A stretch of 64,000 bases of DNA from Phorcus lineatus (taxonomy: Eukaryota; Mollusca; Gastropoda; Trochida; Trochidae): contig OV121091.1 in assembly GCA_921293015.1 (NCBI GenBank), positions 10,755,755 through 10,819,754 on the forward strand. Reading direction: 5' to 3'. This document shows, one piece after another, positions 1-64,000 of this stretch. The translations under genes and the position numbers were made by a program. Under the pieces are notes generated by a model that saw only the letters and a list, made by a program, of their open reading frames with translations, had not been told where the DNA came from and did no database searches. Each line of letters starts with the position of its first letter. The stretch's first letter is position 1.

Positions 1-519
1 TTTAAAAACGATTTTGTAAATATTCAGACCTTTTTGATTATGCTTTATTGCAATGCAGTTGTAATTATTTATAACAACAAAATGACAACTCTACATAAAA
101 TGCGTATGTGGTTTTGGACTAATGGCGATTGTTAAATGAAGGAATTTAAAAGAGTTTTCTGTCAATAGTAACAACTGTTATATAGAATGGATTGATTTGC
201 AAATAAATCTTGGGAAACATCTTTACATACGCGCAACCACTTCTCTTCAGTAAGCAGTAAGGAATTTACTGGATTATAATGGATGGTATCCAAGATCTAT
301 AATAATACTGTCAACATGGAAAATCAGTGAATTTTAGGACATGAATACAGATCCTTTTACCAAGTGTGTCACTGTAAGGCTTCATTCCAACAAAATTTGG
401 CAATTGTCAAAGAGATAATATACAGAAAATCCGTTTCTAACTACTTTCTACTAATGTTTCTGGATTGACAAATCAGAAATACATTGATAAAAGATTTGTA
501 TTTGTGTAGATTTGTACAT
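1..519. other. AT-rich DNA, nothing recognised
   Basis: No reading frame, RNA gene or repeat is recognised in this stretch. Confidence 0.5.
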
Positions 520-1330
520 AAATAAAACACATTTCACAATGATGACCTCAAACAGGATACACATATTCACTGTATTCTATTTGAAAATAAACATACGACA
601 AAAGCGCATATCGGTGTTCAACACTCGATTAAGAAAGCTTAATCTAGACCAAAGCAAAACAAAATCTTGCAGTTTTATTTGAAACACTTCAAAATATTCT
701 TCAAATACTTGACTACAAACGTAGTCACTGTGTTTGAACAACCAATGCTTCAAGGATAGTCCTAATCATCTTTTTCTCATTTTTGTGATGACAAATCTTA
801 TGAGTGTTCAACTCTCGAATAAGATTGCTCTCGGATAAGGATCCAAACACAGTCACTGTATTGGATTTAAACATACGTGTTATACCTATTATTCCTGCTT
901 TGAAATATGTATAGACAATCGACTTTTTCAAATCAAAATTTTCTACAGACCTACCTTTAAATGATCTTGTATCGACAAATAAGAAATAATAGGATACACA
1001 TTTGAATATTTTTTTTACACAATTAAATACATCTACAATGATGATCTTTGTATTCAACACTTAAACATATTCACAGTATGTGATGTGATTTGTACAGAAT
1101 AACCTGGAAAAAAACGTGTATCGTTGTTCAACTCTCTTACAAGACAGCTAGAAGTAGATCAAATCAAAGAAGATCTTCCTGTTTTATCTAAGGCGCTTGT
1201 CGATAAATATAGCTACAGTATTTGATTTAAACTTACACGTTCGCTACAAGAGTAGTCCTAGTCTTGCTTTGAATTATGTATTGACAAATCAACTTTCGAA
1301 TAAGCTAAATGTAGATCAAAGCAATGGGAT
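520..1330. repeat. Diverged local repeats
   Basis: Several motifs recur here in altered form. A 'gttcaactctcg'-like motif followed by 'aataaga' and 'tagatcaaa' occurs near 615, 800, 1121 and 1285. A 'cacaatgatga' motif leading to 'acatattcac' occurs near 535 and 1035. A 'cactgtattggatttaaac' motif recurs near 570, 855 and 1215. The 520-690 and 1022-1196 stretches align over most of their length at a spacing of about 500 bp. A 111-codon minus frame (725-1060) lies inside, but it has no recognisable domain and is probably chance. The family is not recognised. Confidence 0.5.
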
Positions 1331-2569
1331 GGACCGGTTTGACTGTGATGGATGAGTATGGGATCTGTATTCACCCTTCGTCCAAAGTAGAGTTGTATAA
1401 GTAGATAAAAACAATTTAACAGGAACTGAGAGGAACTTAATCATTATAACATGTCATGTTATGCCTGGGTTAAAACACCAGATAATGAATTACAGTGTGT
1501 GTTCTAACTGAGAGTGAATTGTTTTCTATTCGTGATGTCAAATATGACTTTTATTGGAAAGAATACATGGAATGAAAAACTAAACTGGTAGAGAACCTGT
1601 GTAAAAGAGGTTGTTTTCATCTTGGAAACAGTAGATTTAACCTGTAGGGCCTTCAACACATTCTATGTTCGTTAGTTTCTCAAAAAAAATATTTAGACTT
1701 CAGAAAGTACAGCTTTACTGCTGTTAATATTTCCTCTGGAAAAATTCAATAAATCGAGGGCGTGGTTCCGTTTTAATACTGTCCATGTATAACATATACA
1801 TGTTCGGTATATATCGATGTGACAGCTAATACCATTTATATTAGGACAACGTCTTCCAGATTTACTTATATCCTCTTACAGTGTTCGCTAAAGATCCTTA
1901 AAACATGGTACTTATCCTAATGACGCTATTCCTATAAATATGGTCCCTAGAAGCATTGCGAAGAACATATACATTTACTCATGATTTTTACTGCTTATCA
2001 TTACATCAGCAATTCAAATGAGAAGTGTGAGTGTAAAATGATACCAATCACATATTCATCACGATGCATTGTATCATTGTTTTTAAAAAAAAATATTATC
2101 ATTTATTGATCTTAGTTAGTAATTCTGTCAAAGCCAAAATAGAGCATTATTGATTCGCGATCGTAGCATATGTCATCTGTCATATCAATTGACCAACGAT
2201 GCAAAATACAAAGAAAAAAAACGAAGGGAAAATAGTTGTCCTATAGAAAAAACATACATATGACAAACATGCAGGATTTAAGTGACCATTAGCATGTTAT
2301 AGACAGACAAGAAATCATCGTTACAAAAACAAAGACATTGTTGAAAGCTGACTTCTACAATCAATTTCCCAGTTAAGTATTTAATGATGACATACATGTA
2401 GGATTAAAGTGGCCGTTAGTGCTTTACAGATAGTAGATAATGTAGATAGTAATAATGATCTTTACTTTAACAAAGAATGTTGAAAACAAAAAAAACTTCT
2501 GTAAACCAATTTCTCAGGATAGTGTGTAATGAGGACCGGAACAAATAAATAATTATTACCAGAAACTCG
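1331..2569. other. AT-rich DNA, nothing recognised
   Basis: Only short A/T runs and chance frames are seen. Nothing matches a repeat or gene I know. Confidence 0.45.
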
Positions 2570-4150
2570 ATAAATGCATTTTGTTATATCGTAGTAATGC
2601 TAAATTTGGCCAAGTGTATGATCAAAGTTGGGTTTATTCATTTTTGGAGTTCTTTTCAAAATTTGAAAATTTGAAAATTTACAAGCAAATAATTGCGTCA
2701 ATAGGGTTATTGTTTTTCCCTTTGATTCCGAGTATTATCTTTGTAATTGTGAAGTTTACATATATTTGGACGGGGACTTAACATTTTTCTAATCTTTTCC
2801 ATACATTGAGTACCGGATAACAATACCCAAATAGGTGTTCCAAAGTTTCTAATTCTCTGTTACAAAACCGACAGAGGGGTGATTCAGATATTTTCATCCG
2901 AGATAAAAAAAAATTGTTGGGAGAATGTGATGAATTATCCTATACTGAAGCCTTTTATCAACCGATTTCGCATATATGTATTTATTTCCTAGTTTTGCAT
3001 TCATGTGAAATAAGTAAAAGGGATAAATGGGACTTGGAATAATAGTTCGATTTTTCTTTATATCAAATATTGAGATATGTGATATAACAGCCCTTTTTAT
3101 AACTTCAAAAGTTTAAAATTTTGTTTTTATGTAATATAAACTTTAAATTCCTCAGGATTCCAACATTCTGCACTCCTGGTGAAATAGATCATTGATAAAT
3201 ACAACTCCTTTCTTGTACCAACATTTGTACATTATAGGTTTCCAATTTCTTTTCCAGATTTTTTTTTATCTACCTATCCACCATAACTTTTGGGATGCCA
3301 TAATATCTTTAATATTTGGTGCTTTGTTCCGCTATTCTCAGGTTTAAGAACTACTACATTACGTTTCATTTACGTTGTCCCTCTACCCCTCCAGATAAAT
3401 CGAAAGCATTTCTTATTTCAGTAGTATCTTTAGGTGGATCTGGCACTGAAGAAAACAGATGATTCAACTTAGGGACTAAGATAGATTTAAGGATACTGTT
3501 TCTACCTACAGGAGTGAGCTCGAGGTTTCAAACTGACCAAACATTCATTTTGGTTTTCTATATAGGAACATTTTCCACTTTAATTCATTTTAACCATTTT
3601 GTCATGATCAATACTAAAGTTGATTCCCAAAAGAGAAAAGGGTCCAATCAAATTTCCATTCTTTACAAAGTTCTCTATGCAAAGTATGAAGAGATACGGG
3701 GCAATGGGGTCACCTTGACGACAGCCGCGTCCAATCTTGAAAGGCTCTGAGGCAAAGCCATTCACAAGCACAGGTGATTCTATCCCATTGCATAATACTT
3801 GGGCCAAAATTAAGGAAGTGTAGAACTTAAGTGAGATATGTTCAGAATCAAATGCCTTTTCAAAATCTATCAACAATAACAAACCAGGAATTTGAAATGT
3901 CTCCGTGTACTCCATCAGATCGTGAATTAATCTTGTAACCTCTCCGATATATCTACTAGGGAATAAGCCCCTTTAATCCTCACTAATGATATTTGGTAAA
4001 ACTCTTTTTATTCTTTATGAGATAGCTGAAACCCCTATCGTCTACGAAGTATTTAAAAAGGAAATAGGTCTTCAGTTTTTAAAGCTATTTTTGGGGTTTA
4101 TTACCTTTTGGAATGCAAGTTATCAATCCTCGAGTTAGTGTGACGGATAG
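2570..4150 (-). mobile_element. LINE relic (L1/Tx1-like), RT and C-terminal part
   Basis: This is a decayed non-LTR retrotransposon on the minus strand. The best open piece (3580-3915) has reverse transcriptase motif A, LIDFEKAFDS, with the catalytic Asp near 3865-3867, and motif B, GRGCRQGDPIAPYLF. Upstream pieces in shifting frames (about 3920-4130) resemble the 'ITCIPK' and 'fIkGRYIGENI' stretches that precede motif A in L1/Tx1-like elements. The F/YADD motif C is not found after motif B, so the frame is disrupted there. Further 3', near 3370-3420, a 'FIWRG' stretch fits the thumb/connection region. Near 2825-2885 a C-x2-C...H...C knuckle (LCRFCNREL...EHLF..C) fits the C-terminal region. 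Stops and frameshifts rule out activity. The endonuclease and ORF1 are not seen. Clade assignment is by motif style only. Confidence 0.85.
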
Positions 4151-5524
4151 TATGGTTCTTTTATCATTAGTTATATTGTGGTTTGTAATCTACATGAAAC
4201 ATTATCTCGCAAAACATTTTTCGAATGGTATTTTTGGCAGCGTATAAGAGTCTTATAACATTTCTTTATTAGCACGTTCATAAAACAGTGTATCAAGTCA
4301 GTTGTATGTAATCAATGTTAATATGACATAAATATAAATATAATGTCAGTGACTAGTGCTTACAACAGTGGAACATGTTAGTAGTGATTGATGACAACAA
4401 CATCCTGTCGCATCAAGCAGTGCCTTGCGTCAATGACGCCAAAGTATTGCTGAGCTGGCAGCCTCTTTCTGGAGAAGCAATTTAACGTATGTGGAAATCA
4501 AATTCGAAAAAAATTCAAAGAATCGAAAAATGTATAGAAATTCTTGTATTTTCTTTAACATATTTATGATCATAAATGTATAATAATTTTCGATATCACA
4601 TTTTCTAAAGAATACTTCATATTGATACCATTTGCTATTTTCGATTGTGTTTTTTTCTACATTGTCATTGATCTATATTATAACAAGACCACTGGACATA
4701 CTATCAAATAATTGTATTTATACTAAAGATCAGATTCCTATTACGGATACCACGCAACCAATAGGAAAGTAACTATTGATTTTTAAGAAACAAAATTTGC
4801 TTGACTGTCTACAACTGCAAAACAAATCACTAAATGTTGAGAAAGATTTAATTACGTGAACTGCCCATTTTTCATGAACAAATTCTTTCCAATTTTCTGT
4901 TTATTGTGAACTGTCAAGAAAAACGTTCCATCTGTTCACTATTTAAATCAAATTCTCATTTACTTCTTTGTCTAATACTATATTTAAATGCACTACAGTA
5001 TTAAATATGATTATTTGTTTTCGTTAATACTAACCAGGTTTGATGAAAAAGTAGATTAGATTTCGGGTACATAAGAACATAATTTTCACTTCGGAACTTA
5101 AGTATTTGAGAATGACCATTGCATTATCATTTCGCTCATGCTTTTATGTGTAGATTTGGTAAATGAGCGTGAACGTTATGACAGGGATTTTATCACCTTC
5201 AACGTTCTGTCAGAGGACACACGGGCAGTAAAGCTTCTATATGACTTCTTTGTGTGGTCTAAACTAAAGGGGACATACTAAGAACAATGAAACATGAACA
5301 AATTATATAAGTCTATCATCATTAATTGTAACTCTAACTCGATTTCAGGTCAAAAGTTCACTTAGCCTAGTACTCGGTATTGATATGCTACAACAGTTAG
5401 CTAAGGGCCACTCTTTATTAAACCGGTGTCGATGGCTATTATTTATTATCACACACTCTTGTTATAAGATTTAAAATGCATGTGTGTTGTATCATAAAGA
5501 AGTTGTATGTGACGTTTAGGGAAA
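4151..5524. other. AT-rich DNA, nothing recognised
   Basis: There is no recognisable gene or repeat. A slightly GC-richer patch at about 4360-4490 has no long frame. Confidence 0.4.
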
Positions 5525-5640
5525 ACGCTAAGTCATAATTTTATTCCCCAGCATATTATGCCATGAAATATAGTCGTTGGCTCTGTCGTCTGCCCGGCCG
5601 TCTGTCCGAGTATTATATCTTCAATACTACTTGACACAAA
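5525..5640 (+). repeat. Repeat fragment with GTCTGTCCG tail
   Basis: A GC-richer fragment carrying 'gtcgttggctctgtcg' followed by 'cggccgtctgtccg'. Short CTGTCCG-rich sequences of this kind are common in dispersed repeats of molluscs and other animals. A related fragment lies at about 6960-7030. The family is not identified and the ends are not defined. Confidence 0.35.
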
Positions 5641-6114
5641 GTAGAGGTTCAGTTTCAGATGATGCACCAACCATGCTGATTTGTGAAAATATTAATCAAT
5701 TAAGTATTTAAAATAAATCTCTTTCATTTGATTGCACAACCAGATGCATACTTCCATTGTAATAGATTTTAGGGTTATTTTTCAACGTTTCTTTCGGAGG
5801 TAATTTGTAGCATTTTTAATAAAATCAGTTTTTTTACTAACTATTATAAAGATTTAACCTCATAGAATCATTGCATTGCATTTAGTAATAATTAAATCCA
5901 TTTGAATTAACATTTACATTTCTCGAAAACTGGACTTTTGAAATTAAATATCGTAACGTTACTCTACTGTACAGAATTATACACTCATGAAAACATCGTA
6001 TCTATCTGAAAGTTGGTTACCTTATGTGTTTGAGACACAATAAAAGTATGATTTACATCAAAAGTGGTGTGCGCCAATAATAAGCAAATGTTTGGCATCT
6101 CACCTTCTTTTCAG

Positions 6115-6174
6115 GAGTTTATTCTCCGTAATTGTAATCTATATGAGTACCCACCACGTGAAGATAATACATAA
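6115..6174 (+). other. Possible terminal exon, low confidence
   Basis: A pyrimidine-rich tract ending 'ccttcttttcag' precedes a 19-codon open frame (begins EFILRNC, ends REDNT) closed by TAA. Only the acceptor strength and the open frame support it. No homology is recognised. Acceptor-like sites followed by 15-30 open codons are expected by chance in 64 kb of AT-rich DNA. Confidence 0.15.
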
Positions 6175-6959
6175 GATAACATAAGACGATTGCAATGCTG
6201 AGAAATGACGATACTTTCAATATAAGGCATAACCGAATTGTAACCTTATGTAAATAAAACTGTACAAACTTATTGAATACCTGTTAAGAGCCTGAAAATT
6301 CCAAAATATTTGTCATTTAAAGATCTTGTTTCTGCTTTGCTGTTCATTATAAACCTATATCTTCTGTCAGTACCTACGGAGATACCTTTGGCTCAACTTA
6401 TCTCGTTTTAATAACAAAATTGCTCCCATTCTCCAATTATTCAAAAGTATTTGAAACAGTACAACAAATTAAGCTTGTGAGTTTTGAGAAATAGATGTCT
6501 TAATGTGAGGTTCGCTTCGTTGATGATTTGCGATGAAAAATGTTCGTTTTCTGTTATAGACAAATGAGACTAAAAGTTCTAATCTAAGTATTCGAAATTA
6601 TCTATATCTTTTGCTTATGTACTTGTCTGTTAAAATATTTATTTATCATTGTATATAGGCCCTGATCTGAATATTTATCAACTAAAAAAGGAATATGCAT
6701 CTTTTTGAAACTAATATACAAGTACATACATCAGAATATAAGAATAATTACTGAAACGCCGTAAAATTATACTATTAGCTAGTTAAATTTAGAAATGAAG
6801 ACTATTTTTAATGTTGGAAATACACATTTAGCTAAATAACGGCTGTATTGCATGATGACATTAATTGTATGAATTTGTAAATATTCAGGTTATTTAGGAA
6901 GTAGACTCCGACGAAGATCAGTATAAAAGTCACATTTCATACAGAAATGATACTCTTAT

Positions 6960-7030
6960 TCGACTACTAATATGTTATATGGACAAAGTCTTTGGCTCCG
7001 TTGTAGGCCGGTCTTTCTTCCTTCCTCCAT
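6960..7030 (+). repeat. Repeat fragment related to 5.57 kb
   Basis: The stretch 'agtctttggctccgttg' followed by 'ggccggtctttcttcc' aligns with the 5.57-5.62 kb fragment ('agtcgttggctctgtcg', 'cccggccgtctgtcc'). It is probably a second decayed copy of the same dispersed repeat. Confidence 0.3.
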
Positions 7031-7342
7031 TAACCGTTTATTGTTGGAACATCGTAATTAACATAATGCAATGAGATTAATTGGCAAAGTAATGATCGTT
7101 AGTGATCTTCAAATTTCACGTCGCCTTTATACACTTATATAATTGAAGTTTTGGGTAACTTGAAATACTATGCAAATACAATATTTTGTTCATACAATAT
7201 ACAATTGTTATTTTCAATATTTCTCCAGAAAAATCAAATGTTAAAATCCCCACAACACTATCGATGTGTCAAACATAAATCAGCAATATTATTGCGAGTT
7301 TAGAAACTTAGAGGTCTTTAAATCTATTGAATACTTTTTCAG

Positions 7343-7450
7343 AAAGGTTTCGAAGCAAATCAGCAGCAGTAGGGATACTGAGAAAGTAGAGAGGTTGTTC
7401 AAGCACAAACACAGAACAGAATCTATAATCTAAACTCATCAATAATAAAG
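7343..7450 (+). other. Possible exon with good acceptor and donor
   Basis: The acceptor 'atactttttcag' ends at 7342 and the donor 'aag|gtaaat' starts at 7451, so the block would be 108 nt. All three frames contain a stop. The longest frame (begins KVSKQISSSRDTEK, 29 to 30 codons) ends at TAA 7431-7433, so this could be the end of a coding region with an intron in the 3' UTR, a 5' UTR exon, or a non-coding RNA exon. An AATAAA at 7444-7449 could instead act as a poly(A) signal. The evidence is signal-based only, and a chance pseudo-exon is a real possibility. Confidence 0.25.
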
Positions 7451-10229
7451 GTAAATCGTTACATATTTTCAATATGTGCAATTATCACTTTTGACTAGCG
7501 ATGAATGTTGTAGCATGAGTTCCTGAATTCTTTTGTCTGTGACGCAGGTTGTCGTAGGAAGTGTTTTATGGATGTTTCCTTGAAGATTAAGATTAAAACT
7601 GAATAGAAACTATAATGAAAAAAATATTACACAGATATGTTATACGACTTATGAATGTATAACCCTCGTTATCAGTCGGGTAATACAAGAGTTATCAATT
7701 GTTTCTTAAAAAACATATGACACATCGGATAATAATATCTATTTACAATGTTAACATCATAAATTGAAACGATAGATTTACATTCAAGAAGGTTGTTGTT
7801 CATTGAGACATTTTCTCAGTATCTAATCTAATACCTCTCTACCTTCAATTTCAAGATATAATGATATAACGTTAATAATGTGGTCTTAATGTAAGCTGGG
7901 ATCAAGATTTGAAATGGTCTCTAGTTCAATGGCGCCCGCATGTCTAAATTGTTACTAGCATGTGTATCTTATTTACTCTTAAATCTTTCACGGTAACGGA
8001 TTCACTAAGAATAACCTAAATGGAAAGACATGTTGATTGATTGGGGACAGATTTGGGAAAGTCTTACCAATATTTCAGTCTATACTCAAATTATTCAATC
8101 AATAATTCGTTACTGATGAGTTTGACCATTTGTACATGTAGATTGTCATTCAACAAGGAACTAATGGACATAACTGTGTGTCCTTATCGAGCAATACATT
8201 TCGGGAATTTATTTATCTTACATTCCCTCCGTAGCTATACGTGGCAGTCTAAGCCATATGGGGAAAATGAAACTCAATGTCAAATGGATTGTTGGTTCTG
8301 ACAATGACGAATTACTAGATATATTTTTGTCTGAGCTAATAACTTATAAACTGCGTCATATATCAATAATAAAGATTTCCATAAGCGTCCTTTGAGTATA
8401 TGATCTAATGTCATTGTTTCAGTAACTCCGCTTGGGTAATTCAAGAATGTTTTAAAGTGAAATTCGTACATCTGTAAATAGCTTGTCATAATTTCAAACA
8501 AATACTAGATGACGCATGTTTCTTATGCAAATATATAGGCCGATTTGGTTTTGGAAGGTAACACATGTTGAATCCTGAAGTACTGGAATACCAGGAGTAT
8601 CGACATTTTGATGTGTACTGTGCGTTTCGATTTTTCTTCAAATACACCATGGAAGGATTTTTTTAGTTATTATACTGTGGCAGAAGAAACTGTTTTATTT
8701 GTGTGGCGAAAAACATTGCAGTTTGTGTACACGAAAATATAAAAATACAGTCAAATCTAACACTATGGTGTTTGCATTTCAGTTTTTGCCAATTTGGTAA
8801 CATTTACAAAACAACTATGAAAAGGAAAGTTTTCATGGGCAATGACTTTATAGTTCCAACCAAAATAGAACTCCGGAAGAACGTTTCCTGTACGTAATCA
8901 ACTGGATGTGCCTGTCAAACCAATTCCATATCCTAATTGGCATCCCGTATTGATATTGCAGGATGTTAATGACTTTGAACTGAATGAGTGAAGAGTATCC
9001 TGTTGCCATAAGCTTCAGGTTATTCCATGTAACAATGCTTTGATAGGCCTAATTACTATCGTATCAGATTTACTAGACATCATATTTCTGATAAATATAA
9101 ATAACATTAGGTAACATTAGGTGCACTGTCAGGACGTAGATAAGCATTCCGATTACAAATGATAAACATTAATGATGAATAAACACATGAAAAAGAAACA
9201 TTTATGACATTTTGTAACATAGTTATTGTAAGCGGTTAAATGTTGTGTTTAAGGTATTGGTGTAAAAAAACTGCGTTGTTTTCATGCTGTGTTGGTGGAA
9301 GGTATGTTCTTTGGAATTAGTAGAGGTGGGGGACGAATTCCATTTTATACTTGCTTGCCCAAAATATACATAACTATGCAATAAATATTCAAAATAGTAT
9401 TACATCACCAATCCATTTGATTACAAATTTTCATCATTAATGCAAACTTTCAAAGTTTTGAACCATTTTAAGCTAACTCTCCCTCAGTACATCCTCGCCA
9501 TCCTGTTTATATTGTAAAACATGATATACGTAATGGCCGGGAACCAAATTGGCCTGTGCTAATATGGTATATGTATCTGTCTGTTATCTTCATTGAAAGC
9601 TTGGTGATAGAATTTACTCTGAGTTTAATCTTTCTGAAGCTGATATTTCATAAATGAAATACTATTGAAGATCGATGCACTATTCTGACATGACAAAAGT
9701 GGGTTATCCAGTGGAAGTGTCACAAACAGTATGATTTGCCATTTCCATTTATTGACATCCTTTTAAATTTATAACACTCATATAGTTCCTCTGTCGTCGA
9801 CATTAGTTTCAAATCTATCTAGTAATAAATCAATTCATCTGAATATGTTTTTTGTGATTGCATATTTTAAAACAGAAATTATTTCAACCGTCTAAAAAAA
9901 ACTTAAATAAATTTAATAATCCTTCTAATGTTTACTGCAAAACTCACTGTGTTGATACTTCACAGCTATACAGGCAAACTAAATCGTCCTTTTGTAACGA
10001 ACAAAATTGTAAAATAGCGTTAACAAGCAAGAGAAAGATGTATGTGAGGAATGACTTGAACATCATCTCCATTAGGTGATCATCACAATATTGCATGTAC
10101 GTTCTTAATTCTACTTTAACATGTGCCCCACTTTTTCGCGTAATAGAATTTTCGAATTGCAATCATCAAATCGATTTTTGTCTTCCTCATATCCAAAATG
10201 CATGTTTTGGAGAAAACAAAAGAAAAATT
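7451..10229. other. AT-rich DNA, nothing recognised
   Basis: Chance-length frames only. The 10-mer 'taacattagg' is duplicated in tandem near 9106-9124. No element or gene is recognised. Confidence 0.4.
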
Positions 10230-10460
10230 GGAAATTACGTTTCATTACCAAAAGCCAGATTATGATAATTATGAATAACCAATTCCATTATGGTTAATAC
10301 CCCTCTGGTACGCTACACATACAATACATTTCTTCTTTTCTCATGGGATCAATAGCTCAGACAGATATTGTAAACAGGCAATAAAAGGTCACTGACCCCG
10401 AGGATAATTTCACATCTGCCAATAACCTCAAAGTTTGGTCCATAATAAATCATCTGATAT
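10230..10460 (+). repeat. Duplicated block R1, copy a
   Basis: This aligns with 21,400-21,610. Shared anchors include 'ccagatta', a following 'ggttaat.ccc..tggtac' type stretch, 'tctcatgggatcaata', and 'aaaaggtca'. The copies are strongly diverged but colinear over about 200 bp. The block is first in a series of paired blocks that keep the same order (see R2, R3). Confidence 0.6.
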
Positions 10461-10959
10461 TAGTTTGTGACATGTTTTTTGATCATGTGAGTCAAATGTA
10501 CGTATGTAATAAAAATAATAACATACACACAAATATATTGAAACCTGAACATGTATTTCTCTATAACTAAGCTTGGATGTTGTAAGTCTTTTCAAGAAAA
10601 TCTTCTAAAATGCAAGTATTTTAGCAACAACAACAATTGCATTTGATCATGCTTATCGTTTAAAACGTTGATATTTTGAATACTAACATGAATATTTATA
10701 AGAATTTGCATTTTTAGATTGCACCACGTTTAATATCCGCAAACTTGGCAAAAAAGGAACTTTCTACCTTTTACAATCATGTACAGCTGTAATAAGTATT
10801 TTCGGGTAATAATAAAATCGGGTTGAAAATACATTTAAAGCAACTTTCAAAGATTGAACTACTGTCACACTCAACGAATCACTTCAGTTGAAAATGATGT
10901 GAATTAACTCATCTAGAACGATAATATATAATATATAATATTCTTACAGGTTGCAAGTT

Positions 10960-11035
10960 GCTCTAAAGCATTGTGACGGTAAATCTACATGTGACATTGC
11001 ACAGGAGGATAATCCTTCATCACCAAAGTGGTAAA
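10960..11035 (+). repeat. Short recurring motif near 'tgtgacggtaaat'
   Basis: The motif 'gcattgtgacggtaaatc' followed by 'aggataatcc' has a related copy near 12,003 ('ctatgacggtaaatgc', then 'atcatcctg') and a weaker one near 23,903 ('cattgtgacagtgaatac'). It begins just after an acceptor-like 'ttcttacag'. It is too short to classify. Confidence 0.3.
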
Positions 11036-11674
11036 TAGATTTAACAAAAGTCATATTTGACTAGTCCTTTAAGCATATCTTCTTTGAAAATGTTCTGAAT
11101 GAAGATAAGATATATTTCAAATGGAGGTCTATTATAAACTTTGATGTCTAACTTATGTTACAGTAAAAGAATGTATCATTAATAACTGTTTTCTCTTCTC
11201 TTTTCATACATTTTTCAATGTATACAAGTTGAAATCAACAGAAATATTCACATTGTATACTTTGTAAGAATAATTCCTTTTAAATGCATCCAGCATTTTC
11301 ATCAACTTTTTCCAAAGGAATAGATGGTGAAAATTATGAAAGAAATTTAAGTTTTCAGGATGTTCTGAGTTTTCAGCCATTGAAAGCAATCGAAGTTAAC
11401 AATATGTGTGCATTTATCTGCCATCCTTTATATTTCACATTTAAACTGTTGAAACAACTTGTAACAATTCCCAATTTAAATTGGCCATTAGACTGACAAA
11501 ATTGACGAAATACTTTTTACACATTTTTTTACTGTCATAATTTTTCTAGTATTGACAGTATATAACAGTTGTTTTTATCGATAACATTACCCTGTGATGG
11601 TAAAAACTTGTCTTTTTCTGTATATCCTCTAGTTGTTGATGAATTTGTCAATAAATAGACCAATGAATTATATA

Positions 11675-11890
11675 TATAATAGCGTGAATCTAAAGAACAA
11701 TGGAATTTATGAGTCATTTGAACTAAATCATATCGCGTCTAACAGTCCTTTCAGAGACACACACATTGTGATTTATACAACATGACGTAATAGATTGCAA
11801 TCTCTATTGCAAACGGACTGGGATATCCATTGTAGTTTCTTTACAGAAAAGTATTGCAAACAGTGATATGAACATGTCACTACTAGATAC
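11675..11890 (+). repeat. Duplicated block R2, copy a
   Basis: This aligns with 24,375-24,600 for about 210 bp. Both copies start with 'agcgtgaat.taaagaacaat' and share a 'tgatttat..acaacatgac' stretch running into 'gtaatagat'. They also share a 'ctattgcaa/ctattacaa' step and 'tgtacatgtca/atgaacatgtca' near the end. The divergence is substantial. There are no terminal inverted repeats that I can define, so this may be a transposon relic or part of a larger duplication. Confidence 0.7.
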
Positions 11891-12989
11891 TATAGACTTT
11901 GGTTACTTACTGAGTTGTTCAAATCATTTAAATCTTTCTTCTAACCTATTGAAACAAGCGCAAATGTAGCATGTTGCACGAACATGTATTTAACAATTTC
12001 TTGACTATGACGGTAAATGCTATATGAGGATATCATCCTGTGACTGTTTCAATGTGTCACATGCAAGTTACCAGTTAGAAGATAACCGTGTAATCTTGTG
12101 ACTGAAAAATACGCACTGAGCTTTTTAGGTTCATTCGTTTAATGCCAACGCACATATTAGAGAAGTACTAGAGTGACTCAAAACCACACTGTGATTTTTC
12201 CTGAATTATGAATTTGATCAAATTTCGGTTGTCATCCATAGCGTTAAATTCGTGTAATATAGTATTATCATAGCCTACTCGTTGAATTCAGGTGAGATTA
12301 AGAATAAAATTCAATGAATAATTTCCGTTAACCATAGTGAGAAAATGATAGAGATGAAGATATTTTTTTCTGATCACGGAATAACAATTTAGAACAATAC
12401 AATAAGCATACATTCGTTGCAGGTTAATGCAAGACAAGATCTAATTAGATATTCATTAATCAAGATGTAGATGACAAACTATTTGTAAACGAATTGAATC
12501 TGCGACTCAACAAGGATATGTTTTCAAAAATAATTATTTTACCTGCAGCTGCATATAATTGTTTAGTATATCTGATGTGACATATTCTGATTGACAAGGA
12601 AGACGGCAGCCATAACAGAGAAACAATGTTGATTAAAGTCATATTTTCAGTGAGACTGTTAAAAGATTGAGGTATTAAATCTGAGGATTAACTTCATACG
12701 AATTTTTAATTAAGATATCTCGTGATTTAAACACGTTCGAAACACAAGAGCTACAGACCTCAACTGGTCGTATAATCGAACTTGTTTTTTTTATTTACAC
12801 AATCTGATAATCGTGGAATCAAAACGAAACAAACAATTTGCGTCCTTTCAATTTTGAAATGATGTCCATGCGAATTCAAGAATAATACTCCAGCGTTTCT
12901 AATATTGACATGATTTTCATTGGCTTTCCATTTGAGTGAATTGGTATGTACTGTTAGACATGACATAAGACATCCATACATCAGTTGGC

Positions 12990-13045
12990 ATTTTTTACTC
13001 AACGAAGAATTAACGAATTATTTAGCTTAATGCTGCAATCTTGGA
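12990..13045 (+). repeat. Short paired block, copy a
   Basis: The stretch 'gaattaacgaattatttag' followed by 'cttaatgctgc' matches 27,287-27,325 ('gaattgacgaattcttaag', 'ccaaatgttac'). It is short but lies in the right order to belong to the R1-R2-R3 series. Confidence 0.4.
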
Positions 13046-13479
13046 CGGAGTTGTACTTTTCCTTCAGGGAATTAGATTTGTGTGGATATGAGTGCACTAC
13101 ATGAGACAACATTGAAACAGTTCATCAATTCAATTATGTCAACAATCTTAATGAAGAGTGCAGATGACGAAGTAAATACTATAATGTCATGATATAATCA
13201 TGTTGAATCAGTTGCGTGGTGTTTAATTGAGCTTGCTAGAGACCAATCAATGATACTTCAGAATATTGAGTAAACATTTCAACACCATGAAAAGCTGAAG
13301 CACTGAAAATCCATTTGCAGCTCTGATTCCTCTTTCCACTTGATTCATTCTGGTGGTTGGACACATTTACCTCACAGCACGTCTTTGCCAAAGCAAGTTA
13401 TGTATATTCCTATTGATATTTTTCAAGTTCACTATGGTAACAATTCTTGTCATATAAAGTGTTTGCATTTAAGCTTTTG

Positions 13480-13565
13480 AGCCTTTATTAAATACAGCTG
13501 CATGCCAAAAGTTTGTTCACATACCTGTATATACTAGTGCAAATATCATGTAATTTGAGATGCCT
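13480..13565 (+). repeat. Duplicated block R3, copy a
   Basis: This shares a 20-base identical core, 'tagtgcaaatatcatgtaat', with 29,541-29,560. The homology extends upstream through an 'aagtttgtt...tacct' stretch and an 'aaatac' anchor. It is the fourth pair in the colinear series (fifth if the weak 10.97/23.9 kb motif is counted). Confidence 0.6.
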
Positions 13566-14499
13566 TTGAGGTATCGTAGCGTTGCTAAAAACAAACGTAT
13601 AATATTGAATTTTCAATTATAAGTCACATTTTATATATAAATTATATAAATAAACAAGTAAGTAAAATGACAAGCTTCAAATACACAAAATGCATCATAT
13701 ATCCTTTGTTTTACGTAAGACCCTTATCTAGTCTTTTTTATGTTTTGAAATGAATGTACCTAAAATCAGTTTTATGCACAATTTCGAGGGACCGTCATGT
13801 ACGAATCTAAGAAGATGGAAAGAAACAAATAATTATAATCAGTTATTATAACAAACACTCAATAGTCTTTCAAGTAGTTTATCACTAAACAGGATTCTGC
13901 TTAATATATTGTATCTGATCAGAACCAGAATGAAATCTTAGAATAAGCAACCTGGTTAATGAGAAATTCACCTAAGCATCATCTCATATGTCTTGTTACA
14001 ATTACAAAAACCGCACATACTTTCCAAACTCTAAGTGCCACAATATCGTTGTTCGATCTTTATTTTTCATATATTTATATATGAAGGAACAATTTCATAA
14101 ATAGATATCTATATTTTATCTGATAAGGAACGAAATGTTGCCATACATTACCTTTCAGCACACTATATACTTATACCGAATCGAAATGACAACTATAGCA
14201 ATTGAAATAGAACATTACTTTCAGTTTTTCTAATACATACTTATACTATTAAGCAAAAAAGTGGTAATCCCTTCAAATTGTTAATCCTATGATTGTGGCG
14301 CTCGTAGGAATTAAAAGGGTCTCAGACATTTAATCCTAATGCACTTTGCTTGCAATATGTATATTGATTGACCCAAAGGAGAAAAGGAGTAAAGTTAGTT
14401 TCCGGTCAGACGTATCCATTTGGTTTCGCTAACGCATCATAACATAGAAGATTTTTATGACAATAAATTGAAATTGAGGGAAATGTCATATAACATTTG

Positions 14500-14501
<2 letters not shown>

Positions 14502-14537
<36 letters not shown>
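14502..14537. repeat. (AT)n microsatellite
   Basis: An uninterrupted AT dinucleotide run of 36 bp. Confidence 0.95.
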
Positions 14538-14538
<1 letters not shown>

Positions 14539-14539
<1 letters not shown>

Positions 14540-14594
14540 TATTGAATTAAAGAAGATTGATCCAGTGTATTGAATTAAAGAAGATTGATCCAGT
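14539..14594 (+). repeat. 28-bp perfect tandem duplication
   Basis: A 28-bp unit beginning 'gtattgaattaaagaag' and ending 'gatccagt' occurs twice without a mismatch (14,539-14,566 and 14,567-14,594). It sits directly against the first AT run and 67 bp before a second one, which suggests replication slippage or break repair at an unstable site. Confidence 0.95.
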
Positions 14595-14656
14595 CAGAAC
14601 CATCCGATGTTTACTCTTTCTTACATATAACTTTCCTTCACGTGAGAAACCTATTC

Positions 14657-14661
<5 letters not shown>

Positions 14662-14695
<34 letters not shown>
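14662..14695. repeat. (TA)n microsatellite
   Basis: An uninterrupted TA dinucleotide run of about 34 bp, 67 bp after the end of the 28-bp duplication. Confidence 0.95.
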
Positions 14696-14699
<4 letters not shown>

Positions 14700-15859
14700 C
14701 CCATTGTTGCAAAAACCTATCGGAATAGAAATATTCACTTTAGAAACGTGTTAACTGTTAACTGTTTTTGTTTGAAATCTTTGTGACAACACTTGCGATA
14801 GTTCAACTTTACAATACGATTTTCCGTTACATGGATAAGGTTATAGAAACATAATGGATTAGGTAACGATTACACAATTACACGTACATTACTATGTCAG
14901 AAGTCAATTATGAATGAATGTTGTATAACGACATTTGCTTGTTTATTTCGATAAGTGTAATCATGTGTACAAGTGCTAATTAACCATGGTCGTTATGATA
15001 CAATCAACACCTTCAACAGGGAAGCTGCCAAATTAATTCTTGGTGTTATCTATAGGAGCCATACTGACGACAATGAAACGTTAACATATTATATAAGAAG
15101 TCTTTCTCTTTCCTCATAGATAACTCTCTTCATATCTTCACATCTAAACAACTGTTAAATGCGATTAATTTTCACGATACGTTTCCCCTAGCATGAAAAC
15201 TTTGCAACACGATTACTATATTAATGTTTATTAATCAAATAGGGCGTGAAACCTCCACATAACTGTTTAGAAGTTACAGCAACAGTTTCAAACTGACAAT
15301 TAGGATTTGGTATTTCTAGCACATAAAGGGTTTAACATATAAGAAGGAATAGCGTAGAAGTCATGAATCGAGATACCATCTCTTGAGAGACAGATAAGAA
15401 CTTATTTGCCATAACTCTACTGAGAGGCAGATAATTACTCATACAAGTAGCCGTTCTAGATAGAAGATAGTTTAATCTTTTTAAAAGTGAAAGTAGAGGT
15501 CCTTCTATTCTGCAGAAATAAATGTTTACCACAAATAAAACATTCATATGTCCACTGTTTTTTTATGTTTGTTAGATTTTCGTTTGGTTTGTATCATTAA
15601 CATGGTTTGCATTTCTTTGATTAGTTGAGATATTTCGAGGTAAACCAATTTTATGTGAATTTCTAATCTGATTTAATTCCCATTGTTCAAACAGAGTTGT
15701 CTTATCTACCAAAACCCACAATAAACAAATATTAATATATTTTGAAAACGTTCACACAACTATTAACCTAATTATTGAAGTAGGAACAATTTATGAGAGG
15801 TCAAGCGAGTGAGCAATTTAGTTTTTAAAAAAAGAAAAAGAGAAATTGATAAGAAAACA
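14700..15859. other. AT-rich DNA, nothing recognised
   Basis: No gene, RNA or repeat is recognised. Confidence 0.4.
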
Positions 15860-16010
15860 GTAGAATTTTGAACGGCTCAAATTCGGTCTGGCTTCTATTT
15901 GTCAACCTTTCCAGCTTGGATGCCAGGGACATTTAGGCTCCAGCTGACTTGGCTATCAGGGTCACTGAAGCACCCAAACCACCACACCGCGATAAAGTGT
16001 GAAATCTATA
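15860..16010 (-). repeat. GC-richer patch, possible SINE relic
   Basis: Read on the minus strand, a 'cgcggtgtggtggtttggg' stretch is followed by 'gtcagctggagcc' and 'ccagaccgaatttgag'. The base composition differs from the surroundings and the start is vaguely like a tRNA-derived head. A box B cannot be placed with confidence, so this is a weak call. Confidence 0.2.
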
Positions 16011-16816
16011 TCATATGACCTGAAAACCAATGTTTAATGATAACTTTTATCTAGCACAGTAAGTTCCGAAAGTGAAAGAAATGTTCATGTGATACGGAAA
16101 GCATCACATCATTAATATGGGATAAAAGACTTTCTGAGTTTCCCAATAACGAATAAGATATCAATGCTTATGACTGTGATACAAAATGCTATATAAAACC
16201 TGACAGTCCATGAATTACTGCCTATAAAAAGATACTGCGTCTGCTATGAAAAGGATATTCATAACGTTCTCTTATCAACAAAGCATTAATCAAGAGTAGT
16301 AGAAATCCGGGTCTAAACTAAGCCTTTAAACAGGACCGCCAATATGTTGCCTACAACATATGAAAACAGTGATTACTTTGTAAAACCATGGGTTCTTTTT
16401 TTTATTATGAAACTTAATCTTTTATAATACGTAAGACAACCTTCTTCTTTTCTGCTGACACTCATACGGAAGAGCAAGTAGACTATTGACACACTAATGT
16501 ATTTGTGACAGAATAAAGGTAGCGTTTGTTTGTTACTACTTCAACATACATGACTTTTTGTAACGTGAACTTATATAGATTCAAACTATGTATTCAATTA
16601 TCACTTAACTTATACATTAATCACATGTGCTTTAATATACATAAAACAAACTTACAAAACAGATTGACCTTTTTGCACTTTTCCCTATCAATTATTTTAA
16701 CAACACCGTGTAAGAGTACTTTGATAAAAAAAATCAGACAGATCGATTTAGCAGTCAGAGGCTCATGACAATAAACAACTGAATCATGTTTCCTGCCAAT
16801 AACTATGGCCGCATAC

Positions 16817-16908
16817 ATCTAATCTCATCCCCTATCCCTTATCCCTTTTTTGTAAAAGACCTCCCAACCACACAAAAAACTCTCCCTACCCCACACTACA
16901 CATGACTC
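16817..16908. other. Pyrimidine-rich plus strand patch
   Basis: The plus strand is strongly C/T biased and purine-poor, with repeated 'atccctatccctt'-type steps and 'ccctacccc'. It has no coding potential. Such tracts can adopt unusual structures, but no function can be assigned. Confidence 0.5.
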
Positions 16909-17219
16909 CATAAGATATATCGACTTATGATATCCTCTATATGCTGACAAAAACTTCCCAGTATCCAGTTGTGTGGAGTTTTATTTAGCTATTTTTTTAA
17001 GAAAAAATATTGGAAAATATAGAGCAGCGATAATGCCTGTCAAAGAAACAAAAATACTTTTCAAGAGTTTTAATAAAGGAAAATTATTTTTATGTAAATA
17101 CTTCCTTTAATTAAAGTTCACTTTACTCATTGTTATTGACTTTCTTTTAAACATGATTTCTTTAACATGCATTTTTGCAAGTAAATAATCCCATGACTAA
17201 TTCCCGACAATACACCTGA

Positions 17220-18010
17220 TGATGGAGGGAGCATTTATTGCGAAGTGTATTTCTACAATCAAGATTTTTTTGGGGTCCATATTTTCGATATGTATACCAC
17301 AGCGCAGAGAAGTGATTCGATGCGCTTGGAGAATCGTTTTTTCTTTTGCCGATTCAGCCATAAAAATTTAATCTCCTACAAAAGCCTCTCTTAAATCACT
17401 ATATGTGACGCATTTAAAAAAAACAGTTGCTTGTGGTCAGGTGGACACGTCTAATAAATTTTAGACCACGTTGTATTGTTTACAAACATGGTATTAATAG
17501 GACTGTGAGGAGTTCGATCAGAGTTCGGAGTTCGCTTACTTGCTTATTTGCTGCGGTTATGAGGTCAAATGAATGTCAAGGCCACTGCTATAATGCTGGA
17601 GTAACCCACCTGCTATTGCGTTTCAGGTTTTCCTTCTCATACACTGCTGTTGCAGATTTAACTTATTTGGCCACGACAATGGCCGATGATTTTTGATGGA
17701 ATGTCTGCTAACACTCGTAGAAAAAATATTTAGGTGCTCATATTGTGAACATGTAGTTTGATGTCGCCGATCGAATCGGGCTGTACATTGGTGTTGTCAA
17801 CATTGCTGGAATCAATAAACGGTAAATTTTCGCTGTTTTTCGTGAGTGGGGATTTTGGCTTGAAAATCTGGCGGATGCGATTTTCGGGGTGTCGTTGCAT
17901 GTCACTTTTGAAATAATGATCCGATTTTGACAATCATTTAGCTTTCGAAATATTTTGGATGCGAAAACTGACTTTGTTCGTGCATGGGGTGGTTTGGTCG
18001 TTACATCCCT
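17220..18010. promoter_or_regulatory. CpG-dense patch, possible promoter/first exon
   Basis: CpG is frequent here and rare in the surrounding DNA. I count about 16 CpG in 17,760-18,002 alone, and more around 17,285-17,340 and 17,400-17,545. On the minus strand a 56-codon frame from an ATG at 17,898-17,900 to TAA at 17,730 reads MQRHPENRIRQIFKPKSP at its start, with C- or G-ending codons unlike the local AT bias. On the plus strand a 90-codon frame (17,427-17,696) overlaps the other half. Neither protein is recognised. The patch could be a CpG-rich promoter with a 5' exon or the GC-rich 5' end of a transposable element. Confidence 0.3.
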
Positions 18011-20424
18011 TTCCTTTTATATAGTAGTAGGGTAGGGTCTATAGGTGTCTGTTTCTGTTTGTGAAACGTACTTCATACAAAATTATTGTCGAAAAATGTA
18101 TGGCAAGATAATCTAGGAAGAGGTCAAAAGATTTATTGACAACTATTCAGAAAAGGTGTTGAAGCAAAAGTAACCGGTTAACATAACGAGAGTGCAGAAA
18201 AAAGTAAGTCAAGCGCTAACAAATCACAGCGAAGCACAGGACGTATGTATTCACAGACACGTTAACGCTTTATCTCATACCTAGTGATAACGCCTCAGTA
18301 ACCACAGTCCCAAGGCAGTACCTTGTTTTAATAGCTTTTCCATAGTTAATGGGTTCTGATACAAGCAACAGACGCGAACACATTTAACACACCCACTTAA
18401 ACAGGCATATTACATGTGTCAGTATGTTTTGATATCTTATCATTTTCCTGTCTTCTTCTCGTTTTGCCACTCTAAGGCTTTTGACGTATGGATTGACATG
18501 GCTATTTTTTCATAGTTAACTGTCATACCTCTTTTCACGTTAATAATACCTTTTTTATCTTAATTTGAGACGATGAGTATTTACACTTTTTGTAGTAAAT
18601 GCGAAATGTTTAAATCATGTGACAATGTAGTGACAAGTAGCAAAGAATTTTAAAAAACTGCTCACAATCAATGTTGGTCATGAATCCTGACTACTGCTAA
18701 AGACTTGAGATTCTTTGAAAAGTGACACAAACTGGGCCACGGCTTTGCTCGTTTTGTTTGCATTTCCATCGACAACGTGTGACACAGGACACTTTGGTAA
18801 ATAGATTATTGAAAACCCCAGAATAAAAACAAACTGTGTTTCGTCGTCGCATGGAGGAATATTTAAGCTCTTAGTGACGTTTCAAAGCTATTTGTTTGGA
18901 TGTCTGTTTGTATTCATGCATCATGCACCCTGTTCAGGTGTAATCAGAATTGATTCATTGTACAGTTTCTGAACAAAAGTTTGTTACACTGTTGGTTCAA
19001 AATTTCACCTATAAAATCATCATTTTTGGATTTTTTAAAATTGTCATCAATTCTTAACGGAACAATTTACAGACCATTCTTTTAAATCATTATGATAGGG
19101 ATCATACCTATATATATTACATAAGCAAGGTACATATATGTAGTATGCCTGTGACAATTCTGGCATTGCCCATAAGAGGCATGGCTTTGGGTAAAATTGT
19201 AAAAAAAAGATGTTCTTATTTCTGCTATTAGTATCGCTGCTAATTCAACAACATAGTTTTTAATGGTTACCGTTACTTGTCGTCCAATTGGCAGTGCAAA
19301 TTCGATATAATTAGCTTAAATAAGATAACAATAATATTATAGTTTTCATAAATGAAAGACATGCATTTTTTCAGTAACTACTAGTGCGCCAAGTTTTCAC
19401 TACTTAATCAATTTTGATTGATAGGATAAAGTATTCGACTTGGCTCCGTTATTGCAGATGTGCAACGTATAAAATCTTGATTACTTTGCATTCAATGACT
19501 TAAGAGTTTCCTGTTAATGTAAGCTCCTGGGTATCGAGTTATCAGATGCATGGCTTGATTACATTTACTTCACATCGCTTTAACGGGAAAATATCGAATT
19601 TACATTAGTCAGAAAGCAGTGTTTGAATGTTGAACTGACAGCAATAGTGTATGATGTGTTTACAATAAAATTGCTGTTTTGAGAGTCATTTCTCAAACAA
19701 TATACTGAAAGTCAAAGGTGTAAGAATGCTTGAAGTTAATAGTAAGATACGGACCAATGGGATAATAGCTGTGTTTTTTTTTTATAGAGACCCACAAGCC
19801 AGAATAAGTAACATATTGGCATGAATAACAATTTTTATAAAGATAGGTCAGAGCATTTTTAAAATTACAGTTTTAGAATGAAAGTGGGGCACTCATCTTA
19901 CCAATAGTTCCTCTGTTTTTCCAAAAAGGATGCATCACAATATTTGTTTATTTGGACATAAGGTTATCTCGGTATTGTTTTGCCATATTCAAAGAAGAAG
20001 CTTTGTCTGTACCCTTCTCTACTTTCATTGTAAGAAAGTATTGACCTTTTTCTTTAACGCCTGGAATGAATCAAAACATGATAATTAAGATATAAACCTG
20101 TTTGTGGAATTCTACAAATGACAGAAAGCAAAAATCAATAAGATGTAGTAGAATCATTCTTAATCTCCACATGGAACCTATTTCTATTTGCATCGCTATA
20201 ACTCGCCGAAATATGATTTCCACATGAAACGTTGTTGTTAAGTGTTTAAGTTATGATATTGCAGACTCAAATACTTAGTTTGTTATATCTATTTGAAGTT
20301 AGTTCATTATTATATGACTATTATAACTATAGGTGCTTTTGCTGCATTCCAAAGTGAAACCACAAATGAAGCTATATCAATTCTTTTCACCTGTTATTTT
20401 TCATTAAAAGCAATCTCTACATGT
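18011..20424. other. AT-rich DNA, nothing recognised
   Basis: No gene or repeat family is recognised. A run of nine or more T occurs near 19,775. Confidence 0.4.
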
Positions 20425-20425
20425 C

Positions 20426-20449
20426 TTGTCTGTCTATCTGTCTGTCTGT
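20426..20449 (+). repeat. Short CTGT/CTAT microsatellite
   Basis: An imperfect tetranucleotide run, 'tgtctgtctatctgtctg', followed by 'tctgt'. Confidence 0.8.
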
Positions 20450-21399
20450 AATAATAAAGAAAACTCTCATTGCTACCAAAAAGCTATTACCGTAACGTTT
20501 TGATAAATTTGAAACCAAAGTGGATATATTTTGGTAGTGGTAACTCGATGGTGAATCTTATTGGTTTTTACCTCGTTTTTAGCCTCAGCCTCTACCCATT
20601 CCTCACCCTGGAAGTATTTCCGGACAATGCTACTGTGGGTCATTGTCAGAAACTAGAGAAAGTGGAATTTTATTTTTTTAAATATAATAATTATATATTA
20701 TGTTATGTATGATATTGTTTCTATATATGTCAGCGTTCCTTGTTAAATCACTACCATTTTCATCCCCAATCATAACTTAACTCTGCATGTAAATGTTACA
20801 TTAATATATGTTATAAGATTTGATATTTAAATCAGCCAGGCTTTTGTTACTTGGGAGTAAAGATTTACATAGATAGTAAAGTGTCTGTATGGAAATGGCG
20901 TTTCCTGAAATATGCCGCTTTAAATAGTTGTCCTTTCATATGTAATGCGGAGAACATGTTTACATATACATGTATTTCTTGTAAAGTGTGTTTTGTTACA
21001 CTTTCATATATATATGTATCAAAATTAGCATTGTGATCTGCAATTTTATTTATTTAGGCTTTATGTTGATTGCATTTACATGCATATAACATTCTCAGTT
21101 GATGTCCTCATGTAAATCACTACGTATTTAAATTACATTCACTGGCTAATTACTCATAGAAAATCATTAACTGTTGAACAGATAATAAGCAACATCACGT
21201 CACGTCAGGAATCAAATTTATATCTTTGTATGAATTTACTATTTGAAACAAGTTTATTGATTTAATCAAGTTGACCAACCTCATTTATTCAGCGAAAAGG
21301 AAACAAAACAAGCAGTTGGAGATTTTGAATAGAAAACCTCGATTCAATTACTTTTACGTTAGAACAAAACTATGTATTGCTAACACATAAGGAAAATAA

Positions 21400-21610
21400 T
21401 CAGTGCTTTGTTAATGCCAAACCAGATTACCGTCATCATGTTATTAGAACAAACAATTTTTATAAGGTTAATGTCCCTTTTGTACTCTCCCGATGGAACA
21501 ATTTCTCATGGGATCAATACTCTAGACAAAAAAATAAAAGGCAACAAAAGGTCAATGGCATCTAGATGACTTCCCATCAGCAGATAAGCTCAAGTGTATG
21601 ATGTTTATAA
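21400..21610 (+). repeat. Duplicated block R1, copy b
   Basis: The partner of 10,230-10,460, in the same orientation, with the shared anchors 'ccagatta', 'aaggttaatgtccc' and 'ctcatgggatcaata'. The copies differ by many substitutions and small indels. Confidence 0.6.
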
Positions 21611-22449
21611 TTAAATGTTTGTTGTTCAATCAAAATGAATGGTGAATGCATTGAAACATGATAAGGACAATAGGCTTTTCGAGTATGGTGTTCAAGGTAC
21701 TGTTAAATCATTACATCCACTTTGGGATGTGAGATGATACAGGACAACATTTCTGTCCAATCGCAATTCAGTATTAATGGCTTTCATATCTACCAAGTTT
21801 GCAGTATATTAAAACATCTGAAATATTTATAGCAACAATGTATAGTATACTGACAAATTTGACTTTGGGCATTATTTATTTCAGATGAAGAGAAACATCT
21901 TTTTTTCATCATTAGGCAAATACAACAACATTTGACAAATTTATTATTCTTAAGTTTGTCACAAGTTTTCGCTTTTCTCTGAGTTTTTAATTTCTGTATT
22001 TTCTATTTTGTGTCCATATATTGTGTGATGGAATGGTGTTCAAATAAGCCTTATGGAAGTTTCGCCTCACCTTAACCTCATTTCTTTTTGATAAAATATT
22101 TTCAAACCAAGTAAGCATAATGTTCAGCATATTTTCATTAACTTTGAGTCTATAACCCTAACAGTGCATCAACACTAAGCCTAGTAGTATGTTTAGCTTA
22201 TACCTGAGCTCTCATGTCATATCATAAATTTCTGAAGGCTTGAATTCTGCTAATTGCTAGTCCGAGGTACTGTAATAGTTTGTTACTATTGCAGATGGTG
22301 TGATCCCAATTATAACAATGGTCTATTTGTCCTGAACTAAATGGTATGTATTTCTAATGCATTCAGTTTTATATGCTGTGTGGATTTACTGCTATCAGGT
22401 ACTGAATGTAACACTAGCGTAACTACGACTTGTTTTACCTTAATGTTTG

Positions 22450-22565
22450 TAGAGGTCTGGTGGGCGAATTGGGTAGCTGTTGTTACAGTCAGTGTTGGCG
22501 TTGTTGCCTCACTCTGCGGGTGTGAATTCCAACCCCGTATGATCCTGGTCCCTTCTAATACAAGA
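22450..22565 (+). repeat. tRNA-related SINE-like fragment
   Basis: A GC-richer stretch in AT-rich DNA. It has an A-box-like region ('gcgaattgggtagctg') and, about 50 bp on, 'ctctgcgggtgtgaattcc', which is a degraded B-box-like sequence. This spacing and style fit the tRNA-derived head of an old SINE. The box match is imperfect and no tRNA fold is preserved. The 76-codon frame across it is not a gene. Confidence 0.3.
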
Positions 22566-22699
22566 TAATTTCATTCACAATAGATTTCTTTCACAGTTAA
22601 CATCTGCGTGTGATCAAAAGATATCTACATCATCTGTTATCACTGACACCACTGATATCAATACTTTGATGTCGCAATAAGGACGACCTAACAATGCCT

Positions 22700-22724
22700 T
22701 GACGTCATCATGCTAATGACGTCT
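22700..22724 (+). promoter_or_regulatory. CRE-like palindrome pair
   Basis: A perfect 8-bp palindrome TGACGTCA (the consensus CREB/ATF element) at 22,700-22,707 is followed at 22,717 by TGACGTCT. The match is real, but one 8-mer in 64 kb has a fair probability of arising by chance and no promoter is visible beside it. Confidence 0.2.
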
Positions 22725-23285
22725 CAATGCCATGACCACGCTATTCTAGATGGCTAATGGCAGTTTTATGGTAGGAGATTCATCTATGATTAAGAACGAC
22801 TGGAAGTAAAAAGAAAATCTCACACAGTGTCTACTGATATCAAATATAATAACACTCGTTGTTTAAAGTATACTTATCCTCGACAATCTCGTATATTTCT
22901 TACTTTAATCAACACGTATTCATATATTTGTTAATCGAAGACACTTCTCTTTTTGTACCTTTGTAGATAATATGATCCAAATTTTAACAATTAAATATGC
23001 AGTTCTTCAGTTCTCGAACTTAAAATCTTACTCACTTATATTTAGCAAATATTAAGAGGAGTGTGCACACACGTTACTAACATGACAATATTTTGTATGG
23101 TTTGAAAATCAGCGTCTCGAGACGTCCAATCATTGCGACGGCAAATTCCTCTAGTGACCCAGTTTTTCTGTAGTATTGATTCTTTTTTTTTCAATTTTAA
23201 AACTGACAGCACTAGGAATTCAAAACATAGACATTAACCTTTTTTCGCCGTAAAGAATCAACTATAGCCAATCTAACTTTGCTAG

Positions 23286-23330
23286 GTGACTTTGATCCTG
23301 AATATAATGAAGGCGTTAAAGCAAGCGGCG
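23286..23330 (+). other. Possible internal exon with strong donor
   Basis: The donor 'ggcg|gtaagtac' at 23,331 is close to the animal consensus. The block could begin at the 'ctttgctag' acceptor at 23,285. The frame reads DFDPEYNEGVKASG and stays open upstream to a TAG at 23,228-23,230, so a longer exon is possible. The frame leaves one base of a split codon (phase 1). That phase is compatible with the candidate last exon at 55,924, although nothing else links them. No protein family is recognised. Confidence 0.25.
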
Positions 23331-24374
23331 GTAAGTACTAAAACAATAGTACTGTAAATATAGCATTGATATAGAACAGAAAGAGACATATTAACCACCA
23401 AACATATTAATGGCTTGTCTCACATCGCCCTAAACATGTTGAGTTTAATACAGCAACTAGTAGTTGTTACGTAAATACTTACTAAGTTATTATCAAATTT
23501 AATCAACATACTTCAACACGATGCCAGTATGCTTTTTAACATTTGTCTTTTATAAATCTATTGACTGCACTTTAACACATTATAAAGTCAATGTAGGTTA
23601 CCTTTCAAGGACGTTGACTTGATCTAGAAAACACCTAGATATTGCAGTGACATGTGATAAATATCTCTGTCAGAGATTTACACAATAAATACGTTGTTAT
23701 CCAATAAAAATCCTGTCTTCAGTATGTTTATCATCTTAATGCCGTTAACAAATTCAAATATCCAACAGCAAGAAAGTTAATAACTACCTAACAATAGCAC
23801 TCATAATGTGGAAGAACGTATATCTTTAGTTGAATGTTGATATTATATAATGCATTAATAACATTGTAATCGCTTAAGACCGAAAACTAAAACAAATTCC
23901 TTAGATCATTGTGACAGTGAATACAATATTAGTAACCATGTATATATTATCAACCGAAAGATATATATACCAAAAACAGTCTAAAAACAACCCAGTCATA
24001 TATTATATCTCATTCCGTAATCCACCTTACCGTTTCTTTCTTATTGCAATGGTAAATTCATTTTAGGTTGCATCTATTACTTTATATCGTATGTTTTGTT
24101 ACTCATCTAGAGACAGTTATACAAGTTCTAAATTCACACTTGCATGTATAATTCCATGAGCAAAATTGATGATTTGAATAGAGATATTTTAACAAATTAA
24201 TTAACCCTTGCATTAATGATTTCTTAAGGCATGTTTAAGTTCTTGTGCAGAAATAGTTACACAAATTATAATCGTGCGAACTTCCGGCACGTAAACTGAT
24301 AATCACATGTCTTTGCGTGTAAAGTTTTCTGCCAATTGGATGTCCGTTGTCACTGAAATCACTCATTGCATTGA

Positions 24375-24605
24375 AACTTAGCGTGAATGTAAAGAACAAT
24401 GGGACTGATGAGTCGCCTGAACTCAATCTTACTGAATCAAACTGTCCTCTTAGGGACAAACACTTTGTGATTTATTAGACAACATGACGTAATAGATAGC
24501 CATTTCTATTACAAGCGGGATAGGCTGTCCGTTACATTATCTAAATAGAATAGTGTTGCCTTCGCCATAGGAATGATGTGTACATGTCATGAAACATGTT
24601 GCATA
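24375..24605 (+). repeat. Duplicated block R2, copy b
   Basis: The partner of 11,675-11,890, in the same orientation. The clearest shared anchor is the 'acaacatgacgtaatagat' stretch at 24,480-24,498 (11,779-11,797 in copy a). Confidence 0.7.
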
Positions 24606-24609
24606 CATG

Positions 24610-26700
24610 TAATACTTCCTTATAGCATGACATTCAAATAAGGACTACCGTTTATACACTCTGAATGGACAGCAAGTTTTCTGACTGCAAATCGAATTTA
24701 TTGAAATCAAGATTGATCGAATTTAGAATAATTATTGTCTGAAAGTTAAATTCTGACCAGTCTGCTGATTAAGATCAACATTAAGATGGAATTTTTGTTC
24801 ACCTTCAACCTAGAATATGTCACTAATTAAGTACTGAAGCCGTAATTAGGTGCGCATGTATTAGTTTAAGTGATGATATGAAGCAGTACAGATTTGATAT
24901 TATTACAGTCGTTCTGTAGAGAAATTACCTATTACAGAGAAGATGGCGTCTCGGTAGTTCTAATAATGATGATATATTACACGTTATTACTGCTGGCTCA
25001 AGTTAAGTTGAATAAAATTTATGAAACCTGAATGACAACAATCATTGAGCTATCTTACTTTCATACAAACGCACAAGCTTCAAGAGCTTCAGAATTCGTT
25101 TTTATCAGATACTTAATGTTATCCGTCCATAAATGAAAACAGTATGAAATAAGTGGATTCGAAATCATTCATACAAATACATGAATTATTTTCACAAAGT
25201 ATATTCATTTCATGCAAATTCCCTAAATGTATCAAAGCATCGATAACACAATAAGTTCATCAGAGGTTTCAATGTGAGTGAATTGACAACCGCTATTTAA
25301 AAGTACACCAAACCTCTGTTCAAATAATTTGATGGTAAAATCAGTTTATTACGTTCCAATAACATGCAGCTAGTCATAAGTGTCCTTTCAGGTATGAGTT
25401 TATTATGTTTGTGTAGAACCTGAGTAACTTTTAAACTGGCATTAACAATCTACGAATTACTGCGGATCTAACTACTTAATGTTTCAATGAAACATACTTC
25501 ATTTCTATAAAATGTTAAATATCAATGCCCTTCAAAACAGAATGCCCTTCATCCGGTCTACTCTGCTCCATTTGATATTTGATGACAAGACGTTTAGACC
25601 ATGACTACCCATTGTTTAGTTTTGATTCATCACATGTGGACCATCGTGTTTTCCAACAATAAAAATGTAAATATCCTCTCTATTGTGAAATCATGCAAAT
25701 TTTATGTAGGGTAGATTAACGAAATGAGATTTATATTCTATTGATAAGCTGTGGCATAAATATGTACAATAACGATCACAATGTTGTGTTCGCCTCATTA
25801 GAGGAAATTGAAAATGTGTCAACATCTGAAAAATGTGTTATACGTTTATGATCACAATCATTATTTCCACCTGTTACTTTTAAAAACTAGAATATCATAT
25901 GTTTACATATAAGTTGCATTTCTACTGGCTGAAGTCTTCACCCAACGCATAACATCTTTCAGTCATTTGAATAACTGAATTTTCAATGGATTTTTCAACT
26001 GACAAAATCATCTTTAAGGGTACAAGTTAATATGCATTAATCAATAATTTACCTCTATTGACCCTGTTCAACACAGAATAACAATATAACAATAATGTGT
26101 GCTTAGGGAACTACATTCATATCAGAACCTTGTCTATTAAGTGAAGCAATATAAAAATATATCCGGTTTGGGCCAACAAAAGTAATATAAGGGAATTGTA
26201 AATAGCGTGTTGTCCATATAGTGTGAAAACGTCAGTGCAGCAGGGTGATGTTTGTAACAAAAAATCTGTAAGCAGTTATGACATATTCTTACCCAAGCGG
26301 GCATAAATATGCCGGGTATTAAAGTTTTCATAATGGTCACGTTTTTCTAAGAAATAACTCGAGATCTGATTGGCTGACAGAACTATTTCTATTCATTCGT
26401 TCAGTGAGTCAAGCGTACCGTGTCACAGAGACTTCAGAACAATCATTGATTTAATTTTCGTATGTCAATGTAAAATGTTTTATATGTTTTGTTTTACTAT
26501 TTCGTTCATCTAGGATTGTCTTGGTTAATGTATGACCCACAAACATGTAGTTAATTGCAGAGACTACATTAAACTGCGCCATAACATAATCGTTGTTCAT
26601 CGCGCATGAATACAAAGACCGAGTTTACTTGCAACTCGCCTTCACGAAGGTATTTTCCAAAAGTGCCGTAAATATTCTTAGAGTTGACTTCGGTAAGAAA
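24610..26700. other. AT-rich DNA, nothing recognised
   Basis: No gene or repeat family is recognised. A 67-codon minus frame at 26,137-26,340 contains a donor-like GTAAG but has no other support. Confidence 0.35.
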
Positions 26701-26829
26701 AAGGATAACCAACTAGAAGCTCGGAATTACGGTTTATCTGTCCCTAGTGTCGCTAAAGCTCGGAATTTATAACAATAATCCACTCAGGACAGATAAACCG
26801 TAATTCCTCGCATCTTGTTGATTATCCTT
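26701..26829. repeat. 41-bp inverted repeat with 43-nt loop
   Basis: The left arm at 26,703-26,743 and the right arm at 26,787-26,827 are reverse complements at 36 of 41 positions, and two further flanking bases (AA/TT) also pair. The inner 21 bp (ggaattacgg followed by tttatctgtcc in the left arm) are perfect. The phrase 'aagctcggaatt' appears both in the left arm and again in the loop at about 26,757. The structure fits a fold-back or MITE remnant, or a transcript hairpin. No target site duplication or transposase is seen. Confidence 0.85.
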
Positions 26830-27327
26830 ATATAGGGTCCTTATCTAAAGTCATTGTTAGTAACACTGTTTACATCTTCTAATGAGAATGAATCAAAACG
26901 TTATAGATTTTACATTTCTCACTCTGAATTAAATAGGAAGCAAAATAAATTCGCCGCGGCGACAAGATGATATGTGCTTCATATTTTATCTCACTTTATC
27001 CTCCGCTGAAATCGATGTTACCAGTATGTAGAGTAATGTTATCTGTAATAAGTGAAAATAGTCTTTCTTCTGACTGTGAACATCTCTCCACCAAGGAACT
27101 TTTCCCGCTTCATTGATCCACAACTTACAACAGACATTTACATAAACGTAATGTAGTAAGGCAGTTATATATCTTTGAGCAAAAGCACTATACCATTCAA
27201 GTAAACAAAGTATTGCTCGGTTGGTTTTGCATTGTAATTGACTATTGCATATTGTTAAAGAGATAGAGTGACTTATTTCTCATAGATTGAATTGACGAAT
27301 TCTTAAGCCAAATGTTACTTATTGCAG

Positions 27328-27401
27328 ACAACAAGATCAACATCGCTAAGTGGTTTGAACGAAACCATGTTATGCCGTTTTATCTCTTACTAAATCAATG
27401 A
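27328..27401 (+). other. Possible terminal exon, low confidence
   Basis: The acceptor-like 'cttattgcag' ends at 27,327. The frame starting at 27,330 is open for 23 codons (NKINIAKWFERNH then VMPFYLLLNQ) and stops at TGA 27,399-27,401. The composition is protein-like (W, H, charged residues). The 5' edge overlaps the short paired block shared with 13.0 kb, and the copy there does not keep the frame. No family is recognised. Confidence 0.2.
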
Positions 27402-29489
27402 TTGAATGCATAGAAGCAAAAGTTCGAGGTGTGTAACATACGAGGAAAGTAGAGTTGTAAACCATGCACCATTGCTGAACAACAAGGGATCAATTACTCC
27501 ACAGAGGAATACACGCCTTGGCCCAAACTAAGTGATCACGACGAAGGAACGTAACTCATGTTGCCTACAGCAGTATCTTGTATCTATCTATCTATTTTTC
27601 TGTGTTGAGACTGTCTGTTATTCTCTTTAGACACGAACACTTGTTAACACCTACACGTGTTTCAACATCAATACTTTATATCAAAATGTTTTGAGAGCTA
27701 TTATATCCACGATGTATTACTTGATATGTATAATGTTTGTGAGGTGTTGACAATTGGATAGAAAATACATATAGGATGCCAGTTTCCTTTGCAAAAAATA
27801 ACATGTTTGTCTCAACAATAAAGGTAGAAAGTAGATATTACGAACTATTTGTCAAAGGGAAACTTCGAGTCTCTTCATTTTTTCATTATTTTCTGCTCAC
27901 GAAGGTTCAAAGTTAAAAGTCAGTCGTGATAAAGGCACTGTATCCTATTACAAAGTTACATTACTGATTTAAAAATCTCACTTTTAATGTCCCCCGCCGC
28001 AACGAATTGCATTGCTGACCACTGACCAGTGTTATTATAGAGAGGTGGTTCAAGTTGACCCTCAGTCTTGGAGGAGAAAGTGAGGAGCTATTATTCAAGG
28101 GAAATAAGGCCCGTGTGTCATCACATCAATTAATTATATGTACATAAAATTGGATAAAATGTGTGGAAGTATATTAAGGCAGGTGCCACTGTCAGCACCG
28201 TTGGACAGAATACGTCACCACCTTTGTTTATTTCTTAAAATCTAAGATATAAATAGCAGTGATGGCATTTTGACGAATTTCTCTTGTTATCTTCTATGAA
28301 AAGTATTAAAATGATTTTCAGTTTTTTAAAAAACAAAAGTGTTTAGGAAACGATTAACTTAGGCGAATCTCATGTAAATGTAGATTCAAAAACCAGCTGT
28401 AGACAAACAGCACACAGTCATGTCTTGCGACAATGTGAGGGTTAGATAAGGAACCCTTTTGAGTGAATCGTAATTGCACTCAATAAAAAGTTGCAAGAAA
28501 ACCATCATTATCAGATTATATTTCACTTACGTCAACTAAGTAGAAATACTATGATGGAAGTAATAGATAACGCAATTAAATGTCAAAATATCATGTGAAT
28601 AACTTCAAAGAAAATCATTATAATTGAATTAACTAACATAACAAAAGACATTAACCTTCAGGAAAAAGAAGGGAAAATCCACTTCAAAGAGACGTGCCAA
28701 GGAAGTGATGAATTGCTTATGAAAAGAGTATGGCTTTGAAATTGTTAGGTGAAAAACTTTTAACACGAGTCAATTTTACCATTATTCATTATTACTTGGT
28801 GCAGTTGACTTCTAGCGATTATATTTTATGCTCCATGAAGGCAAGTATATGATCATGGGTGTACATTTTCCCCATTTCTGACGCTTCAAATTACTATGCT
28901 GGTCTGCGGATGATAACATTTAAACGAGTCGAGAGTTCATTGAAGAAAACCTATGGCCGTTTGATTGTTTCATTACTATAAACACATGTAAGGCCTAAGT
29001 TGCAGAAAAAGGAATAAACGTTAAAGACAAAATCGTAAATTTGCGTTTCTATCAGACAGTAAATATTAGGTAATTTTACTTTTATTTACAGTCAAAGGCA
29101 ACAAAATGATCATTAACATCACAGAAAAACCAATTTAGCTTCATTAGGTAGCATTGGAAAGCACATTTATTACTCTAAAATTCATTTTTATCTTCAGGAT
29201 TGTTAAAATATCTATATGAAAACCCTAAAAAACATAAGATAATCATGTCAAATTTTCTTTCACTGACAGTCCATTTAAAGTGACAACGCCTCCTTACATA
29301 TGGTCGCTGAAACAAAATATACACTTGTTACTTAGTTCATTTAGTACGTTAAAGCAAAGGATACATGTACATCTTCAACCGATATAATCATGTGGAACAA
29401 TAAGATACTTTAATTTTTAGACATCTCTTTATCATCACAAATTCAGAATACTTAAACGAATCACTTAATTTCCTGTTTTCTTAAATACA

Positions 29490-29570
29490 CACTATTGATA
29501 CTGTACATCTGCTTAAGTTTGTTTCGTTACCTTTTATACCTAGTGCAAATATCATGTAATATGATTTTGG
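29490..29570 (+). repeat. Duplicated block R3, copy b
   Basis: The partner of 13,480-13,565. The identical 20-base core lies at 29,541-29,560, preceded by the related 'aagtttgtttcgttacctt'. Confidence 0.6.
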
Positions 29571-30494
29571 CTTAAATTTGACTTATTCAACACCATTCTT
29601 CCAAACGCTGCTGGGTAGATAAAGAAAGATATATTCCGATCACATACTTACAAAGGACAATGTCAGCACCAGAAACACATCAGGTGATATGTGGTCTAAA
29701 ATGCAAAAAGTCAAATTGCTTAGTTATCTAATTAAATTATCTTCTTCCTATTGTTTGGGTGAAAGACGTATGATGTGTAATTCCGTTGTTAGTATAACTT
29801 TGAGAGAAAGAGAAAATCTTCGTGTTCTAGATTTAAACAACATATTACTGTTTTGGCTCTAACATATCATATATTTATCTCTAATATATGAATTATGAAT
29901 ATTATCCTTTTACAAATTGATCAAACAATTGGCAATGACATTCTTTCTTAAAAGGCTGAAATATATTCATTGATTCTGTTCACTCACCCTTTTTCAATAT
30001 GCTTGTGTTGATTGATATTGCAACAGCTTGAATGAGACGGATCTCTCCTAGTCATCTTCAATCATCTTCCATCAATGAGGCAATATATGGATTCACAGAC
30101 AAATGAAAAGGTTATTCCAGCCATATTTGGTTTTTAATGATGTAAAATGTAATTTCCTAATTGATCCTGCTCTATTTATAGTCATGTTCCTCATCCTTCT
30201 ACGTCAGCGCTCTCATCATGTGCAATTCGTCATGTGTGCTTTTAAATATCAGGGAGTCTGTTTTTATGTAAAAGCTCTGTTTTCGTCAAAAGTCAGATAT
30301 ACGCGTATATAATCCCCCCTCCCTTTATCTACCTTCCACATTTATGATAACTGTGGAACTAAAGGAATTTCATGATTATAACCACACTTTCTTCTTTTTT
30401 TTATATAGCTAATATAGCCAGAGAGGACCGATGGGCTTGTGGCATGGCTCCAGAACTTTTGAACCAAGAAATCTGAAGTCTTGGGATTGGTATT

Positions 30495-30625
30495 TTTATT
30501 TATAGATTTAATGACCCTCTGACCTCTTAAAACGGTCACAGGGACCACTCTGAACTCTTGTGTGCAGACTCCTTAGTGGATTCTAATTTATAGATTTGAT
30601 GACCCTGTGACTCCTAATAAGGGCT
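30495..30625 (+). repeat. Local imperfect duplication (~91-bp spacing)
   Basis: The stretch 'atttatagatttaatgaccc' followed by 'tctgacctc' recurs 91 bp later as 'atttatagatttgatgaccc' followed by 'tgtgactcc'. It is a short diverged duplication of unknown origin. Confidence 0.6.
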
Positions 30626-31640
30626 TAGTCGGCCACGACCTAAAAACGAATTTCATCTTAATCAAGAAGCAAAAGGTTTACAAAGCTAAAATGTCGTACA
30701 CTAACTCCTTTGCTAAAGGGCAACAGTATACATGTATGTTGTTGGAGTCAAATTTTTAAAACTTTATAAATAGTGTTATTTTATGAATTAGTAGTATTGG
30801 TTTAGAAATTCAGCATCCTGATGCTTATCAGTTCAGTATAGTGACAATAAACCGGTTTATGTCGTGATTTATGATCGAAAACCGGACAATGACAGGCGCC
30901 AATGACTAAAAAGTAATTATAGAACCTTATTTACAGTAGACACGAAAACAAATATGGGTTGGTAGTATCAAGTGGGTCATTTAAGTAAAACACATTTGAA
31001 ATGGACTCAGAATATAGACATTGCCGTTTACCTATTATTATTGAAAACAAGAATATATTAAAAAAATCTACATGTTTGGGGAGGCGATTTGAACTTTACT
31101 AAGAACAAATAGGTATTTTGTCTCTTATTGAGGCTACATGAACAATCATAAAACATAATCTGAGTCATTTTAAGGTCACAGGGGTTAGCATTTTCATCTT
31201 TTTCTCTATAAGGTAAAAAGTTTAAATAGCTAAAAGTAGTGGAAAGTCAGGTTTTTATACTATAGACGCATAATGATGAATGTTACAGCATGATCAACTA
31301 CATGGCCTTTGCCTTTAATTTTTTAACTCAAAACCATTTATTTCAATATTGCACTGTTTTGAAGGTTTATTACAATATCCTTTATAGCATACTATTAAGT
31401 GTCATTTTTATAGATTATTTAGTGCGCACATATTGTTGGTTGATGATTATAATCTTCTATTCCCTCATAGTTTTTTTTTTATCTTAAACCGTTATCATTG
31501 TCATTGATAATCAACAGTTACTGAGAAAACTGTCTTGAAATATGATTTCACAAAAGTTTAGATAAACTAGAAACTAACGACGTGTTTTTGTTCAGTAGAA
31601 CTTCCTAGCCTTAGTTTTTGCCTATTACTCATCCTTTCAG

Positions 31641-31741
31641 AACTTACAGTTGTGACCTTTGTGGGTCAGTTTCAGGGACAAAAGGTTAGGGAAATTATTA
31701 GGTGCAGATTAACTGCTGAATGTGATGAATTGATGAAGTGA
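31641..31741 (+). other. Possible terminal exon, low confidence
   Basis: The acceptor 'actcatcctttcag' ends at 31,640. A frame from 31,643 is open for 32 codons (LTVVTFVGQFQGQKVREI..., ending ECDELMK) and stops at TGA 31,739-31,741. There is no recognised homology. It is supported only by splice signal and open frame. Confidence 0.2.
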
Positions 31742-32039
31742 GCGCAGTTACAATAAATAATTGGACTTTTGAACTTTTTGAATAAATAATAACTGAACAG
31801 TTAAATTTGAAGATTTATCCCAAAAAAAGTTCATGTCATTGAAATTGCCCCTTGTAGGTTTTCTTTCCTTGGCATCATTTTTGATGATTTCTAGTTTGAT
31901 AATTAGCAGTTTTTCTTGTTTCCTAAAAGTGAAACCATACGGGGGGAAAAGAAATTAACCTTAAACCAGATTTCTTTGATGATATACGTGGGCCATGAAA
32001 AATTTCATTGTCATTTGTATTTCATCAAGTTCTTTTTTA

Positions 32040-33265
32040 AAGTAAGCATGTCAGATTTTTTTGGAGACATAATAATTATAGGTATCGTCCTCAACACAAA
32101 TAAATCTTTAATGGCTTATAGTTTATCAAAAGGTTATAGCTATTTGTTTAAAATTTAAATTAACCATTAAATGATTTTACATACAAGTCAACTGCAAATG
32201 AATATATATATACAAGACGGTATAATGAATCATACAAAACAAACTTCCACTAAGAATTTCATGGTAAAACCAAACACTTGGAGATATTGACCTTCACACT
32301 AACAAGCAATTACGATTACATAAGATACCTTTAACTCTATGATCAACCCTATATCGTGTTGAAGAGATATGTTCATAATACGGGGAAACTGTAACCGGTC
32401 ATTGACCAGTATGAAGCTCAACAACAGGAAGAGTTCTATTTCTAACGAGGGTGTATATATCAAATTGAATGTTTCGCATGTCGTTATAGAAGGAATAAAT
32501 ATCATTCTAAAATTTATTGATGTGTGAGACTGCTATCCTAAGTCATTATAAGTTTTTCAGCAGAAGTTTGCAGAATGAGTGCTTGTAGAATTTGGTTGTG
32601 AAAAAAGTCGAGAAATTTGATCAGCTTCAAATAGCATGACGATGATTTACAAACTTCAGATCTGTTGACATTGTACAACTAATTAATTATTTTTCTGGAC
32701 TAAAGTTGTTACATATGTAAAAGCGAAAAATTCGCAATTCTTGAAAGGAACATTTTTCGGAAGGCAAGCACAATTTTCAAAACGATTTTATGGCTCTTAA
32801 CAAATAATGTTACATCAAACACCAATATTTATGGCAAATATTATCCAGCTGAAGCAACAGATTATTTTGCATTTAAGCCATTAACACAAATATAGATATT
32901 ATGTAATAACAGAAATATGTATTTCGATGTGCTGAAAGAACTCTAAATCTTAGTTTAGAGTTTTTACACAAACTGCATGCCTTTAAACATGTAGGCTTGT
33001 GTAAAGGCTGCTTGGCCATTGGGAATAACAACGGACATGTGTCACAAATGTGAAGCACTTAAAGACTTTTTCCTCGAGAAGCAGAACAGTTGTAATTTTG
33101 TGTACTCTCTAACTAATGGGTGAATTAAATTGTAAAATCGAAAACACGTGGTCTCGTCAATGATTATGTAATACATTGTCCTTAAAGTTGAATGGAAGTT
33201 GGAATCTTGTTACAAACTCCTCATCCGGTTACAAAAATAAATTTGGTTGGTGTTCTTTGACCTTT
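32040..33265. repeat. Older duplication, copy A
   Basis: This aligns in colinear order with 33,400-34,640. The anchors in order are 'taggtatcgtcctc' (32,079; 33,421), 'agaaggaata' with a following 'attctaaaa' (32,488; 34,025), 'taagtcattataa' (32,539; 34,077), 'cttaaagact' (33,058; 34,440) and 'aatcttgttacaaact' (33,202; 34,603). The copies are clearly diverged. Copy A contains a perfect 9-bp-stem hairpin at 32,939-32,962 that copy B lacks. There is no conserved open frame, so this is duplicated non-coding DNA. Confidence 0.75.
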
Positions 33266-33399
33266 TATCATTTTTAAATTTCCAAAATTTTTACAATGAA
33301 CTGCTTAGAATATTACTTTTATTTTAAGAATGTAGATTCATAACTATTGTGAATATATATCACACACTTTTACCATTTGGCGGGGAATATTTCAAACTC

Positions 33400-34640
33400 T
33401 GCTTTTTTGAGACATAGTGATAGGTATCGTCCTCGCATATATCAAATATTTAAAGACTATCAGAAAAATATGATAGCTAGGGCAAAAAACCATGATCATT
33501 GATAATTATATTTCCAAGGAAACTATAATTGAAAATATATGCACCTCAAGAATGTATTATGAACCTATACAAGGATCCTTTACGAGGGTAATTCAAAATA
33601 TTCGTAGAATAAACACGATGAATATTCTTCAATATCCACCTTACTCCCCAAATTGACACCATAGGATTTCTTTCTCTTCCCCAATCTGAAGAACTATTTA
33701 CGTGGACGTTTTTTTTGCTGATAATAACAGCCTGATTGCTGCCGTGGTCAGATTTCTTGAAATCTAGGATGCGGAGTTCTACAAGAATGGCATAACGACG
33801 CTGTCCAGAACATATCGCTGGTCCAAATGTTTTAATGTCAGTATAGAGACTATTTCGAAAATCAAAATGCGAAAAGAGATACTTTGATCTTGTTTTCTAT
33901 GTCATTCTACGAACCTTTTTATCTAACCTCGTAGCTACGAATATTGCGGCCAAACATATTATGACCCCGCACACTTACAAACAAATACATCAACTATCCA
34001 TTTCTACATCCATATGTCGGTTTAGAAGGAATACATATTATTCTAAAAGTCCAGTATTGTTTCAGAGTATTTTCTTAAGTCATTATAAACTTTTAAAAAG
34101 TGCAAAATGTGTGCTTGTGGAATATTGTTGTAAATACCAAAAGTCCCAAAATTTAATTCATTTCAGAGTTCTTTACAAATACTTTTACACCAATGACAGA
34201 TATGAAATATCTAATCCAGCAAAAAGTACAGCTGTCTTGCATTCAAGTCATTTACAAAAAAAATATATCTATAGAAGTTACAGACGCATGTAGGAAATAA
34301 CTCGAGATGGCGCAATATCTCTAAATCTTCTCTTTTAAACCTTTAAACAAACTGAATACCGTACAAATTGTTTGGGTAATGACTGCATTGCAACTGGGGG
34401 TAAGAAAGTTTATAGCCGTGTGTCACAGAAGTTTAGCGCTTAAAGACTATTTTCTTCGATTTCTTCGAAAACTAAGAAGCAACAGAGCTGACATTTTGTT
34501 ACTCTTTTGCTAATGGGGGTTTTTAAATTGTAGAATCGATGACGCCATGTTGTTTTCAACATAATGTTTAACACTTTCAACCTTTGAGTCCAAGAAAGAT
34601 GAAATCTTGTTACAAACTTCTCCGATTTTGGTGGTGTTCT
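33400..34640. repeat. Older duplication, copy B
   Basis: The partner of copy A. It carries a 353-bp mariner derivative that copy A lacks at the matching place, so the insertion came after the duplication or was lost from A. The 110-codon plus frame at 33,961-34,293 and the minus frames at 34,440-34,743 are not kept in copy A and have no recognisable domain. The tandem triplication begins about 40 bp after this copy ends. Confidence 0.75.
33581..33933 (+). mobile_element. Internally deleted mariner transposon
   Basis: The ends are imperfect inverted repeats: 'tacgagggtaattcaa' and 'atattcgtagaat' on the left, and the reverse complement of 'ttctacgaacc...taacctcgta' on the right. About 22 of 29 positions match. 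Both ends carry the TA target duplication. Inside is the C-terminal end of a mariner transposase in broken frames: PPYSP (33,636-33,650), DFFLFP (33,665-33,682), EFYKNGI (33,774-33,794), then a RWSKCFNV-like stretch (from about 33,810). A one-base loss and substitution just after PPYSP remove the position of the third catalytic Asp, and stops follow. Full mariners are about 1.3 kb, so roughly 0.9 kb including the N-terminal domain is missing. It is a dead, non-autonomous copy. Confidence 0.9.
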
Positions 34641-34682
34641 TAAAGTGCTGTGGAAAAATACATTGCCGAAGGCACAACTCAA

Positions 34683-36847
34683 ATCGTGTTATAGATGAAA
34701 TAATTATATTAAGACATATCATTATGAATTCAGAAGTTTGCATAATGAGGAATTATCTATTTTGATATATAAAAAAATATAACAAAGCCTTTATGCTCAT
34801 ATGTGCCGAAAAGCTGCAATATGTTACGGGGCTATTTTGAGCTTTATGATAGGGCTGGAGCACCTGAACTGTAGCTGTTTGCAACCAGGAATACACTTGT
34901 AATTTGACTCACTTTCATACTTTAGGCTATATGTGCATTATAACGGAATTTAAATTTTGAAATGCTAATCAGCTCATGACCGTTTCAAATAGTATTTTAA
35001 TGTATTTGTCTTTTTATATAAAGAATGCAAAAGCTGAATGACCTTCTGTGAATTAAGCACGTATGGTGAGACAAAAAGGTACAGTGAACAGTTAATGAGG
35101 ACATTTATTTGTGAAGTACCGAATGGCAAGGTTAAAAAGTCTATCAGTAATTAACGACATTAATTTTTTCGTGTTTGCAAAGCCAAAACAATTAATAAAA
35201 GGTTTTGGCCTCCCAACAAACTTTCACAAATGTACGACTGCATTCTTAGTTCAGTAAATATTTTCTGAACTAAAATAAGAGACATATTGGTTTTCGTGCG
35301 CTACAGAGGTTACAACGTTTCTCAGTGCAGTTTTATGTCACGAATGCCAAGTCTACTGATTGCCCTCTAGTAAAAAGTCAATGGAAATAGTCTGGGTCAC
35401 ATGAGGCCATGTCCAAGTGACTACAAGATAGTCTGTAGCCTCTTTAACATCGACAAATGGCCAATTTCCTCTAACTTTTTCATTTCCATTGAATCAAAGT
35501 ATTACAAACAACGAACATAGCTCAGATTTACATTTTCAAATGACTTCTTAGTTATAGTTGCTTCGAGAATCATCTGCCAGAAAAGGAATCTTACTCAAGT
35601 ATTCACTTTGATAACTAACAACATGCCATCAAATACTATTTTGGGTACATTTTCGCACATGAGTTAGAGGAAAAGTGTAAGGTGGGAAACACGTTTGTAT
35701 TTGTTTGTGATATTTATTTTCCCTCTTTTTTATAAAGATGAAATGACTCGTTTTTCAAAAAAATACGTCTATATTCCCCCTTTTTAGAACACTGATCCTT
35801 TTCAAGAGTTTATAGAGAAGATGATGTGTCTTGGGCCCTTTAACACATCAACCTTTTTTGTTGAAGAGTAAAATAAATAGTTCTTCAGGTGAAATTAATC
35901 ACCAATTTTGTCCAGTGTCAGTGCATTATACCAAGATGTATTGACAATAATATTTCTTAAAAATCAAATAAATCATATCATATTCTTTAAATCATGATGC
36001 ACGACGCAAAACAATTACATATATTATTATAGCTGTTAGGGGGTTTCTCCATTTTGACATGATTTCTTACAAAAATTATACTTCTATATTCTGACCTATC
36101 ACTCGCCTTGTTCAACAACCTTCCATTTCTACTCCTTACCACTTTATACACATAATCTTGACACAGGGATAACTTAAATCGCAATGTATAAGGTGTAGGA
36201 TTCCCTAACCGTAAGAAATACTGATGGAAGACACATCAACTAGAAATAGAAATCACTGAAACCTCAAAGTATCACGTTTTAGAGTTGATGTTTTTCTTTC
36301 TGTTTATGCTATAGAATCGTACTGAACTTGTTGAGGAATTGATTTCAAGACCAATAAAGTTACGTTTAACATTTTATCATCACTAAAAACAGTATTTAAG
36401 GGGTTATTATAATACACATATGATAAATTTTCTAGCATTATAAGTACGGCTAAAAATGCATTATTCAAGAAAATACATTAATAAATCCTGAAAACAAAAA
36501 TATAATGCATAAGATAATCAATCCATCAAAGAATATTAAACAGGAATGAGAACCTTTATATCTTTGATTATAGTGTAAGATGAAATAGAAAAACAATTTT
36601 AGAAATAAGGCATCTGACAAAAGTTTTACGGCAGTTTTCATTAACATTACACACAAGCATAAGTCAATTTCAATTGAGTTGTGATGTTGTGAGCAAAGGG
36701 TAGTTGTGAAAATGTAGATCTGGGTTTATTTGCCAAAGCCAAATCAAATTATTGTATCTACTCCGGAGGGTTGTTTGAAATCTTACTACAACAATGTAAT
36801 AATGTAATTGCATTGACCATTTTATCATATCCCTTAAAGGCAGGCTT
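34683..36847. repeat. 2,165-bp tandem unit, copy 1
   Basis: The first of three complete head-to-tail copies. The unit starts 'atcgtgttatagatg' and ends 'cttaaaggcaggctt'. It is AT-rich and mostly non-coding. It holds a perfect 9-bp-stem hairpin (35,246-35,273) and two minus-strand frames of 65 and 63 codons (35,987-36,184 and 36,465-36,656) without recognisable domains. No transposon ends flank the unit. Confidence 0.97.
36140..36204 (-). other. Possible 65-nt exon inside the tandem unit
   Basis: On the minus strand, an acceptor 'tttcttacggttag' ends just before 36,204 and a donor 'aaagtg|gtaagg' follows 36,140. The enclosed frame reads NPTPYTLRFKLSLCQDYVYK and is open on both sides (an open stretch of about 80 codons). 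Identical copies lie at 38,305-38,369 and 40,470-40,534. If real, an exon would be present three times. No homology is recognised, and the signals could be chance. Confidence 0.2.
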
Positions 36848-39012
36848 ATCGTGTTATAGATGAAATAATTATATTAAGACATATCATTATGAATTCAGAA
36901 GTTTGCATAATGAGGAATTATCTATTTTGATATATAAAAAAATATAACAAAGCCTTTATGCTCATATGTGCCGAAAAGCTGCAATATGTTACGGGGCTAT
37001 TTTGAGCTTTATGATAGGGCTGGAGCACCTGAACTGTAGCTGTTTGCAACCAGGAATACACTTGTAATTTGACTCACTTTCATACTTTAGGCTATATGTG
37101 CATTATAACGGAATTTAAATTTTGAAATGCTAATCAGCTCATGACCGTTTCAAATAGTATTTTAATGTATTTGTCTTTTTATATAAAGAATGCAAAAGCT
37201 GAATGACCTTCTGTGAATTAAGCACGTATGGTGAGACAAAAAGGTACAGTGAACAGTTAATGAGGACATTTATTTGTGAAGTACCGAATGGCAAGGTTAA
37301 AAAGTCTATCAGTAATTAACGACATTAATTTTTTCGTGTTTGCAAAGCCAAAACAATTAATAAAAGGTTTTGGCCTCCCAACAAACTTTCACAAATGTAC
37401 GACTGCATTCTTAGTTCAGTAAATATTTTCTGAACTAAAATAAGAGACATATTGGTTTTCGTGCGCTACAGAGGTTACAACGTTTCTCAGTGCAGTTTTA
37501 TGTCACGAATGCCAAGTCTACTGATTGCCCTCTAGTAAAAAGTCAATGGAAATAGTCTGGGTCACATGAGGCCATGTCCAAGTGACTACAAGATAGTCTG
37601 TAGCCTCTTTAACATCGACAAATGGCCAATTTCCTCTAACTTTTTCATTTCCATTGAATCAAAGTATTACAAACAACGAACATAGCTCAGATTTACATTT
37701 TCAAATGACTTCTTAGTTATAGTTGCTTCGAGAATCATCTGCCAGAAAAGGAATCTTACTCAAGTATTCACTTTGATAACTAACAACATGCCATCAAATA
37801 CTATTTTGGGTACATTTTCGCACATGAGTTAGAGGAAAAGTGTAAGGTGGGAAACACGTTTGTATTTGTTTGTGATATTTATTTTCCCTCTTTTTTATAA
37901 AGATGAAATGACTCGTTTTTCAAAAAAATACGTCTATATTCCCCCTTTTTAGAACACTGATCCTTTTCAAGAGTTTATAGAGAAGATGATGTGTCTTGGG
38001 CCCTTTAACACATCAACCTTTTTTGTTGAAGAGTAAAATAAATAGTTCTTCAGGTGAAATTAATCACCAATTTTGTCCAGTGTCAGTGCATTATACCAAG
38101 ATGTATTGACAATAATATTTCTTAAAAATCAAATAAATCATATCATATTCTTTAAATCATGATGCACGACGCAAAACAATTACATATATTATTATAGCTG
38201 TTAGGGGGTTTCTCCATTTTGACATGATTTCTTACAAAAATTATACTTCTATATTCTGACCTATCACTCGCCTTGTTCAACAACCTTCCATTTCTACTCC
38301 TTACCACTTTATACACATAATCTTGACACAGGGATAACTTAAATCGCAATGTATAAGGTGTAGGATTCCCTAACCGTAAGAAATACTGATGGAAGACACA
38401 TCAACTAGAAATAGAAATCACTGAAACCTCAAAGTATCACGTTTTAGAGTTGATGTTTTTCTTTCTGTTTATGCTATAGAATCGTACTGAACTTGTTGAG
38501 GAATTGATTTCAAGACCAATAAAGTTACGTTTAACATTTTATCATCACTAAAAACAGTATTTAAGGGGTTATTATAATACACATATGATAAATTTTCTAG
38601 CATTATAAGTACGGCTAAAAATGCATTATTCAAGAAAATACATTAATAAATCCTGAAAACAAAAATATAATGCATAAGATAATCAATCCATCAAAGAATA
38701 TTAAACAGGAATGAGAACCTTTATATCTTTGATTATAGTGTAAGATGAAATAGAAAAACAATTTTAGAAATAAGGCATCTGACAAAAGTTTTACGGCAGT
38801 TTTCATTAACATTACACACAAGCATAAGTCAATTTCAATTGAGTTGTGATGTTGTGAGCAAAGGGTAGTTGTGAAAATGTAGATCTGGGTTTATTTGCCA
38901 AAGCCAAATCAAATTATTGTATCTACTCCGGAGGGTTGTTTGAAATCTTACTACAACAATGTAATAATGTAATTGCATTGACCATTTTATCATATCCCTT
39001 AAAGGCAGGCTT
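36848..39012. repeat. 2,165-bp tandem unit, copy 2
   Basis: No difference from copy 1 was seen in the stretches compared by eye, and both minus-strand frames translate identically. The junction with copy 1 reads '...aggctt|atcgtg...'. Confidence 0.97.
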
Positions 39013-41177
39013 ATCGTGTTATAGATGAAATAATTATATTAAGACATATCATTATGAATTCAGAAGTTTGCATAATGAGGAATTATCTATTTTGATATAT
39101 AAAAAAATATAACAAAGCCTTTATGCTCATATGTGCCGAAAAGCTGCAATATGTTACGGGGCTATTTTGAGCTTTATGATAGGGCTGGAGCACCTGAACT
39201 GTAGCTGTTTGCAACCAGGAATACACTTGTAATTTGACTCACTTTCATACTTTAGGCTATATGTGCATTATAACGGAATTTAAATTTTGAAATGCTAATC
39301 AGCTCATGACCGTTTCAAATAGTATTTTAATGTATTTGTCTTTTTATATAAAGAATGCAAAAGCTGAATGACCTTCTGTGAATTAAGCACGTATGGTGAG
39401 ACAAAAAGGTACAGTGAACAGTTAATGAGGACATTTATTTGTGAAGTACCGAATGGCAAGGTTAAAAAGTCTATCAGTAATTAACGACATTAATTTTTTC
39501 GTGTTTGCAAAGCCAAAACAATTAATAAAAGGTTTTGGCCTCCCAACAAACTTTCACAAATGTACGACTGCATTCTTAGTTCAGTAAATATTTTCTGAAC
39601 TAAAATAAGAGACATATTGGTTTTCGTGCGCTACAGAGGTTACAACGTTTCTCAGTGCAGTTTTATGTCACGAATGCCAAGTCTACTGATTGCCCTCTAG
39701 TAAAAAGTCAATGGAAATAGTCTGGGTCACATGAGGCCATGTCCAAGTGACTACAAGATAGTCTGTAGCCTCTTTAACATCGACAAATGGCCAATTTCCT
39801 CTAACTTTTTCATTTCCATTGAATCAAAGTATTACAAACAACGAACATAGCTCAGATTTACATTTTCAAATGACTTCTTAGTTATAGTTGCTTCGAGAAT
39901 CATCTGCCAGAAAAGGAATCTTACTCAAGTATTCACTTTGATAACTAACAACATGCCATCAAATACTATTTTGGGTACATTTTCGCACATGAGTTAGAGG
40001 AAAAGTGTAAGGTGGGAAACACGTTTGTATTTGTTTGTGATATTTATTTTCCCTCTTTTTTATAAAGATGAAATGACTCGTTTTTCAAAAAAATACGTCT
40101 ATATTCCCCCTTTTTAGAACACTGATCCTTTTCAAGAGTTTATAGAGAAGATGATGTGTCTTGGGCCCTTTAACACATCAACCTTTTTTGTTGAAGAGTA
40201 AAATAAATAGTTCTTCAGGTGAAATTAATCACCAATTTTGTCCAGTGTCAGTGCATTATACCAAGATGTATTGACAATAATATTTCTTAAAAATCAAATA
40301 AATCATATCATATTCTTTAAATCATGATGCACGACGCAAAACAATTACATATATTATTATAGCTGTTAGGGGGTTTCTCCATTTTGACATGATTTCTTAC
40401 AAAAATTATACTTCTATATTCTGACCTATCACTCGCCTTGTTCAACAACCTTCCATTTCTACTCCTTACCACTTTATACACATAATCTTGACACAGGGAT
40501 AACTTAAATCGCAATGTATAAGGTGTAGGATTCCCTAACCGTAAGAAATACTGATGGAAGACACATCAACTAGAAATAGAAATCACTGAAACCTCAAAGT
40601 ATCACGTTTTAGAGTTGATGTTTTTCTTTCTGTTTATGCTATAGAATCGTACTGAACTTGTTGAGGAATTGATTTCAAGACCAATAAAGTTACGTTTAAC
40701 ATTTTATCATCACTAAAAACAGTATTTAAGGGGTTATTATAATACACATATGATAAATTTTCTAGCATTATAAGTACGGCTAAAAATGCATTATTCAAGA
40801 AAATACATTAATAAATCCTGAAAACAAAAATATAATGCATAAGATAATCAATCCATCAAAGAATATTAAACAGGAATGAGAACCTTTATATCTTTGATTA
40901 TAGTGTAAGATGAAATAGAAAAACAATTTTAGAAATAAGGCATCTGACAAAAGTTTTACGGCAGTTTTCATTAACATTACACACAAGCATAAGTCAATTT
41001 CAATTGAGTTGTGATGTTGTGAGCAAAGGGTAGTTGTGAAAATGTAGATCTGGGTTTATTTGCCAAAGCCAAATCAAATTATTGTATCTACTCCGGAGGG
41101 TTGTTTGAAATCTTACTACAACAATGTAATAATGTAATTGCATTGACCATTTTATCATATCCCTTAAAGGCAGGCTT
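39013..41177. repeat. 2,165-bp tandem unit, copy 3
   Basis: The last complete copy. It again appears identical and ends '...aggctt', followed by unique DNA starting 'gtccttt'. No partial fourth unit exists on either side. Confidence 0.97.
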
Positions 41178-41765
41178 GTCCTTTCCATCATCCAAACTTA
41201 GTAAATATAGTGATGAAATTTACACCCCCCTTAACCTCCCCTCTTCCAATAATCTATATGAATCAATATGTCCCAAGGAGCATTAGATTCTATCAAAGAT
41301 AATAAAGCAACTTTAATTACATTTATGTATATTGATGCATTGGCGATATGAGGTAATAGATTTCTTTAGTACAAATGAACTAGGATGGCTATTATATTTT
41401 CCTTTCAGAAACAATTCGCATCACTGTGAATTATTATTCTCACAGTCAACTTTATCTATAATATTTATAGTAGCCGATAAGTATGTAGTCTGTTTACGTA
41501 TCATTTTTATCTTTCAAAAACTTACACTGTAAATCAATACATTGACTTGATATCCGGAAAGTTTTCTGCCGTACGCTCTAGTTAAAATTAAAACTAATTT
41601 TCTTTATATGCAACATATCTATAAGTTTGTACTTGTTCCAAAAATAGATTAAATTTTCATTTCAAACTTCGTATCTTCTGGGCCTAGCTATCGAGAAGGA
41701 AATTATTCAGTCATCAGTAAAATCTATAACTTTTTGGAGGTTTTGATCAACATAATGTTTCAGTT
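41178..41765. other. Unique DNA between triplication and SINE
   Basis: Unique AT-rich DNA with a C-rich spot (41,224-41,240). The small frames here are not recognised. Confidence 0.4.
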
Positions 41766-41965
41766 GTGCCGATAACGGTGTTGCTAGTCTATCACTTCTA
41801 TAGCCCCGGGTTCGAATCCGCTGGTGGCACCAAACAATTTTAATCACGGCCTTGTACTGTGTTGTGTCCTTGGTCGAGGCGCTTCATCCACATTACACCC
41901 ACTCTACCCAGCTGTACAAATTGGTACCTGACCACTGGAAAGTATTTACCAATATGTTCGTGCAA
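41766..41965 (+). mobile_element. tRNA-derived SINE
   Basis: The head (41,766-41,830) is tRNA-like. A 5' 'gtgcc' pairs with 'ggcac' at 41,826-41,830, and a perfect RNA polymerase III B box 'ggttcgaatcc' lies at 41,809-41,819. The T stem is not intact and the head is shorter than a tRNA, so it is not a functional tRNA gene. The body that follows ('tgtgttgtgtccttggtcga', then 'acccagctgtacaaattgg' and 'tacctgacc') resembles the conserved central domain of SINEs spread through molluscs and other marine invertebrates. I cannot name the family with certainty. The 61-codon frame across it is a by-product. The 3' end is not sharply defined. Confidence 0.75.
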
Positions 41966-44900
41966 AGTGCTTAAAAGACAGCATGGAAATCAGTTCCTTC
42001 AGGGTAATATTCCAATTGTGCGCCTTGAGTATGCTCTGTCATGAGAAGATGCGGATACAGGAAATATATCCTTGTTGTAATGATCAAAATTAATGCCACT
42101 TAAATGAAGTAACAATTTATATCCATGCAAGGACTGAATTAAAATATATAAGGCGTTTGGGAACAATAAACTGTTTATATGATAAGTGTAAATTAAAGAA
42201 AGAAGTTTGTTTAACAAATGTTCATATTCTTTTTTAAATGATGTGTATTGGTGAGACCGAGTAACAACTGGTTGTGAAATTATTCTTGAAGGACTACAGG
42301 AACTATCATCGACAGCTACAACAAGGTCTTCAGAGTTTAGACTATCCCATCAGATGAACTTTCTGCACCGACTGCTGTAATTACATCTGTTCTCTTGAGA
42401 AAAGACGTCAATTATTTCCTCAATCAGAGACTTTGAAAGTAGAGTATCTGTCATAACCAGATCAATAACTTTAACAACATGTATAGACGGGAATAAACTG
42501 TATCCTGAATTATTATGAAACTTCACGAAATAAAACAGAACAATATAAAAGATTTTGAAAAAATAATTATCAAGGATGCATGTGATTATGAAAACCATAT
42601 AAAAATTATCATTATATTGAATACGGACAATCATGTGCTGTGACATGTGCGTTCATTACTTTAATAATATCTGTGACCTGATATATCGGGAAACTAATCA
42701 GAATGTGTTTTTTGTACTAATTGATATAATGCACAAATAAGTTGGATTATTCCATGAACGCTATGCAACTGAAGTTCTCATGCACTTAATTAAGGCACAT
42801 TGACAGTGTTGTCAGAAACCTTCATTAAGTGCAATTTACATTGTAACTAACATCTGGAATTTTCTCCATGACTTTTTAACAATACGTTACATGCACTTTT
42901 GATAAAATCGTATAAACGTGGTAAAAACAATATCGTTGCAAAATGCACATAGTTGCAACACACGTGTGAAGAAAACAAGAGACATTAAGTGTTTCATTTA
43001 GATTTTAAGATACCAAATGCTTCACAAAAAAACGCAAAACCCACAGCTTTCAATACACGTTTAGAGGTTTCAAACACTTCTAGAAAGACGTCAGGGCAAA
43101 GAGACCCAACAATATCTAATTTACATGACAGACGGTTGTAGCATACAAAGACTCCTAAATGCAATCAACAACAGCTTGCCATTTTAGTCACGATTACTAT
43201 TTCTTACTTGCTATTTGAGATTCAATGTCAAGTGAATGTTTTTATGCCAAAGAGTTAAAGGGACCCTCAAATGTTGGTCTGATATGAATTTATTCAAGGA
43301 TTATTTTGTAAGTAAAGCAAATAATTTTCACCTCTAAATTGATTGGGTGATAAAGCTCTGTCCATAGACAGTATGGACAGATTGTTATATCTATATATTT
43401 ATTGTCTTTTTTGATATTTCAGTGAACCATCTCAAATAATTTTTGTGAAAAAGAGTTAAAGCGAATCTGGATTGAAAAACAACAAACAAAGACCGATGAA
43501 ACATTAACTCTGCCACTTAGAACATATTATGAATTAATATATGGTATATTTTCAGTTATGTTTAAGGTAGTAAGGTGTTAGCAATCAATATTTTGCATAA
43601 TGATAAAGAAAAAACAAACAACAATGCTGGAAGGCAGTGCAAATGCAATTGCAAGTTGTGACGTGTTGACATTTTAAATGTATAAAGATAAGTGTATCCA
43701 TTGAACCTACATATTGGTTTTTGTGATGTTTCAATATAGATATCGACATTGATATCCTTGACTGTTAAATATAATAATACAGTATATGTAAGGGATACTT
43801 CTTTTGATTACAATATTACAATTGCTGAACTAGGTATCTAATCATTCTCCTAATTCATTCTAAAAGGTTCTTAAGTTTTTTAAGTAGCTATCATTTTAGT
43901 AACTTGCTCATAATGAAATAAAAGGCTTGACTGCATGTGATCGACTTTTACAATTCTCACGATAACCAATTAGTGACGGTAAAAGTATCTTATATTACAA
44001 ATTTACTTATATAAGCAGAAAGACCAATACATTACTTAAGTTGGTGGATGTTTCTGATAATCTTGTGAATTCATTTCTCATCTCTCGAACATGTATGTTG
44101 TCTCTTGGGGGAATAAACTTAGCAGTTTGCTAAGACCACTTAAAATGAAGAAATATGTGGCAGTTTTATCCAAAACTGTTGGACGAAGTTAAATCAAACA
44201 AGTTAAACTATATCTAATTCGTGTGAATAGGTGAATGAATATTTCAATTGTAAAGAGATCTTTTTGACGTTTCTGATGTACTGTGCAAACTATTACATGT
44301 GGAATAAAAATGATACAAGTGATGATAAAAAAGATACAAGATGATGATGGCGTAATACAAGTGACTGTTATGCTTCTCCAAAATCACAAGTAGCACACGA
44401 TGTATTTAATGTACTGTAGAATAAAGATTCCTGCTCACCATCACTTGCGGTTAAAACTGAAAAAGTATTTTTTAAAATAGGTATTGCAAGACATAAGAGA
44501 ATCAAGAATCTTGACAGATACATTAGGTGTTATTTTCCTCCAATTATATATTTATATTTCAATATGTATTTGTCGATTTTACCCTAATCTGTTCTCCGAG
44601 TCGAGTTTTCCAGCTAGACTTTAAGACAATGGATATACACATGAACAAAAGTAAAGGTAATACTTTAAAACAATGGTATCAGGTTTAGAGCATGCCACTG
44701 ATGGTCTTCCTCATTCGCGAGACTTGTAACCAACTTCCCCTCAGCAATTCAGATTCTGCATATTGAATGTTTAGAGGCGTCTGTATGTATAGCATTAGCA
44801 CTGATTATTGCCTCGTTGCAGTTGGCACATCGATAATTCTATTCCACTTTAAGAGATTGCTTCTCAATGCACACCGCTGTTGATTAAACAACAATCTCAG

Positions 44901-47900
44901 AGAATATTTTTTGAAAGCATAGAAAACGACACGACATATCAGAAAAGGAACATAACACCATTCACATGAATTAGAGATTCGAATGGCGTTTATAACTTGT
45001 TCAAACATAAAGTATATATACTCTTCTCTTGTTATTAAATCAGGGTTCTTGAGTTTGATAAACATTACAACATTAACAACGTGTTAACTTATATGGAACA
45101 AATGGTATGGGTTAACTCACTGGTGTGGTGTGAGTGATTCTTAAGGTTATTTGGTTTGATGTTGCTACACATTTGTAAGCTGTCAGATGGTTGGACATAA
45201 TGTCAATACCAATTTACACTGCTTGTTGATTTTCGATACAGTAACACTTTTAAAGAATATAAAGCTCATCATAAATATATCATAAATATAAGTATGACAG
45301 TTAATCTTAAACATAACAATACACATATCAGATGAATATAAAACTTTATATAATGATATTTGTATTCAAGACAAGTGTACGAATCCACACCACATCATTT
45401 CAATTCGAAAAGTTGAAATATTATTTGGTCACGGAAATATCTTTTATTGCAGCAACCATTCTTATTACGAATAAAATCTAAAGACGTTTTATCCGGAAAT
45501 TTGCTGACAATCGATACCGAACTTTTGGGGAGCAACAAGGTATAATGATAACATAAAAATTGGCAATATATAAACATCATGCAAAATAAATTCATTTCAG
45601 AAGTTTAAATCTGCTTAATTAATGAATATTTCAACAACAAAAGTTTTATCAATAATTTTTACATTTCAGTCATGGTTTAAAGACTACATGTAATGTGGAT
45701 TTTGAAATGAACTAGGTATTAGTGACTTAATTTACATTGATCATTACAAGCATTAGAAATACTAATGAGATAAGATTTTCAGCACATAATACTGATAAAA
45801 TTTTCGTGTCGTCTTTCAAACCTAAAATTGAACAAACCAAATCTTATAAAAAAAAGTTAGGTGTTGAACTCAATAAAGATACAAGTTCGTGGTTTCTCTT
45901 TTGTGCATGAATATTTATAAAATGTTGCTGATTAATGCCTCCATGATTGCATAAATATTTCACATAAGCGTAAAATACAGCATTTGAACAATTAATGCTA
46001 CAGAAAAGGTCGTTAAATATGATTAATAATCTTTCCATGGTCCTATCAAAAATACATCACAAATCGATTGAAATTACGACAATATTATCAAATGCCATTC
46101 TCCATCTTCAAAGGATAAATGCACTCATTAAGCCTATTTTTATATTTGAGAAAACATATAAAAGAGACAATCTTTTGCTCATTAATCTAGTTGCACAGCA
46201 GTTGCTAAATCTATTGCAAAAAGTACACGCGTTTAGTGTGTGATTAATCAAAGTACATTAAAATAAGATGATTCATTCTTCGTAGGTTTAAACGGAATGG
46301 TAATCCCCTGAACATTTTAATTCAATGTATACTCTTAATTTCCCAGGCCTTTTACCATTAGGACATCTTTTGTTGACTGATGTGTCCTCAAACTGCGTAA
46401 TAATATTAATGCGCCATCATTTCAGAATTTTTTAATAATACATTTTATCATTTTGAAATGGCAATTAACTTTCAAATCAATTCAAATGCATGGAAACACT
46501 TTTCAAATCTTAAGACTTAAAAGCATTTCAGTAATCATACCACACTTAAATAGCAGTATTATACAGAAGAACATACAATAATTATACCGGATTGATAAAT
46601 AAGGCGAGTATTGTTTCCTGTATAATGCATGGGCAATAATTCAGTGACAAGTCACAATTGCTAAAAAGTCCAGTGTGCTTAAATGTATTAATGTTATTAG
46701 GGGTAGATTGATTAAAAATAAATACCTTTTGTACATCTGCTACCAATGACACACATTCCGAGATGTTTATTTCTTCTAAGTTATAAGTTAAAACCTAATC
46801 GTAAAGTTTATATGATTTATTTCTTGATAATGCGAAAAAAAATTCAATAATTCTATATTTTTAAAAAGGTGATTACAAGGATTGTTTCCTACTTTGACAA
46901 TATAAGAGGTTTGAAAGAAAGCGTATGCTATTGTGAGTAAATTAATCTGTCAAAGGTTTTTTTTCTATTTTGGACGCCCTCAGTTAAAATTAGGAAATAA
47001 GTTTTATCTATTATCACTGCCAGGTTCTAGAATGTCAATCAGACAGCTGATACGTAAAATGTTTACCATTCGATGATGTTTGGATTATGAGATATTTCCA
47101 ATTAATCACGCATTACGGTTACCTTTGTGAATACATATTTTGTAGACTTGACATAATATGACGGTTATGAGAAGTGTATATTGGGTAGTCCTTTAAAGTA
47201 GAGAATTCACAACACTCCTTGGTTTCCTGCCCACTAGTAGAATGCACTTTTCTTCTCTAAATGTTCACCAAGGGGCCTGCAATACATATTCCAATGTATG
47301 TGCGATTTTCAAATGGACAAATTTGCCAGACAATTAGATTTGTGAAGGGTATAAATAATATTCTCGTGTTCCCTGAATTACTAAAGAATTAAAAGAAATG
47401 TTCATAATATCTAACTTTGTTGATATACTATTCAGTCTTGGATGCTAATACAAAATGATAATTATATGGGCTCCTTATATGTAGTTTTTGCGCAATTCCA
47501 AATATGATCAGATATATCAATAATGTAAGACAATTACATGCTGTTAATGACAGGTAATTCCTAAATGTTTATGCTACGTTCAGTTAACAGATGATAATCG
47601 AATGATGTTTGTTTGAAAACTGTTTCTATTCATGTCTTGCACAGGGTTTAGTAATGAGAGCGTTATCCGTTTAAAAGGATTTCAAAGGCATCTTTAAAAC
47701 TCATATAACGGTATAAGTAGATACACTGATATTATGTTTAAACTAGCGGGAAAATCAACAATGGACTCATAAATTGATCCTTGATAAAATCGTAAGTAGA
47801 TTTAAACACATAATTAGTCAAAACCTGAAACATTACACTTCAGTATCAATGATGGCATATTACGAATTCCTTTGTGTGATCATATTAATGGAAGTTTGGA

Positions 47901-49205
47901 ACAAAGGTTTTTGTTTATTCAATTGGCATAATGATGTGCCGCGCGAAGTGTTTAGATAATGAAGCTTGCTCGTACTACGCCTTCTCCACAATCAATCTCC
48001 AATGCTGTCTGATCAAAAACTGCACGTTTCAGGACGGATTTACATTAATACTTGTTTCTAACTATTGATAATCAAATATCAATGTGATGAATACGATTTT
48101 CATGATGATATTCTGCATTATATAATGTTAGAATATCCCTGTTATAAATGATGTTCTTACACGTCCTTGTGCAATGAATCCAACAATTTGTTTTCCAATT
48201 CTTTAGAATATATATATGAAATGATACATTTTGTCAGAGGGGCCAATAATGAAATTATTTTGTAAAATAGAATGTTTTTAAATTTGCAGACACTTATGAT
48301 TTATGTCATACTTTAAAGTATTGCTATCTCATCCTATGCACGTTGTATAGAAGTAGACACTGTTTTAACTGAAACCTCGTGCCCAATCTTTCCAGGAAGG
48401 GCACGTCTTTATTTCAATCAGTTAGCATTTCTTACCTTTTTAATTTTTCAAACAGTAGTTTACATTTTTAAAAGTCAAGGAAGCTGGTTCATTATAAAGG
48501 AAATGCTCAATATATTGGAACGATAGAATTGTCCGTAGGCTTACAGATTTTGGAATAAATAATATGCATTCATATTCAGTCACATTTCTATTTGTTGGCA
48601 TCAATTTATAGATTCGTTTGCTCATGATAATCATCTCTCATATAAAGATACATTTACAATACAATGGACATATCCAAAATCTTTATTCTGCTTAAGATAT
48701 ATGTGTCTTAACATATTTTTAATGTAATAACAATGGAAGAAAATAATTAGGTAGATAAAGTAGTTTCATCAACACATCAAGAGACCAAGACCTTTCATTC
48801 TTCGATACTCTGAAATTTTTTTGAGAGGATTGCAACCATTTGAAACATCATTCCTAAATATTACTTAATTGTTTAGTTGCATCAATAAAATATGCTTTCT
48901 CCTCGGTCAAAATGCTTAGTCGCACTAGTTTCACTGAAGTTAAGTAAAATATGTTTCACATTGCAACTTACCAATCTACAAATATTAAAAACATTTACAA
49001 AACCACCACACAATAGCTATCAATCACAGGTGTGAAACTCACAAAATCAAAAACTACTGACACATTAAAACAAATATTTTATTTACTGAAGTACAAGAAA
49101 ATCTACACACCCCAGGAATTGGGTATTTAAAGAAAACAGGACAAACTTACGAGCATTTAAAATATGTAGTATTAATAGTAAAAAATTGTCAATCCTTGCA
49201 AGGAT
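41966..49205. other. Long AT-rich stretch, nothing recognised
   Basis: About 7 kb without a recognisable gene or repeat. A perfect 7-bp-stem hairpin (cttagca-gtt-tgctaag) lies at 44,118-44,134. Frames such as 42,350-42,646 (minus, 98 codons) and 45,995-46,243 (plus, 82 codons) have AT-driven composition and no known domains. Confidence 0.4.
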
Positions 49206-49407
49206 ATGCTGGAGTGTTTTATTCAACACATCCCTTCTCTATATCTGTTAGTGTCCACTGGGGTATTTTGGAAATTAACACTGACAGATCACGCTTCATT
49301 ACATTCTATGATTTTAATAAATAGTGGAGTTAGTATCAAATGTGACCCCCCTTACAGTCCATGCAAGCACAGACACGTGGAAAAGATAAGACAGCGAAGG
49401 ACATCAT

Positions 49408-49596
49408 TCAGGAGCTGCCAGTCTTCGTGTAGTGCCTGTTGCTGCTGTTGTGTGGTGACTGGTTGCTGTGCATGCATGCATAAACTGATGACAGGTCAAC
49501 GTCTTCTGGAGATATGTTTTGATGACTTTCCTCTTTATTGCGAACCTCCACTAGGTAGTTATTTTGTGTTACATCAACACTTCGTGCCGCTGTCAA
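49408..49596 (-). other. Possible exon, antisense to a Cys-rich chance frame
   Basis: The stretch 49,370-49,600 is GC-richer than its surroundings and open on both strands. The minus frame reads SVDVTQNNYLVEVRNKEESH near its start, then DVDLSSVYACMH and a NSSNRHYTKT tail, with balanced composition. An acceptor-like 'gtttgacag' precedes it at about 49,591. Two tyrosines are in contexts (YLVEV, YACM) like those of receptor tails, but this is suggestive only. The overlapping 139-codon plus frame (49,206-49,625) contains a run of cysteines that comes from CTG/TGC triplets and looks like a by-product. Confidence 0.25.
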
Positions 49597-49625
49597 ACAC
49601 TCACTTATTGGTTTGGTATGAATAA

Positions 49626-51339
49626 ATCAAGTCCATGTAGTTTTTAACAATTCCTAAAATGGTTTTCGATATTTGTTGCATCTCTTTGAATACAATGCCT
49701 TCTTGTTTCGAAACAAATTTTTACTACTTGAACAAGTTTATTTACTTTTGTTGTTCTGTTTTTTCGTGCAAAACTTTTTAGATACGCAAAACACATCTAG
49801 ATGAATTGGTATAATTTGGATGTTACCAATCGTAACCACTTGCAAGACTGGTCCATTTGACAAGAGATGTAAATCTTAAGCTACTTCCTATATCATACAC
49901 GTACTTGTAAATGAGAAAAATTAATTCTCTCTGTTTATATCAACCCTGACAATTGCCACTCGTCTGTATTACCGTACCGTTTCTACCAATTTGTCACCTC
50001 TAATTAAGAATAATCCTTGTTGAACCTGAATAAGGGGAATGGTATCAAGATCTAAAAGGTTTTTAACGAATGCAGACAGATATTTTACATTTTAACATCC
50101 CATGCATGAAAGTGACTTAACTGTAGGAACTTTTTATTGCTGTTCTTGTTTTATGTAGTGTAAATATTGTACATACATTTATTTATTTATGGAAATGTCA
50201 ACCCTTATTTGATATAATAGGTAGTTCTTATTAAAGAAAGATACTGATTATTATCACACCTGATCACCACATCAATTATATATACATTTGCAGTTTTGAC
50301 TAAAGTCGTTATTTCTACATTTTCCGAACAAAATACCTTAACAGGTTCAAATACTTAATAAATCACTGACTGAATTGTCTTAGACGATTTTAATAAATAA
50401 ACGTAAGCCATCATTTTAGGATCTATATTCTTCGCTCATTGAAGATTAATTTCATCTGCAGCCTTGTTCTAATAATTTGTAGTAAAATAATCTAGTATCT
50501 TTGTTATCTATCTAATGTTTACTTTGTAATTGATTTGTAGAATTAAATGCCTATTGAAAGAAAATTGTATGTATAAAATCTATTTGAATTCATAACAATA
50601 GTACCACGTTTATGTTTGTGACATTTTTTCTTATTTCTTGAACTAAACTTGGCAATAGTTTCATATTCACCCGAAATCAAATTAACATTTCATCTACTGT
50701 TGACTCCTGAATAGTCGTGTACAGATAATCCTCTCTTCATCCCTAATACATAACCGTATTTTTCGCCTACGCATGTCATCTATGCCATGCAAACACGAGT
50801 TCGTTTGTTATGTGTTATTTGTATTGATTACGAGATAAGAATCCTGATGAAACATGTCATCCCTTGCACAACAACCTCCCACAATGGTTTGTCTTGTATT
50901 TTATTACTCTGTACATAAACATTGTTCCATTCTCGATATGAGTCAAGGATAAAAATACGTTTGTTAATTATATTTTGTTACCATGAACGTATACCACAAT
51001 TAGGTTGAGGATGACTTTGGATTGAAGTACATTAATTATAAATATACGCATATGTGATACATTGATATAGATGTTCATGGTGAGGGCTGATTAGAAGGAC
51101 ATTAAAAATCTATTTGAAAATGATTCGCACTACATTTTCTTTGAAAGAAGATGTTCTTGATTTCGTGTTTTCAAAAACTCGCATTTACTGCAATTAGATA
51201 AATAAAACCTTGATAAAAGTCAAACCCATTGATTTTGACCCATGATTTTAGGTGAAAATGGCTGAAACTAATATAATGTGTTAATTTTTATTTATTTTTG
51301 CACACAATTAATTTTTTAAGTTAAGGAAAATGTAAATAA
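49626..51339. other. AT-rich DNA, nothing recognised
   Basis: No gene or repeat family is recognised. Confidence 0.4.
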
Positions 51340-51344
51340 TAATG

Positions 51345-51430
51345 AATAGATTTATAAAGCGCCGAAATACTCCAGGCATTAGGTGTCTGCTCTAAGCGCT
51401 GTCTGTATCTAGTACGCAATTATTTCATGC
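51345..51430 (+). repeat. 'ttataaagcgcc' dispersed repeat fragment
   Basis: The stretch 'gatttataaagcgccgaaat', then 'ctccaggcattagg' and 'ctctaagcgctgtctg', has the form of a widespread animal repeat tail in which 'agcgcc' is followed by a complementary 'ggcgct/agcgct' about 40 bp later. It is adjacent to an 'aataataatgaat' stretch. The family is not named. Confidence 0.45.
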
Positions 51431-51973
51431 ATGATAAACCGCAAAGGAAATGATGTCATACAAGTATGAGACCATTCCACTGATATGAGATTGATATGAA
51501 AAACTTAAAACGGACTATAAAATAAAACAATTACATGTGAAAAGTAAGATGCTGTTCTTTTTACTTAAAGGTGAAAATTTTCAGCAATTTTTCATTGCTT
51601 TCTTTATGATAGTGATTCTTCTTTTATTATAAATATTTTGAGAGGGGACATTTTCAAACTCAAAGTTTGCATGGAACAGTTGTGAATGACAGTTATTCTC
51701 TGATTAAAGTATTTTTTCGATAATAATTAATGTCTACATTTCGAAGTTAAGTTCATTAGCCTTGTCTGTTTAAACCTTCACAATAATATTGTGTCGTCTT
51801 GAAATTGATATAGGAAATTATAATTGCACAGAAAGAAACATTCATCAACACATGTGGCACTCACTTATGATCGTTTTGCAAGCTTGTTGTATAGATACGT
51901 CAGCAAAACCTATGAATAAAGAAATATGAACATAGTAGTGGTGTATCCCTATTATTCCTTAATATCTTTGCAG

Positions 51974-52021
51974 GATGAATACCCGAAGCAACAACTTGAG
52001 ATATTGACGTTTTCTTTATGA
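51974..52021 (+). other. Possible short terminal exon
   Basis: A good acceptor context, 'ttccttaatatctttgcag', ends at 51,973. It is followed by a 15-codon frame (DEYPKQQLEILTFSL) and TGA. It is very short, no homology is recognised, and it could be chance. Confidence 0.2.
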
Positions 52022-54244
52022 TTACAATTTGCTTCTTTACTATTTACTGTTTCATTAATGATACTTTTGGACAGGAAATACTTTATATCATTTGGCATAT
52101 TCTTTCCTTAATGTATCATGTATGTAATGAATATTTAAACACGTTAACAGTTGATTATTTTTGGCCCACAAATTTGCAAAGCTACAAGAGTAGTTAATCA
52201 TGGAAAACAAGAACCATCACAATCTGACATCTCTAAGAGGAATGTGAAAAAAACAGCTCAGTAAATGGATTTCGTTAACAACAAAACTTGAAACTTAAAA
52301 CAGTTATTCGTACCTTTCTCCTAAACATTAAGCCTTGCAGAGATTATAAGTCAAAATACAACTTGAAAAAGTAAAATCTTTAAGTTGAAATTCCTAAAAA
52401 TGTACCGTTATCTAAATAAGGTATAACTGTAATTTCCCAATAGTAAACAAATGCAAAGTCTTTAAGTTTTTCTTTGAAATGAATAGCATATGTTTTACAC
52501 GCTGAATTTATTTGATGAAACTATATCATATGTAATTGTTGAACATTGCCCACATTCCAACTGCTATCAGCAAAGTCTGTAGGGATGAAGGCGCGTATTA
52601 TCATGATACTATAAAATTGTAAATGTTGAAAGTAAATACAAAAAAAAACTAAAGTCTTAGCAAAATTGTTAGAAATTTCTAGGAAAAGAGACTCGTGATG
52701 TTTTGCAGTGGGAGCTGTTTGTGAATTCGTTTTACGCTGAGCATTCGGTCCGGTTTGACTGGAGTGCTTCACTTGTGCGATACACTCGTTTTAGCAAGAC
52801 TGATTTGACTTGACTTGATAAAAACTCAGTCTGCGAAAAGAGTACAGGAACGACATAAACTGAAACAACATTCAACAAGATAATGGTAAACTAAATTACT
52901 CCCATTTTCGCATTGTTATCTTAGTTCAAGCAGCATTAACATTAATGCCAATGTCAGAAAATATCTCCACATTGGAAAATTGGTTTTGTATGAAAAATGG
53001 GCATATAAGGGCTACACATGACATGTCACGCTCGATACCGCATTTTTAAGTTGGGCTGAAGAAGGTGTCAACTGATCCCTGTTAGTGGAAAAGTCCATTA
53101 AACGTTTTTTTCTGCTTTTGATATATAAAACTAAGTATAGTGTTCTAGTTTCAATGGTTAATTCAATCCTGCACCTTTCCAACCCAAGATGCATTCCCTA
53201 ATATATGTTTATAAGGATAACACTTACAAATACCAATATCTTTCAAATACCAATACTTGCCATTGTCATCAATTGTAACATTGACAAATAACAAGGCCAA
53301 ATCACAAAAAAAGATCCACAACATCTTGACAATTTGCAATTGATGATTCCTATTATATAAATAATATATTCTGAAAAAAAGGTTCATTTCCAAACAAATT
53401 CCAATTCCAATTAGTAATGTTTTAAAGTTTGCCATTCCACGTTTATAAAGAATGTAATTTGAAATTTAATCCCCATGCGAAATAGAATGTCACTCCATTG
53501 AAATAACCAATTACAAGAAAAGAAACAGAATACAGGACACAAATGATAACACACGTTCATAAATCTCAAATTTCATTAAAATTAATTATTTAACAAAAAA
53601 GAAATTTGACGATATTATGATTTCTCCTTTTGAGTACTTCATCTTCTTATTGATAGTTTATGCAAACGCTACTATATCATTGTAGATAGCTTCGACATGG
53701 AGAAGAAAAAAATGCAATTAATTGTTATGGGATATGTCAGCATAATCTTATTCCAATAACTCAAATGCTGTATGAAAACACACACCACAAGAAGTTACAT
53801 GTAGAAAGAGGAAGAGATATCAAACACTGTCAGTTCTGACATGTATTATGACATATTCAATTATCAGAACAATGCAAATAATTGTCAGTGCGTCCATATC
53901 AATGCTTGTAGGAGTACTGAATTGATGAAAGTGTTGAAATCGGATTTAAATAATGCAAAGAATATCTACTAGGCGGAATCTTTTCAAGAAAAGAAATTTG
54001 GCTGCTTGAAGTGTTATGAATGGGAACAATGCGGGTTAATGCGTGAAAGAATGAAAAGAAAAATTCGATTAATGAAAAATGTCCGACATTAAAACGATTG
54101 AACCCACCCTGTCAACTGTAGATCATTTTCAATTATAAGATGGTTGAATGAATTAAGTGCTTAACTATTTACCATTACATGTGATGAAATTCCTATAACA
54201 AGGATTTCATATATGGCTTATGTTGCCAATTTCTCAATATATTC
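52022..54244. other. AT-rich DNA, nothing recognised
   Basis: Frames at 52,521-52,772 and 53,163-53,435 (minus) are AT-driven with no domain recognised. Confidence 0.4.
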
Positions 54245-55491
54245 TCTAGCATTACTTAAATATAACCCAAACAAAACAGAAGCTATAATTTTCAATATTA
54301 AGAAAGAAAGTAATAATATAACTTGGTATTTTGATGGATGCAAAATTAGAAATGTAAATGAACATAAACACTTAGGTTTGATATTTTCAGACGATGGTAA
54401 ATGGAATAAGCATATACATAAACTAGTATTATCGGTCTCTAAAGTGATAAATTCTATGCGTAAGCTTAAATTCATATTGAGCAGGCAAACCCTGAACAAA
54501 ATTTATGTTATGTTTGTAAGACCACATCTGAATATGCCTGCGAGGTTTGGGATGGGTGTAACTCAGAACAGTCATTGCGACTTGAGCAATAACAACTAGA
54601 AGCTGCTCGTATTGTCACTGGCCTACCGAAATACACACCTCTTAAATATCTCTATTATGAAACCGAGTGGGAAAAATTATCAGAACGTAGAGAAAGGAGA
54701 AAGTTAACATTATATTATAAAATATAGCGTGGCAGTGCACCATCATATCTGATAGATTTACTCCCTACAACCGTTGGTGATTCAACTCCTTATTTTCTTA
54801 GAAACGCAGACCAATTTGTTATTCCGTCTTATAGATTGAAACACTCAACCATGTCGTTTATCCCTTCAACCACATTGTTATAGAATAATATCCCATTAGA
54901 TAAGCGAAATTTACCATCAAGAGAAAAGTTTAAATCGTATTTGGAAAAACCCAATATTTCAGCACCTTTTTACTTTTCATCAGGTATACGCATTCTAAAC
55001 ATTCACCATACTCGTTTGAGATATCATGTAAGTGACTTAAATTACGATTTATTTAATGTTGGAATTAAGCCAGATTCAACATGCAAATGTGGTTATTTAT
55101 GCGAAAATGTTTTTCACTTTATGTTCGAGTGTCCAATATATGATTACCAGAGACGAATAATGTTCAACGTGTTAAAACTGTATGTGAAAGATAATGATGT
55201 AAATTTAGATTTACTTCTAAATGGCAGTAAGCACGTATCAGATCTGCACAATCAGACCATCTTCAAAGCAGTCCAACAATATATATCAAACAGTAAGCGA
55301 TTCTCCTGACTGCAGTATGTACAGTGAGTTAATTTGTATATTTCTTACTATACTATTTCTGTAATATATCACTTTCCTTGTTACATATATGTTTTTTGTA
55401 ACTTACATTTGTAAATAATTGGGAGAAGGTTACCTAAGCTGGATAACTTGTACCTAATCCTTTTCTTCACTGAATAAAATATGTTTAAATC
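54245..55491 (+). mobile_element. 5'-truncated LINE, 3' third of ORF2 plus 3' UTR
   Basis: The plus-strand remnant begins inside the reverse transcriptase palm/thumb region at LKYNPNKTEAIIF, a stretch typical of Jockey/CR1/I-like elements just after the FADD motif. It continues with HKHLGLIFSDDGKWNKHI. A one-base loss at about 54,530 shifts the frame, and in-frame stops lie at 54,590, 54,725 and 54,881. The other frame then runs 54,941-55,309. That piece ends with a Cys/His knuckle (TCKCGYLCENVFHFMFEC, 55,078-55,131). A 3' UTR of about 180 bp follows, with AATAAA at 55,473-55,478 and an 'atgtttaaatc' end. The 5' truncation with a retained 3' end is the usual outcome of target-primed reverse transcription. 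The element is inactive and is not the same clade as the 2.6-4.1 kb relic. Confidence 0.9.
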
Positions 55492-55698
55492 AATAGCATT
55501 ACTGATTCTAATATATATTACATGTATATAAACCAAAAAATCAACAAACACTACTCGCAGGTTTTTATATAGATGTTATAATGTTAAAGTTGAATTAGGT
55601 ACATACAATGTAATCGCATTCATATTTGTTATTAAGCACTTTCTGCCCTGATGGCTTCTTCAGGTTAGACTCTCAATGTCAATTGTAATCACGCTGAG

Positions 55699-55775
55699 TG
55701 TAACAATAATCTGACAATACAGCTGTAGAACTAAATTTTGTCAATGTGCGAAAGAAAAGATCAGATCAACGTGAT
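55699..55775 (+). pseudogene. Relic duplicate of the 55.92-kb exon
   Basis: 57 bp (55,713-55,769) match 55,938-55,994 at 44 of 57 positions without gaps. In the shared frame this copy reads DNTAVELNFVNVRKKRSDQ against DNTAAEMNFSYVRQNRKEQ. An AG lies at the equivalent splice position (55,697-55,698), but the pyrimidine tract is poor and TAA codons fall between it and the matching part. It therefore looks like a degenerated duplicate. Confidence 0.5.
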
Positions 55776-55923
55776 TGCTATAATTGTTACAACATTATAT
55801 AAAATATGCCAGTTGAAGATACATTTTGCCTGTGTGTTATTGTTGTTAAATTGATCATACATCGTTGATCATCACTATTACACATTTGGAATAATAAGTT
55901 TTTAACATATTTTTCTTTGGCAG

Positions 55924-56006
55924 GGAGGTATGACCCTGATAATACAGCTGCAGAAATGAATTTTTCATATGTGCGACAGAACAGAAAAGAACAATTCATG
56001 GACTAG
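55924..56006 (+). CDS. Candidate terminal exon, unknown protein
   Basis: A strong acceptor ('aacatatttttctttggcag') ends at 55,923. Two bases complete a split codon, and 26 codons follow (RYDPDNTAAEMNFSYVRQ then NRKEQFMD), closed by TAG at 56,004-56,006. AATAAA lies 205 bp further on (56,211-56,216), a normal 3' UTR distance. The peptide is hydrophilic and protein-like in composition. A diverged relic copy 225 bp upstream keeps the reading frame of the core without gaps, which supports past coding use. The upstream intron would be phase 1, and the preceding exon is not identified. The 23.3 kb candidate has a compatible phase but no other link. I recognise no family, so function is unknown. 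Confidence 0.4.
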
Positions 56007-56210
56007 TCTTTTTGATCAGTATGTAATGAGGTCATTCTTACACTACATAGGCAAAGGACAGACATGAAATTATAAAAAGACCAAAAGAAGCAAGTCGTCA
56101 ATAACACAAAATTAATGTTAAAATATTAATTGAATCCGCCAACTAAAAGCATGATGTTGTAAAATATCCATGAAACGTAAAAATTTTCATTTTGGACAAC
56201 CGCATTGAAT

Positions 56211-56216
56211 AATAAA
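56211..56216 (+). terminator. Possible polyadenylation signal
   Basis: An AATAAA hexamer lies 205 bp after the stop of the 55.92-kb candidate exon. AATAAA is frequent in this AT-rich DNA, so the assignment depends on that exon being real. Confidence 0.3.
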
Positions 56217-57903
56217 ACTCAACTTGTCTCTATTTAGAAAGTACAGAAAAGAGATAGGATTGTTTGTATTGAGTTGAGTTAAATAGAACCCACTGGTGGA
56301 AGGAGATGAGGTCGGTACTGTTATTATGGTATTTTGTGGTTATGGTTCATCTTCTTCCTGCTGGATTGTTTACATATTCTTACCGAGAGCACCACATCTT
56401 AACATTCTACAGTTACATCACATTGCTATCCCTTATGTAAAGTTGTTTTCTACTTTATTAATAACTTTCTTTCAAAAATCAAAATGTTCTTCTGAATGGT
56501 AATATCTTATACTAAAAAGTTAATTTCATTTCCACTTGTCGATGTATAAAATGCAAAATTTGGACTACATTTTCAAAGTCGGATTATGATGTCAATAGTC
56601 ACTTTAGAAGCAAATTATTGACATCATCAATTTGTTCAAGATTAAATTTCAAACCAGAACAAATTACATGTAGGTACATGACTGAAAGTTTGTTCCAGCA
56701 AATAAGGACTTGTTATAGATGATGTTCATTGAAATTTTATAAAAATCTACGCTATCATTATTCGCAATGGATATTTTTCACTGAATGATGTAATTTACTT
56801 CCATGTTGATATCAGAACAAATAAGTGAAATTAATCATTTTTAAATTTACACCCAAGTTTAGCAAATCTATTGACCTATCTAAGTTGCAAATATGAGTAT
56901 GTACCATTCCTTATTTCTTATATTTGAGCATCCATCTCATTGTTATTCGTTCTAAGATTAGCATCAGAACTCATTGGGGAAATGTTAACAAAATCATGTG
57001 ACGTTTACGCCGATCATCAGACCCTTTTTTGTTTGTTATTTTCTCAGTAAAAGAATTAAGCAGAAAGAAAATCTGATTTGATGTTTCAAATGTAATTCTC
57101 TATTTTTTTTTTATTTCATGGATATTATAACGCGCTAAAATAACGCAAGCAAATTGTTTGAGATGGCCCCGTTTACATACCTTGTTACTGCATGTCCTAT
57201 ATTTTCAATTCCTCTTTAGACTCTAGCGATTTGGTTTGTAAAAGGATACATCCGCTGTGAAATTGTATCAATTCTTAGGACGCATTACGTTTCTCTACGT
57301 TCAAAATATAGATACATATTTACGACATTGCCGTCATTGAAATAACAAGTTGACAGCATTTGCCGTGAACCGTACAGTGTGATTTGTTTGAACTTTTCAA
57401 TTGCCGACAAAGTCATGTTATCGGCACAGTTTTCCAAGAAAGAAATATTTGCTGTCATTACTTGACAGGGAGATACAGATAGAATATTGTCATCATGTTG
57501 GATTTTATTTATTGTTAATGAACTGTTACAAAGATTATATTTGTGTACAGTTGTATTGATGAGAAATTGAATATTATGTCAACGTTGAGTGTTAATCTTT
57601 AACAAATTATCATCATGAATACTTTCCCCATCAAATTAAGCGTCTATAAAATGTGTTCCATATACCTGTGAGATCATTCAAAAATAGAGAAGAAACGTTT
57701 TTTATATAGTGCAATTACAACGCAGTAAAATGTCACAATAGCGTGTTCAGTTAGATAATTTTGCAGTTTCTTGTCTATTCTACTTTAATATTATACTCTA
57801 AACTCGTTTGTCGGGTGTTTTCATAGGGGTTGATTTTACGTTTATTCAATCTTTATCTGTGTCGAGCTTAAATAGTGTCCCATCGAAAACGCATCTCTTT
57901 CAG
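56217..57903. other. AT-rich DNA, nothing recognised
   Basis: No gene or repeat is recognised. Confidence 0.4.
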
Positions 57904-57964
57904 ATCAGACACTAATGTACCGTGTCCAACTGATATTCATTTCATCAAGGGTTTACTTGAATAG
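57904..57964 (+). other. Possible terminal exon, low confidence
   Basis: The acceptor 'gcatctctttcag' ends at 57,903. One frame reads SDTNVPCPTDIHFIKGLLE and stops at TAG 57,962-57,964. Another frame through the same site is open for about 50 codons, to a TAA near 58,060. At most one can be real, and no homology is recognised. Confidence 0.2.
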
Positions 57965-58064
57965 GTGTTTTACGAGGCTTGTAGCCTCAGGGAATAAGGA
58001 AGTGTATTCACTTTGTAGAAAATATCTTTGTCTAATGATCTCTTCTCGAATCTCTTAATTCTCA

Positions 58065-61000
58065 CATTTTCTTGTCGACGTGACATATCATACTGTTAAA
58101 GAATTGTTCAAAGAAACAGAGTAAAGAGTAAATGATACCTTTACTAAGTAAGTGACAGGAACTCTTCAATCCATTCGTTTCTGAAGAAACGAGAAAACAG
58201 TGGGCTTTCCATGTCTGCTGCTATTCAGAGCATCCTGATGACACATCGTATAAACATATTTATGAAAATGGCAGCGTTGAAAAGTTGTTTTTAAAAAAAT
58301 AAATGATAAGAAACAGACAAGCTAATGCTCTCCTTAACAAAAATTTACATTGAATAAAATATATCTATATAAATGATAAACTGACCAGAAATTAGTTTTG
58401 AGTTCATTTATGACAATCTGCGAAAGTTAGAATCTCTATACAGTTATGTTATAAAAAGTTGGTACCTCCATTTTGCATACACGTCAATAATGAACAAATT
58501 ACTGCCACATGCTTCCATTTAAAATCACTTTAAGATCGGAGATTTTGACGGAGTTGGAATGTACCTGCCGGTGTGCTTAGTTAAGGTTCGATGCCTTGAT
58601 TTTACCTTTTATGTGGTTTGATGAAAGCAATTTTATAACCAAAGACAATGCAAGTTCTCTTCAGAAAGTAAAATTCAATCAGCAAAACAAACATTTTGAG
58701 ACCAGGATTATCTTTGGCGGCTTGGATGAAAATCATACTGCTTTTGAATTTGTTAAAGTAATCTGAGCAAAAGGCAGATAAAACATTTGCACAGAGAGAA
58801 TCACAGTTTGCATGACATAGGAAACACCACTGCTCAACAACACTCTCTCGAACAGTACAAAAGACTTCTTTAGATTACATTAACATCCTTGTACACCAAT
58901 AAAAGGTTTGTAAAATTAATTGAGCGCAAATGATGTCTTGGAAAACGAAGGTATAAAGCTTTGACAATTAATTTATAATGAACAGTAATTTATTTTAATT
59001 TTAATTAAAGAGACTACCCTGGTAAAACTGACGTTCTTCAGAAAAAGTTGTGATTTAACCTAGATTGACTTAAAAGATATAGAAATAAGACTTTGATTTA
59101 TTTACCTTCTTTCTGCTAGCTCCTGTAATTATTTCGTAACAATGATTTAGGATTGTACAGAATAACATAACTAAGTCTTGAAAGATTTTGATTAATTGAG
59201 TAATTTATAGTCATGGTTAATGAACTAATAGAATCCTTTTGATATAAATATTTGAAACATAAACTTTCTCATGAAGATCAGCTGGTATAAAGTTCAAAGG
59301 ACTTAACTAGTTGAAAGGATGTACTTGGTGATTTTCTCCTTTTATAGTTCATCACTAAACAAAGGTTGAACCCAATTTGTTCAATTCACCTGTGCTATTT
59401 CGTACAATGAGAGAAAGCAACTTGTTCAAAGACTTTCATGGTCAATCTATCTATCAGGGCAACCACGTAGGAAATGTTAGTGTTTTAAATTTGAACTATT
59501 TTGAATTGGTATCTATCAAAGGGACAGTTGAAAGTTTTTAGATAGATTTATTGCTTTACGTTTTCCAATACAATTTTTGCCATATGTAGCATCGTCAGAT
59601 AGTCAAAGCATATCATTATCATCATATCAGTAGTCACTACTGGCGACCATTTATGTGTGAAAACCTTTGAAGTATCTGAGGTTGGTAAAAGGATTCACCT
59701 AGTTTAACCGATATATGCACGTTTGTTTAAATCTGCTTCTTTTGATTAAAAGATATTGTCTTGCGATTGGAAACATTTATTTTGTTTTCGTGAGATCAGT
59801 TTATTCATGTAATTTAAACGCATGTTGCTGCCCCTTTAAATCCTCAAGTTGTAAGTGAGCAGCTTTTGACATTTCTGTGAAAGGTTGTTGTCGTTTGGCG
59901 TTTGACATGTAGTCACTGTAGAATGCATAATCTTTAAGTGTTTTCGTTGTCGATGTTACTGAGGATGATATAAAAAACCATTCGACTTACACACTTACAA
60001 ATGAATACACGAAAACAAACTGATCTAGGGATATTGTTAATTAATCATTTCATTGTTATGATTATATAACATTCACCGATACAACAAGGTTCAATGATTA
60101 TTCCTATATGAAGTAATGGCCAATCCATATTTCAAACGAGCTCTTGTTGCTTGTTTTCTTATCCAAGCTGGCGTTATGTAAAATCTCCGCCAAAGCCTAA
60201 AGATCTTGTAAATAATGAGTCAGACATTGTATTCCTCGAGGTACAAATCCTAAATAATGAGTTTCTGTGCAAACAGAACTTGACGTTGAAATAGTGGTAG
60301 GGAAGATTTAATAATGACACTTAAGCTGAAAGGCATTTTGTTCTCTGACACGTGTGTAACAAAAGCCATGAGAGTAATCTTTGTAGATTCGTTTTCTACC
60401 AACATATTTTCTAAATTGGAAAAAATGTTCTAGCATATTTTTGAATACAAATCTAAGAACAAGGTTTTCATTATTTTCCTACCAGCATCTCTTAAAACAA
60501 TTACAATTTAACTTATTGAACCGAAATTCAACCGAAAGAGTTCGTCTCCCGATAGAGCCAATCTTTTCTAACTGTTTTCTTAAAAGAGGTTTGATTTTAA
60601 TTAGACTACTCAAGGGGTTATTTTACATATGTCTTTGTCCTTAATCGCCGGTCTCTTTAGCATAAAAAATAATTCTAAATCTAAATCTTTCCTTCAGTAG
60701 GACTTTTTTTATGATCCTTTTAAAAACAAGAACATTTTTTATAGTAAATTCCTTTTATAAATTCTACATTTAAGGTGAATAAAGAAGCATAGATTGAGGT
60801 TTTGATGACGTGTTCCTACAGTTTTGACCACTCCTCATGATTTCATTATGAGGACTGGTTCTTGTTCTTTTTTACCGGCAAAAGCTCAGGAAACACGAGT
60901 TATCATACGATAAACACATTTGCCTAAATAATTAGTTTATTAATGACTAGTAATTAAAGACAAAGGTTAAGTGCAAATGGCAAATACATGAAAACGTTAT

Positions 61001-63030
61001 TTTGACGTTCATATTACGACGCATGCGAGAGAATCTTAAAACGGAAATCATGCTCCGTATCAACTACATATATATAAAAACTAAAGTAACCTTTCGTTTC
61101 ATTGAACAAGGACTTTTCAGTAAGTACGTAGGAATGGTTAACATTATTTTGATGAATTAGCAATGGATAAATGCAAAGGATATTAGCTGGAACTGTCAGA
61201 AGTTAGATCAGAACCGTTCCATCCTGGGGATATTGATATACAAAAATAAAACTGTTAGGTTTGGTTATTTCACAAATGCTTCTGCATATGCAAATTAATG
61301 TTAAAAAGTTTACTTTGTTATAAATAACTTTCTTCAGATAATTATGAATTATCTTCAAAACATTTGAATTGATATACTGTCAGAAGCTAGATCAGTTTGA
61401 CATCAGTCATACAATTACTTTGTAAAACCACTAGTAAAATAAAGAGAGACTTAATGAGTAATATAAATTCTATGATTCAATCACTTGCTTGATATTCAAC
61501 ACCTACTTTTTAAAAGCTTGAATTACCTTTGCGCGATACTTTTCAGCAACTGTTGGTGCTCATTCGATCTTATGACACTACTGTTAAGGTTTGGCACATG
61601 TGACTTCAACTTCTCATTGAGTCTCTTTAACTGACGTGAACACTTGAAGGTTCTTGAATTAACATGGGGAAAATGCGTAAATGAAGTGTGTCTCTTTGAA
61701 TAAAAAAATTTATGTATCGTAAAAAAAAATTTTTTCTGCCAGAGGAATTTCCCAGGTTCAATTCCCTACATAAACTATAAATGAAGACACTTTTAGTGTT
61801 ACCTGTTACTCATATCAGCGATAGAAAATTGGAATAACTAGATAGGTTTGAAAAATATTTCCTAGCATAAAGCAATCTAATCTGTCAATCTAATTACCAT
61901 TCTAAAGGAACTCTTCCTTAAGTAAATTGAATAATCCAGTAACTGAGTTGACATGATTTCCTTTTAAGCAGATAAACATTTTTTATCGCACAAGAAACAT
62001 TATCTTAGTTCAAACTTGAGCCCTAGCATCCGCTTGGGCAATGACATGAAATCCTTTTAAAATCTTAGTTCGTACTTATTAATCTTAATTCAACAGATAT
62101 GAAGGATGATTTCAGACGAATCGGTTTGGCAATGTTATGAAATCCTTTTGATACACGGCAGTAGTGTATATCTCTCTTTCAGATATTCACTTATTGATGT
62201 CCTGTCACGATACATCGCAATATATATCTTTATAAAGTACGTCTTTTGGTGATATAATGTATACGATTCAACACATACAGAAAAGTTCACAAAGTACTCG
62301 AAAAGATTACTTCTTATTCAACTTTGTTGGAAATTATAACACGTGACGAAAACTTTTCCTGACACATTTGATCGATGTTCTGCCAGACACTTTCAATGAA
62401 TTATTGATTCACATATCCGTTGGCTTTCGTCAGTGCTATATAAACACTAACACTCTTGGTGTTTTTCTGGAAAGGACTTTTGAGCCAATAGATTACTTTT
62501 AAAGCACTATACCTTTTGACTTTTCGACTTAATGAAACCCAGTAAAAACTTTCTTCAATTAGGTATTTCCAGCACATATCTTTCAAAATCTTTAACATTC
62601 TCTCGTACTTGACTATGATACAGCTGTTAAACACTGTTAACGTTTGTTTTAAGAAATAATATTTATATAACCATCCCAACACAACCCGGGGCTTTGACTT
62701 TGCTATGATTTTTCTTTGGCATTGTCAACCCGTTTTCAAAGTTAATCAAATTATTGAATACCAACCAGAACATTCGAGTATCCTAAAAGTTTTTTTGCTG
62801 AATCAAATGTGTGTATGAATCCTGCAATGGACTTGTCAAGAAAAAATACAAAAACTATGATCCCAAATGTAAGACTTTCAAACATGCACTGAACTGGAAC
62901 AAACCCAGAGGCACGTTTTAACTTGCTGGCTTGGGCGGAAAATTCTCGTTGATTTGATACAGCTTCTTCGCTGTACGGGACTGGTTAAGGGGCATCTTCA
63001 TCACAATTTACGATCCCCCGTAATATTGCA
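58065..63030. other. Long AT-rich stretch, nothing recognised
   Basis: No gene is recognised. A lone B-box-like 'aggttcaattccc' near 61,753-61,765, preceded by an A9/T6 run, may mark a degraded SINE end. The 93-codon minus frame at 62,401-62,682 has no recognisable domain. Confidence 0.35.
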
Positions 63031-63034
63031 CATG

Positions 63035-63160
63035 CGGGAGCCGCAGGTGGTTAGGGGTTACTAGAGTTGTCTCGCTCATGAAGTTCCAGGTTGTTCATTT
63101 CATTTATTGATCGGGTTGTATCTATAGAACACACACGGACGGACGGGGACGGTAGAGTGG
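63035..63160 (+). repeat. Possible SINE or dispersed repeat fragment
   Basis: A GC-richer stretch with an A-box-like 'gcaggtggttaggggtta', then 'tctcgctc' and 'aagttccagg' (a poor B box), then 'acacacggacggacggggac'. The style resembles a tRNA-derived repeat with a CGGA-rich tail. Its boundaries and family are uncertain. Confidence 0.3.
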
Positions 63161-64000
63161 TAGTAATACTCTCATAAGTATAAATGGTTACAACAATGTT
63201 GTAGAACTATATCCCTTAAATACCATATTTAAGCATGATGCTAAGTGTAGTTGTATGTAATATGTTTAAAGCTTGGTTTGATATTAAATTTAGGGGTAAT
63301 TAATGCACTACAAACAAACCCAATATAAAAAACAGAATGGATCGATCTCCATTCTTACACGACTATGCAGAAAAATAATGACGAACTATTTTGCCATGCG
63401 AAACACCAATGTGATAAGGTCTAACCAGTACAGATCAAACTCATATTTACTTCATTGAGGATGATATCAACAGAAGACTGATTTTCAATATCGTCAGAGT
63501 TACGATTTTGACGTGAATACATGGGTTGACCAACAAGGACATCCCAATCAAGGGAACTTACTCTTAAATAAGTTGTTTACTACAAAAGAACTGTTTGAAA
63601 TTTGCTGAAAGCCAGACCAGAACTATTTAACTTGTGTCATTGTTGAGGACACTGTGCCAGGAAATATGGTCACTTGTCAATTAAAGGCGGGAGGGTCTTT
63701 TGCAAAATTGAAGAAAAAGGTCGCTTCTGTTCATTTGCAGAATTGCTATCACATTAAGAAACGAGGTCGGTTTGAAATTAGATTTAGGGATAAAACGATT
63801 GCATAAAACCTAGAATAAAACCTAGAATAGATTTATAAATTTCATCAACTATAGGTTTCAAGAATGGCGGTAAAATTTGATATTGGAATCCATTTTGTCT
63901 TCAAGTCACAGTAAACAGGTAAACAGTAAGTTCACCGAGTGCAGTTTGTATACGAATCCATTAATATTGACCATGGTTGTCCTTGATGAAAGGCGGCTAT
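63161..64000. other. AT-rich DNA, nothing recognised
   Basis: No gene or repeat is recognised up to the window edge. The phrase 'aaaacctagaata' is duplicated in tandem near 63,806-63,830. Confidence 0.4.

Follow-up and report, generated by a model that had tools for sequence, protein, structure and literature searches.

A three-copy array in the Phorcus lineatus genome

The window, a 64,000-nucleotide stretch of Phorcus lineatus DNA (C17:10755755-10819754), is AT-rich, with 32% G+C, and contains no N. It holds a tandem array at positions 34683-41177 of the window, or C17:10790437-10796931 on a 49-Mb contig of the 958-Mb genome. The array consists of three head-to-tail plus-strand copies of a 2,165-bp unit, at 34683-36847, 36848-39012 and 39013-41177, which were located both by self-comparison and by a genome search. 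Base-by-base comparison gave 0 mismatches and exactly 3.000 copies. The initial annotation had called three exact 2,165-bp units, with no difference seen where they were compared, and this was confirmed over the full length of the copies as one uninterrupted matching run of 4,330 bases. So long a run cannot plausibly be put down to chance. Tandem Repeats Finder, for which the longest period is 500, did not list the array.

Self-matches of at least 25 bp at a lag of 2,165 within the window were confined to 34683-39012, and beyond either array border the match extended by 0 bases. Since this run is exactly twice the period (4,330 bp = 2 × 2,165), there are exactly three units, joined without microhomology or inserted bases. 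The first copy-copy junction (36847/36848, within 36838-36858) is blunt and needs no inserted bases to explain it, and the junction at 39012/39013 repeats it. A genome search with a 200-bp junction query recovered both array junctions; each of the two outer borders gave a half-match, and no full junction was found outside the array (all 4 of 4 candidates scored). Abutting direct copies of at least 1 kb with high identity, here three at 100%, are what a recent tandem segmental duplication should show. Two small sequence features were also seen. A near-perfect 28-bp palindrome lies at 35246-35273, some 0.56 kb into the unit and away from the borders, and is repeated in copies 2 and 3. The 6-bp word AAGGCA occurs twice, 8 bp upstream of the left breakpoint and 5 bp short of the end of the unit, which we take to be chance.

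We recognized no gene in the unit. Its longest stop-to-stop frame is 86 codons, and the window as a whole contains no open reading frame of at least 150 amino acids, no Rfam match at the gathering thresholds and no tRNA detectable with ARAGORN in its bacterial setting. Eight frames from the window were scanned against Pfam, and six of them, including the two longest unit frames (two of the eight, at E ≤ 0.1), had no match. One frame outside the array had a reverse transcriptase match below the curated cut-off, and one frame had a Peptidase_C39 match below the cut-off (E 0.016) that we took as chance.

Relatives of the unit and an inverted paralog

The genome that we searched comprises 957,807,699 bases in 74 contigs. 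One of these, C74, carries a COX1 match containing 13 internal TGA codons, as is expected of an animal mitochondrion from its genetic code. A search with the unit (best 40 of 206 candidates scored) returned at least 50 matches. Three of them, at 100% identity, were the array itself, and the other 47 matches listed were 66-85% identical and covered the unit only in part; none of the listed matches was a further near-identical or whole-unit copy. Inside the unit lies a decayed dispersed repeat of about 0.9 kb (unit 1172-2080, corresponding to 35854-36762, 38019-38927 and 40184-41092), diverged relatives of which were found on several other contigs. The unit is an arbitrarily bounded piece of old noncoding DNA that contains this repeat.

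The initial annotation had described the surroundings as old and diverged. This was broadly borne out, in that with the array masked, seven repeat pairs (E ≤ 1e-4) were about 65-84% identical. Exact repeats elsewhere in the window are short only, an example being two 28-bp copies at 14539-14594; this tandem pair adjoins AT dinucleotide runs (14502-14695). Two short dispersed repeats lie close to the array. One, at 33619-33933, has at least 39 copies at 78-81% identity (best 40 of 755 candidates scored), and the other, at 41782-42092, has many copies genome-wide at about 71-78% identity (best 40 of 2025 candidates scored) and contains a tRNA-like B-box word. Adjoining the array on the left is an older, diverged tandem duplication at 32161-34622 (32161-33222 versus 33492-34622), about 65-73% identical where aligned.

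An old paralogous segment lies 100-120 kb downstream on the same contig, in inverted orientation. Identity is about 65% along most of the segment and ranges over 65-86% between blocks. The segment carries the left flank (34372-34682), unit 1-934 and the right flank (41178-41819) once each and in that order. Both halves of 32161-34622 map to a single stretch of the paralog, C17:10909317-10910583. The locus has been duplicated more than once, 32161-34622 being a tandem pair in the window and single in the inverted paralog.

We aligned the locus, collapsed to one unit, with the paralog. The alignment ran from left-flank position 34372 through unit 934 in 1,349 columns at 65.5% identity (E 8e-123), with unit 1-934 (34683-35616) opposite the minus strand of C17:10908201-10909180 (upper end approximate). 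Beyond it, six right-flank matches between 41292 and 45943 keep the same order, and only 383 bp of the paralog separate the first aligned block from the second. The two sides of the left border also match the paralog separately: left flank 34372-34556 alone at 78.6% (E 1e-34) and unit 15-267 alone at 65% (E 5e-24), the interval between them being 140 bp in the window as against 157 bp in the paralog. These separate colinear matches at similar spacing indicate that the left flank and the unit were neighbors before the array arose, and that the sequence was present once. No reliable paralog counterpart was found by alignment for unit 935-2165 or for 41178-41291; the left border is closely bridged and the right border only bracketed. 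These stretches are unaligned partly because the paralog lacks the dispersed repeat. In a genome search with the left flank plus unit, the best 40 of 755 candidates scored comprised the array and 39 matches to the short dispersed repeat at 33619-33933, and the inverted paralog was not among the matches listed, an example of how weaker matches are hidden when only the best candidates are scored. From the alignments, the single-copy state appears to be ancestral. A paralog that once had several copies and lost them is unlikely.

Age and proposed origin of the array

With 0 differences in 3 × 2,165 sites, a star phylogeny sets an upper limit (95%) of 4.6e-4 substitutions per site for each lineage. 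If the rate is taken to be 3e-9 per generation, this bounds the age of the array at about 154,000 generations; rates of 1e-8 to 1e-9, likewise assumed, give bounds of 46,000-461,000 generations. Because copies without differences give so small a bound, the array would be far younger than the surrounding 65-84% identical repeats, unless it is being homogenized. The initial annotation had offered two options, an extremely recent amplification that is perhaps still variable in copy number, or a product of the assembler. Recency is supported by this difference between the identical copies and the repeats around them, and continuing variability would be plausible.

Judging from sequence, we consider it likely that noncoding chromosomal DNA without a recognizable gene underwent a tandem segmental duplication here, of an ordinary kind and very recently. 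In a first step, which we read from the junction, a non-homologous event, either end joining or replication-based template switching, would have fused the end of the 2,165-bp stretch bluntly to its own start to give two copies. In a second step, which we infer, unequal homologous exchange between the identical copies, on sister chromatids or homologues, would have added one more whole unit. Exchange of this kind enlarges an array by complete units and uses the same junction again. The three identical copies, the one junction sequence occurring twice and the single-copy arrangement of the paralog all support an origin in two steps. We considered and rejected a duplication mediated by flanking repeats: we found no homology across the array borders, and the older tandem duplication at 32161-34622 lies on one side only.

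A human survey (PMC12350158) helps to place such an event. Among the duplications that it identified as insertions in 1,019 human genomes, 15,295 of 17,029 were tandem, and tandem duplication is therefore common as a kind. The array would be one ordinary case of kilobase-scale tandem duplication, a common kind of structural variant. The same source gives junction classes for deletions, not duplications: blunt junctions made up 9.2%, and 1-15 bp of microhomology 83.1%, of 30,449 unclassified human deletions without at least 50 bp of homology (PMC12350158). Blunt junctions are the rarer class there, and this counts a little against the array being the product of the most frequent kind of event.

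A similar course has been proposed for the MYH3C cluster of stickleback, where, according to a preprint, a junction without long homology was followed by non-allelic homologous recombination (PMC12776057). As described there, that cluster resembles the array in its head-to-tail whole units, its one recurrent junction and the high similarity between its copies (PMC12776057). It differs in that the stickleback unit is about 17.6 kb and contains a gene, with 4 bp of perfect and 8 bp of imperfect microhomology at the junction and a copy number that is known to vary (PMC12776057). The unit of the array is 2.2 kb with no recognizable gene, its junction is blunt, and variation in its copy number is a prediction. 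If the array arose in the way that we propose, its copy number would be expected to vary between individuals.

We looked for comparable repeats in a 284-kb control comprising the window, eight stretches derived from matches (L009-L016), two neighbors (L028-L029) and 12 stretches (L030-L041) of 10 kb each, chosen from a random draw of 100. A lag between 100 and 5,000 bp was scored if it had at least 30 shared 20-mers. The array in the window was the only complete tandem repeat with a period of at least 1 kb, and none of the 12 random stretches contained a complete tandem duplication with a period of 1-5 kb, a sample too small to give a rate. Short-period arrays (about 135-580 bp) were also present in the control, as were separated direct repeats (293 bp at a distance of 1,323 in L041, pieces at 2,126-2,130 in L034 and 65 bp at 4,674 in L010). 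One of the short-period arrays, at 3448-5338 of L011, has a 145-bp unit, with units more alike at a four-unit (580-bp) spacing, and lies near a relative of the dispersed repeat inside the 2,165-bp unit. The control gives no sign of a high background rate in this genome, which counts against reading the array as an ordinary duplication.

Alternative explanations and significance

The main rival, which we regard as unlikely but weightier than any other, is that the array is an assembly artefact, in which one real unit (or two) was multiplied by the assembler, by a gap filler or through error-bearing reads that were left uncollapsed. The perfect identity of all the copies is as this would predict. 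Against it, the window is free of N, and 11 contigs measure 45.7-79.4 Mb, suggesting long reads and scaffolding. At 6.5 kb, the array is also shorter than typical long reads, which counts against an artefact. In a study of three Vertebrate Genomes Project assemblies, false duplications persisted even in good assemblies, and most of them were on the same scaffold (22.2 of 24.1, 4.8 of 5.8 and 3.4 of 5.6 Mb; PMC9516828). A small share came from read errors, and incorrect gap filling was one named cause; the false duplications described there were, however, mainly diverged haplotype copies and mostly separated by gaps, whereas the copies of the array are identical and directly abutting (PMC9516828). 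On balance this evidence appears to favor a real array, without amounting to proof.

Concerted evolution, in which frequent gene conversion or unequal exchange keeps the copies of an older array alike, would fit both the identical copies and their one common junction. Homogenized arrays usually retain divergent or partial edge copies, however, and those at the edges of this array are whole and show no differences; the paralog, too, has no sign of an array. We therefore think concerted evolution very improbable. Satellite and macrosatellite arrays share head-to-tail repetition with the array. Satellite DNA has many tandem copies, usually in several arrays, whereas here there are only three copies at one locus, and no other array of the unit was among the matches listed in the genome search.

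Least probable of all is a rolling-circle (Helitron-like) element, or an excised circle inserted as a concatemer, whose products look like head-to-tail whole units and with which the start of the unit, A then TC, agrees; it is largely refuted, because the unit ends in GGCTT where a Helitron ends in CTRR, no whole-unit copy elsewhere was among the matches listed (best 40 of 206 candidates scored), and the left flank and unit are neighbors in the paralog, so that nothing was inserted between them. Comparison of the two 60-bp ends of the unit turned up no inverted word longer than 6 bp, giving no terminal inverted repeat, and we found no target-site duplication, the flanks having only AACT in common, away from the borders. 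A mobile element, Helitron or other, was excluded by the ends, the colinear paralog and the lack of whole-unit copies among the matches. The earlier view that no mobile element explains the unit thus holds, on the evidence of its ends, the missing target-site duplication and the failure to find dispersed whole-unit relatives.

It is also very doubtful, though conceivable, that the unit contains a regulatory element, with extra copies recently under positive selection or their number affecting a neighboring gene. The array would then be a young dosage polymorphism in noncoding DNA, at a repeatedly duplicating locus, first as an old inverted duplication, then as an old tandem duplication and now as a triplication.

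If the array is an artefact, it marks a local assembly fault. If, as we consider likely, it is a real and recent tandem duplication, it would otherwise be one more structural variant, and would offer a clean, young tandem triplication with a blunt junction and a nearby single-copy paralog, useful for dating and for copy-number assays.
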